Positions 1 through 59,171 of a DNA stretch of 59,171 nt are shown piece after piece. Source of the stretch: Bacillota bacterium (GTDB taxonomy: Bacteria; Bacillota; Clostridia; Peptostreptococcales; Anaerovoracaceae); NCBI GenBank assembly GCA_017442785.1, contig JAFRZB010000025.1, positions 1 through 59,171 on the forward strand, read 5' to 3'. Under the pieces are notes generated by a model that worked only from the letters and a program-made list of their open reading frames with translations, made no database searches and was not told the DNA's origin. A program made the position numbers and the translations under genes. Positions within the stretch are counted from its first letter, which is position 1. Each line of letters begins with the position of its first letter.

Positions 1-21
1 CGAGTCTCGGATGGGTCACCA
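1..21 (+). tRNA. 3' end of a tRNA, cut by the window edge (probably tRNA-Lys)
   Basis: Only the T loop remainder, the 3' T-stem strand CTCGG, the acceptor strand ATGGGTC, discriminator A and an encoded CCA are present. The implied 5' acceptor strand GACCCAT resembles Firmicutes tRNA-Lys as I remember it, but the anticodon lies outside the window, so the isotype is a guess. It heads the tRNA array that continues with two Ser tRNAs and Trp. Confidence 0.75.
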
Positions 22-37
22 ATTTGATACCATTTTC

Positions 38-126
38 GGAGAGGTGTCCGAGCGGTTTATGGAGCTGGTCTTGAAAACCAGTGACTCCGAAAGGGGCCGT
101 GGGTTCGAATCCCACCCTCTCCGCCA
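38..126 (+). tRNA. tRNA-Ser(TGA)
   Basis: The acceptor strand GGAGAGG pairs with CCTCTCC, followed by discriminator G and an encoded CCA. The anticodon stem CTGGT/ACCAG encloses loop CTTGAAA, giving anticodon TGA. A long variable arm and the 89-nt length are typical of class II tRNA-Ser. Confidence 0.97.
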
Positions 127-147
127 CACCATTATACGAGGGCATTT

Positions 148-238
148 GGGGAAGTACTCAAGTGGCTGAAGAGGACGGTTTGCTAAACCGTTAGAGGTCG
201 TAAGGCCTGCGAGGGTTCGAATCCCTCCTTTCCCGCCA
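148..238 (+). tRNA. tRNA-Ser(GCT)
   Basis: The acceptor GGGGAAG pairs with CTTTCCC (one G-U), followed by G and CCA. The anticodon stem ACGGT/ACCGT encloses loop TTGCTAA, giving GCT. The long variable arm marks class II Ser. It lies 21 nt after tRNA-Ser(TGA), so the two are probably co-transcribed. Confidence 0.97.
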
Positions 239-246
239 TATATTTT

Positions 247-322
247 AGGGGTATAGCTCAGTTGGTAGAGCAGCGGTCTCCAAAACCGCGTGCCGAGGGT
301 TCAAGTCCTTCTGCCCCTGCCA
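247..322 (+). tRNA. tRNA-Trp(CCA)
   Basis: The acceptor AGGGGTA pairs with TGCCCCT, followed by G and CCA. The anticodon arm GCGGT/ACCGC encloses loop CTCCAAA, giving CCA. It is the last tRNA of the first cluster and is followed by a terminator at 330-353. Its 3' 18 nt plus one flanking base are repeated 67 bp downstream (see the 305-390 repeat entry). Confidence 0.97.
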
Positions 323-390
323 CAGAAAAACAGACGCCTTAGGCGTCTGTTTTGTTGTGCAGCAAGGATGCGTCCTTCTGCCCCTGCCAC
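305..390 (+). repeat. Direct repeat of the tRNA-Trp 3' end (att-like scar)
   Basis: The 19-mer gtccttctgcccctgccac occurs at 305-323, where it forms the T-arm and acceptor end of tRNA-Trp, and again at 372-390 beyond the terminator. Tyrosine-recombinase elements commonly integrate in tRNA 3' ends and leave such a duplicate. No integrase gene is visible here, so this would be a scar or remnant; that reading is inference. Confidence 0.7.
330..353 (+). terminator. Intrinsic terminator of the first tRNA cluster
   Basis: A 9-bp stem ACAGACGCC/GGCGTCTGT with loop TTA is followed by TTT. It lies 7 nt after the tRNA-Trp CCA and inside the interval between the two copies of the tRNA end. Confidence 0.85.
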
Positions 391-648
391 GAAAGTCGCG
401 CCATTTGACGCGTCTTTTTGCGTAATTGATCGATATAGGTGTCCCGAACGGTATTTGTTTGATCGATTGGGACACGTATCGACCTGTTTTTTTGCAAAAA
501 ATGCGTCTCATCGAGCCTTGAACCAATTAATTGAGACACAAAATGGACCCTTTTTTCACAATTATTGTGTCTCATAGGTTATACTATTTGGTTAGTGGGA
601 CACATTCTATGCGGCTGATCGTACGGCGTGGGGCATTTCATCTGATAT
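391..648. repeat. Gene-free stretch with a cluster of GGGACAC/GAGACAC inverted repeats
   Basis: I see no convincing gene here. Three inverted repeats share one motif family. GTGTCCC (439-445) pairs with GGGACAC (469-475), extended by TCGATA/TATCGA at 430-435 and 477-482. TGAGACACAA (532-541) pairs with TTGTGTCTCA (565-574). The latter can also pair with TGGGACACA (596-604) through one G-U. The motifs resemble REP-type palindromes of Clostridia and the one at 19282-19308; that link is from memory. Short reading frames crossing the region look like noise. Confidence 0.6.
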
Positions 649-677
649 TTGTGACTTGGACTCATCTATGGTATAAT
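649..677 (+). promoter_or_regulatory. Promoter of the 719-1592 gene pair
   Basis: A -35-like TTGTGA (649-654) and a perfect -10 TATAAT (672-677) are separated by 17 bp. Transcription would start near 684, giving about 35 nt of leader before the ATG at 719. Confidence 0.65.
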
Positions 678-718
678 CTATCAGCGTTATGAAAATGATC
701 TTCAAACTGTGAGTTGGC

Positions 719-1135
719 ATGGCATCTGCAAGAAAAACTGAAAAACAGAATATAGCTTTCATGGAACTGTACAAGTCCGTTGACGTCAGCATAAAGGATA
801 GGTTCGGTACTGCCGACGGGGTCTCGGAGTACATACGAAGGCTTGAGCAATTGCCGCAGAGCGCGAAGGCCGGGAGCCGCCTTGCAGGCATCTGGCAGGA
901 TCACAGGATGCTCAAGCATCTGCGCTGGGCAAGAAACATGCTGGCGCACGAGGCTTCATACAGCGATGAGATCCTGAAGGACGGCGACATGGAATGGCTG
1001 GAGGACTTCGTCAGGAAGCTCAGGCAGTCTAAGGATCCTCTCAGCCTGCTCAAAAGACCGGATTCCGGCAGTAGAAAAAAGCCCGGGAAGCTGTCGCTCC
1101 TGGGCCGGATAAGGCGATTGCTGGGGAAAGGATGA
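719..1135 (+). CDS. Small basic protein with a HEPN-like R-x4-H motif
   Basis: This is a 138-aa soluble protein with no signal peptide or membrane segment, whose family I do not recognise. The first 100 residues look alpha-helical, and residues 72-77 read R-N-M-L-A-H, matching the R-x4-6-H motif of HEPN ribonuclease or nucleotide-binding folds. The C-terminal 35 residues are very basic (repeated K and R, ending RRLLGKG) and could bind nucleic acid. A promoter lies at 649-677. The stop is 4 nt before the DUF3237 gene, so the two probably form an operon. It sits between the palindrome cluster and the second tRNA cluster, which suggests an accessory insertion. The HEPN assignment rests on one short motif. 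It could equally be an uncharacterised small domain of unknown function. Confidence 0.7.
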   Translation: MASARKTEKQNIAFMELYKSVDVSIKDRFGTADGVSEYIRRLEQLPQSAKAGSRLAGIWQDHRMLKHLRWARNMLAHEASYSDEILKDGDMEWLEDFVRKLRQSKDPLSLLKRPDSGSRKKPGKLSLLGRIRRLLGKG

Positions 1136-1139
1136 TAAA

Positions 1140-1592
1140 ATGTCTGAAAAAAACCTTATTCTTGAGATAAAGATAGATCTCTTCGAGGACCGCATAACAG
1201 GGTTTGAAGGAAAGAACGGGACGGTTAAGATGATACCGTTCGGAGGCAGTGTGTCCGGTAAGATCTTCAGCGGCATAGTAGAGCCCTGCGGTGTGGACAC
1301 ACAGGTGATGAATCTTTCGCAGGTGCGCCACATGTCCGCAAGGTACATGCTCACCGGAAAGGACTATACCGGCACGGCCTGCCGCATATACGTGGAGAAC
1401 AACGGCTGGTTCACGGACGGCGCCATGCCCGCGCCCTTTAAGACCGTGCCCACATTCATCACGGATTCAGAGGCCCTGGCGGACTATCTCGGGGGCAGCC
1501 ATTTTACCGGAGAGGGCTCCCGCGGAGAGGACGGACTGGTAATAAGATTCTACGATAAAAATCCTGTTGACAAAAGTTATGTGATACTGTAG
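1140..1592 (+). CDS. DUF3237 family protein (copy 1)
   Basis: This 150-aa protein appears to belong to the DUF3237 (UPF0311) beta-barrel family, whose biochemical role is unknown. Visible features are the N-terminal strand with LEIKID, the G-x-V-S-G-K-I-F-S-G segment and the central H-M-S-A-R-Y-M-L-T core, which corresponds to D-L-S-A-R-Y in the second copy at 29012-29485. It has no signal peptide. A GGAAAGGA-type ribosome site precedes the ATG, and the gene follows the HEPN-like gene by 4 nt. Family membership is by resemblance, since the two copies share layout more than exact residues. Confidence 0.75.
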   Translation: MSEKNLILEIKIDLFEDRITGFEGKNGTVKMIPFGGSVSGKIFSGIVEPCGVDTQVMNLSQVRHMSARYMLTGKDYTGTACRIYVENNGWFTDGAMPAPFKTVPTFITDSEALADYLGGSHFTGEGSRGEDGLVIRFYDKNPVDKSYVIL

Positions 1593-1649
1593 AATATCGA
1601 ATGTTCGGTTGGTAATGGCATGACGCATGTGCCCCTTGCCATAAAGTGT

Positions 1650-1726
1650 CGGGGTGTAGCGCAGCTTGGTAGCGCATCTGCTTTGGGAGCAGAGGGCCGC
1701 ACGTTCGAATCGTGTCACCCCGACCA
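1650..1726 (+). tRNA. tRNA-Pro(TGG)
   Basis: The acceptor CGGGGTG pairs with CACCCCG, followed by A and CCA. The anticodon stem TCTGC/GCAGA encloses loop TTTGGGA, giving TGG. It is the first member of the second tRNA cluster. Confidence 0.97.
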
Positions 1727-1744
1727 ACAGAATACCTTTAGTGG

Positions 1745-1821
1745 GGGCCCTTAGCTCAGTTGGTCAGAGCGTCCGGCTCATAACCGGCAGGTCCCGGGTT
1801 CAAGTCCCTGAGGGCCCACCA
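1745..1821 (+). tRNA. tRNA with CAT anticodon (elongator Met or Ile2)
   Basis: The acceptor GGGCCCT pairs with AGGGCCC, followed by A and CCA. The anticodon loop CTCATAA gives CAT. The outermost anticodon-stem pair is a T-C mismatch. CAT could be elongator Met or lysidine-modified Ile2, and I cannot decide from identity elements alone. It is not the initiator type, because the three G-C pairs at the base of the anticodon stem are missing. Confidence 0.93.
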
Positions 1822-1824
1822 TTT

Positions 1825-1900
1825 GCCCAGTTAGCTCAGTCGGTAGAGCAGTAGACTGAAAATTTACGTGTCCTTGGTTCAATTCCGAGACTGGGCACCA
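1825..1900 (+). tRNA. tRNA-Phe(GAA)
   Basis: The acceptor GCCCAGT pairs with ACTGGGC, followed by A and CCA. The anticodon stem GTAGA/TTTAC (one G-U) encloses CTGAAAA, giving GAA. It lies 3 nt after the CAT tRNA and is followed at once by a terminator. Confidence 0.97.
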
Positions 1901-1931
1901 AAAAGTCCGATGCATCGCATCGGACTTTTGA
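1901..1931 (+). terminator. Intrinsic terminator of the Pro-Met-Phe tRNA cluster
   Basis: A perfect 13-bp stem (1901-1913 with 1917-1929, core GTCCGATGC/GCATCGGAC) has the loop ATC. It begins with AAAA and ends with TTTT, so it could act on both strands. Confidence 0.9.
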
Positions 1932-2018
1932 TTTTCAGAAACAAAAGACAGATAGCCATCTGCCCGGCGTAGTGATAAAATATACACAAAAGGGACTTTC
2001 GCAGGAAAGGAGAATGCC

Positions 2019-3935
2019 ATGCTTAAATACCCGTATCTGTTTTCCCCGGTAAAGGTGGGGAACGTGCTGTTCAGAAACAGGATATTCGAGACTCCGATGA
2101 GCGGTTTTTTCATCCGCAGCGACCATACTGCAGGTGAGAATGCCGCAGAATTCTATGCAAGAAGAGCAAGAGGCGGCGCTGCATGCGTATGCGTCGGGGA
2201 ATGCCATGTGGACATCCCCAGAGGAACAAGGGGCGGCGTCCATATGGACATGTTCGACCAGGCTACCCTCATAGACCTTGCAAACATGGCGGATATGATC
2301 AGGAGGCACGGAGCGGCAGCTTCAGTAGAGCTGGTCCATTACGGGCGCTATGCCACTTCGGGGCTGGGTCCGTCGGACGGCATTGCGAGCGGAAGGCAGA
2401 TAAGAGCATATACCCCGCAGGAGATAGAAGAGATACTTGACGCCTTTGCCAGAGCTGCGCTCAACGCCAAGTCCAAGGGCTTCGACATGGTCACGATACA
2501 CGGCGCCCACGGCTGGCTGCCGCAGCAGTTCTTCAGCGAATACACCAACACACGCACGGATGAATGGGGCGGCAGCGCTGCTAAACGCGCCAGATTTGCA
2601 GTAGAGATCTGCGACAGGATACACGCTCTTTGCGGCCGCAATTTCCCTGTCGAGTTCAGGATCAGCGGCACCGAGCTCAGCCAGGGCTACGGAATGGAGG
2701 GCGGCATCGAATATGCCAAGGCTCTGGACGGGCACGCGGACATAATTCACGTATCTGCAGGCGTTCACGGAGATCTGTCCAATGACGAGTGGCTTCTCGG
2801 ATCTCCCGGGATCTTCGATGAGGACGGTCCTCTGCTGAAATATGCCGCTGCCATAAAAAAGGAGATGAAGCACTCGCTGGTGGGCACCGTAGGCGGGGTG
2901 GCCGATCCGGCGCTTATGGAAGAATATATAGCCTCCGGCAAGGTGGACATCATCAACTGCGGCAGGGCTCTGATGTGCGATCCCGACCTTCCGAACAAGG
3001 CAAGAGAGGGAAGAGACGAGGATATCCGCATGTGCATGAGATGCATGGGATGCTGGTCCAACCTCATGACGATGAATAAGATAGTCTGTGCCATCAATCC
3101 AGAGACAGGGCGGGAGGCGGAATTCTCCGGTCCCATGGAGGCGAAGATAAAGAAGAACGTGGCGGTGGTTGGAGGAGGTATAGCCGGCATCCAGGCCGCG
3201 CTGACGGCTGCACAGTGCGGCCACAGCGTAACGCTGTACGAGAAGAACGCTTTCCTCGGCGGCAACATACACTGCGAGGAGAACGTGCCCTTCAAGAAGC
3301 GCTTCAGAAGGTATCTGGATCTTCAGATACGAAGTCTGGAGAAGGCAGGTGTTAAAGTGCTTCTCGGAACGGAAGCCGATCCGGAGCTTTTCAAAGAGAC
3401 GAAGCCGGATGTTATCCTTGCCTGTGTCGGTACCAGGCCTCTGATACCCCCGATCCCCGGCATAGACGGCAGGAACGTGGTAACAGGCCAGTACGCCTTT
3501 GGGCATCCGGACAAGCTCGGAAGGAAGGCGGCCATAATAGGCGGCGGCCTGGTAGGCTGCGAGCTGTCCATCTATCTGGGCATGCTGGGCATTAAGACCG
3601 AAGTGATAGAGATGGGCGGCAAGATCAACGCCGCAGGGATGATGTTCCAGGGCAAGATAGTAAGCCGCGAGCTGAGGGCCAGGAACATGGAAGTGAGATT
3701 CAATTCCGTCGCAAAGAAGATAACAGAAGAAGGACTGTACTACGAAAGCGGCGGAGAGGAGAAGTTCATAGAGGCGGATACCGTCATCGTTGCGGCCGGA
3801 CAAAGACCGCTGACGGACGCGGCTCTTGCGTTCGCGGACTGCGCGCCGCAGTTCCACATGATAGGGGACTGCGCCGGCGGAGGCAACATAATGACAGCCG
3901 TAAAGAACGCATATACCATAGCAAGAGATCTGTAG
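2019..3935 (+). CDS. NADH:flavin oxidoreductase, old yellow enzyme/2,4-dienoyl-CoA reductase family
   Basis: A 638-aa cytosolic flavo-iron-sulfur enzyme that would pass electrons from NAD(P)H via FAD and a 4Fe-4S cluster to FMN to reduce an activated C=C bond. The family includes FadH and the bile-acid enzymes BaiCD and BaiH. Residues 1-330 form the FMN TIM barrel with the HGAHG...R-T-D-E-W-G-G signature. Cysteines 339, 342, 345 and 357 form the cluster box C-x2-C-x2-C-x11-C, one residue tighter than the C-x2-C-x3-C I remember for FadH. A VVGGGIAG FAD motif starts near 388 and an IIGGGLVG dinucleotide motif near 507. The C-terminus has the usual G-D-C-A-G-G-G FAD box. AGGAGA precedes the ATG. 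The TIR gene starts 30 bp downstream with no terminator between, so co-transcription is likely. The substrate cannot be read from sequence. Confidence 0.93.
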   Translation: MLKYPYLFSPVKVGNVLFRNRIFETPMSGFFIRSDHTAGENAAEFYARRARGGAACVCVGECHVDIPRGTRGGVHMDMFDQATLIDLANMADMIRRHGAAASVELVHYGRYATSGLGPSDGIASGRQIRAYTPQEIEEILDAFARAALNAKSKGFDMVTIHGAHGWLPQQFFSEYTNTRTDEWGGSAAKRARFAVEICDRIHALCGRNFPVEFRISGTELSQGYGMEGGIEYAKALDGHADIIHVSAGVHGDLSNDEWLLGSPGIFDEDGPLLKYAAAIKKEMKHSLVGTVGGVADPALMEEYIASGKVDIINCGRALMCDPDLPNKAREGRDEDIRMCMRCMGCWSNLMTMNKIVCAINPETGREAEFSGPMEAKIKKNVAVVGGGIAGIQAALTAAQCGHSVTLYEKNAFLGGNIHCEENVPFKKRFRRYLDLQIRSLEKAGVKVLLGTEADPELFKETKPDVILACVGTRPLIPPIPGIDGRNVVTGQYAFGHPDKLGRKAAIIGGGLVGCELSIYLGMLGIKTEVIEMGGKINAAGMMFQGKIVSRELRARNMEVRFNSVAKKITEEGLYYESGGEEKFIEADTVIVAAGQRPLTDAALAFADCAPQFHMIGDCAGGGNIMTAVKNAYTIARDL

Positions 3936-3965
3936 GACCGGGCTTTAAGTCCGGAGAGATAAATC

Positions 3966-6332
3966 ATGGAACAGAAAAAAGAACATCTTGTTTTTATTTC
4001 TTATTCAACAAAGGATACGCCTGTAGCGCAGCTGATCTGCCATAGGCTGGAGGAGGCCGGGATACGCTGCTGGATAGCTCCGCGCGACATAAATGAGGTG
4101 AGCTGGCCGGAAGCCATCATGGACACCCTTGCCAGAGCGGACATATTCCTTATTATCGTCGGCGAGCACTCCATACAGTCGCCGCAGTGCAGGAACGAGC
4201 TCAACGAAGCGACAAATACCTGTTCTTACATAATCCCGTTCAAGCTGGACAGCGCGGAGCTCTCCAAGTTCATGAGGTATCATCTCGGTCCGTTCCACTG
4301 GCTGGATGCTTCTACACCGCCTCTTGAGGCCAGGGTCTCCGAGCTAATACAGAGGATAAGGAACATAGACAGCGATGAAGCCCCGAGGAACAGCCGCAGG
4401 TATGAATTAAAAGAGCGCATGGTCTGGCCTAGGCCGGTCTTCCTCGGAAGAGATGCTGAGCTTGCGGAGATAGCAAAGAGGCTTCCGGAGGAAAAGGTCC
4501 TGTTCCTTCAGGGAATGGGCGGAATGGGCAAGTCCGAGATAGCCAAGTCCTACGCCAAGGAGCATCGCGGCAGCTACGATACCGTGGTATTTTTGGGTTA
4601 CGAGGGAAGCATCCTGGACCTTATCACGAGCGATGCCGTAATGATAGAGAACCTTCCGCCGCAGGATGCGGAGAGCGAGAGCCAGGAGCAGTATTTCCGC
4701 AGGAAGATGGATGTACTGAGGAAGATAACGTCCGAGAGGACGCTCTTCATCCTGGATAATTATGATGTTGATGAGGATCCGTATTTTGAAGAGCTCGCCA
4801 ATCTGCCTTGCCATCTTTTGGTTACTACAAGGAACGATCACTGGGAACACAGTACCCTTAAGATAGGTCCTATCGCGGACTTCGACGAGGTCCGCAGGCT
4901 TTTTGCCTCTGCGTACGGCAAGCCGATAAAACCGGAAGATCAGCCTGTAGTAGACGAGATGATACGTCTGGTGGGCTGCCATACCATAACCGTAGAACTT
5001 ATCGCGAGGCAGATGCGCGTCAGCTTCCGCAGGCCCAAGGAGATGCTGGAGCTCCTTAAGAAGAGCGGTGTGAATACCAGGCTCAGGGAGGACGTGCGCA
5101 GGGACGGCGCGGCAGGCTCCGGATCCGCATTCGATAACATCTCCAGACTGTTCGAGCTCTCCGGCCTTTCCCCCGAGTGCGAAAAGCTTCTCCTGTACAT
5201 GACGATGGTGCCTTATACGGGTATAGACATCAGGCTTTTCGGCGACATCTGCGGCCTGGATTCCTTCGACGCGGTCAACGAGCTGAAGGCCCACAGCTGG
5301 CTGTTTTTTGATGAAGACACCGACATACTCAGCATGCATCCTGTAGTGGCGGACGTGGTAAGGGAGAAGCTGCATCCCACGGTGGAGTCCTGCAGGGAGT
5401 ACATAGCGGGGCTCTGGAGGGAAGTAGGCACGCTCTGGTTCTGCGACAAGGAAGAGCGGACACGTCTGTGGCCTTATTACGCCTGCATACTTAATCATTA
5501 TTTCGATCCGATCCCGGAGCTTTGGGAGGAGTTCAGCTATCTTGAGACCAACGCGTGGATATGCGGTCATTACCGGCTGTCCATAGAGACAGGACACAGG
5601 TTCCTGGATTATACCAGGAAGACCTTCCCGGATGATCTCAGGAAGATAGGCATAGCGGCTACCAACCTCGGAGGATGCTACCACAACAGCGGGGACGACT
5701 TCAGCGCCGCGCCGTATTACGAGGAGGGCCTTGAATGTCAGAAAAAGGCCATACGGGAAGACTCTCCCGCGGAGGACTGGTTCCAGCTGGCTAACGCATA
5801 TCAGAAGGTCGGGCGCTGTGCGTACCTGTCCGGACAGTTCGAAAAGTCCGGGAAGTGCTTTGAGGAGTCCATACGCATCTGCCTTGAGAAGGACAGGAAG
5901 CGCGGATACATGGGGAACGCTCTCCTTGAGACGGGCGAGATGTATCAGGCCATGGGAGATTACGAGAAGGGCCTGGAATACGCGGAGAAGAGCCTGGCGT
6001 TCTATACTGAGATGACAGGCGGGGACAACGCCAACAGCGGCTGCTCGCTCAGGGACATAGGGAAATGCCGCATGTTCCTCGGGGACTACGAAGGTGCAAA
6101 AGAAGCTCTCGAACGTGCCGTGGAGCTTGACACTCGTTTCAACGGAACAGGCAACCGTCAGACCTTCAGGTCCAAGGAGGCTCTGGGAGACCTTGCTGCG
6201 GCGCAGGGCCGAAGGGATGAGGCTTTGGCGATATACGAGGAGATAGAGGTGGAGATGGCGCGCTGCTTCGGCGAAAAAAATCCGGATCTGCTTGCGATCC
6301 GGAAAAAGATAAGCGATATTACAGAAGCTTAA
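3966..6332 (+). CDS. TIR/NB-ARC-like STAND ATPase/TPR protein (NLR-like)
   Basis: A 788-aa multidomain protein. Residues 7-135 form a TIR domain: VFISYSTKD, W-I-A-P-R-D, and S-P-Q-C-R-N-E-L, where Glu78 sits at the position of the NADase catalytic glutamate. Residues about 155-470 form a STAND ATPase: G-R-D-A-E-L before the P-loop GMGGMGKS (183-190), Walker B TLFILDNYD (259-267), T-T-R-N (287-290), a winged-helix region, and M-H-P (457-459) at the place of the plant MHD motif. Residues about 550-780 hold TPR-like helical repeats, which would be the sensing region. There is no membrane segment. In this family ligand binding on the repeats is thought to drive oligomerisation and TIR-mediated NAD breakdown, often as anti-phage defence. 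That role is inference here, and signalling or regulation is possible. GGAGAG precedes the ATG. The 3' end faces the cyclophilin gene 3 bp away. Confidence 0.9.
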   Translation: MEQKKEHLVFISYSTKDTPVAQLICHRLEEAGIRCWIAPRDINEVSWPEAIMDTLARADIFLIIVGEHSIQSPQCRNELNEATNTCSYIIPFKLDSAELSKFMRYHLGPFHWLDASTPPLEARVSELIQRIRNIDSDEAPRNSRRYELKERMVWPRPVFLGRDAELAEIAKRLPEEKVLFLQGMGGMGKSEIAKSYAKEHRGSYDTVVFLGYEGSILDLITSDAVMIENLPPQDAESESQEQYFRRKMDVLRKITSERTLFILDNYDVDEDPYFEELANLPCHLLVTTRNDHWEHSTLKIGPIADFDEVRRLFASAYGKPIKPEDQPVVDEMIRLVGCHTITVELIARQMRVSFRRPKEMLELLKKSGVNTRLREDVRRDGAAGSGSAFDNISRLFELSGLSPECEKLLLYMTMVPYTGIDIRLFGDICGLDSFDAVNELKAHSWLFFDEDTDILSMHPVVADVVREKLHPTVESCREYIAGLWREVGTLWFCDKEERTRLWPYYACILNHYFDPIPELWEEFSYLETNAWICGHYRLSIETGHRFLDYTRKTFPDDLRKIGIAATNLGGCYHNSGDDFSAAPYYEEGLECQKKAIREDSPAEDWFQLANAYQKVGRCAYLSGQFEKSGKCFEESIRICLEKDRKRGYMGNALLETGEMYQAMGDYEKGLEYAEKSLAFYTEMTGGDNANSGCSLRDIGKCRMFLGDYEGAKEALERAVELDTRFNGTGNRQTFRSKEALGDLAAAQGRRDEALAIYEEIEVEMARCFGEKNPDLLAIRKKISDITEA

Positions 6333-6335
6333 GGT

Positions 6336-6839
6336 CTATTCCTCTGCGAGCTTTATCGTCTCTATCACGACGTTCTTTACCGGCACGTCCTGCATGTAGA
6401 AGCCTCTGGTGCCTGTGCGGGTAGCTGCAATGTCGTCAAGGACATCGAAGCCGTCGGTGAGCTTTCCGAAGGCCGCGTACTGCCTGTCGAGGTGAGGGGC
6501 GTCCCTGTGCATTACGAAGAACTGCGAGGACGCGGAATCAGGCACGTTTGTCCTTGCCATGGAGAGGACGCCTCTTGTGTGCTTAAGGTCGTTCTTTACT
6601 CCGTTTGCTTCGAACTCACCCTTTATGGAGTCCGCGTGCTTCTGGCGGAAGTCCTCGGTAAAGCCGCCGCCCTGGATCATGAATCCGGGTATGACTCTGT
6701 GGAAGATGAGCCCGTCGAAGAACTTTTCTTCTATGAGCTTGAGGAAGTTGGCCACGGTGATGGGCGCCGTTTCCGGGTAGAGCTCGGCCTTCATGGTGCC
6801 GTAGTCCTTTACTATAATCTCGATCTTAGGATTATCCAT
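6336..6839 (-). CDS. ppiB: Cyclophilin-type peptidyl-prolyl isomerase
   Basis: A 167-aa cytosolic PPIase without signal peptide that catalyses cis-trans isomerisation of proline bonds during folding. Visible cyclophilin hallmarks are F-H-R-V-I-P-G-F-M-I-Q-G-G (active-site Arg and Gln), S-M-A-R-T...S-S-Q-F-F-V-M (substrate pocket) and A-F-G-K-L. Near its end W is absent from the usual cyclosporin-binding position (H-L-D-R-Q-Y-A-A-F-G), which is common in bacteria. The gene converges with the TIR gene, and the two stops are separated by only 3 bp without an obvious terminator. An AGGAGAT-like site precedes the start. Confidence 0.94.
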   Translation of the reverse strand: MDNPKIEIIVKDYGTMKAELYPETAPITVANFLKLIEEKFFDGLIFHRVIPGFMIQGGGFTEDFRQKHADSIKGEFEANGVKNDLKHTRGVLSMARTNVPDSASSQFFVMHRDAPHLDRQYAAFGKLTDGFDVLDDIAATRTGTRGFYMQDVPVKNVVIETIKLAEE

Positions 6840-6910
6840 TATTTATCTCCTTATGGTTTTGTCCGGCCCTGCGGCCGGCTTTTAGATTATATCAAAACGC
6901 GCAGGTGTTT

Positions 6911-7849
6911 TCAAACCTTGCAGCCCTGGAAGCTGCAGCGGCGTTTGAACTCCTGCTGGATGGCGTTAAGAACGGCGTGCTTGTTGCGGGTCCAGTCCGG
7001 GGCTATCAGCTTGTCCTGCGGAGCGTCGCCCGTAAGTCGGTGGATCGTTACGCTTTGCGGAAGTATCTCCAGGATGTCGCACACGCAGGAGACGTACTCT
7101 TCCATGGTAAGCAGAGGGAAGGGCGCGCGCCGGTATTCTTCTCCCATGGCGGTGCCTTCCATAAGGTGCAGCATGTGTATCTTGATCCCGAAGGGCGAAA
7201 GGCTCCTTACGTATTCCGCGGTACTTAGGAACTGCGCTTTATCTTCGCCAGGAAGGCCCAAAATAAGGTGTATAACGCATTTTATCCCGAGAGAGGATAA
7301 ATGATACGCCGCATCCGTGAATTCGGCCGTTTTTGAGCATCTGTGGAACTTTTCGGCGGTATCGTCGCTTGCGGTCTGAAGCCCAAGCTCCACCCACAGG
7401 AAGGTCTTTTCGTTGTATTCCTCAAGCAGGTCCAGTACCTCCGGCCCCAGACAGTCCGGGCGCGTCGCTATCGCAAGGCCGACAACGTTTCCATGAGCCA
7501 GCGCTTCGTCCCAAATGGCCCTCAGGCGCTCCGGGGAGGCGTAGGTATTAGTGTGGCTTTGGAAATAGGCGATGTATTTAAGGTCGGGGTCTTCCTTATC
7601 CGCAGCCGCCGCGGAAAGCGAAGACTCGCTGCGGTTCCATTTCCGGGAGACTGAAGCAAGCTGCTGTTCGATAGTCCCGGCAAAGTCTCCGGAACCGCTG
7701 TCCGAGCAGAACGTGCAGCCCCCTAAGCCTTTAGTCCCGTCCCTGTTGGGGCAGGTGAAACCGCCGTCCAGGGCGAGCTTTACCACCCTGCAGCCGAAGC
7801 GCTCCTTAAGATATGCGGATATTGAGTTGTAGTGCAGACCGTTGAACAT
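6911..7849 (-). CDS. TIGR01212-family (YhcC-like) radical SAM protein
   Basis: A 312-aa radical SAM protein of the YhcC family, whose substrate is unknown. Starting at MFNGLHYNS (7849), Cys33, Cys45 and Cys48 form C-P-N-R-D-G...G-G-C-T-F-C. This wide C-x11-C-x2-C spacing is family-specific and replaces the canonical C-x3-C-x2-C. Further family landmarks are Y-F-Q-S-H-T-N-T-Y, A-T-R-P-D-C, W-V-E-L-G-L-Q-T and I-H-M-L-H-L-M-E-G-T. The frame stays open upstream for 95 more codons, but that part is not family-like and overlaps the ferredoxin gene, so I set the start at 7849. It is divergent from the small ferredoxin gene 51 bp away. Confidence 0.92.
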   Translation of the reverse strand: MFNGLHYNSISAYLKERFGCRVVKLALDGGFTCPNRDGTKGLGGCTFCSDSGSGDFAGTIEQQLASVSRKWNRSESSLSAAAADKEDPDLKYIAYFQSHTNTYASPERLRAIWDEALAHGNVVGLAIATRPDCLGPEVLDLLEEYNEKTFLWVELGLQTASDDTAEKFHRCSKTAEFTDAAYHLSSLGIKCVIHLILGLPGEDKAQFLSTAEYVRSLSPFGIKIHMLHLMEGTAMGEEYRRAPFPLLTMEEYVSCVCDILEILPQSVTIHRLTGDAPQDKLIAPDWTRNKHAVLNAIQQEFKRRCSFQGCKV

Positions 7850-7900
7850 GCATATATTATACTTCACAAACGGGCAGGGGAGTAGTAAAATCTTAACGTG

Positions 7901-8113
7901 ATGGAAAACGATAAAATTAACATAATACAATATTATGCAGACGAGGAGTTCGCTGTGACAGGCCCGTGCACAGGCTGCGGCAAATGCCTCTATGTATGTC
8001 CCGCGGACTGCATAAGGTCCGACGGCGTCCCGTATTCCATAGATCCTAACCTGTGCAGGCAGTGCGGAAACTGCGTGGAGATATGTCCCGTTGGAGCAAT
8101 ACACAGGATATAG
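7901..8113 (+). CDS. Small 2[4Fe-4S] ferredoxin
   Basis: A 70-aa cytosolic electron carrier with two cluster boxes: C-T-G-C-G-K-C-L-Y-V-C-P and C-R-Q-C-G-N-C-V-E-I-C-P. The 20-residue N-terminal lead is longer than in the minimal 55-aa clostridial ferredoxins. A GTG at 7898 directly before the ATG at 7901 is an alternative start. The ribosome site is weak (AGGGGAG about 18 nt upstream). It is divergent from the radical SAM gene, which needs an external electron source, so a partnership is plausible but unproven. Confidence 0.9.
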   Translation: MENDKINIIQYYADEEFAVTGPCTGCGKCLYVCPADCIRSDGVPYSIDPNLCRQCGNCVEICPVGAIHRI

Positions 8114-8139
8114 CATTTTTTTTAACATTTTCAACCATT

Positions 8140-8168
8140 TTTACGCAAAATATGGTAACATATATAAC
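8140..8168 (+). promoter_or_regulatory. Promoter of the purine salvage pair
   Basis: TTTACG (8140-8145) and TATAAC (8163-8168) are spaced by 17 bp, with AT-rich DNA upstream. I looked for a purine riboswitch between here and the ATG at 8198 and saw none, because the leader would be only about 24 nt. Confidence 0.6.
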
Positions 8169-8197
8169 GTATTCCAATTGATGAAAGGAGAGTTGTC

Positions 8198-8758
8198 ATG
8201 ACTTATTCCATGAAAATAGCCGGCCTTAAGAGGGAGCTTCCGATCTGCAGGATCACGGATGACCTCTACATAGCGGCCTTCATATGCTTCGGAGACGCGG
8301 AGATAACCGTAGCCTGCGCAAGAGAGCTCTTAATGCTCGTCCCTAAGGACAGCTACGACTACATGCTCACCGCGGAGGCCAAGAGCATCCCTCTCATCCA
8401 CGAGATGGCGCGACAGTCCAAGGCAAAGAAGTATTTCATAGCCCGCAAGGGCCCCAAGAACTACATGCCGGATCCCATCCACGTGGAGGATAAGTCTATA
8501 ACCACCAACGGCGTGCAGAAGCTATACCTCGGAAGAGATGACGCGGAGCTCATAAAGGGCAAGAGGATACTACTTATGGATGACGTCATCTCCACAGGCG
8601 GTTCTCTTGCAGCCATGGAACACCTTGTAGAGATGGCCGGAGGCACGGTCGCGGGCAGGATAGCGGTCCTTGCCGAGGGCGACGCCGCAAACAGGCCGGA
8701 CATAAAGTATCTTGAGCCTCTCCCGCTGTTCAACGCGGACGGAAGCGTCAAGGAATGA
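8198..8758 (+). CDS. Type I phosphoribosyltransferase (adenine PRT-like)
   Basis: A 186-aa cytosolic enzyme transferring phosphoribose from PRPP to a purine base, most likely adenine. The PRPP-binding motif is L-L-M-D-D-V-I-S-T-G-G-S, and an A-E-A-K-S-I-P-L sequence forms the base-side loop, as in Apt-like proteins. AAAGGAG precedes the ATG. A purine permease follows after 53 bp, which supports a salvage role: import followed by ribophosphorylation. The exact base (adenine, xanthine or hypoxanthine) is uncertain. Confidence 0.88.
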   Translation: MTYSMKIAGLKRELPICRITDDLYIAAFICFGDAEITVACARELLMLVPKDSYDYMLTAEAKSIPLIHEMARQSKAKKYFIARKGPKNYMPDPIHVEDKSITTNGVQKLYLGRDDAELIKGKRILLMDDVISTGGSLAAMEHLVEMAGGTVAGRIAVLAEGDAANRPDIKYLEPLPLFNADGSVKE

Positions 8759-8811
8759 TAACGGTTTTTATTGCAATCATCATATAAGTTCAAAGGAGAA
8801 GCAAAAAGATC

Positions 8812-10236
8812 ATGGAAAAGTTCTTCAAGCTGAAAGAAAACAAGACCACGGTCAGGACAGAGATCATCGCTGGTCTTACGACCTTCATGACCATGGCCTA
8901 CATCGTGGCTCTGAACCCCAACCTTCTTACAGGGTTCGGGGCCGAGGGCCAGGATCTCTGGAACGGAGTCTTCCTTGCCACCTGCATCGCTTCGGCGATA
9001 GGTACTCTCTGCATGGCATTCCTTGCAAACAAGCCGTTCGCCATGGCGCCCGGCATGGGACTGAACTCGTTCTTCGCCGTAGTAGTGGCCAATTTCGCCG
9101 CCATTACCGGAATGACCTACCTGCAGTCCTTCCAGTCGGCCCTGGTGCTGATACTCTTGGAAGGCGTCATCTTCCTCGTCCTCTCTATCTTCAACGTCAG
9201 AGAGAAGATCGTTGAGGCTATTCCTCTGGGAGTACGCCTGGGCATCGGACCTGCGATCGGCCTCATGCTCATGAACATAGGCTTCGGCTCCAACGCCGGC
9301 GTCTACTCCGAGACAGGCGGACCGTTCTACGCAATGAGAGACTTCTTCGGCGCGCTCACTTCCGGTTCTGCCAAGACCGCCATGGGCTCCGGCTACCAGA
9401 CCATGGTCCTCACCGTAGTGACCATGTTCGTAGGCGTATTCGTGATAGTAGCTCTGTCCCACAAGAAGGTGAAGGGCGCCGTGCTTATCGGAATGATAAT
9501 CGCCTCCGTAGTCAACTGGGCTGGCCAGGCCATATTCCTGGGCACCAACCCGTTCGCAGGCCTTGCCAAAGCGTCCTTCCTGCCGCCGTTTGCCGACATG
9601 GCAAAGACGACGCTGTTTAAGCTCGACTTCTCGGGCTTCGCTCAGATCGGCTGGTTCACGGTAATAACGATTGTTATAACGTTCTGCATCATAGACATGT
9701 TCGATACCATCGGAACTCTGGTAGGAACAGCTGACCGCGCTGGAATGCTGGACAAGGAAGGCAACATGCCTCAGATGAAGGAAGCTCTGCTCTCCGACGC
9801 CATAGGCACCGTAGCAGGCTCCCTCACCGGTACCTCCACGGTAACCACCTTCATCGAGTCCGCTTCCGGAGTTGAGGCAGGCGGCCGCACCGGACTTACC
9901 GCTGTCACCACGGCGATAATGTTCCTGCTCTGCATGTTCATTGCTCCCATAGCCGCGATCATCCCGCCGGCAGCCACATCCTCCGCTCTCATCTACGTAG
10001 GAATACTGATGCTGGCGAATCTCAAGAAGATAGACTTCAGCGACATCTCCCAGATGCTCCCCGTAGCGGTAATGCTCCTTGCGATGCCCATCTCCGGCTC
10101 CATCGGACACGGCATAGGCCTGGCTCTCATCTGCTACACTGTCATCAAGCTCTGCACCGGCAAGGCAAAGGAGATCTCCGTACTCACGTACATACTCTCC
10201 GTCATCTTCCTCGTGAAGTTCTTCCTGCCGCTGTAA
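8812..10236 (+). CDS. NCS2-family purine permease (AzgA/PbuG type)
   Basis: A 474-aa inner-membrane transporter with about 12-14 hydrophobic segments. The AzgA-type signatures N-K-P-F-A-M-A-P-G-M-G-L-N-S-F-F-A near the N-terminus and G-T-S-T-V-T-T-F-I-E-S-A-S-G-V-E-A-G-G-R-T in the second half are present. These support guanine/hypoxanthine or adenine uptake by proton symport rather than uracil transport. It is the second gene of the pair with the phosphoribosyltransferase, and a strong terminator follows at 10253. Confidence 0.93.
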   Translation: MEKFFKLKENKTTVRTEIIAGLTTFMTMAYIVALNPNLLTGFGAEGQDLWNGVFLATCIASAIGTLCMAFLANKPFAMAPGMGLNSFFAVVVANFAAITGMTYLQSFQSALVLILLEGVIFLVLSIFNVREKIVEAIPLGVRLGIGPAIGLMLMNIGFGSNAGVYSETGGPFYAMRDFFGALTSGSAKTAMGSGYQTMVLTVVTMFVGVFVIVALSHKKVKGAVLIGMIIASVVNWAGQAIFLGTNPFAGLAKASFLPPFADMAKTTLFKLDFSGFAQIGWFTVITIVITFCIIDMFDTIGTLVGTADRAGMLDKEGNMPQMKEALLSDAIGTVAGSLTGTSTVTTFIESASGVEAGGRTGLTAVTTAIMFLLCMFIAPIAAIIPPAATSSALIYVGILMLANLKKIDFSDISQMLPVAVMLLAMPISGSIGHGIGLALICYTVIKLCTGKAKEISVLTYILSVIFLVKFFLPL

Positions 10237-10252
10237 TAAGCGCCGACTGCCA

Positions 10253-10283
10253 ACGGAGCGGGCCATCCCGCTCCGTTTTTTTT
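10253..10283 (+). terminator. Intrinsic terminator after the purine permease
   Basis: A 10-bp stem ACGGAGCGGG/CCCGCTCCGT with loop CCAT is followed by eight T residues. It ends the purine salvage transcript before the structured element at 10325. Confidence 0.93.
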
Positions 10284-10324
10284 ATGCTTAAAACATATAA
10301 ACGGCAGATCTCAAACAGGAATAA

Positions 10325-10616
10325 TGACAGGTCTATAACTCCTTATTATGAAGTCTCGTGAGCACGGCAGTGCTTTTGAGGGCTTCCGCATTCGGTATCG
10401 TCACTGCCGGATCTGAGCATATGCCGACGCGTAAGCCGGGACGGTCCGGCTTAGCGCAAGAAGGCAAGGATCGACTGTAGATCCGCAGCTGATCTTGCGC
10501 GCGCGCCAAAGGCAGATGCGAAGATCCGTCTGCAGTGACACCGCCGAGGACCCATGCCCGAAAAAAGCATTGCCGTGCTCACGGAATATCAGAATAATTG
10601 AATTGCAGACCTGTCA
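10325..10616. ncRNA. Large branched structured element, family not recognised (RNA gene candidate)
   Basis: These 292 nt fold almost end to end. Closing stem: 10325-10334 with 10607-10616 (10 bp). A near-symmetric internal loop holds TTATT/AATAA. Then come a 21-bp helix 10357-10377 with 10563-10583 (one G-T), GGGC 10380-10383 with 10556-10559, 10401-10407 with 10532-10538, 10408-10414 with 10522-10528, and 10417-10425 with 10511-10519 (one mismatch). These lead to a junction carrying two hairpins: 10432-10439/10446-10453, and 10454-10461/10493-10500 with inner 10468-10472/10480-10484. No long reading frame is supported. The conserved cores of SRP RNA, RNase P RNA and tmRNA are absent, and the length does not suit 6S RNA. 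Strand is undecided: the minus strand carries TTGACA at 10612-10617. It could instead be a palindromic mobile element. It lies directly upstream of the ylxM-ffh promoter. Confidence 0.6.
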
Positions 10617-10626
10617 ATGTTTTTGC

Positions 10627-10654
10627 TTGACACCCTGTCTTTTTGTGTTATAAT
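10627..10654 (+). promoter_or_regulatory. Promoter of ylxM-ffh, close to the start codon
   Basis: Consensus TTGACA (10627-10632) and TATAAT (10649-10654) are spaced by 16 bp. Transcription would begin near 10660-10662, only 3-5 nt before the ATG at 10665, so the transcript would be leaderless or nearly so. Confidence 0.85.
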
Positions 10655-10664
10655 ATCTTGCGTT

Positions 10665-10910
10665 ATGCAGACAGATTCATTTGAGATCAGCGTTTTATAC
10701 GATTTCTACGGCCCGCTCCTTTCCGAAAAGCAGCAGCGCTTTACCGAGTTGTACCACAACGAGAACTGCTCGCTCACGGAGATAGCGGAAGCCGAGGGCA
10801 TAAGCAAGCAGGCTGTGTCCGAGGGGCTGAAGAGGGCGGAGAAGGCGCTTATCAGATACGAGGAGAAGCTCGGTCTCGTAGCAAGGTGGAAGAAAGAAAA
10901 TGGCATTTGA
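10665..10910 (+). CDS. ylxM: YlxM family putative DNA-binding protein
   Basis: An 81-aa helix-turn-helix protein (UPF0122). The L-T-E-I-A-E-A-E-G-I-S-K-Q-A-V-S-E-G-L-K-R-A segment is the sigma-70 region-4-like recognition HTH. YlxM is almost always encoded beside ffh and is thought to influence SRP expression or assembly. The frame is open upstream, but the promoter at 10627-10654 and the family start at MQTDSFE place translation at 10665. No ribosome-binding site exists between the promoter and the ATG. The 3' end overlaps ffh by 11 bp, which indicates coupled translation. Confidence 0.93.
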   Translation: MQTDSFEISVLYDFYGPLLSEKQQRFTELYHNENCSLTEIAEAEGISKQAVSEGLKRAEKALIRYEEKLGLVARWKKENGI

Positions 10911-12237
10911 ATCCTTAAGCGATAAACTGAACATAGCGTTCAAGAAGCTCCGCGGCAAGGGCGTCGTCTCGGAGGCAGACATAAACGAAGCCATGAAGGA
11001 AGTGCGCTTTGCGCTTCTTGAGGCGGACGTCAACTACAAGGTAGTCAAGGACTTCGTTGCTGCCGTAAAGGAGAAGGCCCTGGGAGAGGACGTGCTCAAG
11101 AGCCTCACACCTGCTCAGCAGGTCGTAAAGATAGTAAACGAAGAGCTTACTCAGCTCCTCGGCGGAAGCAGCACCAAGCTCACCTACAGCCCGAGCGGTT
11201 TTACTACCATAATGCTGGTAGGTCTTCAGGGAACAGGTAAGACTACCACGGCCGCAAAGCTGGCTGCCTACCTCATGAAGGAAGGAAAGAAGCCCATGCT
11301 TGCAGCCTGCGATATCTACAGGCCTGCTGCCATAGACCAGCTGGAGATAGTAGGCGCCCAGGTGGGAGTCCCCGTTTATACTGACAGGAACAACCGCAAC
11401 GCAGCCGCGATAGCGGTGGCCGCCAAGAAGGAAGCGGAGCGCAAGGGCCTTAACATACTCATCGTCGATACCGCCGGACGTCTGCACATAGACGAGGCTC
11501 TGATGGACGAGCTGAAGAGCATCAGGAAAGAGGTAAAGCCTCACGAGATACTCCTGGTGGTGGATGCAATGACAGGTCAGGACGCCGTGAACGTAGCCCA
11601 GACCTTCCACGAACAGCTCGGCATAGACGGCATAGTGATGACCAAGCTGGACGGCGATACCAGAGGCGGCGCGGCTCTGTCCGTAAAGGAAGTCACGGGA
11701 AGACCCATCAAGTTCATGGGTACGGGCGAAAAGCTCGACGCGCTTGAGGTCTTCTATCCGGACAGGATGGCCGGAAGGATCCTGGGCATGGGAGACGTGC
11801 TCACCCTGATAGAAAAGGCCCAGGAATCGGCGGATCTGGAGAAGGCCGCGGAACTTGAGAAGCGCCTTGCAAAGAACCAGTTCACGCTGGACGACTTCAT
11901 GGATCAGATCTCCCAGATTAGGAACATGGGCGGACTGGGCAAGGTCCTGGACATGATACCCGGAGGAGGCAAGGTCTCGGACGACCAGCTGGATGCAGGC
12001 GAGAGGGAGTTTAAGCGTATGGAGGCCATAATGCAGTCCATGACTAAGGCCGAGAGGAAGGATCCGTCTCTTCTCAATGCCAGCAGAAGAAAGCGCATAG
12101 CCGCAGGCGCCGGAACTACCGTCACCCAGGTGAACCAGCTCATCAAAAAGTACGAGGAGTCCAAGAAGATGCTGAAGCAGTTCAACAGGGGCAAGTTCGG
12201 AAAGTACGGCGGATTCGGAAAGAGATTCGGAAGATAG
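10900..12237 (+). CDS. ffh: Signal recognition particle GTPase Ffh
   Basis: A 445-aa protein subunit of the SRP, which binds signal sequences of nascent membrane proteins and delivers ribosomes to FtsY. The N domain occupies residues 1-90. The G domain has [10 protein letters not shown] near 107, D-T-A-G-R-L near 190 and T-K-L-D near 247. The methionine-rich M domain runs from about 325, with the RNA-binding S-R-R-K-R-I-A-x-G segment near 390. The C-terminus is rich in G, K and F. It overlaps ylxM by 11 bp. No SRP RNA gene with the conserved helix 8 core is found in this window. Confidence 0.98.
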
Positions 12238-12300
12238 AACAGTTAAAAACGGGGCAGGGAATGCCCCGATGAGAATAGTCAAAGATCACAGGAGGAAAAA

Positions 12301-12543
12301 ATGGTTAAGATCAGACTTAAGAGGATGGGAGCTCACAAGAAGCCCTTTTACAGAGTAGTAGTGGCAGACGCCAGAGTTACCAGGGACGGCAAGTGCATAG
12401 CTGAGATCGGCACCTACGATCCGCTCACAGACCCCGCCACCATCAAGATAGACGCTGAGGAAGCAAAGAAGTGGCTCGCTAACGGAGCTCAGCCCACAGA
12501 TACTGCAAGAGCACTTCTGAAGAAGGCCGGCATCATCGAGTAG
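12301..12543 (+). CDS. rpsP: 30S ribosomal protein S16
   Basis: An 80-aa 30S subunit protein of usual length ([23 protein letters not shown]). AGGAGG lies 6 nt before the ATG. The 63-bp gap after ffh contains a 7-bp hairpin CGGGGCA/TGCCCCG (12250-12256 with 12262-12268) without a T tract, which may be a processing or stability element. It is followed directly by khpA. Confidence 0.98.
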
Positions 12544-12560
12544 TGATACCGGAGGACAAG

Positions 12561-12794
12561 ATGCTTAGTTTAGTTGAGACCATTGCGAAGGCGCTGGTCA
12601 CCAAGCCGGATCAGGTAGCAGTTGCCGAGGCCGGTGAGAAGGACGGCGCAGTCGTGATAGAGCTTAGGGTGGCGCCGGAAGACGTAGGCAAGGTGATAGG
12701 CCGTCAGGGCCGCATAGCCAAGGCTCTGCGCACCGTCGTTAAGGCCGCGTCCCAGAAGCAGGACAAGAAAGTAGTAGTGGAGATCATCTCTTGA
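12561..12794 (+). CDS. khpA: KH-domain RNA-binding protein KhpA (YlqC)
   Basis: A 77-aa single KH-domain protein with [15 protein letters not shown], the GxxG loop of the KH fold. KhpA binds RNA with KhpB and influences cell elongation and ribosome biogenesis in Firmicutes. The ATG at 12561 has GGAGG 5 nt upstream. A GTG at 12543 that overlaps the rpsP stop is in frame but less likely. The TGA stop overlaps the rimM ATG. Confidence 0.95.
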
Positions 12795-13291
12795 TGGAAA
12801 GAATAAAACTGGGGCAGGTGACTGCCCCTGTAGGCATCAAGGGAGAAATACGCGTTTACCCGTATCTGGAGCAGGCGCGTTTTTCTGATATTAAGGAGAT
12901 CTGCGTGGAAGGCGGAGATTCCGTAAGGGTCGAGAAGTGCCGTCAGGACAAGAACCTGGTGGTGCTCAAGCTTTCCTGCGCGCAGAGCAGGAACGACGCG
13001 GAGAGCCTCAGGGGAAAGCTGCTCTACCTTCCCGAAGGTGTTGAACCGGATCTCGGAGAAGACACGTACCTTGTGGACAGGCTCATAGGTCTGAATGTGA
13101 TCGGCGAGGACGGCAAAGCCGTCGGGACCGTAAGAGACGTCATCACCAGGCCGGCCCAGGATCTCTACGAGATAGAAAAGGCTGACGGGGGAAGCTTCCT
13201 GCTGCCCGCCGTAAAGGAGTTCGTCCTTGACGTGGACATGGAAAACGGCAGGATGACTGTAAGGCTTCCCGAAGGGATAACGGACCTATGA
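12794..13291 (+). CDS. rimM: 16S rRNA processing protein RimM
   Basis: A 165-aa assembly factor for the 30S head that binds S19. The N-terminal RimM barrel (G-x-I-x-x-P-V-G-I-K-G-E-I-R-V-Y-P) and the PRC-barrel half (L-I-G-L-N-V...L-L-P-A-V-K-E-F-V) are present. Its ATG overlaps the khpA TGA (ATGA), and its end overlaps trmD, so the genes are translationally coupled. Codons 7-12 contain a perfect 7-bp hairpin with a GTGA tetraloop (12811-12828), which may modulate elongation soon after initiation. Confidence 0.97.
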   Translation: MERIKLGQVTAPVGIKGEIRVYPYLEQARFSDIKEICVEGGDSVRVEKCRQDKNLVVLKLSCAQSRNDAESLRGKLLYLPEGVEPDLGEDTYLVDRLIGLNVIGEDGKAVGTVRDVITRPAQDLYEIEKADGGSFLLPAVKEFVLDVDMENGRMTVRLPEGITDL

Positions 13292-14028
13292 AGATAACAG
13301 TGCTTACGCAGTTTCCCGAGATGTTCGGCCCGGTGCTGGATTCCAGCATACTCGGAAGGGCAAAGGAAAAGGGACTGCTTAAGACCGAGCTTGTTAACAT
13401 AAGAGATTATTCGGTCGACAAACACCGCAAGACGGATGACGCTCCCTTCGGAGGCGGCTACGGCATGGTAATGACGCCGCAGCCGGCTTTCGACGCCCTT
13501 AAAGGCTGTGGAGCCGAAGGAAAGCGCATCCTCTACATGTCTCCTAGGGGCAGGATGCTGGATAAGGATCTGGCTTGTGAACTGTCGAAGGAGGAAGAGC
13601 TGTTCATACTCTGCGGGCACTACGAGGGCGTAGACCAGCGCATAATTGACGCCTGGAGCATGGAGGAGGTCTCCATAGGGGACTACATCCTTACCGGCGG
13701 AGAGCTGGCGTCCATGGTCCTGATAGACTGTGTGGCAAGGCTCATACCGGGCTGTCTTTCGGACGAGGATGCCGCTGTATCCGAGTCCATATACAGCGGG
13801 CTCCTGGAGTACGACCAATACACGAAGCCTCGGGAATTCCGGGGGCTCAATGTCCCCGACGTGCTCTGGGGAGGTAACCACAGGCTCATACATCTGTGGC
13901 AGTACGAGAACGCGCTGAGGCTTACTAAAAAGCGGCGGCCGGACCTTTTCGAAGAATACGTAAGGTCCGAAAAGAGCCTCACAAAAGACGAAAAAAAAAT
14001 ACTAGATACTGTGTTTTCTGAATACTAG
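13288..14028 (+). CDS. trmD: tRNA (guanine-37-N1) methyltransferase TrmD
   Basis: A 246-aa SPOUT methyltransferase that makes m1G37 in tRNAs reading CUN, CCN and CGG, preventing frameshifting. The trefoil-knot SAM site appears as C-G-H-Y-E-G-V-D-Q-R and S-I-G-D-Y-I-L-T-G-G-E-L. The start overlaps rimM by 4 nt. In many Firmicutes rplS follows; here it does not, and the HlyD-like gene comes next. Confidence 0.98.
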   Translation: MKITVLTQFPEMFGPVLDSSILGRAKEKGLLKTELVNIRDYSVDKHRKTDDAPFGGGYGMVMTPQPAFDALKGCGAEGKRILYMSPRGRMLDKDLACELSKEEELFILCGHYEGVDQRIIDAWSMEEVSIGDYILTGGELASMVLIDCVARLIPGCLSDEDAAVSESIYSGLLEYDQYTKPREFRGLNVPDVLWGGNHRLIHLWQYENALRLTKKRRPDLFEEYVRSEKSLTKDEKKILDTVFSEY

Positions 14029-14031
14029 ATG

Positions 14032-14060
14032 TTGAACATCTGGTATTTTTTTGTTAAAAT
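14032..14060 (+). promoter_or_regulatory. Promoter before the HlyD-like gene
   Basis: TTGAAC (14032-14037) and TAAAAT (14055-14060) are separated by 17 bp directly after the trmD stop. The expected start site (about 14066-14067) nearly coincides with the ATG at 14068, so this transcript also looks leaderless. Confidence 0.7.
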
Positions 14061-14067
14061 GTGCAGT

Positions 14068-14979
14068 ATGGAAGAGAAGAAAAAGAGACGGCTGTTAATA
14101 TTGTCGATAATAATATTCGTGCTTGTGCTTGCCGCAATGTACGTTTATCTCTACATTCTTCCGGATATAAGGGATTCCAGGAACGAGAACGCAGTTGTAA
14201 CATACGCAAGGGTGGAGGATCAGCAGAAGGCCGAGTGCGTAGTAATACGTGACGAGACCGTCGTAACATCCGGAGGAGCCGGCAGCGTAAGCTACTTCGT
14301 GGAGGAAGGCGTCAAGACCAGAAAGTACAGCAAGGTCGCGGACGTTTATTCCGGCGGGCAGAGGGACGGGATCATGGCCCCGGTGACAGGCTTCGTAAGC
14401 TATTACCTGGACGGCCTGGAGGATGTACTCGATCCCGAAAGGTTCGAGGAGCTCGTTCCGACCGAGGTCGCCGAGATGGAAAAGAAGGATCCCGAGTCAT
14501 CAAAGCCCGACAGCGTGGACGGTGACAAACCCATCTTCAAGATGGTCGGAAGCGATGTCTGGTATGTCGCCGCGGTGATTCCGACAGCGGAGAAGATAGA
14601 ATACACTCACGGACAGAGCGTCGAGGTGGAGTTCCCGGACGGATTCCGGGCAGCAGGCACCGTAGAGATGTCCAAAGAGGACGATAAGTACTGCCTGGTG
14701 ATCATCTCGATAAAGAGATATTATGAAAAGTTTTCTCAGATCAGATGGTTCGGCGGAACAGTGGTAAGCTCAGTGGCAGAAGGGCTGCTGGTCCCGGTGG
14801 ATTCAATAGGCACCAACGGCGAGAACAACGGAGTATACGTGCTGGAAGTTGACGGAAACTATGTCTTCAGGGCAGTGGAGATAATAAAGCATATGCCGGA
14901 CGGCATACTGATCCAGGACGGAGGGGCGGTGTCCCTTTACGATGAGGTCCTTAAGGATGCAAGCAGATATCAGGAATAA
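14068..14979 (+). CDS. Membrane-anchored HlyD-like protein
   Basis: A 303-aa protein with one N-terminal membrane anchor (about residues 9-30) after a basic MEEKKKRR start; the rest would lie outside the membrane. The periplasmic-adaptor-like layout includes an M-A-P-V-T-G-F-V-S-Y motif that looks like half a lipoyl/HlyD hammerhead. No partner ABC or RND transporter is nearby. The same kind of gene precedes yggS-sepF in several Clostridia as I recall, suggesting a cell-envelope or division role. The longer frame from 14029 runs through the promoter, so I start at 14068. The end overlaps yggS by 23 bp. Confidence 0.8.
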   Translation: MEEKKKRRLLILSIIIFVLVLAAMYVYLYILPDIRDSRNENAVVTYARVEDQQKAECVVIRDETVVTSGGAGSVSYFVEEGVKTRKYSKVADVYSGGQRDGIMAPVTGFVSYYLDGLEDVLDPERFEELVPTEVAEMEKKDPESSKPDSVDGDKPIFKMVGSDVWYVAAVIPTAEKIEYTHGQSVEVEFPDGFRAAGTVEMSKEDDKYCLVIISIKRYYEKFSQIRWFGGTVVSSVAEGLLVPVDSIGTNGENNGVYVLEVDGNYVFRAVEIIKHMPDGILIQDGGAVSLYDEVLKDASRYQE

Positions 14980-15658
14980 CATACAGGCCGTAAGGGAGCG
15001 GATGGAGGCTGCAGCTGCCCGCTGCGGAAGGAAGGCTTCGGACATAACTCTGATAGCCGTCAGCAAGCTCCACAGCGCGGAAGAGGTAGATGCCGCAGCC
15101 GCTGCCGGAATTACGGACGTAGGAGAGAACAAGGTCCAGGAGATAATATCCAAGCAGCCGCAGGTAAGGTCCGCGCTTACGTGGCACCTTATAGGGCATC
15201 TCCAGACCAACAAGGTAAAGAGCGTCATAGACAAGGTGAGCGTCATACATTCAGTGGACAGCTTCCACCTTGCTCAGGAGATAGACAGGCGCGCGCAGCA
15301 GGCAGGACTGGTAAAGGACATACTCCTGCAGGTGAACGCGGCGCACGAGGAGACCAAGTTCGGCCTCTCCGCGGAGGAGACCCTTCCTCTGGCCGAAAGT
15401 ATAGCGGAGGAACTTAAGAACGTCAGGATACGCGGGCTCATGCAGATAGCGCCGTACGCCGAGGACCCGGAGGATGTAAGGAAATACTTCCGCCAGGTCC
15501 GGGAGCTTTTCGAAAAGCTCAGGGACGGCGGCTTTGCGGAGGCGGACATGCTCTCCATGGGAATGAGCCACGATTTTGAGACAGCTATCGAAGAAGGCGC
15601 TACCCACATAAGGGTGGGAACGGCCATATTCGGTGAAAGAGATTACAGCAAAAGGTAA
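14957..15658 (+). CDS. yggS: YggS family pyridoxal phosphate homeostasis protein
   Basis: A 233-aa PLP-binding TIM-barrel protein (PLPBP/YggS) that buffers pyridoxal phosphate; it is not an enzyme in known cases. The PLP lysine lies in L-I-A-V-S-K-L-H, and the phosphate and ring sites appear in G-E-N-K-V-Q-E, W-H-L-I-G-H-L-Q-T-N-K and M-S-M-G-M-S-H-D-F-E-T-A-I-x-x-G. The start is set at the MQADIRNN methionine (14957); ATG 14942 in the same frame is an alternative. It is the first gene of the division cluster yggS-sepF-yggT-divIVA. Confidence 0.95.
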   Translation: MQADIRNNIQAVRERMEAAAARCGRKASDITLIAVSKLHSAEEVDAAAAAGITDVGENKVQEIISKQPQVRSALTWHLIGHLQTNKVKSVIDKVSVIHSVDSFHLAQEIDRRAQQAGLVKDILLQVNAAHEETKFGLSAEETLPLAESIAEELKNVRIRGLMQIAPYAEDPEDVRKYFRQVRELFEKLRDGGFAEADMLSMGMSHDFETAIEEGATHIRVGTAIFGERDYSKR

Positions 15659-15669
15659 GAGGTGAAGAA

Positions 15670-16200
15670 ATGGGTTTAATGGACAAGATCAAGGACATCG
15701 TCGGTATCGAGCTCGAAGATGAAAACGAAGAAGAAGTCGTAGAAGAAAAGAAGGAAAGACCTTCCAGAGAGGCAAGGGAAGTTAAGGACGTAAGGGACGT
15801 CAGGGAAGAGAGAAAGGCAGCTGCGGAGAGAAAGCCCGCAGCTCCGCGCATGGAGACTGTAGCCCGCACCGAGGTCACAAGGCAGACCATGGGCGGCAAC
15901 AAGTATACCAGCCAGTTCAAGATGGTAGTTATAGAGCCAAACGGCTTTGAAGAGTGCCCCAAGCTCGTCGACAGCCTTAAGGCAAAGAAGCCCGTCATAA
16001 TAAACCTCGAAAACCTTGAGACAGATATAGCCAGAAAGATCTTCGACTTCCTCTCCGGCGCCACCTACGCGCTCAACGGAAACGTCCAGAAGGTCACCAA
16101 CAACATCTTCGTGTTCGCTCCCGAGAACGTAGACGTTACCTACAAGGACAGCACCAAGCAGGTAGCGGCTCCGGACAGCTCCAAGAGCATGTGGAGATAG
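15670..16200 (+). CDS. sepF: Cell division protein SepF
   Basis: A 176-aa cytosolic protein that bundles FtsZ filaments and tethers them to the membrane. The N-terminal amphipathic helix M-G-L-M-D-K-I-K-D-I-V-G is followed by an acidic and charged linker (about residues 18-75). The conserved SepF core has P-x-x-F-E-E-C-P-K-L-V-D-S-L, V-I-I-N-L-E-N-L and F-L-S-G-A-T-Y-A-L-x-G. AGGTGAAG precedes the ATG, 11 bp after yggS. Confidence 0.97.
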   Translation: MGLMDKIKDIVGIELEDENEEEVVEEKKERPSREAREVKDVRDVREERKAAAERKPAAPRMETVARTEVTRQTMGGNKYTSQFKMVVIEPNGFEECPKLVDSLKAKKPVIINLENLETDIARKIFDFLSGATYALNGNVQKVTNNIFVFAPENVDVTYKDSTKQVAAPDSSKSMWR

Positions 16201-16221
16201 TCCGGCAGAGGACCGTAAGTT

Positions 16222-16497
16222 ATGCTTATCGGCATCATAAGGCTTGCCCTCTATTACTTTTACAGGCTGCTCGACCTTGCCATACTGGTATGGTGCATCA
16301 TGTCCTGGATAGTAAGGCCGGGGGACAGGCTGTATGGTTTTTATTATAAGCTCGGTTCTTATCTGGAACCGCTGTTTCTTCCGGTGCGCAAGATACTTTA
16401 CAGGCTGAGGCTCAACCTGCCCATAGATCTTTCGCCCTGGATAACCATGATACTTTTAGGATTCATCTACAGGCTACTGATGGTTGTCATCCGGTAG
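16222..16497 (+). CDS. YggT family membrane protein
   Basis: A 91-aa protein with two hydrophobic segments and the YggT signature (L-D-P-L-type segment read here as Y-L-E-P-L-F-L-P-V-R-K). YggT proteins sit beside sepF and divIVA in Firmicutes and are linked to osmotic or division-site functions; the mechanism is unknown. It lies 21 bp after sepF and 12 bp before divIVA. Confidence 0.93.
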   Translation: MLIGIIRLALYYFYRLLDLAILVWCIMSWIVRPGDRLYGFYYKLGSYLEPLFLPVRKILYRLRLNLPIDLSPWITMILLGFIYRLLMVVIR

Positions 16498-16509
16498 ACA
16501 GGAGGAAAA

Positions 16510-17010
16510 ATGATCACACCTCAGGAGATACAGGAAAAAGTATTCGACAAGGCAGTAAGAGGCTACAACGCTGAACAGGTAGACCAGTTTCTGGACGATC
16601 TTACCGCAAGCGTAGACGAGCTCATCGCTGAGAGGGACCAGTTCAAGGCAGACCTTGAAGCCGCAAACGCCAAGCTCGACGAGTACAAGGCACAGGAGAG
16701 CGCCGTCATAAGGACTCTCGAATCCGCCAAGTCGCTTATGAACGACATCTCCGCCAGCGCCGAAAAGCGCGCGGAGATAATCATGAAGAACGCTCAGCTG
16801 GACGCTGATCAGCTCGTAAGGGCCGCTCAGGACAGCGTGTCCCGCCTTAAGGACGAGGAGCACGAGCTTTCTCAGAGGGTAAGCTCCATAAGGAGCAGGC
16901 TGAAGACCATACTTCAGACCGAGCTGGACCGTTTCGACAACATGGACCAGGATATCTTCGGCGACTCTTCTGCAGATAAGGACGCAACGCAGTTCGTTAA
17001 GAAGTTCTGA
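16510..17010 (+). CDS. divIVA: DivIVA-like polarity/division protein
   Basis: A 166-aa coiled-coil protein that recognises negatively curved membrane and organises the septum and poles. The N-terminal domain has I-T-P-Q-E-I-Q-E-K-V-F-D-K-A-V-R-G-Y-N-A-E-Q-V-D-Q-F-L-D, followed by heptad-rich coiled coil to about residue 140. AGGAGG lies 5 nt before the ATG. The stop overlaps the lspA ATG by 1 bp. Confidence 0.95.
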   Translation: MITPQEIQEKVFDKAVRGYNAEQVDQFLDDLTASVDELIAERDQFKADLEAANAKLDEYKAQESAVIRTLESAKSLMNDISASAEKRAEIIMKNAQLDADQLVRAAQDSVSRLKDEEHELSQRVSSIRSRLKTILQTELDRFDNMDQDIFGDSSADKDATQFVKKF

Positions 17011-17492
17011 TGCTTCCTTTCTGTATAACAGCAGTTCTCATAATAGCGGCTGATCTCATCACCAAGTACATCGTAGCGTCCGGTATGGAGCTTTATTCGA
17101 GCATACCCGTCATACCGGGCGTTTTTGACATTACCTACATAATCAACGACGGAGCCGCGTGGGGGATACTCGGCGGAAAGCAGTTCCTCCTCTCGGCGTT
17201 TACCGTCATAGTAATAGCGGCGCTTATCATCTACGCCGTCAAAAAACGCGCCTTGATGCCGAAGCTTGAGCTTTATTCTCTTGCAATGATAGTCGGCGGA
17301 GGCACAGGCAACCTCATAGGAAGGGTGTTCGACGGATATGTGGTGGATTTCATAAACGTAAAGGCCATATCCTTCCTGAACATTTTCAACATAGCGGATA
17401 TCGGCATTACTGTCGGATGCATTCTTCTGATAATAGCGCTTCTGATATCCCCGCAGAGGAAGAAGGACGATGCAGGAGAGCAGCAGCTATAG
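17010..17492 (+). CDS. lspA: Lipoprotein signal peptidase II, with Gly replacing a conserved Asp
   Basis: A 160-aa polytopic membrane aspartyl peptidase that removes lipoprotein signal peptides after lipidation. It has four hydrophobic segments and D-L-I-T-K-Y near the start. The third box reads G-N-L-I-G-R rather than the family's G-N-x-x-D-R. In Bacillus subtilis this Asp (102, as I remember) is important. The two aspartates proposed as the catalytic dyad, in V-V-D-F and N-I-A-D, are present. The protein may still be active, but this is a clear deviation. It overlaps divIVA by 1 bp and the next gene by 23 bp. Lipoproteins in this window (serpin, TctC) would be its substrates. Confidence 0.93.
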   Translation: MLPFCITAVLIIAADLITKYIVASGMELYSSIPVIPGVFDITYIINDGAAWGILGGKQFLLSAFTVIVIAALIIYAVKKRALMPKLELYSLAMIVGGGTGNLIGRVFDGYVVDFINVKAISFLNIFNIADIGITVGCILLIIALLISPQRKKDDAGEQQL

Positions 17493-18381
17493 CTTCATAA
17501 TAGACGAGGAGCACGGAGGCGAGAGAGCCGATAAGGTGCTCTCACTTCTTATGGAGGACTGCTCCAGGAGCTTCATTCAGAAGATCATCGAGGGCGGAGG
17601 CCTCGTGGTGGACGGAGCGCCCTTCATGTCAAAGAGGAAGCCCCTCAGGGCCGGCCAGAAGGTGGAGCTTACCGTTCCTGCGGCATCACCCTGCAAGGCG
17701 CAGCCGGAGGACATTCCATTGGACATAGTCTACGAGGACGACGATCTTCTCGTGGTGAACAAGCCCAAGGGGATGGTAGTGCACCCCGCGGCGGGAAATC
17801 TCTCGGGGACTCTTGTGAACGCGCTGCTTGCGCACTGCTCGCTGTCCTCCATCAACGGAGTGGAGCGTCCCGGCATAGTGCACAGGATAGACAAGGATAC
17901 ATCTGGCCTTCTTGTGGTAGCTAAGACGGACGCCGCGCACAGAGGGCTTACGGAGCAGTTCGCGGCGCACAGCATTACAAGGCTCTACAGGGGAGTTTGC
18001 TTCGGGCCTCTTAAGGAGGACGAGATCACCATAGACGCGCCCATCGGCAGAGACCCCAAAAACAGGCTCAGAAACGCCGTCGTAAGCGACGGGAAAAGAG
18101 CGGTAACGCATATAAGGACGCTTAAGCGTTTTGAAAAATTTACCGAGTTCGAGGCCAGGCTGGAGACAGGCAGGACACACCAGATAAGGGTCCACATGGC
18201 TCACATATTCAGGCCTCTTCTCGGAGACGAGCTCTACGGGCCCGCAAGGCAGCCCTTTAAGGTAAAGGGACAGATGCTGCACGCGGGCACTCTCGGTTTC
18301 ATCCATCCGGTGCAGGGCGTATACATGGAGTTCCATAAGGAGCCGCCGGAGGAATACCTTACTGTGCTTAATAAATTATAA
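17470..18381 (+). CDS. RluA/RluD family pseudouridine synthase
   Basis: A 303-aa enzyme converting uridines in rRNA (or tRNA) to pseudouridine. An N-terminal S4-like RNA-binding domain (about 15-75, R-A-D-K-V-L-S-L-L) precedes the catalytic domain with H-R-I-D-K-D-T-S-G-L-L-V (catalytic Asp) and the L-x-T-G-R-T-H-Q-I-R-V-H box. It is an RluD-like arrangement, but the target uridines cannot be read from the sequence. It overlaps lspA by 23 bp, the usual Firmicutes lspA-rluD order. Confidence 0.95.
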   Translation: MQESSSYSFIIDEEHGGERADKVLSLLMEDCSRSFIQKIIEGGGLVVDGAPFMSKRKPLRAGQKVELTVPAASPCKAQPEDIPLDIVYEDDDLLVVNKPKGMVVHPAAGNLSGTLVNALLAHCSLSSINGVERPGIVHRIDKDTSGLLVVAKTDAAHRGLTEQFAAHSITRLYRGVCFGPLKEDEITIDAPIGRDPKNRLRNAVVSDGKRAVTHIRTLKRFEKFTEFEARLETGRTHQIRVHMAHIFRPLLGDELYGPARQPFKVKGQMLHAGTLGFIHPVQGVYMEFHKEPPEEYLTVLNKL

Positions 18382-18399
18382 TATACAAGGAGATCAGCA

Positions 18400-19284
18400 A
18401 TGAGGAAAGAAAGAAGAGATGCGGTGCGCATCCAGAAGGTCGACGGTCTGCACACGATACTGCCTTACGTCATGCCCAGCAGGGCCGCAGCGGAGGTATC
18501 CATGCAGGATGTCTTTGATATTACAGACCTCAACGCTTACATGGCAAGGCGCAACGAAGAAGAAGGCATCAACCTTAAGCTCTTCCATGCCATATGCACT
18601 GCCGTTGCCAAAACAGTCTACTGGAGACCCAAGCTCAACATCTTCATCTCCGGAAACCGCTTCTGGCAGAGGAAGGACATAGTGCTGGCCTTCGTTGTAA
18701 AGAGGACCTTTGAGGACACCTCCGAGGAATCTCTGATGTTCCTTACCGTAAAGCCCGAGATGACTCTGGATTCAATATCAAAGAAGATACTCGGAGAGGT
18801 CCACGAGCTCAGGGAGAACTCCGGAAAGAACGACATCGGAGACATGATAGAGATCTTCGCAAAGATACCTCACTGGCTCCTGACCATAATCTTCAAGATA
18901 CTCGGAAGGCTGGAGTTCCACGGAAGGATGCCCAAGGCTTTTGCTGACGGGGATACCAACTACGCGTCCGTGCTGCTCTCCAACCTGGGCAGCATCAAGT
19001 GCGGTTCCGTGTATCACCATCTGAACGACTACGGGACGAACTCCATAGTAGGAACCATAGGTACGGCGCACAAGGCTCTCGTATACGGGGATGACGGCGC
19101 TGAGCATGTACGCGATGTGGTAGACATGCAGATGACTCTTGATGAGAGGATCGCTGACGGCTTCTACTTCGCAAGATCTCTCAAGCTCATAAGCTACCTT
19201 CTTGAGCATCCGGAAGAGCTGGAAAAGCCCATAGGCGAGGAGCTCTCCCCGGAAGCCGTACAGGCAGTAGGCGGCAAGCTGTGA
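18400..19284 (+). CDS. E2-acyltransferase-like protein lacking the catalytic His
   Basis: A 294-aa protein resembling the catalytic C-terminal domain of 2-oxoacid dehydrogenase E2 or chloramphenicol acetyltransferase. It has no lipoyl or subunit-binding domain and no E1/E3 genes nearby. Landmarks are F-H-A-I-C-T-A-V-A-K, L-L-S-N-L-G-S-I and, near the end, D-E-R-I-A-D-G (residues 248-254) where active enzymes have D-H-R-x-x-D-G. The catalytic His is therefore Glu249. Residues about 150-175 contain a hydrophobic helix. AGGAGATC precedes the ATG. It may bind CoA or act as a structural relative, and acyl transfer by the known mechanism is unlikely. The stop lies inside a REP-like palindrome. Confidence 0.8.
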   Translation: MRKERRDAVRIQKVDGLHTILPYVMPSRAAAEVSMQDVFDITDLNAYMARRNEEEGINLKLFHAICTAVAKTVYWRPKLNIFISGNRFWQRKDIVLAFVVKRTFEDTSEESLMFLTVKPEMTLDSISKKILGEVHELRENSGKNDIGDMIEIFAKIPHWLLTIIFKILGRLEFHGRMPKAFADGDTNYASVLLSNLGSIKCGSVYHHLNDYGTNSIVGTIGTAHKALVYGDDGAEHVRDVVDMQMTLDERIADGFYFARSLKLISYLLEHPEELEKPIGEELSPEAVQAVGGKL

Positions 19285-19308
19285 CATAGGGGACGGTTCT
19301 CTGTGTCA
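19282..19308. repeat. REP-like palindrome
   Basis: TGACATAG (19282-19289) and CTGTGTCA (19301-19308) form an inverted repeat with one mismatch around the GC-rich centre GGGACGGTTCT. I recall near-identical palindromes (TGACACAG...CTGTGTCA) scattered through many Clostridia genomes and associated with REP-type transposases. It contains the stop of the upstream gene and lies 12 bp before the pgeF start. Confidence 0.7.
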
Positions 19309-19320
19309 TTTTCCGGCGGG

Positions 19321-20013
19321 ATGGATATAAGGATCTTTTCTGACAAAGGAATATGCGCCGGCCTTACGCAGGCTCCGGACCTTTCCGACGTCCGGAGGAA
19401 GGAGATGGCAGAAGAGGCCGAAAGGACGGGCGGGTACCTCATCCGTCCCTGTCTTACTCACGGAGTAAGAGTGCTCCCGATAACGCGCGGCTTCCTTGAA
19501 GGAAAAACTTCGTACATAGAGATAGAGGACTGCGACGGCGCGGTGACGGACCTGGAGAACGTCACTCTCACCAGCACCCACGGAGACTGCATACCCATCT
19601 ATGCGGCGGACAGCGCAAGGGGCGTCATAGGCCTTGCACATGCCGGGTGGAGGGGCACGGCCGACGGCATAGCCGCGGTCCTGGTCCTTACCATGATCCA
19701 AGTCTACGGTTGCAGCCCCCAGGATATCTCGGTGTATATAGGGCCGGGGATAGGGCGCTGCCATTTCGAGGTCTCCCGTGACGTTGCGGAGGAGTTCATA
19801 GAGAAGCTCCCCTGGTGCGAGGATTACATAGACGAAGGCGCAAAGCCCGGGAAATACATGATAGATCTTAAGGGCATAAACGCGGAGCTGGTAAAGATGT
19901 TCGGCGTTTCGGACATAGAGATCAGTCCGGTATGCACCGTGGAAGATGAGAACTGTTATTCCTACAGAAGAGACGGCACACAAAAAAGAATGCTCGCCTA
20001 CATAAAAAAATGA
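19321..20013 (+). CDS. pgeF: Peptidoglycan editing factor PgeF (YfiH, laccase-fold)
   Basis: A 230-aa protein of the DUF152/YfiH family. Known members remove mis-incorporated L-Ser from peptidoglycan precursors or act as purine nucleoside-processing enzymes. Metal-site motifs are visible: T-H-G-D-C-I-P-I, A-H-A-G-W-R-G-T and G-P-G-I-G-R-C-H-F-E-V. I start at ATG 19321 (MDIRIFSDKG). A GTG at 19303 lies inside the REP-like palindrome and is less likely. The ribosome site is poor, so expression may depend on read-through from the preceding gene. A possible terminator follows. Confidence 0.9.
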   Translation: MDIRIFSDKGICAGLTQAPDLSDVRRKEMAEEAERTGGYLIRPCLTHGVRVLPITRGFLEGKTSYIEIEDCDGAVTDLENVTLTSTHGDCIPIYAADSARGVIGLAHAGWRGTADGIAAVLVLTMIQVYGCSPQDISVYIGPGIGRCHFEVSRDVAEEFIEKLPWCEDYIDEGAKPGKYMIDLKGINAELVKMFGVSDIEISPVCTVEDENCYSYRRDGTQKRMLAYIKK

Positions 20014-20017
20014 GACC

Positions 20018-20057
20018 TGCCCCTCTTGTTTTACGTCTGTTAAGACAGAGGGGTTTT
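20018..20057 (+). terminator. Probable terminator after pgeF
   Basis: CCCCTCT (about 20018-20024) pairs with AGAGGGG (about 20047-20053), with a long loop that holds CTGTTAAGACAG, followed by TTTTAT. A -10-like TATAAT overlaps its end and may serve the serpin gene, though I see no good -35. Confidence 0.55.
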
Positions 20058-20075
20058 ATAATACAGGAGGTCTTT

Positions 20076-21455
20076 ATGAAAAAACTGATATGCATACTGC
20101 TTTCCGCGGTGATGATCCTGGGACTTGCCGGCTGCGGAGCGGGAGGTACCAACAGCGGGAACGCTGCGGATCCGAAGCCTTCCGGAGGATACCAGCTGTC
20201 ATCTCTTAAGCTGCCTGCAACGGTCTCTTATCCGAACGAGGAAAGCTTTTTTAAGAACGGAAACTATGATTCCGAGGCAGCTCAGAAAGCCTGGAAAAAA
20301 TGGAACAGTCAGAGCGAAGCCAAGAAACTGCTTGCAGCCTCTTATGACGGGAAGCTGGATCATTATCTTTCACTGTCCGCTGAATACCTTAAGGGAATGG
20401 ACGGAAAGAACGTCCTGTGCTCTCCGATCAATATCTATTTCGCTCTTGCCATGCTTGCGGAATGCTGCGGAGGCAATTCCAGGACGGAGATATTAAACGT
20501 GCTAGGCGCTGCGGACATAGAGGAGCTGAGGACGGTTACAAAGGCTCTGTGGGAGCAGACCTATTACGCGGCGGACAGCTATACGGCTGAGCTGGCTTCG
20601 TCTCTTTGGATGAACAACGACATCAATGGGATCACCCCGGATTTTGATAAGGATACTCTTGCCGCCCTGGCAATGTATTACTATGCCACGGCATACAGCG
20701 GCAAAGCGACAGACAAGGGCTTTTCCGCGGAGTTCAAGGACTGGCTGAACGAACATACCGGAGGACTTCTTAAAGAGCATGTGGAGTCTCTGGAAGATTT
20801 TACGGAGGATCTGGTAGTAGCGATTGCTTCTACGGTCTATTTCAAAGGCGCATGGATGGAAGAGTTCAATAAGGCTGACACATCGGATGATGTGTTCCAT
20901 GCAGTGTCCGGGGACAGAAACGTGCAGTTTATGCACAAGAACGAATCATACAGGGTGCTTCGTGCCGATGATCTTACAGCTGTTTTCATTCCGTTCGCTG
21001 CAGTTGGAGGAATGTGGATCATCCTTCCGGACGAAGGTATCACCCCGGAGCAGCTTAATGCAGATAGGAAGATCATCAACATCATTAAGGATGCAGATCT
21101 AAAGGATGGCAGTGCTGAGAACGTAAACCTGAGTCTGCCCAAATTCGACGTTGACGCCAAGCTGGATCTCGTGGAGATCCTGGACAGAATGGGGATCCAA
21201 AGCGTATTCCACGAAGGTGCAGACCTCAGCGGGATAATCAAAAATGTATCTGCTCATGTGACCGATGCGACACATGCAGCCAGAGTTAAAATAGACGAGG
21301 AGGGCTGTGAGGCCGCCGCGTTTACTGTTATCATAGCAAAAGCTGATGGAATGGGACCACTTCCGATAGAGTTCAAGGTCGACAGGCCCTTCGCATTCGC
21401 GATAACCGGTTCCGACGGCCTGCCGCTGTTTACCGGAATAGTAAACGAGCCATGA
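20076..21455 (+). CDS. Lipoprotein serpin (serine/cysteine protease inhibitor)
   Basis: A 459-aa secreted lipoprotein: M-K-K-L-I-C-I-L-L-S-A-V-M-I-L-G-L-A-G-C gives a lipobox with Cys20, followed by a Gly/Asn/Ser linker. The body (about 85-459) is a full serpin fold, with S-P-I-N-I-Y-F-A-L-A-M-L, V-V-A-I-A-S-T-V-Y-F-K-G-A-W and a C-terminal D-R-P-F-A-F-A-I-T. The hinge before the reactive loop reads E-E-G-C-E-A-A-A-F-T-V (about residues 407-418). Its small residues fit an inhibitory serpin, although Cys and Phe are unusual there. AGGAGG precedes the ATG at 20076. As a surface inhibitor it could protect the cell from host or rival proteases; the target is unknown. Confidence 0.92.
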   Translation: MKKLICILLSAVMILGLAGCGAGGTNSGNAADPKPSGGYQLSSLKLPATVSYPNEESFFKNGNYDSEAAQKAWKKWNSQSEAKKLLAASYDGKLDHYLSLSAEYLKGMDGKNVLCSPINIYFALAMLAECCGGNSRTEILNVLGAADIEELRTVTKALWEQTYYAADSYTAELASSLWMNNDINGITPDFDKDTLAALAMYYYATAYSGKATDKGFSAEFKDWLNEHTGGLLKEHVESLEDFTEDLVVAIASTVYFKGAWMEEFNKADTSDDVFHAVSGDRNVQFMHKNESYRVLRADDLTAVFIPFAAVGGMWIILPDEGITPEQLNADRKIINIIKDADLKDGSAENVNLSLPKFDVDAKLDLVEILDRMGIQSVFHEGADLSGIIKNVSAHVTDATHAARVKIDEEGCEAAAFTVIIAKADGMGPLPIEFKVDRPFAFAITGSDGLPLFTGIVNEP

Positions 21456-21463
21456 CTATAAAA

Positions 21464-21498
21464 GGCCCGCTGCGGGAAAGCGGCGGGCCGGTCTTTTT
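21464..21498. terminator. Terminator between serpin and yicC
   Basis: GGCCCGC with GCGGGCC, extended by TGC/GCG-type pairs around the loop GGGAAA, is followed by GGTCTTTTTTA on the plus strand. It separates two convergent genes and ends at the yicC stop. Confidence 0.85.
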
Positions 21499-22382
21499 TA
21501 TTCCAGGTTCTGGACCTGTTCGCGGATCTTTTCGATCTCGGCTTTCAGGATCAGGACCTTGTCTGTTATGGTGATGTCGTTGGCTTTGGAACCTATGGTA
21601 TTCGACTCTCGGTTCATCTCCTGTACCAGGAAATCCAGTTTCTTGCCGGCAGGCTCCTTGCCTTTGAGTATGGTCCTCAGCTGCGCGCAATGGCTCTTCA
21701 GCCTTACGATCTCTTCGGTGATGTTTGCCTTGTCGGCAAATACGGCGGCCTCGAGCATTATCCGGTCTTCCGGGATCTCGACAGTCCCTTCAAGGAGCTC
21801 GCTTATGCGCTCCCTTATCTTCTTAGCGTATTCGGCCTGAAGCTGCGGGGCGCGGGTCTCTACCTCAGATACGGTGTCTTCTATGAGCTTGCCGCGGAAT
21901 AGTATGTCTTCGGCGAGCTTTGCACCTTCAACGGCGCGCATGGAGTCGTAGCGCTCAAGTGCCGCATCCAGGGCGGAGAGCAGGGCCTTGTATATCTCGT
22001 CCTCATCTTCTGCCTGAGGGACCACCTTCAGCACTTCCGGCATGGAGGATATGAGCTTAAGGTCTACCTCGCCTGAAAGCCCCGGTATCTCCTTTTTGAG
22101 GGTCATGAGGCTGTCGTAGTAATTCTTTGCGGCATCTGTATTGAGCCTTATCTTCTGATCGTCCATGGTCAGCTCGTCGCAGAGGAAGGATACCTCTATC
22201 TTTCCGCGCTGTACGCTCTCCTTTACGAGAGCTTTTATCTTTTCCTCGGCAAACTGATAGCGCCTCGGAAGCTTTACGGTGATCTCGCAGAACCTGTGGT
22301 TTACGGACTTTATCTCGCAGATGACGCTGCGCTTTTCATCGATATATTCTCCGCGGCCGAAGCCTGTCATTGATCTTATCAT
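21498..22382 (-). CDS. yicC: YicC/YloC family endoribonuclease-like protein
   Basis: A 294-aa protein of the YicC family (TIGR00255), reported to be a metal-dependent endoribonuclease in E. coli. The N-terminal M-T-G-F-G-R-G box, E-I-K-S-V-N-H-R-F, and the C-terminal DUF1732 part with G-K-K-L-D-F-L-V-Q-E-M-N-R-E-S-N-T-I-G-S-K are intact. In most Firmicutes it heads yloC-remA-gmk-rpoZ; here it is on the opposite strand and about 3.5 kb from gmk, with rqcH and a FAD enzyme between. It is divergent from rqcH, sharing a 69-bp promoter region. Confidence 0.96.
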   Translation of the reverse strand: MIRSMTGFGRGEYIDEKRSVICEIKSVNHRFCEITVKLPRRYQFAEEKIKALVKESVQRGKIEVSFLCDELTMDDQKIRLNTDAAKNYYDSLMTLKKEIPGLSGEVDLKLISSMPEVLKVVPQAEDEDEIYKALLSALDAALERYDSMRAVEGAKLAEDILFRGKLIEDTVSEVETRAPQLQAEYAKKIRERISELLEGTVEIPEDRIMLEAAVFADKANITEEIVRLKSHCAQLRTILKGKEPAGKKLDFLVQEMNRESNTIGSKANDITITDKVLILKAEIEKIREQVQNLE

Positions 22383-22409
22383 GGAATTATCCTTTCTTTA
22401 GTGCTATTA

Positions 22410-22429
22410 TTTATGTATTATAACATAAA
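22410..22429. promoter_or_regulatory. Perfect palindrome in the yicC/rqcH divergent promoter region
   Basis: TTTATGT (22410-22416), ATTATA and ACATAAA (22423-22429) make a perfect inverted repeat. On either strand it contains a -10-like hexamer (TATAAC on plus, TATAAT on minus). It could be an operator or simply overlapping -10 elements of the two divergent genes. Confidence 0.5.
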
Positions 22430-22451
22430 AACATGCGGATAATAACAGGAA

Positions 22452-24041
22452 ATGGCATACGACGGATTTATGGCGGCAGCGGTGCTGTCGGAGATAAAGG
22501 GAAGCCTTGAAGGCGCAAAAATAGAAAAGATAACCCAGCCCGAGGCGGATCAGATAGTAATGCAGCTGAGGACCGAAAAGGGGAGGAAGAAGCTGCTTCT
22601 CGACGTCTCTCCCCAGGGCGCCAGGGTGCAGTTTACGGAGCTCGATTTTGAGAACCCCCAGAGCGCGCCTAATTTCTGCATGCTGTTAAGGAAGCACATA
22701 CAGGGCGGCAGGATCCGCAGGGCAGGCCAGCACGGGCGCGAGAGGATAACCGAGCTGGACATAGACACCATAAACGAGATGGGCTATTCCGCCGAAAAGC
22801 GCCTTATAGTAGAGACCATGGGAAAGCACAGCAACATAGTGCTTCTGGACGCTCAGACCGGCAAGGTGATAGACAGCATCAAGAGGATATCCATAGACAT
22901 AAACAGGGTAAGGCAGATACTGCCCGGAATCATATACGAATATCCTCCGGTCTCGAATCTTTCGAACGATAAGGGCTACGGTCCGACGACAACGGCTGCC
23001 ATAGAGAGCGGTGCCGTGGTCCCGGAGATACCGGAAGTATCGGTTGACGGAATAAAAACTTATGTATATATCTCCGAAGATAAAGGCCCTAAGGACTTCC
23101 ATATCTTCAGGATGCCGCAGTACGAGGGATCATATAAGGAACTCGAGTTCGGCTCCGCCTGCAGCGCCATGGATTTCTTTTACAGCCACAGGCTCGCTAC
23201 CAACAGGCAGATCCAGAAGAGCCAGGACCTCTCAAGGCACATAAACGCGCTCATAGACAAGGCCCTGCTTAAGAAGCAGCGTCTTCTGGAAGAGATAAAG
23301 AAGGCCGACGAGGCCGATATATACAGGCTCAAGGGTGAGCTTCTGACTGCGAACCTTTCCCTTGCTGCCCCCGGGGCAAAGTCCGTAAAGGTGGTCAGCT
23401 ACTATGACGGTTCCGAGCTGGTGATAGAACTTGACGAGAAGCTCTCTGCCGCAAAGAACGCCCAGGCATATTATAAAAAGTACGCCAAGCTGAAGTCCTC
23501 CAAAAAGGAAAAGGAGGCGCAGCTTTCCGAGTGCGAGGCGGACATAGACTATCTTATGTCCGTGCAGGCCCTTGCGGAGAGCAGCAGGACTGCGGAGGAA
23601 CTGGACTCTCTCAGGGAGGAGCTTGCTTCCCAGGGCTTCGTAAGGAAACGCCAGGAGCAGAAGAAGCGCAAGGCTTCCAGGCCTTCCCCAAGGAGATACA
23701 GGCTTCCTTCCGGGCTGGAAGTCCTTGTAGGGCGAAACAACACCGAGAACGACTACATTACCTTCAGGCTTGCGCAGAAGACCGACTGGTGGTTCCACAC
23801 CAAGGACATCCACGGATCGCACGCGCTTCTGGTGTGCGGAGGTGTGGATCCCTCTCCCGAAGACATGTACGGCGCGGCGGCGATAGCCGCATGGTTCTCC
23901 AAGGGCAGGAACTCCCAGAACGTTCCGGTGGATTATGCCCCTGCAAGGTTCGTAAAGAAGCCCTCCGGGGCAAAGCCGGGGAAGGTGATCTTTACGAATA
24001 ACGGGACTGTCTGGATAGATCCGAAGGATCCGGACCTGTAG
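22452..24041 (+). CDS. rqcH: Ribosome quality control protein RqcH (NFACT family)
   Basis: A 529-aa protein that binds split 50S subunits with stalled peptidyl-tRNA and directs C-terminal alanine tailing. The NFACT-N domain opens with M-A-Y-D-G-F-M-A-A-A-V-L-S-E-I and carries the G-K-H-S-N-I-V-L-L segment. A coiled-coil middle spans about 260-400, and the NFACT-R domain has Y-R-L-P-S-G-L-E-V-L-V-G-R-N-N-T-E-N-D-Y and D-W-W-F-H-T-K-D-I-H-G-S-H. The usual first-domain Asp/Arg (D-G and R) are visible. It is slightly shorter than the roughly 570 aa of B. subtilis. It is often annotated as fibronectin-binding protein. Confidence 0.95.
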   Translation: MAYDGFMAAAVLSEIKGSLEGAKIEKITQPEADQIVMQLRTEKGRKKLLLDVSPQGARVQFTELDFENPQSAPNFCMLLRKHIQGGRIRRAGQHGRERITELDIDTINEMGYSAEKRLIVETMGKHSNIVLLDAQTGKVIDSIKRISIDINRVRQILPGIIYEYPPVSNLSNDKGYGPTTTAAIESGAVVPEIPEVSVDGIKTYVYISEDKGPKDFHIFRMPQYEGSYKELEFGSACSAMDFFYSHRLATNRQIQKSQDLSRHINALIDKALLKKQRLLEEIKKADEADIYRLKGELLTANLSLAAPGAKSVKVVSYYDGSELVIELDEKLSAAKNAQAYYKKYAKLKSSKKEKEAQLSECEADIDYLMSVQALAESSRTAEELDSLREELASQGFVRKRQEQKKRKASRPSPRRYRLPSGLEVLVGRNNTENDYITFRLAQKTDWWFHTKDIHGSHALLVCGGVDPSPEDMYGAAAIAAWFSKGRNSQNVPVDYAPARFVKKPSGAKPGKVIFTNNGTVWIDPKDPDL

Positions 24042-24082
24042 AACGGCACACATCTATGGCAAAAACAGCATACGTTTCAAAC

Positions 24083-24122
24083 AGCATCCTTGCGCCTTCC
24101 GCGCGTGGATGCTATTTTATTT
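24083..24122 (+). terminator. Terminator after rqcH
   Basis: AGCATCC (24083-24089) pairs with GGATGCT (24107-24113), with an inner GCGC/GCGC stem, followed by ATTTTATTT. The remaining sequence up to 24215 shows no gene. Confidence 0.85.
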
Positions 24123-24215
24123 GTGCGCGCAAGATCTGAAAAACAATAATAATCGGTTCGTCACCAATGCCCGGCCGGGTCTTAAGATGACGATTTTTTT
24201 GTGCATGGTAATATA

Positions 24216-24244
24216 TTGAAATAGTCGCTCTGATTTCATATAAT
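24216..24244 (+). promoter_or_regulatory. Promoter of the FAD oxidoreductase gene
   Basis: TTGAAA (24216-24221) and TATAAT (24239-24244) are separated by exactly 17 bp, in very AT-rich DNA. A 50-nt AT-rich leader ends in AAGGAGG, so this looks like one of the strongest expression signals in the window. Confidence 0.85.
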
Positions 24245-24303
24245 ATTTTTATAAAACAATTAATTAACATGCGGTTTATTGAATTCATTATAAGGAGGAA
24301 TTT

Positions 24304-25836
24304 ATGCAGACAGTAAAGAAATTCTATTACGACGTAGTTATCTGCGGCGGCGGTCCGTCGGGCTGCGCAGCTGCCATCGCTGCCGGAAGATCCGGCAAGC
24401 GCGCCATCCTGCTTGAGCTCAGAGAATCCCTGGGCGGTCTGTGCACCAACGGTTACATAACAGGCCTTGCGGGCGTTGTCGAGGGCATAGGAAAGGAGTG
24501 GCTCGAAAGGCTCGACGCCGAGGGCCATGCTGTCATGAAGCCGCATCTCCCCACTGCAGAGCCCGAGTACGGCAAGCAGATGCTTGAGGAGATGGTGCTC
24601 CAGTCCGGTACCCGCATCCTCTACGGAACCCACGTAGTGGACTGCATCAAGGAGGACAACAAGATCAAGAGCGTCATCGCGTACACCAAGAGCGGAAAGA
24701 TAGAGGTAGAAGGAAAGGTCTTCATAGACGCCACCGGAGATGCAGATCTTGCTCTTGCAGCCGATGTTCCTCTTGAATCCGGAAACGCGGAGTTCTGCGG
24801 TCTTAACCAGTCCGTTACCATGGGCTTCAGGCTGGCATATGTCAACCTCAAGGAATACAACGAGGCCAACGCGGCCTGGAGGAAGCACCCCGACTTCGAC
24901 CCCAACGACCCCAAGAAGAGGAGCCTCATCGTCTATAAGGAGCATATCGCGTATCAGGAAGGCCGCCTGCACGAGATCCTTTCCCCGGGCAACATCGTAT
25001 ATCCGATGCCGTCCCAGGATCAGACCTGCATGGATGTTACACTGGACGCCACCCATACCTTCGACTGCCACAATACGGACGTTGAAGACCTCACCAGGCA
25101 GATCGTGGATCAGCACAGGAAGGTGATCTGGTTCCACAACTTCCTGAAGAACGACGTTCCGGGATTCGAGAATTCCGTGCTTGAGGCTTACGCTCCCATG
25201 AACGGAGTAAGAGACAGCCGCCACATAATAGGCGAGTATCTCTTCAAGGATACCGATCTCGGCGCCGCTATGAAGTTCGAGGACGGCATCTATCAGCATA
25301 CCGAGTTCTACGATACCCACGTTCCCACGCCGGGCTTCCACACGGCTCACAGGCACATCCACGCCAACGAGCCCGTAGAGAACGCCATCTGCCGTCCCAC
25401 CCAGGACGCCGAGGACTACATGTACACGCCGCTGGTAAGGCCGCTTGCATGGGAGGTCCGCACGGATCCCAGGAAGTACTGCGAGATCCCGTTCAGATCC
25501 CTCATCGCCAAGGGCGTAGACAACCTGATGGCGACCGGACGCTGCATGTCCGCCGAGTATCACGCTATCGGTTCCATAAGAGTAATAGGGCCGTCCATGG
25601 GCATGGGCCAGGCCGCTGGCTACGGCGCGAGCCTGTTCATAGACCAGAAGCTCAACGCTGTAAGAGATCTTGACGGAAGGCTCGTACGCCAGATGATGAT
25701 AGACAACGGCGTAGACCTTAACAATCCTCCGGGAGGCTACTGGAAGACCATACGCGAATTCGAAGGCGAGGTAGTGGTATCCGCCGGCGACATGTGCGAG
25801 ATCAGGAACTCCAAGGGACAGACTCCTCCGAGATAG
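24304..25836 (+). CDS. FAD-dependent oxidoreductase (FAD_oxidored family)
   Basis: A 510-aa cytosolic flavoprotein. The dinucleotide motif D-V-V-I-C-G-G-G-P-S-G-C-A-A-A-I-A-A sits at residues 10-27, E-L-R-E-S-L-G-G-L-C-T-N-G follows, and a D-A-T-G-D-A-D box appears near residue 145. The second half (V-R-D-S-R-H-I-I-G-E-Y, R-P-L-A-W-E-V-R, A-T-G-R-C-M-S-A) matches the broad pfam12831-type family, whose substrates are mostly unknown. It stands alone with its own strong promoter (24216-24244) and AAGGAGG ribosome site. No signal peptide is present. The substrate cannot be inferred. Confidence 0.9.
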   Translation: MQTVKKFYYDVVICGGGPSGCAAAIAAGRSGKRAILLELRESLGGLCTNGYITGLAGVVEGIGKEWLERLDAEGHAVMKPHLPTAEPEYGKQMLEEMVLQSGTRILYGTHVVDCIKEDNKIKSVIAYTKSGKIEVEGKVFIDATGDADLALAADVPLESGNAEFCGLNQSVTMGFRLAYVNLKEYNEANAAWRKHPDFDPNDPKKRSLIVYKEHIAYQEGRLHEILSPGNIVYPMPSQDQTCMDVTLDATHTFDCHNTDVEDLTRQIVDQHRKVIWFHNFLKNDVPGFENSVLEAYAPMNGVRDSRHIIGEYLFKDTDLGAAMKFEDGIYQHTEFYDTHVPTPGFHTAHRHIHANEPVENAICRPTQDAEDYMYTPLVRPLAWEVRTDPRKYCEIPFRSLIAKGVDNLMATGRCMSAEYHAIGSIRVIGPSMGMGQAAGYGASLFIDQKLNAVRDLDGRLVRQMMIDNGVDLNNPPGGYWKTIREFEGEVVVSAGDMCEIRNSKGQTPPR

Positions 25837-25842
25837 TTTTTG

Positions 25843-25871
25843 TTGACACAGGCCGATACTTGGGGTATATT
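25843..25871 (+). promoter_or_regulatory. Promoter of gmk-rpoZ
   Basis: Consensus TTGACA (25843-25848) and TATATT (25866-25871) are spaced by 17 bp, 6 bp after the preceding stop codon. Transcription would start near 25878, 28 nt before the gmk ATG. The frame is open across it, but the promoter argues for the downstream start. Confidence 0.85.
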
Positions 25872-25905
25872 ATGTTGTCGAAAAAAAAGAGGTAGAGAGG
25901 TCGAG

Positions 25906-26517
25906 ATGAGACAGGGAAGACTCTTCGTCATATCAGGCCCTTCGGGGGCAGGCAAGGGGACCATTTGCAGCGAGCTGCTTAAGGACGGCAGTTTGGCACT
26001 CAGCGTTTCCATGACAACGAGGGCTCCGCGCGGTAAGGAAGTGGAGGGCGTAAACTATTACTTCGTATCCCGCGAGGAGTTCCAAAAGACGATAGACGAG
26101 GGCGGTCTTCTGGAATGGGCCGAGATCTACGGAAACCGTTACGGTACGCCGAAGGCTCCGGTCCTGGAAAAGCTGAACGCGGGGAAAGACGTGATACTTG
26201 AGATAGAGATGCAGGGGGCTCTGCAGGTGAAGGCCAACTACCCCAAGAGCATCCTGATATTCGTCCTTCCGCCGTCGCTGTCCGAGCTCAGGAAGAGGCT
26301 CATCGCAAGAGGAACCGAGACTGCCGCGCAGATAGACATGCGCACCAGGACGACTATCGATGAGATCAAGAAGATCAAGGACTACAGCTATTTCATCGTC
26401 AACGACGACCTTCAGACCGCTGTAAACGACGCCAGGACGATAATCAACGCCGAGCATCTGCGCGTTGAGGATCAGGCTGAGGCGATCATAGAAAAATACG
26501 AAAGAGAGGGTATCTGA
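25906..26517 (+). CDS. gmk: Guanylate kinase
   Basis: A 203-aa enzyme phosphorylating GMP or dGMP with ATP. The P-loop is G-P-S-G-A-G-K-G-T, and the GMP site is S-M-T-T-R-A-P-R-x-x-E-V-x-G-V-x-Y-Y-F. The start at 25906 (MRQGRLFVISGPSG) is chosen because the promoter at 25843-25871 lies inside the longer frame and GAGAGG precedes this ATG. It is followed 1 bp later by rpoZ. Confidence 0.97.
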   Translation: MRQGRLFVISGPSGAGKGTICSELLKDGSLALSVSMTTRAPRGKEVEGVNYYFVSREEFQKTIDEGGLLEWAEIYGNRYGTPKAPVLEKLNAGKDVILEIEMQGALQVKANYPKSILIFVLPPSLSELRKRLIARGTETAAQIDMRTRTTIDEIKKIKDYSYFIVNDDLQTAVNDARTIINAEHLRVEDQAEAIIEKYEREGI

Positions 26518-26518
26518 T

Positions 26519-26719
26519 ATGCTTCTTTATCCGTCAATAGACATGCTCAAGACTAAGGTCGACAGTAAGTACACGCTCGCCATCATGGCAGCCAAGAGGG
26601 CAAGGGACATCATCGACGGAAAGCCGATGCTGGCCATCTCCGAGGTGGAGAAGCCCATAAGCGTTGCCACGCTGGAGATAGCTGAGGACTTCATCAGCTA
26701 CAAGAGGGACGGGGAATGA
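26519..26719 (+). CDS. rpoZ: RNA polymerase omega subunit
   Basis: A 66-aa omega subunit that helps assemble and stabilise RNA polymerase. The characteristic M-L-x-Y-P-S-I-D start, Y-T-L-A-I-M-A-A-K-R-A-R-D-I and the conserved K-P-I-x-x-A-x-x-E-I-A core are present. It begins 1 bp after gmk ends and overlaps the next gene by 4 bp, so all three are coupled. Confidence 0.96.
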   Translation: MLLYPSIDMLKTKVDSKYTLAIMAAKRARDIIDGKPMLAISEVEKPISVATLEIAEDFISYKRDGE

Positions 26720-26994
26720 ACAGACCGAGCCTCGGAAAGACCATAGCCAAGATCGCGGCAGGCGCGATAATAATCATTGTTGGTCTTGACGACATATCGG
26801 ACCTCAGCTACTTCCTCACATGTGTCGTGATAGGCGCCGCGTTCATAGCCTGGGGACTGATACCTTATCTTCAGGCCGTAAGGGCGGAAAAGCAGGAACA
26901 GACCGAGCGCATACTCAGAGCTCCCTTCCCAAAGCCCGATCAGCCGGCTGAAGACGAGGCCGAGAGGCTTGCAAAAAAGTACTATAATAAATAG
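26716..26994 (+). CDS. Small two-helix membrane protein of unknown function
   Basis: A 92-aa protein with two hydrophobic segments (about 9-25 and 31-52), separated by D-D-I-S-D-L-S-Y, and a charged C-terminal tail (E-K-Q-E-Q-T-E-R...E-A-E-R-L-A-K-K-Y). I do not recognise the family. ATGA overlap with rpoZ indicates co-expression with gmk-rpoZ. In other Firmicutes coaBC and priA usually follow rpoZ; they are absent here. Confidence 0.75.
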   Translation: MNRPSLGKTIAKIAAGAIIIIVGLDDISDLSYFLTCVVIGAAFIAWGLIPYLQAVRAEKQEQTERILRAPFPKPDQPAEDEAERLAKKYYNK

Positions 26995-27004
26995 CAAATA
27001 GTGC

Positions 27005-27066
27005 TTGCATTCCAACAGTTATTCGTGTAATATAAATCCGTTGCGCCCAAGCGCAGCGGATTTTAT
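27005..27066 (+). promoter_or_regulatory. rpsB promoter and leader hairpin
   Basis: TTGCAT (27005-27010) and TAATAT (27028-27033) are spaced by 17 bp. They are followed by a 13-bp hairpin (27034-27046 with 27051-27063, loop CCAA) and then TATTA. The hairpin would sit at the very 5' end of the rpsB mRNA, or act as terminator of the upstream gene. The rest of the 128-nt leader up to 27160 contains two AGG-rich segments and no gene. Confidence 0.6.
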
Positions 27067-27160
27067 TATGCACACTCAGGGCTTTATGGCATTACGGTGC
27101 CTCACACGGAGGTTTAAATGCTTAATGCCGGAGTGGTAGTTTAACCGGGAGGTAAAGCAA

Positions 27161-27952
27161 ATGTCAGTTATTTCCATGAAACAGCTTCTGGAGGCCGGCG
27201 TACACTTCGGTCACCAGACAAGAAGATGGAACCCCAAGATGGCTCCGTACATCTTCACCGAGAGGACCGGTATCTATATCATCGACCTCTCCAAGACAGT
27301 CCACAAGATCGACGAGGCTTACGATTTCGTAAAGTCCGTCGCCGCTGAGGGCAAGAACGTTCTGTTCGTAGGTACAAAGAAGCAGGCTCAGGCTGCCGTA
27401 AAGGAAGAGGCAGAGCGCTGCGGAATGTTCTACATCAACGAGAGATGGCTGGGCGGAATGCTCACCAACTACAAGACCATCTCCTCCAGGATCAAGAGAC
27501 TTGCCGAGATCAACAAGATGGAAGAGGACGGCACCTTCGATGCTCTTACAAAGAAGGAAGTCGTTAAGCTCAACAAGGAAGCGGAAAAGCTCGAGAAGTA
27601 TCTCGGCGGCATCAAGAACATGCACGGCATGCCGGGAGCTATCTTCGTAGTAGACCCCAAGAAGGAAAAGATCGCCGTATCCGAAGCAAGGATCCTCGGA
27701 ATTCCTATCGTAGGAATGTGCGACACCAACTGCGATCCAGATGACGTAGACTATGTCATCCCGTCCAACGACGACGCTATCAGAAGCGTAAAGCTCATTG
27801 CCGGAAAGATGGCCGACGCCGTTATCGAGGGCAAGCAGGGCGAGTCCATGGCAGAGACCGAGGCTGAGGCACCGGCAGAGGCTGCCGAAGAGACCGAAGC
27901 CCCCTCAGCTGAAGAGGAAGCCGAGGCAAAGGCCGAGGAAGACAACGAGTAA
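27161..27952 (+). CDS. rpsB: 30S ribosomal protein S2
   Basis: A 263-aa 30S protein. The S2 signatures [19 protein letters not shown] and [13 protein letters not shown] are intact. The last roughly 38 residues are an acidic Ala/Glu-rich tail (about 226-263), longer than in Bacillus; its role is unknown. GGGAGG precedes the ATG. tsf follows after 20 bp. Confidence 0.98.
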
Positions 27953-27972
27953 TACAGCAAAGGAGAGAAGAA

Positions 27973-28896
27973 ATGGCAGAAATTACAGCTGCTCTTGTTA
28001 AAGAGCTCCGCGAAATGACAGGTGCCGGAATGATGGACTGCAAGAAGGCTCTTGTGGCCACCGAAGGCAGTATCGAAAAGGCCGTGGATTATCTCAGAGA
28101 GAACGGTCTTGCAAAGGCAGCCAAGAAGTCCGGAAGGATAGCTGCCGAAGGTCTCGTAAGGTTCGCCTTCAACGAGGACAACACCAAGGCATGCATCATA
28201 GAAGTCAACTCCGAGTCCGACTTCGTTTCCAAGAGCCCCGAGTTCATCGAGTTCGTAGAGAAGCTCGCGAAGATCGGCCTTGAGAACGAGATCAAATGCG
28301 AGAACTGCCTGCTTTCCAAGCAGTACGGAGATGAGGGTACCGTACAGGAAGTCCTCACCGCCAAGATCGCAAAGATAGGCGAGAACATGAAGATCCGCCG
28401 CGTTGAGAAGCTCCAGGAGCCCGGCGTCAAGTACATCGGATACTCCCACATGGGCGGAAAGATTGGCGTTATCATCGGACTTAAGACCGAAGCCACCGCT
28501 GAGGAAGTTACCGCCTGCGGAAAGGACGTTGCCATGCAGGTCTGCTCCATGACACCGAAGTTCGTAAGCGAGGCCGAGATCGATCCCGAATACCTTGCTC
28601 ACGAGAAGGAAGTGCTCATCGCTCAGACCAAGAATGAGTCTCCGGACAAGCCGGACAACATCATCGAGAAGATGATCGCTGGACGTCTTAAGAAGAGCCT
28701 TAAGGAAGTCTGCCTGCTGGATCAGGAATTCGTAAAGATGAAGGGCACCAGCGTAAAGCAGTACGTAGACAGCGTTGCCAAGCAGATAGGCAAGCCTATC
28801 GAAGTGGTCAAGATGATCCGCTTCGAGGTAGGCGAGGGTCTCCAGAAGAGAGAAGAGAACTTTGCCGAAGAAGTTGCCAAGCAGATGCAGGGCTAA
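27973..28896 (+). CDS. tsf: Elongation factor Ts
   Basis: A 307-aa guanine nucleotide exchange factor for EF-Tu. The N-terminal UBA-like segment L-V-K-E-L-R-E-M-T-G-A-G-M-M-D-C-K-K-A-L and the core with the S-E-S-D-F-V box are visible. Co-transcribed with rpsB. A strong terminator follows, so the usual continuation into pyrH-frr is broken here. Confidence 0.98.
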   Translation: MAEITAALVKELREMTGAGMMDCKKALVATEGSIEKAVDYLRENGLAKAAKKSGRIAAEGLVRFAFNEDNTKACIIEVNSESDFVSKSPEFIEFVEKLAKIGLENEIKCENCLLSKQYGDEGTVQEVLTAKIAKIGENMKIRRVEKLQEPGVKYIGYSHMGGKIGVIIGLKTEATAEEVTACGKDVAMQVCSMTPKFVSEAEIDPEYLAHEKEVLIAQTKNESPDKPDNIIEKMIAGRLKKSLKEVCLLDQEFVKMKGTSVKQYVDSVAKQIGKPIEVVKMIRFEVGEGLQKREENFAEEVAKQMQG

Positions 28897-28906
28897 AAAG
28901 AAGATC

Positions 28907-28938
28907 AAAAGACCGGGGCATGCGCCCCGGTCTTTTTT
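28907..28938 (+). terminator. Terminator of rpsB-tsf
   Basis: A 9-bp GC-rich stem GACCGGGGC/GCCCCGGTC with loop ATGC, flanked by AAAA and TTTTTT. Confidence 0.95.
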
Positions 28939-29011
28939 CGTCAAATGTCTGGCAATCTCCCTCCGTTTGTTGTATAATAAACACAGTATGTAATATGTGT
29001 TTTGGAGGCAA

Positions 29012-29485
29012 ATGATGAAACATATTTTTACAGTCGAATGCACTGCTGATAAGCCCATAGTGGTGGGGCAGGACAGGATCAACGGACGCAGGCAGCTTAT
29101 AATCTGCCCCACGGGAACGGTCACCGGAAAGGATCTTGACGGAAACGTTCTTGAGGGCGAGCTGATGGGCGGAACCGTGGATTCTCAGATAATCAGGCCA
29201 AACGGACGCTGCGATCTTTCCGCGCGCTATGCCGTTAAGCTCAAGGACGGAAGGTCCTTCTACATCCAGAACGACGGAATGAGGACTGTACCGCCGGAGT
29301 ACGCGGAGAAGGTGTTCAACGGTGAGTTCGTGGATCCGTCTCTGTACTACTTCGTCACCACCCCTAAGATAGAGGTGTATGATGATTCTCTGAGATGGCT
29401 TGAGAATCATGTTTTCTTCTGCCTGGCTGAAAGAATGCCAAGCACTGTCAAGATCAAGTATTATTTTATCGATAAGGAGGACTAA
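29012..29485 (+). CDS. DUF3237 family protein (copy 2)
   Basis: A 157-aa cytosolic protein of the DUF3237 (UPF0311) beta-barrel family with unknown biochemical role. It has G-G-T-V-D-S-Q-I-I-R-P-N-G-R-C-D-L-S-A-R-Y and I-Q-N-D-G-M-R core segments. Copy 1 lies at 1140-1592. Tandem ATG codons occur at 29012 and 29015 with GGAGG upstream. A TATAAT at 28973-28978 may be the -10, with a poor -35. It is followed 1 bp later by the PNPOx-like gene, so the two probably work together. Confidence 0.85.
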   Translation: MMKHIFTVECTADKPIVVGQDRINGRRQLIICPTGTVTGKDLDGNVLEGELMGGTVDSQIIRPNGRCDLSARYAVKLKDGRSFYIQNDGMRTVPPEYAEKVFNGEFVDPSLYYFVTTPKIEVYDDSLRWLENHVFFCLAERMPSTVKIKYYFIDKED

Positions 29486-29486
29486 A

Positions 29487-29879
29487 ATGGAAGAAGTACT
29501 CGAATTCTTAAAGAAGTATCATGTGTTCTATCTGGCTACCGTTGACGGAGACCAGCCGCGCGTAAGGCCTTTCGGAGCCATTGCTGTAGTAAACGGCAAG
29601 CTCTACACCCAGACCGGCAAGGTAAAGGATGTAGCAAAGCAGCTCAAGGCCAACCCGAAGTCCGAGATCTGCTGTTTCGGAGACGGAAAGTGGCTCAGGA
29701 TAAAGGCTGACCTTATCTGGGACGACAGCTACGAGACTCTGCACGCTCTGCTTGAGGCTAATCCGGGCCTTCGCAAGATGTACGACGAGAAGGACGGCAA
29801 CTGCCTCGGCCTCAGGTTCGAGAACGCCGTAGCCACCTTCAGCTCCTTCACCGAGCCGCCCAGAACGATAACCTTCTAA
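29487..29879 (+). CDS. Pyridoxamine 5'-phosphate oxidase-like flavoprotein
   Basis: A 130-aa split-barrel FMN-binding protein of the PNPOx-like group, which covers small flavin reductases and F420/haem enzymes; the substrate is not identifiable. Y-L-A-T-V-D-G-D-Q-P-R-V-R-P-F-G is the FMN-phosphate strand. The start at 29487 follows AAGGAGGAC, 1 bp after the DUF3237 stop. A strong terminator follows. Confidence 0.9.
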   Translation: MEEVLEFLKKYHVFYLATVDGDQPRVRPFGAIAVVNGKLYTQTGKVKDVAKQLKANPKSEICCFGDGKWLRIKADLIWDDSYETLHALLEANPGLRKMYDEKDGNCLGLRFENAVATFSSFTEPPRTITF

Positions 29880-29890
29880 AAGGAAAACTT

Positions 29891-29921
29891 GAAGCCCCCT
29901 TCGGTGAAAGGGGGCTTTTTT
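29891..29921. terminator. Bidirectional terminator
   Basis: A 9-bp stem AGCCCCCTT/AAGGGGGCT with loop CGGTG is flanked by an A-containing left side and TTTTTT on the right. It separates the PNPOx-like gene from the convergent WYL regulator. Confidence 0.9.
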
Positions 29922-30886
29922 CATGCCTTGTACTTGTTGTTTTCTATGGCTTCTATGACCTTTTCCCGAAGGCTTGCCGGCGCCAGGACCTCAACGCTCT
30001 GCATCTGCTGCAGAGCCCAGTAGAGTATGCCCTCCGGTGGCGCCTTGAAGACCGCCTCGAATGTGGAACCATCGTCTGACGGAATTATAGTTATGTCAAT
30101 TCCGAATCGTTCCAGACAGTATCTCAGTGCCTTCCTGTCGCAGCGCAGGCGTATAAGCTCCGGATCCCCGGCATGCGCGTAGACCACCTTGTTTATGGAA
30201 TCCAGCCCGGCGTCCCGTTTGGATACGGAGATGGTCTCGTCCAGTATGCGTATGTCGCGCATCATGTCTATCCTGTAGAAGCTCGGTCTGTCCTTGCCGT
30301 CCAGTATCATCACCAGGTAGTAGTGCTCGGATTCCACCATCATCGCGTAGGGATTCGCAACGTACGGCTCCGGCCTTCTGGGCGTCAGCTTCTTATCGTA
30401 GCCGTAGTCCATGTAGGTAAAGGACACCTTTTTTCTTTCGCTGATGGCTTTTTCCAAAAGCTCTATGTTAAGGAAGACCTGGCTGTTGGTGGACTTTTTG
30501 TCTGTCCTTATTATGCTGGAGCCAATCCAGGCCCTGCGCTCGTGCACGGACAGCATATTCTTCAGTTTTTCCACCAGCTCGATGGTCTGCTTCTGAGAGA
30601 TGTATTCGAAGGCTGTTACCGCGTCCGTAAGAAGGCGTATGTCCGCCTTGTCCAGGTCTCTTACCATCAGGTAGTAGCCCTTGCCGTTCTCCTCGAAGGC
30701 GGAGATCTCATAGCCGAGGTCTGTTAGAGCGCTTACGGCGCCGTATATGGTCCTTCTGTCAGGACTAATGCCGTATACGGCCTTTAGCTTTTCCTGTATG
30801 TCCTTTGCCGTCATTATGTGGTCCTCGTCGGAATACTCCTCCAGGATCTTCAGCACGCAAAGGGCGTTCATCTTGTCTGTAGCCAT
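29921..30886 (-). CDS. WYL-domain transcriptional regulator
   Basis: A 321-aa DNA-binding regulator. It has an N-terminal HTH (about 10-70, with D-R-R-T-I-Y-G-A-V-S-A-L) and a WYL-type ligand or nucleic-acid sensing domain (about 125-215, V-S-F-T-Y-M-D-Y-G...Y-Y-L-V-M-I-L-D). It ends in a WCX-like C-terminal region. The start at 30886 follows GGAGGG; the frame continues upstream through the promoter. WYL proteins often control defence or stress genes, but here the target is unknown. Divergent traX, or its own gene, are the obvious candidates. Confidence 0.93.
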   Translation of the reverse strand: MATDKMNALCVLKILEEYSDEDHIMTAKDIQEKLKAVYGISPDRRTIYGAVSALTDLGYEISAFEENGKGYYLMVRDLDKADIRLLTDAVTAFEYISQKQTIELVEKLKNMLSVHERRAWIGSSIIRTDKKSTNSQVFLNIELLEKAISERKKVSFTYMDYGYDKKLTPRRPEPYVANPYAMMVESEHYYLVMILDGKDRPSFYRIDMMRDIRILDETISVSKRDAGLDSINKVVYAHAGDPELIRLRCDRKALRYCLERFGIDITIIPSDDGSTFEAVFKAPPEGILYWALQQMQSVEVLAPASLREKVIEAIENNKYKA

Positions 30887-30912
30887 AGCTTTCCCTCCAT
30901 TTAGCTGATTAA

Positions 30913-30941
30913 ATAATACCATCCTGCAAATATTTGTACAA
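30913..30941 (-). promoter_or_regulatory. Promoter of the WYL regulator
   Basis: On the minus strand TTGTAC (30936-30941) and TATTAT (30913-30918) are spaced by 17 bp, giving a leader of about 20 nt before the ATG at 30886. It is back to back with the traX promoter, 13 bp away. Confidence 0.7.
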
Positions 30942-30954
30942 GCCTCAGTCGCAA

Positions 30955-30983
30955 TTGAATAAGAGGGCCCGCGGTAGTATAAT
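30955..30983 (+). promoter_or_regulatory. Promoter of traX-trxB
   Basis: TTGAAT (30955-30960) and TATAAT (30978-30983) are spaced by 17 bp, with a GC-rich AGAGGGCCC spacer. The short distance to the divergent WYL promoter would allow the regulator to control both. Confidence 0.8.
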
Positions 30984-31003
30984 TATCTAAACGGAGGAAG
31001 AAC

Positions 31004-31717
31004 ATGCAGGAAAGCGTAATACCACAGAAATACAAGGTCCTCAGCGGAAGCGCGCTTAAGACCATAGCCCTTGTCAGTATGATAATAGATCATGTTGCTT
31101 TTGTGCTTTCCGGCAAATTCTCAAAAACTCTGTTCATCATAGGCGCAAAGAGCTATTCCGCCTACAGCATCATGCGCTGGATAGGAAGGCTTGCTTTCCC
31201 TATCTACTGTTTCCTGCTGGTGGAGGGCTTCCTGCACACTAAGGACAGGAAGAAGTACGCTCTGAGGCTGTTCATTTTTGCGCTCATCTCCGAGATCCCG
31301 TTTAATCTTGCCAACAGGATGAAATTGACCTATTCGGGGCAGAACGTGTTCTTTACGCTCTGTCTGGGCTGCCTGGGGATGATGTGCGTTGAGTATTTCA
31401 GGAGCGACAGGCCAAAGATGCTGTTTTCGCTTATAGCTCTTCTGGCGGTATCGCTGCTGCTTAAGGCGGACTACGGGATAACGGGATTTTGCTTTATAAT
31501 GATGATGTACGCTCTGCGGGAACAGAAGATACTTCAGGCGGTGGTGGGCTGCGGATTCCTGTCTTCCACCTGGATAGCGGGGCTGGCCTTCATCCCGATA
31601 AACCTGTACAACGGCGAGCGGGGCTTCATAAAGGGCAGGGCGCTGCAGTACTGCTACTATGCAATATATCCCGTGCATTTACTTATACTTTACCTGATCA
31701 AGCGGTCAATGATGTAG
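31004..31717 (+). CDS. TraX family membrane protein
   Basis: A 237-aa polytopic membrane protein of the TraX family. The prototype acetylates F-pilin, while chromosomal Firmicutes members have no known function and may be acyltransferases. Typical features are A-L-K-T-I-A-L-V-S-M-I-I-D-H-V, R-W-I-G-R-L-A-F-P-I-Y-C-F-L-L-V-E-G and Y-P-V-H-L near the end. There are about seven hydrophobic segments. No conjugation genes are in the window. GGAGGA precedes the ATG; trxB follows after 11 bp. Confidence 0.92.
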   Translation: MQESVIPQKYKVLSGSALKTIALVSMIIDHVAFVLSGKFSKTLFIIGAKSYSAYSIMRWIGRLAFPIYCFLLVEGFLHTKDRKKYALRLFIFALISEIPFNLANRMKLTYSGQNVFFTLCLGCLGMMCVEYFRSDRPKMLFSLIALLAVSLLLKADYGITGFCFIMMMYALREQKILQAVVGCGFLSSTWIAGLAFIPINLYNGERGFIKGRALQYCYYAIYPVHLLILYLIKRSMM

Positions 31718-31728
31718 GAGATCAAGAC

Positions 31729-32655
31729 ATGGAAAAGATCTACGATGTGATAATAATCGGAGCAGGCCCCGCGGGGCTCTCCGCTGCCATATACGCCGGA
31801 AGGTCCAGGCTCAGCACGCTCATTATCGAGGGCAATGCCGAGGGCGGACAGATAGTCACCACCTCCGAGATAGCAAATTACCCCGGAGCGGAGGAGAACG
31901 AGTCCGGTCCCAGCCTCATAGCAAGGATGGTGGCCCAGGCCGAGGGCTTTGGGGCGGAGTTCCTGAGGGCGAGCGTCACCGACGTCATCCTCGACTGCGA
32001 TCCTAAGATCATAAGCTGCGGGTCTGCGGAATATTACGCGCGCTCCGTGATAATCGCGTCCGGCGCTCAGCCCGCAAGGATAGGCTGCCCGGGCGAGGCC
32101 GAGCTTACAGGCGCCGGAGTGTCCTACTGCGCCACCTGCGACGGTCCTTTCTTCGACGGCCTTCCCGTGTACGTCGTCGGAGGCGGGGACGCGGCAGTGG
32201 AGGAGGCTATCTACCTTGCCAGGTTCGCCTCAAAGGTGTACATAATCCACAGAAGAGATACCCTCAGGGCCGCAAAGTCCATACAGGACAAGGCATTTGC
32301 GGAGCCGAAGATAGAGTTCCTCTGGAACACCACAGTAGAGGAGATAAAGGGAGAGGACTTCATGGAGTCCATGACCCTGCTGAATGTAAAGGACGGCACG
32401 CGCACGGAGGTGTCGGGGCAGTTCGGGCTCTTCGTTTTCGTGGGCTTTAAGCCTAACTCCGCGCTGTTCGAAGGTCTTCTGGAGACGGAAAGGGGCTACA
32501 TTAAGACGGACAGCGAGATGCGCACGTCTCTTCCGGGAGTGTTCGCCGCGGGAGACATACGCGTAAAGAGCCTCCGCCAGGTCGTGACGGCCGTCTCCGA
32601 CGGAGCCGTAGCAGCGGTTTCTGCCGAAAAATATCTTGACGAACAGGCCGGTTGA
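31729..32655 (+). CDS. trxB: Thioredoxin reductase
   Basis: A 308-aa NADPH flavoenzyme that reduces thioredoxin. The FAD motif G-A-G-P-A-G-L-S-A-A, redox pair C-A-T-C (in S-Y-C-A-T-C-D-G), the NADPH motif G-G-G-D-A-A-V-E-E-A and the C-terminal G-D-I-R box are all intact. It lies 11 bp downstream of traX with a weak ribosome site (AGGAG). The stop overlaps the -35 of the thiT promoter. No thioredoxin gene is adjacent. Confidence 0.96.
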   Translation: MEKIYDVIIIGAGPAGLSAAIYAGRSRLSTLIIEGNAEGGQIVTTSEIANYPGAEENESGPSLIARMVAQAEGFGAEFLRASVTDVILDCDPKIISCGSAEYYARSVIIASGAQPARIGCPGEAELTGAGVSYCATCDGPFFDGLPVYVVGGGDAAVEEAIYLARFASKVYIIHRRDTLRAAKSIQDKAFAEPKIEFLWNTTVEEIKGEDFMESMTLLNVKDGTRTEVSGQFGLFVFVGFKPNSALFEGLLETERGYIKTDSEMRTSLPGVFAAGDIRVKSLRQVVTAVSDGAVAAVSAEKYLDEQAG

Positions 32656-32679
32656 CAGATCCGGCGGACGGAGTATAAT
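32652..32679 (+). promoter_or_regulatory. Promoter of the thiT riboswitch transcript
   Basis: TTGACA (32652-32657) and TATAAT (32674-32679) are spaced by 16 bp. The -35 overlaps the trxB stop codon. Transcription would start about 32686, just before the TPP aptamer. Confidence 0.9.
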
Positions 32680-32693
32680 AGTCTGCAGATAAA

Positions 32694-32767
32694 TAACACA
32701 GGGGTGCCGAAAGGCTGAGATCATACCCTTTGACCTGATCCGGATAATGCCGGCGTAGGAAGTTTTC
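32694..32767 (+). ncRNA. TPP riboswitch (THI element) controlling thiT
   Basis: The THI-box core is present in order: GGGGTGC, GGCTGAGA, TACCCTTTGACCTGATC and GGATAATGCCGGCGTAGGAA. It is followed by an intrinsic terminator at 32770-32799 and thiT. The 5' strand 32695-32707 can pair with 32771-32781, the left arm of that terminator (11 bp with a 2-nt bulge), making an antiterminator when TPP is absent. Binding of TPP would hold the GGGGTGC strand in the aptamer and let the terminator form, turning thiT off. Confidence 0.97.
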
Positions 32768-32769
32768 AA

Positions 32770-32799
32770 AGCACCCGTGTTTGGGTGCTGTTATTTTTT
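32770..32799 (+). terminator. Regulated terminator of the TPP riboswitch
   Basis: AGCACCC (32770-32776) and GGGTGCT (32783-32789) with loop GTGTTT, followed by GTTATTTTTT. Its left arm is complementary to the aptamer's 5' strand. Confidence 0.93.
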
Positions 32800-32820
32800 G
32801 TAAAAGGAGGAATTAAAAAA

Positions 32821-33372
32821 ATGAAAGGTAAAACAAGGATGCTGGCCGAGGCCGGAGTAAGCATAGCGCTGGCGATAGCTCTGAGCTATTTCAAGATACC
32901 CATAGGGCTCAATTTCGGAGGCTTCGGAGGCTCCATAGATCTGGTGATGATACCGCTGGTGATATTCGCTCTTAAGTGGGGCGCGGGCTGGGGCGTGCTG
33001 GCAGGCTTCGTATTCGGCACCATTAAGTATTTCCTGGGAGGAAGCGCCATAGACATAGTATCCATAATCTTTGACTATTCCGTGGCATATGCAGCGGTAG
33101 GCCTTGCGGGGCTCTTCGGCAAAAAGCCCGAAAAGACCGCAGGCATAGGAGCGTTCGCCGGCTGCTTCTTCAGGTTTCTGATCCATTACGTCAGCGGCTT
33201 TACCGTATACGCCAGATGGATGCCTGAGGAGTTCATGGGCATGACCATGACTAGCCCGTTCATATACTCTCTGCTCTACAACGGCACCTACATGCTGCCC
33301 AACACCGTGCTCTGCGTGCTTGTCGTGGCTCTGCTTGCAAAGCCGCTCGGCAAGTTTTTCAGGGCAAAATAA
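32821..33372 (+). CDS. thiT: ECF transporter thiamine-binding S component ThiT
   Basis: A 183-aa membrane protein with about six hydrophobic segments, the substrate-binding subunit of a group II ECF thiamine transporter that shares an EcfA-EcfA'-EcfT module encoded elsewhere. The thiamine-site segments W-G-x-G-W-G-V-L-A-G-F-V-F-G, Y-F-L-G-G and the H-Y-V-S-G-F-T-V-Y-A-R-W loop are recognisable. Control by the TPP riboswitch immediately upstream supports the substrate. AAGGAGG precedes the ATG at 32821. Confidence 0.95.
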   Translation: MKGKTRMLAEAGVSIALAIALSYFKIPIGLNFGGFGGSIDLVMIPLVIFALKWGAGWGVLAGFVFGTIKYFLGGSAIDIVSIIFDYSVAYAAVGLAGLFGKKPEKTAGIGAFAGCFFRFLIHYVSGFTVYARWMPEEFMGMTMTSPFIYSLLYNGTYMLPNTVLCVLVVALLAKPLGKFFRAK

Positions 33373-33401
33373 TTGCTAACATATCCTCTCTGTGTTAAAA
33401 T
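33373..33401 (+). promoter_or_regulatory. Promoter of the pyrH-frr-uppS operon
   Basis: TTGCTA (33373-33378) and TAAAAT (33396-33401) are spaced by 17 bp, beginning right after the thiT stop codon. A small TACTCT/AGAGTA hairpin follows. Confidence 0.7.
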
Positions 33402-33440
33402 ACTCTATTAGAAAGAGTAAAAGCATATTGGGAGACAGAT

Positions 33441-34142
33441 ATGGAAGCTAAATATAAAAGAGTGCTCCTTAAGGTGAGCGGAGAGGCCATAGCCAAGAAC
33501 GGCACCGGAATAGACCCCGACGGGCTTGCCAAGGTGGCGGAGGAGGTAAGACAGCTCCGAGCCATGGGAGTGGAGGTAGGCATAGTCGTAGGAGGCGGAA
33601 ACTTCTGGAGAGGAAGGACCTCCGAGGGCATGGACCGCTGCACCGCAGACCAGATAGGCATGCTTGCCACATGCATGAACGGCCTTGCCTTAAAGGACGC
33701 GTTCAGACAGGCAGGGATCCCCGCCGAGCTGATGGCAGCCTTTGAGGTCACCCAGATGTGCAGGCCCTTTAACACCGAGGAGGCAAGGAAGCTCCTCTCG
33801 GAGGGCACGGTGGTGATCTTCACCGGAGGAACCGGGCATCCGTTCTTCAGCACGGATACCGGAGCGGCGCTCAGGGCGATAGAGATACAGGCGGACGTTA
33901 TACTTCTGGCAAAGAACGTGGACGCGGTCTACGACAGCGATCCGGCTAAGAACCCGAACGCCAGGAAGTATTCCAGCATCACTCATACCGAGGTCCTGGA
34001 AAAGGATCTTAAGGTAATGGATTCGACAGCAGCGTCTCTGTGCAGGGACAACGGGATGAAGATACACGTATTCGGACTCAAGGAGCCTAACGCCATCATC
34101 AGAGCCTGCAGCGGAGAAGAGATAGGTACGATAGTTTATTAG
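33441..34142 (+). CDS. pyrH: UMP kinase
   Basis: A 233-aa hexameric bacterial UMP kinase of the amino-acid kinase fold, making UDP from UMP and ATP. The L-L-K-V-S-G-E-A phosphate loop, G-G-G-N-F-W-R-G and G-G-T-G-H-P-F-F-S-T-D-T segments are intact. It starts the pyrH-frr-uppS-cdsA-dxr-rseP-ispG operon under the promoter at 33373-33401. Confidence 0.98.
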   Translation: MEAKYKRVLLKVSGEAIAKNGTGIDPDGLAKVAEEVRQLRAMGVEVGIVVGGGNFWRGRTSEGMDRCTADQIGMLATCMNGLALKDAFRQAGIPAELMAAFEVTQMCRPFNTEEARKLLSEGTVVIFTGGTGHPFFSTDTGAALRAIEIQADVILLAKNVDAVYDSDPAKNPNARKYSSITHTEVLEKDLKVMDSTAASLCRDNGMKIHVFGLKEPNAIIRACSGEEIGTIVY

Positions 34143-34154
34143 GAGGTGGTCTTT

Positions 34155-34709
34155 ATGGCAAGTGCATATGAAGTATATCAGGAAAAAATGACAAAGACCT
34201 TAAGCGTGCTTAAGGAAGAGCTCAATACCGTAAGGGCCGGCAGGGCCAATGCGGCGCTTCTGGACCAGGTGACCGTGGATTACTACGGAGTGCCCACACC
34301 GCTTAAGAACCTGGCTAACATCCAGGTCCCGGATCCCAGGAGCCTCACCATAATCCCGTTCGATCCCAAGAGCCTTAAGAACATCGAGAAGGCCATTCAG
34401 ATCTCCAACCTGGGCATCAATCCCACCAACGACGGAAAGAACATCAGGCTGGTTATCCCGCCCCTTACCGAGGAGCGCAGAAAAGAGCTCACGAAGGTCA
34501 TAAAGAAGATGGGCGAGGAGGCCAAGGTGGCGGTAAGGAACTGCCGAAGGGACGCCAACGAGCAGATCAAGAAGGCCGAGAAGAACGGCGAGCTTACCGA
34601 GGACGACGTCAAGAGCGATCTCGACGACATCCAGAAGGCTACCGACAAGTGCATGAAGGACGTTGACGAGATAGTCGCCAACAAGGAAAAAGAGCTCATG
34701 GAGCTTTGA
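34155..34709 (+). CDS. frr: Ribosome recycling factor
   Basis: A 184-aa factor that splits post-termination ribosomes with EF-G. The N-terminal helix M-x-K-T-L-S-V-L-K-E-E-L-N-T-V-R-A-G-R-A-N and the P-P-L-T-E-E-R-R-K-E-L core are characteristic. AGGAGGTGG lies before the ATG at 34155; an in-frame start 9 nt upstream overlaps this site and is unlikely. Confidence 0.98.
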   Translation: MASAYEVYQEKMTKTLSVLKEELNTVRAGRANAALLDQVTVDYYGVPTPLKNLANIQVPDPRSLTIIPFDPKSLKNIEKAIQISNLGINPTNDGKNIRLVIPPLTEERRKELTKVIKKMGEEAKVAVRNCRRDANEQIKKAEKNGELTEDDVKSDLDDIQKATDKCMKDVDEIVANKEKELMEL

Positions 34710-34710
34710 T

Positions 34711-35415
34711 TTGGAGTATAACCTGGATATGACAAGAATACCGCGGCATGTTGCCATCATAATGGATGGCAACGGCCGCTGGGCAAAGGAGCGCGGACAG
34801 ATAAGGCTGCAGGGGCACCTTGCGGGCATGGAAGCGCTGTGCGGGATAGTCAGGCATTCCAGCGACATCGGCGTGGAATACCTGACTGTTTATGCGTTTT
34901 CGACAGAAAACTGGAAGCGCCCGGCGGACGAGGTGTCCGGGATATTCAAGCTGCTGATAAAATTCGTAAAAAGAGAGCTGGACGAGCTCAACAGGAACAA
35001 CGTCCGCATAGACATACTGGGAGACTGGAGCATCATACCCGAGGACTCCGCCGACAGCATAAGGCTTGCTCTTGCCACTACGGAAAAGAACGACGGCCTT
35101 AAGCTCAACATTGCCTTAAACTACGGCGGCAGGGCGGAGATAACAAGGGCAGTCAACATGCTCATAGATTCCGGAAAGAAGAACGTTACCGAGGAGGACA
35201 TAAGCGCCTGCCTCTATACGGCCGGAATGCCGGATCCGGATGTCATAATAAGGACGAGCGGCGAGAGCAGGCTCTCGAACTTCCTGATCTGGCAGTCCGC
35301 TTATTCGGAGATAGTGCTTACGCCTGTATACTGGCCGGACTTTACGCCCTCGGAATACGAGAGGTGCCTGGCAGAGTATCAGAGCAGAGACAGGCGCTTC
35401 GGAGGTCATAAGTGA
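34711..35415 (+). CDS. uppS: Isoprenyl transferase (undecaprenyl diphosphate synthase)
   Basis: A 234-aa cis-prenyltransferase that builds the C55 lipid carrier of cell-wall synthesis. H-V-A-I-I-M-D-G-N-G-R-W-A-K is the diphosphate-binding box; R-T-S-G-E-S-R-L-S-N-F-L-I-W-Q is the second signature. The start is ambiguous: TTG 34711 has GGAG 7 nt upstream (34700-34703), while ATG 34729 has GGAG 12 nt upstream. I use the TTG because of the spacing. The end overlaps the cdsA GTG. Confidence 0.96.
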   Translation: MEYNLDMTRIPRHVAIIMDGNGRWAKERGQIRLQGHLAGMEALCGIVRHSSDIGVEYLTVYAFSTENWKRPADEVSGIFKLLIKFVKRELDELNRNNVRIDILGDWSIIPEDSADSIRLALATTEKNDGLKLNIALNYGGRAEITRAVNMLIDSGKKNVTEEDISACLYTAGMPDPDVIIRTSGESRLSNFLIWQSAYSEIVLTPVYWPDFTPSEYERCLAEYQSRDRRFGGHK

Positions 35416-36233
35416 AGACAAGGATAATATCGTCCATAGTTATTATAGCTCCGATGCTGGTATTCGTCCTCCTGGGCGGCATACCTCTTCTTGTATTCTG
35501 CCTGGCTCTGTCAGCCATAGGAATGTGGGAGTTCTACAAGGGCTACGAGAATGCCGGCGTCAAGGCCGGCAAGGTCTGGGCCTTCGCGCTTCTTGCCGCG
35601 CTGTACGTCATCATCGGCGTAGGCGAGTTTACCGATCTTGCGCCGTCCACGTATACGCATCTGATCCAGATGTGGGTCTTCGGAACTGTGTTCCTGGGGC
35701 TCATAATGACTCTAATCCGCAAGGATCACAACATCCTCGACGGACCGGTCACCAGCCTCGGGCTTCTCTACATAGGCTATTTCTTTGCTCATCTTGTATT
35801 GATAAGCGGGATAAAAAGATATCACCTGCTGGTGTGGATCGTCTTCATCGCTGCGTTCGGTCAGGATACCTTTGCGTATTTTACCGGATATTTCTTCGGA
35901 AAGCATAAGATGGCTCCCAACATAAGTCCGAAGAAGACCGTAGAAGGCGCTGTCGGAGGGGTGCTCGGCGCTACCATACTCAGCGGCCTTTTCGGGATTC
36001 TTGTATACATCGACCGCGGCGAGTTCTTCGTCCACTGCATGGTCATGGGATTCTTCGGCGCGTTCTTCGGGATGGCCGGAGACCTTATAGCCTCCGCGTT
36101 CAAGCGCAAGATGGGCATCAAGGACTACGGCAACCTTATCCCGGGCCACGGAGGAATACTTGACAGGTTCGACAGCGTCATCCTCGTAGCTCCGTTCGTG
36201 TACTACTACATCCTCATATTCATAAGACCATGA
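35412..36233 (+). CDS. cdsA: Phosphatidate cytidylyltransferase
   Basis: A 273-aa membrane enzyme (about eight hydrophobic segments) making CDP-diacylglycerol from CTP and phosphatidate for phospholipid synthesis. The C-terminal signature P-G-H-G-G-I-L-D-R-F-D-S is intact, with P-K-K-T-V-E-G upstream. The start is GTG 35412, overlapping the uppS stop, with GGAGG 7 nt upstream. The end overlaps dxr by 4 bp. Confidence 0.97.
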   Translation: MKTRIISSIVIIAPMLVFVLLGGIPLLVFCLALSAIGMWEFYKGYENAGVKAGKVWAFALLAALYVIIGVGEFTDLAPSTYTHLIQMWVFGTVFLGLIMTLIRKDHNILDGPVTSLGLLYIGYFFAHLVLISGIKRYHLLVWIVFIAAFGQDTFAYFTGYFFGKHKMAPNISPKKTVEGAVGGVLGATILSGLFGILVYIDRGEFFVHCMVMGFFGAFFGMAGDLIASAFKRKMGIKDYGNLIPGHGGILDRFDSVILVAPFVYYYILIFIRP

Positions 36234-37381
36234 AAAAGATAGCAGTTTTAGGTTCCACCGGCTCCATAGGCACTCAGGCGCTGGATGTTGCCGAAAGGTA
36301 CCCGGATGAATTTAGCATTGCCGCTCTCAGCTGCGGTCACAACATAGCACTTTTAAGAGAGCAGATAAGGAAGTTCTCACCGGCAGCGGTCTGCGTTGTG
36401 GAGGAGAAGGACGCCGCGGAGCTTGCAGCGGAGTTTCCCGGAACGGAGTTCATGCACGGGGAAGAAGGGCTGTGCTCCCTTGCCGCGGGCTGCGGAGCGG
36501 AGATGGTCTTGAACGGACTTCTCGGCATGATGGGCATCCGTCCCACGCTTGCCGCCATAGAAGCGGGCAGGGATATCGCCTTTGCCAACAAGGAGACCCT
36601 CGTTGCCGGAGGCAGCCTGATAATGGACGCCGTAAAGAGAAAAGGCGTGCGGTTCCTCCCTGTGGACAGCGAGCATTCCGCCGTTTTTCAGGCTCTTTCC
36701 GCCGCGGGTGGCAATAAGATACGGAAGATAATACTTACGGCCTCAGGAGGGCCTTTCAGGGGCTTTGACGGCCATCAGCTGGCCGGTGTCACCAAGGCCA
36801 TGGCGCTCAAGCACCCTAACTGGTCCATGGGCGCCAAGATAACGATAGATTCCGCCACGATGATGAACAAGGGCCTTGAGATAATAGAGGCTTCCTGGCT
36901 GTTCGACATGCCTGCGGATAAGATAGAAGTGGTTGTCCATCCGGAGAGTGCCGTACATTCCGCCATAGAGTTCGAGGACGGTACAATAATAGCGCAGATA
37001 GGCGCCGCGGACATGAGGATACCCATCGCGTACGCTCTGTCGTATCCGGGAAGGCTTCCGGAGGCAGGCAGAAAGTTCAGCTTTACCGATCTTGGAAGGA
37101 TGACCTTCGAAAAGCCGGATCCGAAGGTCTTCAGGTGCCTGGGGCTTGCGTACGAGGCGATAGAAAAGGGCGGAAGCTATCCCGTTGTGCTGAACAGCGC
37201 CAACGAGGAGGCCGTTGCGGCCTTCCTTAAGGACAGGATAAGCTTCGTTCAGATAGCGGACTGCGTGGAGGCGGCGCTGGACGTGCATTCTCCGCGCGCC
37301 ATAGGCTCCGTGGACGATATACTCGACATTGAAAAAGAGGCGAGAGCCTATGTTCTCCGCCATATCGATATATTAACATAA
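36230..37381 (+). CDS. dxr: 1-deoxy-D-xylulose 5-phosphate reductoisomerase
   Basis: A 383-aa NADPH enzyme, the committed step of the non-mevalonate isoprenoid pathway. The NADPH motif L-G-S-T-G-S-I-G-T-Q is at the N-terminus. The metal/substrate region V-D-S-E-H-S-A, the flexible T-A-S-G-G-P-F loop and M-N-K-G-L-E are present. ATGA overlap with cdsA. It works with ispG, two genes downstream. Confidence 0.98.
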   Translation: MKKIAVLGSTGSIGTQALDVAERYPDEFSIAALSCGHNIALLREQIRKFSPAAVCVVEEKDAAELAAEFPGTEFMHGEEGLCSLAAGCGAEMVLNGLLGMMGIRPTLAAIEAGRDIAFANKETLVAGGSLIMDAVKRKGVRFLPVDSEHSAVFQALSAAGGNKIRKIILTASGGPFRGFDGHQLAGVTKAMALKHPNWSMGAKITIDSATMMNKGLEIIEASWLFDMPADKIEVVVHPESAVHSAIEFEDGTIIAQIGAADMRIPIAYALSYPGRLPEAGRKFSFTDLGRMTFEKPDPKVFRCLGLAYEAIEKGGSYPVVLNSANEEAVAAFLKDRISFVQIADCVEAALDVHSPRAIGSVDDILDIEKEARAYVLRHIDILT

Positions 37382-37389
37382 TACACATT

Positions 37390-38400
37390 ATGAAAATATT
37401 AGGAATAGTATTCACTTTGATATGTTTCTGCCTGCTGATACTAGGTCACGAGTTCGGCCACTTTTCCGTGGGAAAGCTGCTGGGCTTTAAGATAAACGAG
37501 TTCTCGGTGGGCATGGGTCCCAAGCTCTGGGGCACAAAGAAGGGCGAGACAGATTATTCTCTGCGCGCCGTACCTATAGGAGGTTACTGCGCCTTCGAGG
37601 GCGAGGAGGACGGCTCTGAGGATCCGCGCGCCTTCAACAGGCAGAAGCCCTGGAAGAAGATACTGGTACTTATAGCCGGGTCCTTCAACAACATAGTCAT
37701 AGGCATCATCATCTTTACTGTCATCTTCACCGTCATGGGATCCTACTCCCCGGTGCTGGATGAGGTATTCGACGGAAAGCCCGCTCAGCAGGCCGGGATA
37801 CTTGCCGGTGACAGGATAGTTGCGGTGGATGGTAAGGAATACAGCGAATGGTCCGAGATAACCGCCGCAATCTCCTCCTCAGAAAGCGACACCGTTCAGA
37901 TAGGAGTGCTCAGGGACGGAAAGCGCCTTGATTTCTCCGTGCCTACCTATATCAGCGAGACCGGCACCAAGGCCATAGGCATAAAGTGCTCCGTGGTCCA
38001 CAGCGTAGGAGGCGCCGTTAAGTCTGCCTTCGGCGAATGCGGAACAATGGTGCGGTCCTTAAGAGACTTCTTCGGAAGGCTGTTCAGAGGGCAGGCCAGC
38101 TCGGACGACGTGGGCAGCATAATACAGATAGTAGCTGTCTCCGGCGAATACGCTGAGATGTACGGCCTGAGGACAGTCATATACCTTATTGCGCTTGTCA
38201 GCGTCAATCTGGGCTTCATGAACCTTCTTCCGATACCCGCACTCGACGGCGGAAGGCTGCTGTTCGTAATTATCCGCTGGATAACCCGCGGCAAGCTGTC
38301 GGAGAAGGTGGAGAACGTTATAAACGGAGTGTTCATGGTGCTTCTGATAGCGCTCATGATATTCCTTATGGGCAAGGATATAATAGGTCTTATCAAATGA
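37390..38400 (+). CDS. rseP: Site-2 protease RseP/RasP
   Basis: A 336-aa intramembrane zinc metalloprotease. The H-E-F-G-H-F zinc site lies in the first membrane segment. A PDZ domain (about 120-195, with A-G-I-L-A-G-D-R-I-V-A-V-D-G) follows, and N-L-L-P-I-P-A-L-D-G-G-R supplies the third metal ligand. Homologues cleave anti-sigma factors and remnant signal peptides. A single PDZ is typical for Firmicutes. ispG overlaps by 4 bp. Confidence 0.97.
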   Translation: MKILGIVFTLICFCLLILGHEFGHFSVGKLLGFKINEFSVGMGPKLWGTKKGETDYSLRAVPIGGYCAFEGEEDGSEDPRAFNRQKPWKKILVLIAGSFNNIVIGIIIFTVIFTVMGSYSPVLDEVFDGKPAQQAGILAGDRIVAVDGKEYSEWSEITAAISSSESDTVQIGVLRDGKRLDFSVPTYISETGTKAIGIKCSVVHSVGGAVKSAFGECGTMVRSLRDFFGRLFRGQASSDDVGSIIQIVAVSGEYAEMYGLRTVIYLIALVSVNLGFMNLLPIPALDGGRLLFVIIRWITRGKLSEKVENVINGVFMVLLIALMIFLMGKDIIGLIK

Positions 38401-39464
38401 GTGAAAAGACTGTCTACTGCGGAAAAGTACCCATAGGCGGCGGGGCTCCTGTATCGATACAGTCCATGACCAACACCGATACCAGGGACGCTGACGCCAC
38501 CCTCGGGCAGATAATAAGGCTTGCGGACGCGGGCGCCGACATAGTGCGCTGCACAGTTCCGGACATGGAGGCCGCTGCTGCTTTCGGTAAGGTAAGGAAG
38601 CAGTCCCCGGTGCCTCTGGTTGCCGACATACACTTCGACTACAGGCTTGCCATTGCTGCCATAGAGAACGGCGCGGACAAGGTAAGGATAAACCCCGGAA
38701 ACATAGGATCAAGGGATCGTGTAAAGGCTGTCCTGGACTGCGCAAAGGCTGCAGGGATCCCGATAAGGATAGGAGTAAACTCAGGTTCCCTTGAAAAGGA
38801 ACTGATAGACAAATACGGCGGAGTATGCGCCGAGGCCATATGCGAGAGCGCTCTTAAGGCGGTCTCCTACGCTCAGGATCTGGGCTTTGAGGACATAGTG
38901 GTGTCACTTAAGTGCTCGGACGTACCGATGAACCACAAAGCTCATAAACTCTTTACCGAAAAGTGCGGCCTCCCTCTGCACATAGGGCTTACGGAGGCAG
39001 GCTTCGGCGAGGAGGGAAAGATAAAGTCCGTAGCGGCGCTTTCGGCGCTCCTGCTGGACGGCATAGGAGATACCATGAGGGTGTCCCTTACCGGGGATCC
39101 TGTGCAGGAGGTACTGCTTGCAAGGGAGATCCTTAAGGCCTGCGGCATAAGGAGATACGGGATAGACTTCGTGTCCTGCCCGACCTGCGGACGCACCGAG
39201 GTGGACCTTGAGAGCATAGCCCGCAGGGTAAAGGAAAGGCTGCTGCCCGTCTCCGAAAAGCTGGAAAAGGAAAAGAAGTTCATGCGCGTGTCCGTGATGG
39301 GCTGCGTGGTGAACGGTCCCGGGGAGGCCAGAGGCTCAGATTACGGAATAGCCTGCGGCAAAGGAGAGGGAGCCGTCTTCAGAAGAGGACAGGTAATAAA
39401 GAAGCTTCCGGAGGAGGCCCTGGTAGAGGGCCTTGCGGAGGCAGTGGAAAGAGATCTAAAGTAA
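38397..39464 (+). CDS. ispG: 4-hydroxy-3-methylbut-2-enyl diphosphate synthase (IspG)
   Basis: A 355-aa 4Fe-4S enzyme of the non-mevalonate pathway (MEcPP to HMBPP). The N-terminal TIM barrel has S-I-Q-S-M-T-N-T-D-T-R-D. The cluster-binding C-terminal part has C-P-T-C-G-R-T-E and M-G-C-V-V-N-G-P-G-E, where three cysteines and a Glu are the usual ligands. It overlaps rseP by 4 bp and the MATE gene by 1 bp. Confidence 0.98.
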   Translation: MSEKTVYCGKVPIGGGAPVSIQSMTNTDTRDADATLGQIIRLADAGADIVRCTVPDMEAAAAFGKVRKQSPVPLVADIHFDYRLAIAAIENGADKVRINPGNIGSRDRVKAVLDCAKAAGIPIRIGVNSGSLEKELIDKYGGVCAEAICESALKAVSYAQDLGFEDIVVSLKCSDVPMNHKAHKLFTEKCGLPLHIGLTEAGFGEEGKIKSVAALSALLLDGIGDTMRVSLTGDPVQEVLLAREILKACGIRRYGIDFVSCPTCGRTEVDLESIARRVKERLLPVSEKLEKEKKFMRVSVMGCVVNGPGEARGSDYGIACGKGEGAVFRRGQVIKKLPEEALVEGLAEAVERDLK

Positions 39465-40846
39465 TGGCAAGGGAAAAAGTTTCGAGAACCGAGATATTCG
39501 AAAAGATGCCTGTCTACAAGGCCATCCTTTCGCTTGCCATACCCAACATAGTCAATCAGCTGGCAAACGTGTTCTACAACCTTGCGGACACGTTCTACAT
39601 AGGAAGGCTCAACAACAGCTCTATGGTGGCTGCTCTAACGGTAACCACCTCCGTCATGATATTCATAACCGCGCTCTCCAACCTTTTCTGCGTGGGAAGC
39701 TGCGCGGTGATAGCCTCGGCCCTGGGCTCTAAGGACGAGAAGAAGGCCAGGGACATAGCCACCATGGCACCCATGATGGCCTTCGCCGCTGGGCTTGTCG
39801 TAACGATAATAGTGCTGTGCTTCAGGCGTCAGATAGCGCTGTATTCGGGAGCCTCTGAGACCAGCCTGGGATACACCATGCAGTATCAGTTCTGGGTGCT
39901 TGGGCTCAATGCCATCCCGTTCCTCTGCGCCACTACCATAGGTGCGGGGCTGCGCGGAAGAGGCTGGTCCAAGTACGAGATGTACGGGATAACCTTCGGA
40001 AACATAGTCAACATAGTCCTGGACCCGATATTCATCTTCGTGTTCGACCTGGGTGTTACCGGTGCCGCAGCCGCCACGTTCATAGCCAACGTCTGCTCCT
40101 TTGCGTTCTTCATAGTGATAGCCTCCAGGATGCAGAGGAAGGAACACCTCTACACGCATCTTAAGGAGTTCAGATTCAACGGAAAGTACGCCCTTGCGGT
40201 GATCACTACGGGCTTCCCGGCCTGCCTGCACTCCATGCTGGCCAGCGTCTCCAACACCATACACCTGAACATCATAAAGAAGTATTCCGACGCCGCTGTA
40301 GCGTCCCTGGGGATAGTAAGGAAGATAGAGCACACCTTCGGACAGGTGATAATAGGACTGGTGCAGGGAATAATCCCGCTGATAGCCTACAACTATGCCG
40401 CAAAGAACTACAACAGGCTGCAGGAGGTAAGGAAGAAGGCTCTCGTCCTTACCATGCTCTGGGCCTGCTTCTCGGTTGCGCTGCTTCTGCCGCTTGCAAG
40501 GCAGTTCATGCTGCTCTTCATAAAGGACGAGGCCACGGTGGTGTTCGGAACGCCTCTCGTAAGGATCTACGCCTTCCTGCCGTTTACCATGGGCTACAAC
40601 AACAATACGAGGACGCTGCTGCAGGCTCTGGGCAGAAAGAAAGTCTCTTCCACCTTCTCGCTTATAAGGCAGGTGCTCCTGTACGTGCCGCTGATGTTCC
40701 TTCTTGACAGGCTCTTCGGCTTCTACGGGACGGCCTTTACGCCCCTGGTAGCCGACGCCATAACCGACGTCATCGGCTTCTTCTGGGTAAGGAAGATGAT
40801 GAGGGAGATAAAGGCGGAGTGCGAGGCTCCTCTTCAGCAGGGCTGA
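39464..40846 (+). CDS. MATE family efflux transporter
   Basis: A 460-aa inner-membrane antiporter with 12 predicted hydrophobic segments. MATE hallmarks include the N-terminal I-P-N-I-V-N-Q-L-A-N-V-F-Y-N-L-A-D-T-F-Y-I-G-R and the second-half repeat with G-L-V-Q-G-I-I-P-L-I-A-Y-N-Y-A-A. Drugs or metabolites would be exported in exchange for sodium or protons; the substrate is unknown. Its ATG overlaps the ispG stop by 1 bp, so it is the last gene of the isoprenoid/lipid operon. It occupies the place where proS and polC are common in relatives. Confidence 0.95.
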   Translation: MAREKVSRTEIFEKMPVYKAILSLAIPNIVNQLANVFYNLADTFYIGRLNNSSMVAALTVTTSVMIFITALSNLFCVGSCAVIASALGSKDEKKARDIATMAPMMAFAAGLVVTIIVLCFRRQIALYSGASETSLGYTMQYQFWVLGLNAIPFLCATTIGAGLRGRGWSKYEMYGITFGNIVNIVLDPIFIFVFDLGVTGAAAATFIANVCSFAFFIVIASRMQRKEHLYTHLKEFRFNGKYALAVITTGFPACLHSMLASVSNTIHLNIIKKYSDAAVASLGIVRKIEHTFGQVIIGLVQGIIPLIAYNYAAKNYNRLQEVRKKALVLTMLWACFSVALLLPLARQFMLLFIKDEATVVFGTPLVRIYAFLPFTMGYNNNTRTLLQALGRKKVSSTFSLIRQVLLYVPLMFLLDRLFGFYGTAFTPLVADAITDVIGFFWVRKMMREIKAECEAPLQQG

Positions 40847-40873
40847 TTGTTATCAGGCACCAAAAAATAGTAC

Positions 40874-40952
40874 TTGAACTGCAGATTATTACCTGATATA
40901 ATAACTGCGTTCGTTATAGCAGAGTGAGGCAAAGGCCTCACTCTTCTTCTTT
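40874..40952 (+). promoter_or_regulatory. Promoter and attenuator-like leader of rimP-nusA-infB
   Basis: TTGAAC (40874-40879) and TATAAT (40897-40902) are spaced by 17 bp. The short leader holds a perfect 10-bp stem AGAGTGAGGC/GCCTCACTCT (40921-40930 with 40935-40944, loop AAAG) followed by TCTTCTTT, a terminator-like structure 10 nt before the rimP ATG. As NusA stimulates pausing and termination, this would suit feedback control by NusA. That mechanism is inference. Confidence 0.7.
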
Positions 40953-40962
40953 GGTAAGGCAT

Positions 40963-41442
40963 ATGGCAAAGAAAAAGATAGGTGACTACATATCCGAATG
41001 GATGGCTGAGTTCGGGCCGGAGAACGGCTACGAGCTCTCGCGCTGCGAGTTCGTAAAGGAGGCCGGCACGTGGTACCTGAGGGTCTACGTTGACAGGCTC
41101 ACGGAGGACGGCTACGGCTGGATGACGTCCGACGACTGCGAGATAGTAAGCAGATACCTTTCGGACAGGCTGGACGAGGCGGACCCGATATCCCAGAACT
41201 ACTATCTGGAGGTCAGCAGCCCCGGGCTGGACAGGCCGCTCATAAGCGATAAGGACTTCGCGAGGTTTGCGGGAAGCCGCGTGGAGATAAAGCTCTACGA
41301 GGCCATGAACGGCAAAAAGCACCTGGAGGGAGAGCTCATAGGCCTTAAGGACGGCATCGTCACCATCAAAGACGATAATAACAATGAATTATCTCTGCCC
41401 AGGGAAAAGGCAGCTAAGATAAATCTCGCGGTAGTATTTTAG
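40963..41442 (+). CDS. rimP: Ribosome maturation factor RimP
   Basis: A 159-aa 30S maturation factor. G-x-W-Y-L-R-V-Y-V-D and Y-Y-L-E-V-S-S-P-G-L-D-R-P-L signatures are present. The start at 40963 (MAKKKIGDY) is used because the frame upstream crosses the leader hairpin; the ribosome site is GGTAAGG, weak. First gene of the operon that runs to ribF or pnp. Confidence 0.96.
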   Translation: MAKKKIGDYISEWMAEFGPENGYELSRCEFVKEAGTWYLRVYVDRLTEDGYGWMTSDDCEIVSRYLSDRLDEADPISQNYYLEVSSPGLDRPLISDKDFARFAGSRVEIKLYEAMNGKKHLEGELIGLKDGIVTIKDDNNNELSLPREKAAKINLAVVF

Positions 41443-41454
41443 GAGGATACTCAA

Positions 41455-42717
41455 ATGAATCTGGAATTTCTGGAAGCGTTAGACGATCTGGAAAGAGAAA
41501 AGCACATGTCCAAGGATATGCTGATAAGCGCCATCGAGAGCGCTCTCGTATCCGCATATAAGAAGAATTACGGGACTTCCCAGAATGTCCGCGTGGACAT
41601 AGACAGGGAGACCGGCGACATAAACGTCTTCGTAAGAAGAGACATAGTTGAGGATGTCGAAGATCCGTTCTGCCAGGTATCCCTTGAGGAGGCTCAGGAG
41701 ATAGACCCGGACTATGAGATAGGCGACGTCATCGAATACATGGTCACCCCGAGGGATTTCGGGCGCATTGCCGCTCAGATAGCCAAGCAGGTGGTCATCC
41801 AGAGGATACGCGAGACCGAAAGAGGAATGATCTACGACGACTACATCACCCGTCAGACCGAGGTAGTCACCGGCATAGTCCAGAGGATCTCCAACGGCAC
41901 TGTGTTCGTAAACATGGGCCGCGCCGAAGGAATACTATCCACCAACGAGCAGATCCCCGGCGAGAGATACAGAGTGGGAGAGAGGCTCAAGGTCTATGTG
42001 ATGGACGTTAAGCGCACCTCCAAGGGACCCCAGGTATTCCTCTCCAGGACCCACCCCGGGCTCGTAAGAAGGCTCTTTGAGCTTGAAGTTCCCGAGATCC
42101 AGGAGGGCATCGTTGAGATAAAGGGCGCCGCCAGAGAGGCCGGCTCCAGGAGCAAGATTGCCGTCTGCACCTACGACGAGAACGTGGATCCGGTAGGATC
42201 CTGCGTAGGCCCCAGAGGACAGAGAGTCCAGGCCGTCGTAGACGAGCTCAACGGCGAGAAGATAGACATCATCAACTGGTCCGAGGACCCCGGCAAGATG
42301 ATCTCCGCCGCGCTTTCCCCGGCTAACGTCGAGATGGTTCTGATAAAGGAATCCCAGGAGGAGAAGTCCGCACTGGTGGTAGTTCCGGATTATCAGCTGT
42401 CCCTTGCGATAGGCAAGGAAGGCCAGAACGTAAGGCTTGCGGCAAGGCTCTGCGGATGGAAGATAGACATCAAGAGCCACAGCAAGTGGGAAGAGATGGA
42501 AAAGGCTGCCGCTGCCGAGCTTGAGGCGGAAAAGGAAGCCGCGGAGACAGAAGAGCCTGCAGAGGCCGCTGAGAAGAAGACCGTTACCGCTTCTGCCGTA
42601 AAGCGCATGAAGAAGGCCGAGCTCGTGGAATTCGCCGCGGAGAACGGCATTGAGCTTGACCCCAAGGCTACCAACGCGGACATGGCTGAGGCTATAATCT
42701 CGGCTCTGGAACTGTAA
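41455..42717 (+). CDS. nusA: Transcription factor NusA with a C-terminal extension
   Basis: A 420-aa elongation, pausing and antitermination factor bound to RNA polymerase. The N-terminal domain spans about 1-130. The S1 domain spans 136-200 (G-I-V-Q-R-I-S-N-G-T-V-F-V), and two KH domains span about 230-345 (V-G-S-C-V-G-P-R-G-Q-R-V, A-I-G-K-E-G-Q-N-V-R-L-A). It then continues with a Glu/Ala-rich linker and a SAP/HeH-like module at about 381-420 (M-K-K-A-E-L-V-E-F-A-A-E-N-G-I-E-L). Bacillus NusA stops after KH2, so this tail is an extra. AGGAGG precedes the ATG. Confidence 0.97.
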   Translation: MNLEFLEALDDLEREKHMSKDMLISAIESALVSAYKKNYGTSQNVRVDIDRETGDINVFVRRDIVEDVEDPFCQVSLEEAQEIDPDYEIGDVIEYMVTPRDFGRIAAQIAKQVVIQRIRETERGMIYDDYITRQTEVVTGIVQRISNGTVFVNMGRAEGILSTNEQIPGERYRVGERLKVYVMDVKRTSKGPQVFLSRTHPGLVRRLFELEVPEIQEGIVEIKGAAREAGSRSKIAVCTYDENVDPVGSCVGPRGQRVQAVVDELNGEKIDIINWSEDPGKMISAALSPANVEMVLIKESQEEKSALVVVPDYQLSLAIGKEGQNVRLAARLCGWKIDIKSHSKWEEMEKAAAAELEAEKEAAETEEPAEAAEKKTVTASAVKRMKKAELVEFAAENGIELDPKATNADMAEAIISALEL

Positions 42718-42978
42718 ATGAAAGAATACAAGCCTGAAAGGATGTGCATAGCCTGCCGGAGGCGTTTTCCCCAGGACAGGCTCATAAGGATCGTAAAGAC
42801 CGCGGAAGGTCTCGTTCCGTACGAAAAGGGCGTCTCCGGAAGGAGCTGCTACCTCTGCGGAAGCGATGAGTGCATGTCAGCTGCATTTAAGAAGAACCTT
42901 TTTGCCAGGAGCTTCAGAACTGAAGTTCCAAGGGCGCAGCTTCAGGAGCTTGCAGAGAAACTTAACATGAATGTCTAA
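42718..42978 (+). CDS. rnpM: YlxR/RnpM family RNA-binding protein
   Basis: An 86-aa YlxR (DUF448) protein, reported in Firmicutes to bind and modulate RNase [24 protein letters not shown] and F-x-K-N-L-F-A-R-S-F are the family markers. ATG follows the nusA TAA directly. The L7Ae-like ylxQ that often follows is missing; infB comes 20 bp later. Confidence 0.95.
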
Positions 42979-42998
42979 ACACAACGGGAGGTGTTTAT

Positions 42999-45900
42999 AT
43001 GTCAGATGAAACAAAGATCGTAAGATCCGAAACTAAAAAGGATCAGTCCAAGACCGGGACCTCAAAGGTCCAGATAAGGCAGGTGGACGCTGCCATCATA
43101 GAGGCTCAGAAGGAGAGGCTGAGGCAGCAGGCCGCCAGGAAGGCGGAAGCCATGCAGAAGAAGCAGCAGGGCGCTGCAAAGAAGGACGCCCCTGTTTCCC
43201 AGCCCGCTAAGGGCACACCGCTTCCGAAGTCCGCGGTACCTGCCGGAAGGCCCATGCCGAAAGGCGCCGTGCCCACAGGAAAGCCAATGCCAAAGGGAAC
43301 TGCCCTTGGAAAGCCAATGCCCAAGAGCGCCGTTCCTCAGAAGAAATCAGTAGTTCCTCAGCCTGATAAGGCGGAGGCTGCTTCGGATGCAGTAAAAGCG
43401 GAGGCTCCCGTAACTCCCGCTGCTCCCGAGACAGTCAAACCCGCAGTAAAGGCAGAGGAGCCTGTTGTCAAGGCAGAAGTTAAGCCGGAGGCTCCGGCAG
43501 AAGAGATAAAGGTCCCCGCGGCAGAGCCCGAAAAGAAGCCTGCAGCAGAGCCCGAGAAGAAGGAAGAGCCGGTAAAGGCCGAGCCTGAAAAGAAAGCATC
43601 CGAACCGGAGAAGACTGCTGCACAAGCACCCGAAAAGAAGGAAGAGCCCGCGGCAGAGCCGGTGAAGGAAGAGCCAGCCGCCGCATCCGTTAAGGAAAAG
43701 CCCGCAAAGGCAGAGGATGCGGAAAAGAAGCCTGCCGAAAAGCCCGCTGAGGAAAAGAAGCCCCAGCCCAAGGCCGAGCCCGAGGCAAAGCCCGCCGCTC
43801 CCGAGAAGGAGCGCGTGGACTATGTTCCCAACATCGGCGTCAAGATAATCAGAAGAGCCGCCGATGAGCCCAAGGAGGAGCGCCCGCAGAAGCCCAGACA
43901 GGGCAAGGGCCCCAGGAACGACAGAAACGACAGGGAAAAGGGCGATAAGGACCAGAAGCGCACTCCCAAGGAATTCGTAAGGAAGGGCGCGTCCGGCAAG
44001 GACGGCCAGGGCGAGGCGTCCGCTCCGCGCAGAAAGCCCGGTCAGAAGACCGACGCCCGCGGAGAAAGAGTAGTAGCCTACACCGCACCCGCAGGCGGCT
44101 CCGACAAGCGCGGCAGAAAGAGCAAGGATAAGGACAGGGAGAAGGACGACCGCGGCAGATCCAGGTTCGCAAACGAGGAGATGCCGTCCGATCTCTCCAG
44201 GAACATAAAGAAAAAGCACAGCAAATACAAGGAGACCAAGGTGGAAGAGGTGGAAGTCCTCTCCGCCGAGGTAGAAGAAGCCATAGCCACCGGCGGTGTT
44301 GTCATCAACGTGCCTATCACCCTCGCGGGCTTCTGCGAGCAGGTGGAGTGCACACCGTCCCAGGCAATAATGGCCCTCATGAAGATGGGCATCATGGCAA
44401 ACGTCAACCAGAACCTGGACGAGGAGACCGCGGTGCTTCTTGGAATGGAGCTGGGCATAAACGTTGCCGTAAAGAAGGTGGAAGAGACCGAGGAAGAGGA
44501 GGGCATAGACCTCCACGAGGATACCGCCTCCGAACTTAAGCCTAGACCGCCTATCGTAACCGTAATGGGCCACGTAGACCACGGTAAGACATCCATACTG
44601 GACGCTATCAGAAAGACCAACGTCACCGCGGGCGAGGCCGGCGGAATTACTCAGCACATAGGCGCGTCCGAGGTAATGTGCAACGGCCAGAGGATAGTAT
44701 TCCTGGATACCCCGGGCCACGAGGCCTTCACGGCCATGCGTGCAAGAGGAGCTCACGTTACGGATATAGCCGTTCTGGTGGTAGCAGCGGACGACTCCGT
44801 AATGCCTCAGACCATAGAATCCATAAGCCATGCCAAGGCTGCCGGAGTACCGATAATAGTTGCCATGAACAAGATGGATAAGCCCGCCGCAAACCCGGAC
44901 AAGGTAAAGAAGGACCTTGCGGACCAGGGGCTTCTGGTAGAGGACTGGGGCGGAGACGTCATCTGCGTTCCCTGCTCCGCTAAGACCGGCATGGGCATAC
45001 AGCAGCTGCTGGAGATGATACTCCTGCAGGCCGAGGTCCTGGAGCTTAAGGCCAACCCGGACAGACCGGCAATGGGTACCGTCATCGAAGCAAGGCTTGA
45101 CAAGGCCAAGGGCCCTGTAGCGACGCTGCTGGTAATGAACGGAACGCTGCAGGCCGGCGCTGCTCTCGTGGCAGGAACCGCCAGCGGAAGAGTCCGTGTA
45201 ATGGCCAACGACAAGGGCGACTCCATAAGGGAGGCAGGCCCTGCAACAGCCGTGGAGATCACCGGACTTACCGACGTACCGGAGGCCGGAGACGAGTTCT
45301 ACATGGTAAAGGACGACAAGACCGCCAGGGAAATAGCCTCCAAGAGGATAGAAAAGCTCAGATCCGAGGTGCTTGCAAAGAGCTCCGCAATGAGCCTGGA
45401 AAAGCTCTTCGGACAGCTCCAGGAGGGCGAGGTAAAGGATCTGAACCTCATAATAAAGGCAGACGTGCAGGGATCCGTAGGAGCTCTGGAGCAGTCGCTC
45501 GAAAAGCTTCATAACGAGAACGTACGCGTAAAGATAATCCACTCCGGAGTAGGTACCATAACCGAGGGCGACGTAATGCTCGCCGGAACGTCCAACGCTG
45601 TTATCATAGGTTTCAACGTGCGTCCCAGCTCTGCAGTGTCCGCTCAGGCAGACCAGGAGGGCGTGGAGATACGCACATACCGCGTCATCTACGAGGTGAT
45701 CGACGATATCGAAGCGGCCATGAAGGGCATGCTCAACCCGGTGTTCAAGGAAGTAGTTCTCGGCAAGATAGAGGTAAGGGATACCTTCAAGGTTCCCAAC
45801 GTCGGTACAATCGCAGGCGGATACGTGCTCGAAGGCAAGGTCATCAGGGGCGCCAAGCTCCGCCTTGTAAGGGACGGCATAGTCATCCACGAGGGCGAGA

Positions 45901-46043
45901 TCAGCTCCCTGAGAAGATTCAAGGACGACGTAAAGGAAGTCGCTACCGGCTACGAGTGCGGTATCGGCATCGAGAAGTATAACGACATCAAGGAAGGCGA
46001 CATAATCGAAGCCTACAGGATGGAAGAGGTAAAGAGAGACTGA
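42999..46043 (+). CDS. infB: Translation initiation factor IF-2 with a long low-complexity N-terminus
   Basis: A 1014-aa GTPase that places fMet-tRNA on the 30S subunit. Residues about 60-110 hold repeats of the type K-P-M-P-K-G/S-A-V-P. Residues about 120-270 are a K/E/P/A-rich low-complexity stretch, and 280-420 are very basic. An IF2_N domain follows (about 435-485). The G domain starts near 520, with [14 protein letters not shown] and N-K-M-D. The C-terminal half has the usual II, III (IF-2) and C2 domains. GGGAGG precedes the ATG; rbfA overlaps by 1 bp. Confidence 0.98.
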
Positions 46044-46429
46044 TGGGCAGGAGCCACAGACCCGAAAGGCTCGGGGAAGAGATACGCAAGACAGTAAGCG
46101 AGATGCTGGTAAGGGGAGACCTTAAGGACCCCCGCTTTACGGGCATGATAGGCATAAGCGGAGTAGACGTCACAAGGGACGGAAGCTACGCCACGCTGTA
46201 CATAACCTGTCTTGCATACTCCGGAAAGAGCCTTTCGGAGGAAGAGAAAAAGAACATACTGTCTGCTTTCGAGAGCAGCCAGGGATACATAAGATCCGCG
46301 ATAGGAAAGGCCGTAAAGGTGAGATACGTGCCGGCGCTGATATTCAAGTTCGACGAATCCTTCGAATACGGCGCCAAGATGGACAGGATACTGGACGATC
46401 TGAAGATTAAAGATGAACAAGTGGACTGA
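46043..46429 (+). CDS. rbfA: 30S ribosome-binding factor RbfA
   Basis: A 128-aa cold-shock and 16S processing factor with a KH-like fold (R-x-x-R-L-G-E-E-I-R-K-T-V-S-E-M, L-K-D-P-R-F-T, V-R-Y-V-P-A-L-I-F-K-F-D-E-S). ATG overlaps the infB stop by 1 bp, and its end overlaps nrnA by 17 bp. Confidence 0.97.
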   Translation: MGRSHRPERLGEEIRKTVSEMLVRGDLKDPRFTGMIGISGVDVTRDGSYATLYITCLAYSGKSLSEEEKKNILSAFESSQGYIRSAIGKAVKVRYVPALIFKFDESFEYGAKMDRILDDLKIKDEQVD

Positions 46430-47396
46430 CATTGTAAAACTCATAAAGAAGTCGGACGACATAGTCATACTGACTCACACAAACATGGACGGAGACGCCA
46501 TCGGATCGGCCTCCGCACTATGTCATGCCTTAAGGCACATGGGCAAGAGGAGCGTCATACTTCTTGAGGACGATATCCCCGGGTATCTCAGGTTTATGCA
46601 CGACCACGACTCAAAGGAGGGCGGGCTGCCTTTCTTCGTAAAGGAAATGCCTTATGAGCCGCACCTTGCCGTTGCTGTGGACTGCGGAGACGCCGGGCGC
46701 ATAGAGAAGCGTTTCGATGTATTCAGCTCCTGCGCGGACAGGATATGCGTGGACCACCACATACAGACGGAGCACTTCGCAGACTATTCCGTTGTGGAGC
46801 CTGACGCTTCGGCGACCGGGATACTCATATACCAGCTGATAAACGAGCTGGGCGTTCCTATCGACAAGGAGATAGCCGAGGACCTGTACGTTGCCATAAT
46901 GACGGACACCGGCTGCTTCAGGTATTCCAACACCACGGCTGAATGCCACCTGGTAACGGCGGAGCTTTACAAGGCCGGCATAGAGTTCGACAAGCTCGGA
47001 ACTCTCATCTACGACACTCTGCCTCTCTCGCAGATAAAGCTTGAGGCCATGATAATCGTCTGGATGGAGCTCTTCGAGGGCGGAAAGGCCGTAATATCCT
47101 ACATAACCCAGGACAAGCTGAAGGAGATAGGCGCCACCTACGACATGACCAGCAGCTGCATAGACGTCCTCAGGAAGATAGATACCGTCGAGGTCTGCGC
47201 CTTCCTTAAGGAGCACGAGGACGGAAGCATAAAGCTCTCCATGAGGGCCAAGAGCTATGCAGACGTAAACCGGGTAGCAAGGGCGCTGGGCGGAGGCGGA
47301 CACGTAAGAGCCGCAGGCGCCACCTTCAATGTTCCCATGGAGGAGGCAATAAGGCTCACCAGGGAGAAGATCTCCGAGGAGCTGTCCCGCTGCTGA
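46413..47396 (+). CDS. nrnA: DHH/DHHA1 phosphoesterase (NrnA: nanoRNase/pAp phosphatase)
   Basis: A 327-aa enzyme that degrades short oligoribonucleotides and hydrolyses pAp. The four DHH motifs are seen: T-N-M-D-G-D-A-I-G-S, V-D-C-G-D, V-D-H-H and M-T-D-T-G-C-F-R-Y-S. The DHHA1 domain ends in G-G-G-G-H-V-R-A-A-G. It sits between rbfA (17-bp overlap) and truB (1-bp overlap), the typical Firmicutes order. Confidence 0.95.
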   Translation: MNKWTDIVKLIKKSDDIVILTHTNMDGDAIGSASALCHALRHMGKRSVILLEDDIPGYLRFMHDHDSKEGGLPFFVKEMPYEPHLAVAVDCGDAGRIEKRFDVFSSCADRICVDHHIQTEHFADYSVVEPDASATGILIYQLINELGVPIDKEIAEDLYVAIMTDTGCFRYSNTTAECHLVTAELYKAGIEFDKLGTLIYDTLPLSQIKLEAMIIVWMELFEGGKAVISYITQDKLKEIGATYDMTSSCIDVLRKIDTVEVCAFLKEHEDGSIKLSMRAKSYADVNRVARALGGGGHVRAAGATFNVPMEEAIRLTREKISEELSRC

Positions 47397-48280
47397 TGGA
47401 CGGAATACTGGTAATAAACAAGCCCGCCGGATACACCTCGCACGACTGCATAGCGGTCCTCCGGGGCATAACAGGCATCAGAAAGTTAGGACACACCGGA
47501 ACGCTCGACCCGAACGCCACCGGTGTTCTTCCTGTATGCATGGGAAAGGCCACCAAACTGATAGAGTACATGGACGCAGGCTTTAAGAGCTACAGGGCAG
47601 GCATAAGGTTCGGAACGGAGACCGATACCCAGGACATCTGGGGAAAGGAGCTGGAAAGGACCTGCGGCGAGGCGCTTCCGGCAAGCTTTGAAGAAGTGGC
47701 AGAGGCCCTCGGCGCCTTCCTCGGAGAGCAGCTCCAGACGCCCCCTGCGTACAGCGCCGTATTCGTTAACGGAAGGCGTGCCTACGACATAGCAAGGAGC
47801 GGCGGAACGCCCGAGCTTGAGGCCAGGAAGATAACGGTAAGCAGCATAGATCTCCTGTCCTATGACACGAAAAAGGGTGAGGGGGTCTTCGACATCAGCT
47901 GCTCCAGAGGGACTTACGTAAGGACCATATGCAGCGATCTCGGCAAAAAGCTCGGCTGCGGAGCGTGTCTTTGCTCTCTTGTCAGGACCTCGGCCTGCGG
48001 ATTTACGCTTTCCGAGGCTCTGGACCTTGAGGAAGCAAGGAAGATGCCAAGGGAGGAAGTCCTTGCACGCGTGCTTCCGATAGGGCGCGCTGCGTCCGAG
48101 ATGCAGAGGCTGGAGCTTAAGGAGGAGCTCGCGAAGGCTTACATGAACGGCATGACGGTAAAGACGGATTCAAAAGGATATATACAGGGAGAGCCTGTAG
48201 CTGTTTTCATAAACGGAGAGCTTTCGGGCATCTCAAGATTTGAAAGGGACTCGCTGAGGCCCATAAAGATATTCTCATGA
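47396..48280 (+). CDS. truB: tRNA pseudouridine-55 synthase TruB
   Basis: A 294-aa enzyme that makes pseudouridine 55 in the T loop of tRNAs. N-K-P-A-G-Y-T-S-H-D, the catalytic G-T-L-D-P-N-A-T-G-V-L-P, and R-G-T-Y-V-R-T-I-C-S-D-L are intact. It overlaps nrnA by 1 bp and ribF by 4 bp. Confidence 0.98.
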   Translation: MDGILVINKPAGYTSHDCIAVLRGITGIRKLGHTGTLDPNATGVLPVCMGKATKLIEYMDAGFKSYRAGIRFGTETDTQDIWGKELERTCGEALPASFEEVAEALGAFLGEQLQTPPAYSAVFVNGRRAYDIARSGGTPELEARKITVSSIDLLSYDTKKGEGVFDISCSRGTYVRTICSDLGKKLGCGACLCSLVRTSACGFTLSEALDLEEARKMPREEVLARVLPIGRAASEMQRLELKEELAKAYMNGMTVKTDSKGYIQGEPVAVFINGELSGISRFERDSLRPIKIFS

Positions 48281-49206
48281 TAACCATAACCACACTTCAG
48301 GAAGCAAAGGAATACCTCGGAGACTGCGCCGCGGCGCTCGGAAACTTCGACGGCGTGCACAAAGGACATCAGGCCCTGATATCAAGATGCGTTGAGATCG
48401 CAAGGGAAAAGGGTCTTGAGGCCGTTGTCTTTACGTTCCTGAACCATCCCGCAAACGAGGTGGCCGGAAGGAACATCATAAAGAATATCATGACCCTCAA
48501 GGAGAAGGCCGAGGCCATAGAAGCCCTGGGGGTGGACGCGCTGGTATCCATACCTTTCGTGGACAGCGTAAGGACCAGCAGCCCGGAGGCTTTCGCAAGG
48601 GATATACTCGCAGGGCAGCTCCACGCAAGGCACGCGGTGTGCGGCTTTAACTACAGCTTCGGCTTTAAGGGCGCCGGAAGACCGGAGGACCTTAAGGCCT
48701 ACGGAGAGAAGTACGGCTTCGACGTTACGGTAATAGACGAGTTCGACATAGACAGTCACGCCGTCTCCAGCACTCTCATCAGGCGCAGACTGGCAGAGGG
48801 AAACGTCGCGGACTACGAAAGGCTCACCGGCCGCAGATACGCCATACAGGGCAAGGTGATAGTAGGGCAGAAGCTCGGAAGGAAGATGGGCTTTCCCACA
48901 GTGAATCTTGCGCTCAACGCAGACATGGCGCTGCCTCTCAATGGTGTTTACATAACAGAAATCTATGTAAATAACGAGAAATACCATTCAGTTACCAACA
49001 TAGGAAACAAGCCGAGCGTAGGACACTTTACCAAGAACGCAGAGACCCACATATTCGGCTTCAGCGGGGATCTTTACGGAAAGGACGTGAGGGTGGAGTT
49101 CATGGACATGCTCCGTCCCGAGATTAAATTCGCTTCCATAGAGGATCTTTCCGCTCAGATAGAAAAGGACTGCCTGGCCGCAAAAAAGGCCCACGGAATA
49201 GAATAG
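48277..49206 (+). CDS. ribF: Bifunctional riboflavin kinase/FAD synthetase
   Basis: A 309-aa enzyme making FMN and FAD. The N-terminal adenylyltransferase half has G-N-F-D-G-V-H-K-G-H; the C-terminal kinase half has G-R-K-M-G-F-P-T-V-N-L. It supplies cofactor for the many flavoproteins of this genome. No FMN riboswitch is seen; it overlaps truB by 4 bp and would be expressed with that operon. Confidence 0.97.
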   Translation: MITITTLQEAKEYLGDCAAALGNFDGVHKGHQALISRCVEIAREKGLEAVVFTFLNHPANEVAGRNIIKNIMTLKEKAEAIEALGVDALVSIPFVDSVRTSSPEAFARDILAGQLHARHAVCGFNYSFGFKGAGRPEDLKAYGEKYGFDVTVIDEFDIDSHAVSSTLIRRRLAEGNVADYERLTGRRYAIQGKVIVGQKLGRKMGFPTVNLALNADMALPLNGVYITEIYVNNEKYHSVTNIGNKPSVGHFTKNAETHIFGFSGDLYGKDVRVEFMDMLRPEIKFASIEDLSAQIEKDCLAAKKAHGIE

Positions 49207-49224
49207 TCCTTCATAATAAAGTGC

Positions 49225-49345
49225 TTTACAACGCATCCGCGTTGTGTTAGTATTAGTCGTCAATTAAAGATACCTTCTCCTTCGGCGGTCGAAACTCCAA
49301 CGCCGTCCGCAGCTGAAGGTGAATGCAGTAAAGGAGTATTTTTTT
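49225..49345 (+). promoter_or_regulatory. Promoter and structured leader of rpsO-pnp
   Basis: TTTACA (49225-49230) and TAGTAT (49248-49253) are spaced by 17 bp. The roughly 85-nt leader that follows has an outer stem ACCTTC/GAAGGT around GGCG/CGCC-type inner pairing just before the AAAGGAG site. This is compatible with an S15-binding autoregulatory leader; the match to a defined S15 leader class was not tested. Confidence 0.55.
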
Positions 49346-49612
49346 ATGCTTACAACAGAAAAGAAGACAGAGATCATCAAGGAATACGCGACCTGTGAGA
49401 ACGACACCGGTTCCCCGGAGGTCCAGGTAGCCATCCTCACCTACAGGATCAACGATCTCAACGAGCACCTCAAGGCTCACCCGAACGACAACCACTCCAG
49501 AAGAGGACTTCTGAAGATGGTAGGTCACAGAAGAAACCTTCTGGCTTATCTCAGAGAAAAGGACATCGAGCGCTACAGGACACTGATCGCACGCCTCGGA
49601 CTCAGAAAGTAA
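49346..49612 (+). CDS. rpsO: 30S ribosomal protein S15
   Basis: An 88-aa primary 16S-binding protein of usual length. [32 protein letters not shown] and L-L-A-Y-L are the signature segments. AAAGGAG lies 12 nt before the ATG at 49346, separated by a T run. pnp follows after 8 bp. Confidence 0.98.
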
Positions 49613-49620
49613 GGTAAGAC

Positions 49621-51741
49621 ATGAGATTCACAGATTACAGGACTTTCAGAACAGCCCTCGGCGGAAGGCTCCTGCAGCTTGAGATAGGCAAGGTCTGCGA
49701 GCAGACCAACGGCCAGGTATGGGTAAGGTACGGCGACACAGTCGTTAACGTCACCGCCTGCATGGCCAAGACAGCCAATCCGGATGCAGACTTTTTCCCG
49801 CTCTCCTGCGACTACGAGGAGAAGATGTACGCTGCCGGAAAGATCCCCGGCGGATTCATCAAAAGGGAAGGCCGTCCCGCGGAGAAGGCCATTCTCAAGT
49901 GCCGTCTTATGGACAGGCCCTTAAGGCCGCTCTTCCCGAAGGGATTCTTCAACGCGGTAGAGGTCCAGGCAGTAGTCATGAGCGTCGATCTGGACTGCGC
50001 TCCGGAGATCTGCGCCATGATAGGCTCCTCCGTAGCTCTCGCCATCTCCGACATCCCCTGGGACGGCCCGACAGGCTCCGTTCAGGTAGGAAGAGTAGAC
50101 GGACAGTTCGTCATCAACCCGACTCTTGAGCAGAGAGAGGTCTCGGATCTCTCCATGTACGTTGCCGGTACCGAGGAAGCCATCATGATGGTGGAGGCCG
50201 GCGCTCAGGAGGTCCCCGAGGACGTATGTCTGGACGCGATAATGTTCGCGCACGAGGAGATCAAGAAGCTCTGCAGATTCATCAAGGAGATAGTTGCAGA
50301 GATAGGCAAGGAAAAGATCGTCCCAGAGATCAGAAAGCCCTCCGAGGAGATAGACCAGGCTGTACGCGAGTACGCAGTTCCCAAGATGCGCCAGGCCATC
50401 CTTACAAAGGACAAGCAGGAGCGTCTCGACAACATGGACGCCGTTGAGCAGGAGACCAAGGAGCACTTCGCGGAGATCTATCCCGAAGGCGAAAAGGACA
50501 TCGACGGAGTGCTCTACAACATCGTAAAGGAGCAGGTGCGCTCCATGATCCTTGATGATGGTATCCGCCCGGATAACAGGGCTCTCAACGAGATCAGACC
50601 TATCTGGTGCGAGACAGGCGTCCTTCCAAGGGCCCACGGCACCGGACTTTTCAAGAGAGGCCAGACTCAGGTCCTCTCCGTGGTCACACTCGGAACGCTC
50701 TCCGAGGCTCAGTCCCTGGACGGTCTCGACGAGGAGACAGAGAAGCGCTACATGCATCAGTACGTGTTCCCGGGCTACTGCACAGGCGAAGCCAAGCAGC
50801 CCAGATCTCCCGGAAGAAGAGAGATCGGACACGGTGCTCTTGCGGAAAGGGCGCTCCTTCCGGTGCTTCCCAGCAAGGAAGAGTTCCCGTACGCCATCAG
50901 AGTAGTCTCTGAGGTGCTTTCCTCCAACGGATCGTCCTCTCAGGCTTCCGTATGCGGATCCACCCTCGCCCTCATGGACGCAGGCGTTCCCATCAAGGCT
51001 CCCGTTGCCGGCATAGCAATGGGTCTTGTGGAAAGAGTAGAAGAGGACGGCAGCTCCACCATGGCTATCCTTTCGGATATCCAGGGCATGGAGGACTTCC
51101 TCGGCGACATGGACTTTAAGGTGGCAGGCACTGAGAAGGGCGTTACCGCCATCCAGATGGACATCAAGGTGCACGGACTCTCCAGGGACATACTCTGGAA
51201 GGCTCTGCAGCAGGCGCGCGAAGGCCGCATGTACATCATGGGCCAGATGATGGAAGAGATCTCCGAGCCCAGAGCAGAGCTCTCCAAGTGGGCTCCCCGC
51301 ATCATCTCCATGCAGGTACCTGTCGAGAAGATCAGACTGGTAATCGGCAAGGGCGGCGAGACGATCAACGGCATCATCGCACGTACCGGCGCCAAGGTGG
51401 ACATCGACGACGACGGCAACGTATTCATCGCTTCCCCGAACCTGGAGGCCGCTGAGGCCGCGAGGCAGGAGATCGAGTACATCACCGCGGACGTGGAGGT
51501 CGGCAAGACCTACACAGGCAAGGTGGTAAGGATCATGGACTTCGGAGCATTCGTAGAGGTGCTCCCGGGCAAGGACGGGCTCCTGCACGTGTCCAGGATC
51601 TCCAACAAGCGCGTTGAGAAGGTGACAGATGTCCTGAACATAGGCGATACCGTAACAGTAAAGTGCTACGAGATCGACGACAAGGGCAGAGTCAACCTCA
51701 CCCGCAAGGGACTTGAGGATACCCCGATAATCAAGGGCTGA
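49621..51741 (+). CDS. pnp: Polyribonucleotide nucleotidyltransferase (PNPase)
   Basis: A 706-aa phosphorolytic 3' exoribonuclease of the RNA degradation machinery. It has two RNase PH domains (about 5-215 and 320-530; active-site G-x-F-x-R-G-x-T-Q and D-I-Q-G-M-E-D-F[11 protein letters not shown]), one KH domain (about 550-610, V-I-G-K-G-G-E-T-I) and a C-terminal S1 domain (about 620-700). It is co-transcribed with rpsO, and a strong terminator follows. Confidence 0.98.
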
Positions 51742-51765
51742 TACAGGTCTTAAACAAAAAAACAG

Positions 51766-51803
51766 CTCCCGGAGGCAGCATTTGTGCTTCTCCGGGAGTT
51801 TTG
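51766..51803 (+). terminator. Terminator after pnp
   Basis: CTCCCGGAG (51766-51774) pairs with CTCCGGGAG (51790-51798), followed by TTTTG. Confidence 0.9.
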
Positions 51804-51876
51804 CATTAGTGACAGCTTTCGAAAATGCTAAACAAATCGGCGATTATCTGTTAAAATGATTTGAAAGGCGGTCGAG

Positions 51877-52779
51877 ATGCAGGACGATAAAACATACGAA
51901 CTTGATAAGGAAAGCTTTTTTGCAAGGTTCCCGAGGAAAGCAGAGGATGCTCATAAGGGAAGCAGCGGCAAAATACTGATAGTGACCGGAGGCTGGGGCA
52001 TGGCAGGCGCCGCCTGCCTTAACATACTCGGCGCAAAGGCTCTCGGTGCAGGATACATACTTGCAGCCGTTCCCGAGGATATCTACGGCATAGTCGCGGC
52101 AAACAACATCACGCCGGTGTACTATCCTTATTCCTTCGGGAAAGGGCAGAACACGGTAAAGGAGCTGATGAAGAAGACCTCTCCCTCGGAAGGATCATCC
52201 GGACGCATACGCGCCGTATCCTTCGGAAGCGGAGCTGTCGATCTTGCCGGAAAATACGCCGTATTTGAAGCTCTTGCCGATGGCTGCATGTCCGTTCTTG
52301 TTTTGGATGCCGAAGCACTGCACATAATGGCAGAGACCGGAAAGACGGACTTCAACAAGGGAAGCGGCAGGCCTGTGATCATCACCCCGCATTACGGGGA
52401 GTTTTCGGAACTGTCCGGGATGGAAATCCCCGCTATCAAAGAAGACCCGCTTAGGGCAACACTGGCCTTTTCGGAAAAGCATAATGTGATCACCGTCCTT
52501 AAGGGTCCGGGAACTGTCGTCGCCGCGCCGGACGGAAGGCATTACATAAACCGCAGCGGAAACCAGGGGCTGGCACAGGCAGGAAGCGGAGACGTACTTA
52601 CCGGAATGATCACCGCAATGTGCAGCTTTAAGGACGATCCCTTCGAGGCGGCCTGCATGGCCGTATTCGCCCACGGAATGGCCGCGGACGAGCTTGCGAA
52701 GGAGCACTCGCTTCAGTGCCTTCCGATAGAAGATATACCTGCCGCAATGGACAGGCTGTTTAAGGAACGTGGATTTTGA
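51877..52779 (+). CDS. nnrD: ADP/ATP-dependent NAD(P)H-hydrate dehydratase
   Basis: A 300-aa ribokinase-fold repair enzyme that restores hydrated NAD(P)H at the expense of a nucleotide. K-G-S-S-G-K-I-L-I-V-T-G, I-T-P-H-Y-G-E-F, L-K-G-P-G-T-V-V and the catalytic G-S-G-D-V-L-T-G-M-I are intact. The NnrE epimerase half found fused in some bacteria is missing, so epimerase would have to be encoded elsewhere. TAAAAT about 20 nt upstream may be a -10. The stop overlaps the dut ATG. Confidence 0.93.
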   Translation: MQDDKTYELDKESFFARFPRKAEDAHKGSSGKILIVTGGWGMAGAACLNILGAKALGAGYILAAVPEDIYGIVAANNITPVYYPYSFGKGQNTVKELMKKTSPSEGSSGRIRAVSFGSGAVDLAGKYAVFEALADGCMSVLVLDAEALHIMAETGKTDFNKGSGRPVIITPHYGEFSELSGMEIPAIKEDPLRATLAFSEKHNVITVLKGPGTVVAAPDGRHYINRSGNQGLAQAGSGDVLTGMITAMCSFKDDPFEAACMAVFAHGMAADELAKEHSLQCLPIEDIPAAMDRLFKERGF

Positions 52780-53291
52780 TGGAAAACAGAGTCGCAAAGT
52801 TTGAGATCGTAAGCAAAAAGCAGTTCGCCGCGGATTTCGTGAGCTGCATAGGAGGCAATGCCGCGGCTGCGGAAAAGCTCTACGGGAACATAAAGCTTCC
52901 TGTAAGGGCAACGTCCGGATCTGCGGGCTACGACATAATAAGCCCGGTGGATTTCGTGCTTGAGCCGGGGCAGGGGATAAAGATACCTACGGGGCTCAGG
53001 ATAAAGATGGAGCCGGGCTGGATGCTGCTGATCCTTCCCAAGTCCGGACTGGGATCACGCTTCCGCCTGCAGCTGGACAACACCATGGGGCTTATTGACT
53101 CCGACTACTACGATTCGGAGAACGAGGGGCACATAATGGTGCCGGTCACCAACGATTCCAGAAGCGGCAAAGTGCTCACGCTGCCCGCGGGCAAGGCCTT
53201 CGTTCAGGCCGTCCTGGTGCCTTACGGCATAACGGTGGACGACTGCGCCGAAGGAAAGCGCACAGGCGGGTTCGGATCTACAGGAGTTTGA
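52779..53291 (+). CDS. dut: dUTPase
   Basis: A 170-aa trimeric-type dUTP pyrophosphatase. It has S-A-G-Y-D-I (motif 1), P-K-S-G-L-G-S-R (2), G-L-I-D-S-D-Y-Y-D-S-E-N-E-G-H (3) and R-T-G-G-F-G-S-T-G (5). An extra 40-residue N-terminal segment precedes motif 1. It keeps dUTP low and supplies dUMP. It overlaps nnrD by 1 bp and is followed by dgtP, so the pair forms a nucleotide-pool unit. Confidence 0.95.
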   Translation: MENRVAKFEIVSKKQFAADFVSCIGGNAAAAEKLYGNIKLPVRATSGSAGYDIISPVDFVLEPGQGIKIPTGLRIKMEPGWMLLILPKSGLGSRFRLQLDNTMGLIDSDYYDSENEGHIMVPVTNDSRSGKVLTLPAGKAFVQAVLVPYGITVDDCAEGKRTGGFGSTGV

Positions 53292-53293
53292 AT

Positions 53294-54322
53294 ATGCTGC
53301 TCAGAGAACAGATTGAACAGAGAGAGAAAGATACGCTTTCGAGGTTCGCTTCGCTGGCCTGCGAGAGCAGGGGGAGGCTCGAACCTGAGGAGCCCTGCGA
53401 TCTTAGGACCTGCTTTCAGCGGGACAGAGACCGCATAATACACTCAAAGTCCTTAAGAAGGCTGATGCACAAGACTCAGGTCTTCCTTTCTCCGGAAGGG
53501 GACCACTACAGGACGAGGCTTACGCATACGCTTGAGGTGGCGCAGATAGCAAGGACCATCTCCAGGGCTCTGTGCCTCAATGAGGACCTGACAGAGGCCA
53601 TAGCCATGGGACACGACCTCGGACACACTCCGTTCGGACACAACGGCGAGGAGTACCTTAACGAGATACACCCCGGGGGCTTTTCCCACAACAGGCAGAG
53701 CCTGAGGGTGGTGGATGTGATAGAGCGCAACGCGGTGGGGAAGACCATGAACCTCTCCATGGAGGTGCGCGACGGCATACTCAACCATTCCGGGCCTGTA
53801 AAGCCTTTTACCTGCGAGGGGCAGGCAGTTAGGCTCTCGGACCGCATAGCGTACATAAACCACGACATCGATGACGCAATAAGGGCGGGCGTTATACGCG
53901 CCGAAGATCTTCCGAAGGACTGCATAGATGTCCTCGGAAGCACCCACGGAGAGCGCATAGACTTCCTTGTAAAGGACGCCGTAAGGAACTCGGAGGGAAA
54001 GCCGGAGATCACGCAGTCTGAGGAGGCTTTCCGCGCCATGGACGCACTCAGGGACTGGATGTTCGAGAATGTCTACAGAAGCCCGGTGGTAAAGCAGGAC
54101 AGGGAGCTCCTGAGGATAAGGACTCTGATAAACGGCCTGTACGGATATTACCACGAAAGGCCGCAGGAGCTTCCGGAGGAGCAGCTTAGGCTCCTTGAAA
54201 AGGACGGCATAGACGAGGTGGTCAAGGACTACATAGCCGGCATGACTGACCGCTACGCCGTAAAGCTCTATACCGAACTTTTTGTTCCCGCGGGGTGGAG
54301 ACTGAGCGCTACTCAGTATTGA
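53294..54322 (+). CDS. Deoxyguanosinetriphosphate triphosphohydrolase-like HD protein
   Basis: A 342-aa HD-domain protein. L-T-H-T-L-E-V-A-Q-I-A-R, H-D-L-G-H-T-P-F-G-H-N-G-E and N-H-S-G provide the metal ligands; R-L-S-D-R-I-A-Y-I-N-H-D-I-D-D-A is the second HD region. It hydrolyses dNTPs to deoxynucleoside and triphosphate in relatives. The start at 53294 follows AGGAG; the frame opens at a TTG 6 nt earlier. Members of the dNTPase group can act against phage by depleting dNTPs, but this one sits with dut and looks like housekeeping. Confidence 0.93.
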   Translation: MLLREQIEQREKDTLSRFASLACESRGRLEPEEPCDLRTCFQRDRDRIIHSKSLRRLMHKTQVFLSPEGDHYRTRLTHTLEVAQIARTISRALCLNEDLTEAIAMGHDLGHTPFGHNGEEYLNEIHPGGFSHNRQSLRVVDVIERNAVGKTMNLSMEVRDGILNHSGPVKPFTCEGQAVRLSDRIAYINHDIDDAIRAGVIRAEDLPKDCIDVLGSTHGERIDFLVKDAVRNSEGKPEITQSEEAFRAMDALRDWMFENVYRSPVVKQDRELLRIRTLINGLYGYYHERPQELPEEQLRLLEKDGIDEVVKDYIAGMTDRYAVKLYTELFVPAGWRLSATQY

Positions 54323-54347
54323 ATTCCGATGAAACTGAGTTTATAAT
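54319..54347 (+). promoter_or_regulatory. Promoter of the GlsB-like gene
   Basis: TTGAAT (54319-54324), overlapping the preceding stop codon, and TATAAT (54342-54347) are spaced by 17 bp. Confidence 0.8.
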
Positions 54348-54391
54348 TACATCGTTATTATATTTTTGCAGTAGGAAAGAGGCGAAATAAT

Positions 54392-54634
54392 ATGCTTATC
54401 AAACTTATCATCGAGATCGTTGTAGGCGGTATCTGCGGTTTTGTCGCTAACGGATTAATGAAGGGCGACCAGAGCAGCATACTCAAGAACATCATCACCG
54501 GTGTCATTGGCGGATTCGTCGGCGGACTCATCGGCAACCTCCTCGGAGTAGGCGGCGGCTGGATCACCGGTATAATCCTCTCCATCGTAGGCGCCTGCCT
54601 CGTGGTCTGGATCGCAAGGAAGCTCTTTAAGTAA
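54392..54634 (+). CDS. GlsB/YeaQ/YmgE family membrane protein
   Basis: An 80-aa protein with three glycine-rich hydrophobic segments (G-G-I-C-G-F-V-A-N-G-L, G-V-I-G-G-F-V-G-G-L-I-G, I-V-G-A-C-L-V-V). It belongs to the transglycosylase-associated or general-stress family and has a single-gene transcript bounded by its own promoter and a terminator. The function is unknown. Codon use is somewhat different from neighbours, with more ATC for Ile. Confidence 0.92.
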   Translation: MLIKLIIEIVVGGICGFVANGLMKGDQSSILKNIITGVIGGFVGGLIGNLLGVGGGWITGIILSIVGACLVVWIARKLFK

Positions 54635-54652
54635 TTGCGCATCAGAAAAGAA

Positions 54653-54684
54653 AAACACCCGGGCTCATCGGCCCGGGTGTTTTA
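54653..54684. terminator. Bidirectional terminator
   Basis: AAACACCCGGGC (54653-54664) pairs with GCCCGGGTGTTT (54671-54682), with T-rich right and A-rich left flanks, between two convergent genes. Confidence 0.93.
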
Positions 54685-54696
54685 ATATAGATGACC

Positions 54697-55650
54697 TTAT
54701 TTCACGCTGCGGAGGAACTCGGCTACGGCCTTGCCGTTCTCCTTGGGCATCAGCCTGCTTACTGAGAACCAGACCCTCTTGCCCTTGTACTTGTCGTAGT
54801 AGCTCTTTACGAACTCAACGCTCTCTTCCGGCGTTGCGCCCGGCTTGTTGGGCACCATTACGCCGAACTTGAACTCCTTCCAGTACTTGTTGACGAGCAT
54901 CTCCTTGTCGCAGCAGTCCTGGCCCACCCAGCTGTCCGCGCCGGATTCTATGATGTTCGGGATGGTGTCGTGGATGAGTCCGCAGGAGTGCTGCTCGTAG
55001 AAGCAGTCCATGCTGTGGATGTGGTCAACGAGCCTCTTTACATGCGGGAGTATCATCTCTTTCTGGGTCTCGGGGGAGATGAGGGGAGCCCTCTGGGAGC
55101 CCCAGTCGTCGTGCACCAGGAAGTATTCCACTCCGAAGTGCTCGTGCATCCTTGTGGCGAAGTCTATGTAGAGGTCCGTGAGCCTTGTGAACAGCTCGTT
55201 TACGGTATCCTCGTAGTCCGGATCTATCAGGGCAACGGCGGCATCCTCGAACTCCACGAAGGAGATGAGCCTCTCGAACCATCCGGTGTAGATGGTGGTA
55301 GCTATCATCTTGTCTGTGTTGAGGTAGTCCTTGTTGCGCTCCTTGATGGCGTCCCAGTCCACGGCGTCCAGATCCGGCCAGACCAGCTTTTCCTTCCACT
55401 CGTCGAGGTCGTCCATTATCCTTCCTACGGTTATGGAACCTCTCACCTGGGGAACATACTCCCACTTGAGGCCGAACCAGCCTTCGCCGCCGTAGTTTGC
55501 CGGGTCGAAGGGCTCCTGCTGGTTTATCATGCCTCTGGCCTTGAAATCGTGGAGCTCTTCCGGCTCGAATACCAGCTTGTCTCCGCTGTTGGGGAACCAC
55601 TCATAGTCCCTGTCCTTCAGATAATTGTATAGGTTTTCTCTCGGTGTCAT
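54697..55650 (-). CDS. Uroporphyrinogen decarboxylase (URO-D)-like protein
   Basis: A 317-aa TIM-barrel protein of the URO-D/cobalamin-methyltransferase superfamily. It includes T-P-R-E-N at the start, D-D-W-G-S-Q-R-A-P-L-I-S-P, H-S-C-G-L-I-H-D and E-S-G-A-D-S-W-V-G-Q. Since haem genes are not present here, it is more likely a methyltransferase or another member of this superfamily than HemE; H-S-C-G fits a zinc-site ligand set seen in methyltransferases. The frame has a GGAGG ribosome site, and a TATAAT on the minus strand (55683-55688) is a likely -10. It is divergent from the Tct transporter, 137 bp apart. Confidence 0.85.
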   Translation of the reverse strand: MTPRENLYNYLKDRDYEWFPNSGDKLVFEPEELHDFKARGMINQQEPFDPANYGGEGWFGLKWEYVPQVRGSITVGRIMDDLDEWKEKLVWPDLDAVDWDAIKERNKDYLNTDKMIATTIYTGWFERLISFVEFEDAAVALIDPDYEDTVNELFTRLTDLYIDFATRMHEHFGVEYFLVHDDWGSQRAPLISPETQKEMILPHVKRLVDHIHSMDCFYEQHSCGLIHDTIPNIIESGADSWVGQDCCDKEMLVNKYWKEFKFGVMVPNKPGATPEESVEFVKSYYDKYKGKRVWFSVSRLMPKENGKAVAEFLRSVK

Positions 55651-55722
55651 GTGCGCCTCCTGTGCTTCAGCTGCATTATCAGTATTATACTATCATGAAG
55701 GGGCGTACTTTACAAATGATTG

Positions 55723-55751
55723 TTGATTTTACTTCTTATTTATGGCATAAT
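55723..55751 (+). promoter_or_regulatory. Promoter of the tctBAC operon
   Basis: TTGATT (55723-55728) and CATAAT (55746-55751) are spaced by 17 bp in AT-rich DNA, close to the divergent URO-D-like promoter. Confidence 0.65.
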
Positions 55752-55787
55752 TCAAAAGGTAATTATTTTTTGTATTGCAGGTGGGTT

Positions 55788-56276
55788 ATGAAGATCAAAA
55801 ACAAAAAAGACTTCGCCCTCGGACTGGGTTCCATACTCATTTCACTCTGGATCGTTTATGAGTGCTTTGCAATGGAAGTCCTGGACCGTAAGGGTGACCC
55901 CGGCTCAAGGATGTTCCCGCTCATAGGCGCAGCCATAATGTTCATCTGTGGCCTTGTAGTGCTCATCAAGCCGGGAAAGGAATCAAAGACGTTTTTGACT
56001 AAGGAACAGTGGAAGGCCGCGGCAGTCATCTTCGGGATATATATCCTTGCCGTAGTCCTCTTCTGGCTCGTGGGGTTCATGATCACGGTTCCGATCATTC
56101 TCTTTATCCTCACATACCTTATGTCGGCATTGTCCAGACCTAACGACTCCAAGAAGAAGAGGCTCATTCAAAGCCTGATCTACGCGGTGATCGCAGGTGC
56201 TCTGGTCTATGTAGCTTATGTCATCGGTCTGCAGGCCAAGCTTCCTACCGGTCTGCTGTTCGAACTGTTTGAGTAA
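55788..56276 (+). CDS. Tripartite tricarboxylate transporter, small membrane subunit TctB
   Basis: A 162-aa protein with four hydrophobic segments, the small membrane subunit of a tripartite tricarboxylate transporter. It has the TctB-like D-F-A-L-G-L-G-S-I-L-I-S start and G-D-P-G-S-R-M-F-P-L-I-G. The frame extends upstream, but the start at MKIKNKKDF (55788) fits the family; the ribosome site is weak. TctA follows after 11 bp. Confidence 0.9.
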   Translation: MKIKNKKDFALGLGSILISLWIVYECFAMEVLDRKGDPGSRMFPLIGAAIMFICGLVVLIKPGKESKTFLTKEQWKAAAVIFGIYILAVVLFWLVGFMITVPIILFILTYLMSALSRPNDSKKKRLIQSLIYAVIAGALVYVAYVIGLQAKLPTGLLFELFE

Positions 56277-56287
56277 GGAGGTCTAAA

Positions 56288-57820
56288 ATGGGTGAATTTT
56301 TCCTTCAGGCATTGAAAGACTGCTTTACTTTACAGGGCATCGTTTTCATCATCGCCGGTTCTCTTGCCGGTGTTATCCTGGGCGCCATCCCCGGACTCGG
56401 AAGTTCTACTCTTCTTGTAGTACTGCTCCCGATAGCCTATAAGATGGACCCCAAGATGTGCATGGCTCTGTTCATCTCCGTAGTTATCGGAGGCATGAGC
56501 GGAGGCTGCATAGGTTCCATACTTCTGGGTATCCCCGGAACATCTTCATCTCTGTGCACGGTATGGGACGGTTACGAATTCACTAAACAGGGCGATCCTG
56601 TAAGGGCTCTGTCGGCAGCTGTAACAAGCAGCTTCCTCGGCACGGTCCCTTCCGTTATCGTAGCCATCTTCGCCTGCAGAGTAATAGCAATGTGGGCCGT
56701 AAACCTCGGTCCGTGGGAGTATGCAGCTCTGTGCTACTGCGCCATACTCATGGTAGTAGGTCTGTCCAAGGGCAACCTCGTTAAGGGAATGCTCGGCGTA
56801 GGACTTGCCATGTTCATGGCTTCAATTGGAACTGACCCGATCACTGCAAGGGGCAGGTTCGTATTCGGCGGCAACTTCTCGTTCCTCGGCGGACTCAACC
56901 TCATAAGCATCATGCTCGGACTCTTCGCGTCCAAGATCATCATGCTTGAATATGCAAAGCAGGAGAAGGCAGATCAGAGCCTAAACATAAAGGTCGGAAA
57001 ATACAGATGGCCGGGCAAGGATCTCGGACACAATCTGCTCGGGTTCATACGTTCATGGGTACTCGGACTTGTAATAGGCTTCCTGCCCGGACTCGGCGGA
57101 CCTGTTGCTTCGATAATGGCTTACTCCACTGAGAACATGCTCGCCAAGGACAAGTCCAAGTGGGGCAAGGGAGAGATCATGGGAGTAATCTCCGGTGAGA
57201 CCGCAAAGAACTCCGCCATCGGCGGCGCTCTGATCCCGCTGATCGCTCTCGGTATCCCGGGAGACGCTTCCTGCGTTCAGTTCATCTCCGCTCTTAACAC
57301 AAAAGGCATAACCGCAAGCCCGATGCTCATCAGGGAGAACCCGGGCATAGTATATGTCATCTTTACAGCGGCTCTGATTTCTGCTATAGTTATCGGTATA
57401 TACGAGACGATCGGAATGCCTACGTTCCCGGCTCTGCTGAAGATACCTTATCACTATCTGTACAGCATCATAATCGTGCTTGCGCTCACAGGCGCGTACA
57501 TGTCCACACAGAGCTTCTTCGGACTGTTCGTAGCACTCTTCAGCTGTATCCTTGGAGTGATCATGGATCTTCTCGGAGTGTCCAGCCTCCCGTTCCTGAT
57601 GGCGTTCATTCTTTCGCCTCAGCTGGAGATGTACCTCAGGAGAGGATTTACCTATTCCTCTACCGGCGGTTCCGAATTCTTCACCAGACCGATCTCCTGT
57701 GCGTTCATCGTGATCGGTACTGCAGTTCTGATCTACGGAATTGTTTCCCCGATCATCAAGAAGGGTAAGAAATCGAAGAACGATCAGGCAAGAGAACAGG
57801 CCGCGGAGCTTGAGGACTAA
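56288..57820 (+). CDS. Tripartite tricarboxylate transporter, large membrane subunit TctA
   Basis: A 510-aa polytopic membrane protein, the transport core. G-A-I-P-G-L-G-S-S-T-L-L near the N-terminus and G-F-L-P-G-L-G-G-P-V-A-S in the middle are the two repeated TctA loops; G-S-I-L-L-G-I-P-G-T-S-S-S and P-L-I-A-L-G-I-P-G-D follow them. About 10-12 hydrophobic segments. Carboxylates are imported with the binding protein encoded after it. GGAGG precedes the ATG. Confidence 0.96.
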   Translation: MGEFFLQALKDCFTLQGIVFIIAGSLAGVILGAIPGLGSSTLLVVLLPIAYKMDPKMCMALFISVVIGGMSGGCIGSILLGIPGTSSSLCTVWDGYEFTKQGDPVRALSAAVTSSFLGTVPSVIVAIFACRVIAMWAVNLGPWEYAALCYCAILMVVGLSKGNLVKGMLGVGLAMFMASIGTDPITARGRFVFGGNFSFLGGLNLISIMLGLFASKIIMLEYAKQEKADQSLNIKVGKYRWPGKDLGHNLLGFIRSWVLGLVIGFLPGLGGPVASIMAYSTENMLAKDKSKWGKGEIMGVISGETAKNSAIGGALIPLIALGIPGDASCVQFISALNTKGITASPMLIRENPGIVYVIFTAALISAIVIGIYETIGMPTFPALLKIPYHYLYSIIIVLALTGAYMSTQSFFGLFVALFSCILGVIMDLLGVSSLPFLMAFILSPQLEMYLRRGFTYSSTGGSEFFTRPISCAFIVIGTAVLIYGIVSPIIKKGKKSKNDQAREQAAELED

Positions 57821-57831
57821 GAGTTAACAAT

Positions 57832-57845
57832 CCCGCATAAGCGGG
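57832..57845 (+). other. Small hairpin between tctA and tctC genes
   Basis: CCCGC-ATAA-GCGGG forms a 5-bp hairpin with no T tract in the 67-bp gap between the membrane subunit and the binding-protein gene. Such hairpins often stabilise or attenuate mRNA so that the binding protein is made in excess; that role is inference. Confidence 0.4.
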
Positions 57846-57887
57846 CTTGGAAAAATTACAGAGTACTTTTATAGGAGGAACTCAAAC

Positions 57888-58994
57888 ATGAAGAAAGTTA
57901 TTGCAATGCTCATGGTGCTTGCCATGGTATTCGGACTTGCTGCCTGCGGCGGCGGAAACACCACCCCGAACAATGCAAGCAACGGAAACAACGCAACACC
58001 TGAAGCGGCAAAGTGGCCCGATGGAAAAGAGATCACCATTCTTTCCGGATATGAATCTGGTTCTCTCACAGATATCAACATAGCCACTATTGCCGACTGG
58101 ATCATGCAGGAGACCGGTGCCAAGGTCACTATCGAGAACGATAAGAACGGCGGCGGCGCTAACCTTGCAGTTAAGCTCTCCAAGGCTAAGGGCGACGGAC
58201 TCACCCTCATGCTCTTCGGTATGAACTGCATCTCCAACTATCACAACAAGATCTGGACTGTAAGCCCCACCGACGAGAGCCTGTTCAAGGTAGTCTGCGG
58301 CGCTATCCAGCCCTATCCGTACTCCGGATGCATGCTCCTTACTCACCAGGACAACCCCTACAACACCTGGGAAGAGCTTGAGAAGTACATCAACGAGAAC
58401 CCCGGCAAGGTAACCGTAATGGATATCCCGGGCAAGGTAATGGATTCCAAGACCAAGTCCATCTTCATCCAGAGAGGACTTGCTGACAAGGTCACCTGGG
58501 CTGCTACTTCCAGCGCTCAGTCCACTTCTGACCTTCTCGGAAACATCATCAACATCGTAATGCTCGATGAGACCACCGCTGCCAAGTATCTTGCAGATCC
58601 TGCAAACAAGGTAAAGGCCATCATCAACTGCAGACCGGACGACGATTTCAGCTACTATCCTGCTGATACCGCTAACCTCGACATCATCAAGAAGGTCCCG
58701 ACCCTTGCTCAGGTATTCGGCGCTGCTGATGCAGAGAAGTACAACATCCCGAACACTTCCTGCTTCGTAGTTCCCGCAAGCACCCCGGACGACATCGTTG
58801 CTCAGATCAAGGCTGTCATCGACAAGATCGGCGACGAGAAGGAATCTAGCGATAAAAACTCCTTCTATCAGAGATGCCGCATCAACGGCGGTACTTCCAA
58901 GTACTACACCTGGGATGGCAAGACCATCATGGAAGAGTACAAGAGGATAGATCCTATACTCAAGCAGATCATCGAATCCGCTAACAAGAAGTAG
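57888..58994 (+). CDS. Tripartite tricarboxylate transporter binding lipoprotein (TctC)
   Basis: A 368-aa lipoprotein: M-K-K-V-I-A-M-L-M-V-L-A-M-V-F-G-L-A-A-C gives a lipobox with Cys20. An N/T/G-rich linker and a Bug-type two-lobe binding domain follow (E-N-D-K-N-G-G-G-A-N-L-A and the T-P-D-D-I-V-A-Q-I-K-A-V-I near the end). It would capture an extracellular carboxylate and deliver it to TctA/TctB; the ligand is unknown. AGGAGG precedes the ATG. The gene ends 37 bp before an IS3-family element. Confidence 0.94.
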   Translation: MKKVIAMLMVLAMVFGLAACGGGNTTPNNASNGNNATPEAAKWPDGKEITILSGYESGSLTDINIATIADWIMQETGAKVTIENDKNGGGANLAVKLSKAKGDGLTLMLFGMNCISNYHNKIWTVSPTDESLFKVVCGAIQPYPYSGCMLLTHQDNPYNTWEELEKYINENPGKVTVMDIPGKVMDSKTKSIFIQRGLADKVTWAATSSAQSTSDLLGNIINIVMLDETTAAKYLADPANKVKAIINCRPDDDFSYYPADTANLDIIKKVPTLAQVFGAADAEKYNIPNTSCFVVPASTPDDIVAQIKAVIDKIGDEKESSDKNSFYQRCRINGGTSKYYTWDGKTIMEEYKRIDPILKQIIESANKK

Positions 58995-59060
58995 TATCAG
59001 GTAATATGCCGACTTAAAGACCGGTCCCGTGTGAGGTGACCCCCAAAAGTTAGACTTTTG

Positions 59061-59087
59061 CTCCGGCGAGAAATCGCCGGAGTTTTT
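59061..59087. terminator. Hairpin inside the IS end
   Basis: CTCCGGCGA and TCGCCGGAG with loop GAAA form a 9-bp stem followed by TTTTT on the plus strand and a shorter run on the minus strand. It would insulate the transposase from outside transcription and stop transcripts leaving tctC. Confidence 0.85.
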
Positions 59088-59171
59088 CTATGCAGCAAGC
59101 ATCTTTTTTCGGTATTCAATTGGGCTCATGTACCCAAGAGATGCCTTGCCGCGTTTCTCGTTGTAATAACG
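59088..59171 (-). CDS. IS3-family transposase OrfB, C-terminal 27 residues
   Basis: Read on the minus strand the window end encodes a protein tail containing Y-Y-N-E-K-R-G-K-A-S-L-G-Y-M-S-P-I-E-Y-R, then K-K-M-L-A-A and stop. This is the typical ending of the DDE transposase of IS3/IS150 elements (Y-x-x-x-R-x-x-x-x-L-G-Y-x-S-P-x-E-Y). The catalytic core is outside the window. Confidence 0.85.
   Translation of the reverse strand, partial: RYYNEKRGKASLGYMSPIEYRKKMLAA

Follow-up and report, generated by a model that had tools for sequence, protein, structure and literature searches.

A single gene of the window, by which we mean the whole 59,171-nt stretch of JAFRZB010000025.1 that was analysed, encodes a protein (P0001, first row of Table 1) whose sequence reads as an NLR-like sensor that works as one protein, has a TIR NADase as its output and is probably directed against phage; we put the probability of this reading at about two in three. 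The first-pass annotation had described a complete NLR-like protein, and this was borne out by an uninterrupted 788-aa open reading frame with TIR_2, NB-ARC and TPR domains. In Pfam, NB-ARC was matched at residues 166–291 (4.7e-8) and TPR_12 at 1.2e-23, both above the curated cut-offs, and further TPR models were matched across residues ~600–760. With TIR_2 at the N-terminus and TPR repeats at the C-terminus, P0001 has the layout of NLR-like STAND proteins, in which the TPR repeats may act as the sensor. The further claim that this is the layout of plant TIR-NLRs held in part: the NLR-like layout is complete, but the tail is TPR and not LRR, so the plant counterpart by layout is the TNP class and not the classical TIR-NB-LRR receptors.

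Table 1. Features of the P0001 gene and of the slot that holds it (window coordinates).
Feature	Position	Strand	Remarks
TIR-NB-ARC-TPR protein gene (P0001)	3966..6332	+	788 aa, ATG start, no internal stop
TIR_2 domain, residues 9–117	3990..4316	+	Pfam 3.5e-21, above curated cut-off
NB-ARC-like STAND ATPase with winged-helix end, residues ~158–480	4437..5405	+	approximate boundaries
TPR tail, presumed sensor, residues ~561–786	5646..6323	+	approximate boundaries; Pfam TPR models
Glu78, putative catalytic glutamate	4197..4199	+	E in 25/25 aligned TIRs
P-loop, residues 183–190, GMGGMGKS	4512..4535	+	G183, G186, G188, K189 in 27/27 STAND rows
Walker B, residues 260–265, LFILDN	4743..4760	+	D264 and N265 in 27/27 rows
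TTR motif, residues 287–289	4824..4832	+	invariant in 10 full-length proteins; T287 in 25/27 wider rows
His-Pro at MHD position, residues 458–459	5337..5342	+	H in 26/26, P in 21/26 STAND rows
tRNA-Pro, tRNA-Met, tRNA-Phe cluster	1650..1900	+	left slot edge
BaiCD/OYE-type flavin oxidoreductase	2019..3935	+	other slot occupant; NCBIfam matches under cut-off
Weak promoter-like site, in oxidoreductase gene end	3891..3919	+	9/12 consensus bases, consensus scan only
30-bp gap past oxidoreductase stop	3936..3965	+	small hairpin, Shine-Dalgarno-like GGAGAG
Terminator-like hairpin and T-run for cyclophilin gene	6281..6303	-	inside 3′ end of TIR-NLR coding sequence
Cyclophilin-type peptidylprolyl isomerase, convergent	6336..6839	-	right slot edge; NCBIfam matches under cut-off

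Residue conservation was followed in two alignments, one of 10 full-length proteins with the same layout and a wider one of 41 rows, with 25 TIR rows and 27 STAND rows. The motif S72-x2-C75-x2-E78-L79, earlier placed at the position used by NAD-cleaving TIRs, is present in P0001. S72 and E78 are invariant across the 10 full-length proteins, and Glu78, Ser72 and Trp36 do not vary in the 25 TIR rows; the TIR domain thus holds the conserved Glu of a TIR NADase. The motif claim therefore stands for Glu78 but not for C75, which is Cys in just 3/25 aligned TIRs and no feature of the family, so that the plant-like spacing around it weighs little. Among solved structures, the TIR profile matched Cat1 best (1.4e-13), ahead of TIR-STING, Toll-receptor and TLR TIRs and ROQ1, and it matched MyD88 as well. 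Glu78 was aligned with a Glu of Cat1 by the TIR profile and with a Glu of ROQ1 by the TIR+NB-ARC profile, both of which we take to be catalytic. TLR and MyD88 TIRs are adaptors, and their matches to the same profile mean that the motif by itself is no proof of catalysis; they also favour a TIR that would be non-enzymatic, a mere docking or oligomerisation domain that recruits another protein. We regard this as improbable given the three invariant residues, and also because the window gene and two close homologues have no neighbour in common, as judged by eye on lists of open reading frames, so that no fixed partner gene was seen. The NADase activity of the P0001 TIR is predicted from its conserved residues only.

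The P-loop, Walker B and T-T-R-N (from T287) of the ATPase are all present, as had been claimed. G183, G185, G186, G188, K189, D264, N265, T287–R289, H458 and P459 are invariant in the full-length alignment, more conservation than chance would give; G185 in the wider alignment is Gly in 18/27 and Ala in 9/27 STAND rows. An M-H-P motif had been proposed where plant NLRs have MHD. It is there (M457-H-P459) and its His is constant, counted over 26 STAND rows because a 27th H belongs to a stray TIR fragment that was left out, but the Met is replaced by L or V in many relatives. P0001 falls in the NB-ARC class: it is a P-loop NTPase that also has Walker B, TTR and, at the MHD position, a motif that reads MHP.

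Among solved structures, the TIR+NB-ARC profile matched ROQ1 in a single collinear stretch (profile positions 4–342, E 3e-17) and also matched ADR2 (4e-10) and RPP1 (7crb, 2e-7), while the best matches of the NB-ARC profile (A4) were PH0952, ROQ1, an NB-ARC domain-containing protein (9h2l) and APAF1. The collinear ROQ1/RPP1 matches, together with Cat1 as the best solved TIR match, support the reading as a TIR-output sensor. The profile of the full-length family matched 9m0n/9umd, an 824-aa 'tetratricopeptide repeat protein', over residues 3–240 (E 2.9e-9). The matched stretch begins in the TIR and reaches the region of the ATPase, but the remainder was unmatched by the family profile, and this protein was missing from the match list of the NB-ARC profile; no paper with the code 9m0n was found in the set of papers searched by PDB code. 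PADLOC gave no full-length match for P0001 and seven partial matches at E<=1, the best being SAVED_TIR over residues 9–83 (2.7e-6); with partial matches only, a known PADLOC system was ruled out as its identity. The best partial NCBIfam match, the FxSxx-COOH TPR protein (NF040586), was rejected because it reached 122.9 of 300 bits, far under the curated cut-off. The best PHROGs match had E 0.0044.

Several known systems share parts of this design. The TIR and NB-ARC of the P0001 family are collinear with those of ROQ1 at the E-value given above, but the sensors of ROQ1 and RPP1 are LRR, whereas that of P0001 is TPR. In Avs/AVAST proteins and bacterial NACHT NLRs the effector is N-terminal, the sensor is C-terminal and a STAND ATPase lies between the two, the same order as in P0001; however, Avs4 matched P0001 over a short P-loop stretch only, and NACHT was not among the 25 Pfam families listed for P0001. 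Cat1, with its aligned Glu, is a separate effector switched on by a CRISPR signal, and unlike P0001 it has no STAND domain. Plant TNPs (formerly XTNX) have the same TIR-NBARC-TPR domain order as P0001 and, by description and not by sequence in the accessible text on them, Walker A and B, TTR and an MHD motif, where most rows of the P0001 family read H-P. The accessible part of PMC9806590 states that a maize TNP kills tobacco leaf cells via the TIR catalytic site and the P-loop, and that bacterial proteins resemble TNP by the nucleotide-binding domain and not by the TIR or TPR. The TIR-NLR system of E. coli P4-like satellites (Rousset 2022), which according to the available portion of PMC9122126 protects from phages, is likewise described there as a TIR fused to an NLR-like protein. 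It is set apart from P0001 by description, because a review table in the available extract of PMC10952713 lists it under PF08937 (TIR) and PF13245/PF13555 (ATPase), against TIR_2/NB-ARC/TPR in P0001. The expectation of a little-described system was thus partly right, since bacterial TIR-NB-TPR sequences are mentioned alongside plant TNPs in the same part of PMC9806590, the architecture class is described in the accessible text of PMC9153377, and a phage-protective TIR-NLR is in print. The general TIR-NLR design is already known in bacteria.

The gene is accessory and not housekeeping. The first-pass annotation had named conservation in every strain of the lineage, with a housekeeping role, as evidence that would count against its proposal. 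P0001 has one match in its own genome, and homologues were absent at 1e-10 from 10/10 other genomes of the genus, most of them incomplete (61–98% complete, with at least 90% reached in 2/10), which rules out a housekeeping role. Among 99 genomes, own included, two were matched at 1e-10, namely the own genome and one with a distant NB-ARC match. In a class sample of 391 genomes, with two candidates scored per genome, 32 (own included) matched at 1e-10, mostly by a single domain, and TIR and NB-ARC occurred together besides the window in G289 (two copies), G233, G326 and G130 (split between contigs). A homologue that is 68% identical over 783 residues was found in a Blautia MAG from sheep abomasum. 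In the 299 genomes of that MAG's family, 14 matched at 1e-40, including a close homologue in G630 (67% identical) and full-length ones in G631 and G574 at 34–36%; in the MAG's genus 4/64 genomes matched at the same threshold, with the TIR included in the MAG's own match alone, and the genus of G630 consists of G630 alone. For the core protein Ffh, G630 and the Blautia MAG are 57% and 54% identical to the window, and the P0001 homologues exceed these values at 67% and 68%. This difference and the patchy distribution argue strongly for horizontal transfer, and the TIR-NLR gene was probably acquired from another bacterium.

Carriage by a prophage or plasmid was considered as a route and rejected, since neither an integrase nor a phage family was named among the 10 scanned window neighbours (three of them without any match). 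Three records of a phage collection, without a stated host, and 33 of a plasmid collection matched P0001, all below 60% identity and none reaching 80% protein coverage; none of the 20 plasmid matches listed of the 33 is enterobacterial by name. In the viral_contigs set 15 loci matched, the best at 21–27% identity.

The three close homologues, that of the window included, have the GC content of their surroundings (gene versus host stretch 0.546/0.538 in the window, 0.488/0.483 and 0.591/0.607), and GC3 of the window gene is also like the host. Between them pN is 0.16–0.22 and pS is 0.73–0.85, with synonymous sites at or near saturation. Selection on the TIR-NLR gene is purifying and strong, and the GC content that tracks the host stretch, together with the synonymous-site bias, indicates that the gene is host-adapted. 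No clear sign was seen that the TPR tail changes faster than the rest of P0001, which weakens the reading as a phage sensor: in two pairs its identity was 62.8% and 65.8% against 68.4% and 70.6% for NB-ARC, in the third pair 75.6% against 75.2%, and the least identical part was the linker between TIR and NB-ARC (45–55%).

The slot that holds the gene varies within the genus. The tRNA cluster adjoins the convergent cyclophilin gene in the window and in six of the 10 congeners; three of the others had no cyclophilin match, and G007, with a 52% match containing a stop, was left out. In G002, G005 and G006, ~60–120 bp separate tRNA-Phe from the cyclophilin gene, with no gene in between; the only frames there overlap with the tRNAs or with the gene for cyclophilin. 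The slot of G009 and G010 is ~440–550 bp long with one 66-aa open reading frame, which in G010 is a Cro/C1-type HTH, and we read the small HTH frame in these two congeners as a further slot occupant. The oxidoreductase was found in 2/11 genus genomes at 1e-150. G004 has it (91% identical to that of the window) without the TIR-NLR, and ~65 bp with a strong terminator hairpin lie there between the oxidoreductase stop and the cyclophilin stop; the window slot has both genes. Gain of the TIR-NLR in the lineage of the window, and not loss by G004, is the simpler reading of this one slot. An insertion targeted to tRNA-Phe that had duplicated the tRNA end was also considered and set aside, since no repeat of at least 18 bases was found, a search that shorter repeats would escape.

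The TIR-NLR may be expressed by read-through from the oxidoreductase. The hairpin in the gap between the two genes is unremarkable (-10.3 kcal/mol, z -1.39), and that of the cyclophilin terminator within the end of the TIR-NLR gene has -15.2 kcal/mol and z -1.88. Upstream there is just the weak promoter-like site, within an oxidoreductase gene whose stop lies 30 bp before the TIR-NLR start, as might be expected of a decaying or unexpressed chance passenger. A full-length frame with intact motifs, strong purifying selection between homologues and host-like GC and GC3 make such a passenger very hard to credit.

The genomic context offers mixed evidence on defence. Five of the 10 flanking window proteins were above the NCBIfam cut-off (MnmL/YtqA, phosphoribosyltransferase, YlxM, Ffh and S16), two were below it (the oxidoreductase and the cyclophilin) and three were matchless; with those three lacking any match, no named defence family was found among the 10. 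In PADLOC at E<=1e-3, 4/20 genes near eight homologue loci matched and 16/20 did not, in a scan that had no enrichment control and scored single-protein models and not complete systems; the four matches may be generic. They were a TIR-Sel1 protein in G289 that matched the ThsB model (3.9e-8), a G326 neighbour that matched DolB (9.6e-10), a neighbour of the Blautia gene that matched the candidate PDC-M51A (1.1e-34) and a weakly matching neighbour in G631 (1.8e-4). In G326 another two Pfam TIR genes lie no more than ~5 kb to either side of the homologue, and in G289 and G130 the TIR-NB-ARC gene has a TIR-Sel1 gene as its immediate neighbour. These extra TIR genes in G289, G130 and G326 support the phage-defence reading, and the core-family flanks in the window and the 16/20 homologue neighbours without a PADLOC model weaken it. 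As a fixed partner TIR-Sel1 was rejected; it was missing beside the window gene and two close homologues, so the pairing is no part of this case.

Related STAND cores bear differing outputs, like NLRs. Of 24 NB-ARC-matched relatives with computed open reading frames 20 were scanned with Pfam (L002, L025, L063 and L082 were left out), and at 1e-5 their N-termini were a protein kinase in eight, HTH_3 in two and without an N-terminal Pfam match in 10. A tree of 29 STAND cores, made without the same four and L024 and L080, requires at least two changes of the TIR label on well supported branches, with 7/26 inner branches open and three long rows. The HTH pair and three TIR rows form one 97/97 clade in this tree, without a settled inner order.

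The exchange of outputs leaves room for a signalling role outside defence, namely a STAND regulator that answers a non-phage stimulus (stress, envelope, metabolism or peptide control) and whose TIR is a messenger maker or adaptor and not a killer. Kinase (8/20) or HTH_3 (2/20) in place of the TIR, the shared clade of HTH and TIR rows, the partial likeness to the FxSxx-system TPR protein and the lack of a visible defence island all fit such a regulator, and the kinase and HTH N-termini fit general signalling as well as they fit defence. Nevertheless, patchiness (0/10 congeners) and movement from one distant host to another are more in keeping with defence than with core regulation, and Glu78 is invariant; the regulator is the most serious rival but an unlikely one.

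The reading that we prefer, a phage-directed sensor with a TIR NADase output, draws on the intact domains and motifs, the purifying selection, the sporadic distribution, the evidence for horizontal acquisition and the variable tRNA-side slot, and it is supported by a congener with the same slot but without the gene and by varied N-termini on related STAND cores. A defence role would work as follows. A foreign or stress-linked protein would bind the TPR tail and free the STAND ATPase, ADP would be swapped for ATP, and an oligomer would form. The clustered TIRs would then build active sites around Glu78, at which NAD+ would be cleaved or made into a cyclic signal, and the attack on NAD+ would lead to a growth halt or cell death, most likely aborting a phage infection. 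ATP-driven oligomerisation, NADase activity and a phage trigger are presumed here by analogy with the families. According to the accessible text of PMC13174449, TIR NADases depend on oligomerisation, and abortive infection is often their mode of action.

New here are the lineage, the slot that a congener has without the gene, and the varied N-termini on related cores. A full-length plant-like TIR-NLR of which distant hosts carry two near homologues, and which a congener lacks, provides a natural comparison, and an intact one-gene receptor is an easy subject for the question of whether bacterial TIR-NB-ARC-TPR proteins sense phage proteins via their TPRs. A further question is whether related cores use their kinase and HTH outputs to the same end. 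As a tentative extension, which we hold possible but well short of probable, there may be in Clostridia an undescribed family of solitary NLRs with exchangeable effectors. In it, one STAND-TPR chassis would bear a TIR, a kinase or a DNA-binding domain at its N-terminus, would be passed on as one gene, unaided by an integrase, to slots like the tRNA-side one and would use the promoter of a metabolic gene next to it. If this is true, the same kind of sensor would drive suicide, phosphorylation or transcription across the family.

In the TIR-NLR gene the final codons, which encode NPDLLAIR, form a hairpin; read on the opposite strand, this hairpin precedes a T-run (Table). The element is terminator-like, and, judged from the sequence, its position would suit ending the transcript of the convergent cyclophilin gene. 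When it was compared with the terminator stem in the slot of the congener, a genome of the same genus, 17 of 21 bases were identical, a weak match with an E value of about 0.1. A comparison by eye showed that the genes of the two close homologues code for similar residues at this stretch but lack the hairpin. Upstream of the TIR-NLR gene lies a flavin oxidoreductase gene resembling BaiCD, bilirubin reductase and OYE, for which the NCBIfam models matched below their cut-offs; its distribution in the genus is also patchy.

Table. Coordinates of features in the window and at other loci
Feature	Location	Strand
Hairpin and T-run	window 6281-6303	-
Flavin oxidoreductase	window 2019-3935	
TIR-Sel1 directly adjoining TIR-NB-ARC	L075 350-6909	
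TIR-Sel1 directly adjoining TIR-NB-ARC	L080 2758-5280	
TIR-NB-ARC-TPR flanked by TIR genes	L077 3778-18873	
TIR-like start and many WD40 repeats	L101 8001-11417	

Among the relatives, two genomes carry the TIR-Sel1 arrangement, and at L075 the gene is accompanied by two tandem TIR-NB-ARC-TPR genes. At L077 two more Pfam TIR genes, one encoding a TIR-MORN protein, flank the TIR-NB-ARC-TPR gene on both sides within about 15 kb. The TIR-like/WD40 protein is encoded on a viral contig (IMG/VR), between ORFs that look like putative tape-measure and tail genes. Protein kinase-STAND proteins were found at eight loci (L017, L020, L055, L056, L057, L058, L059 and L083); several have named TPRs, and their cores are related to that of the TIR-NLR protein.
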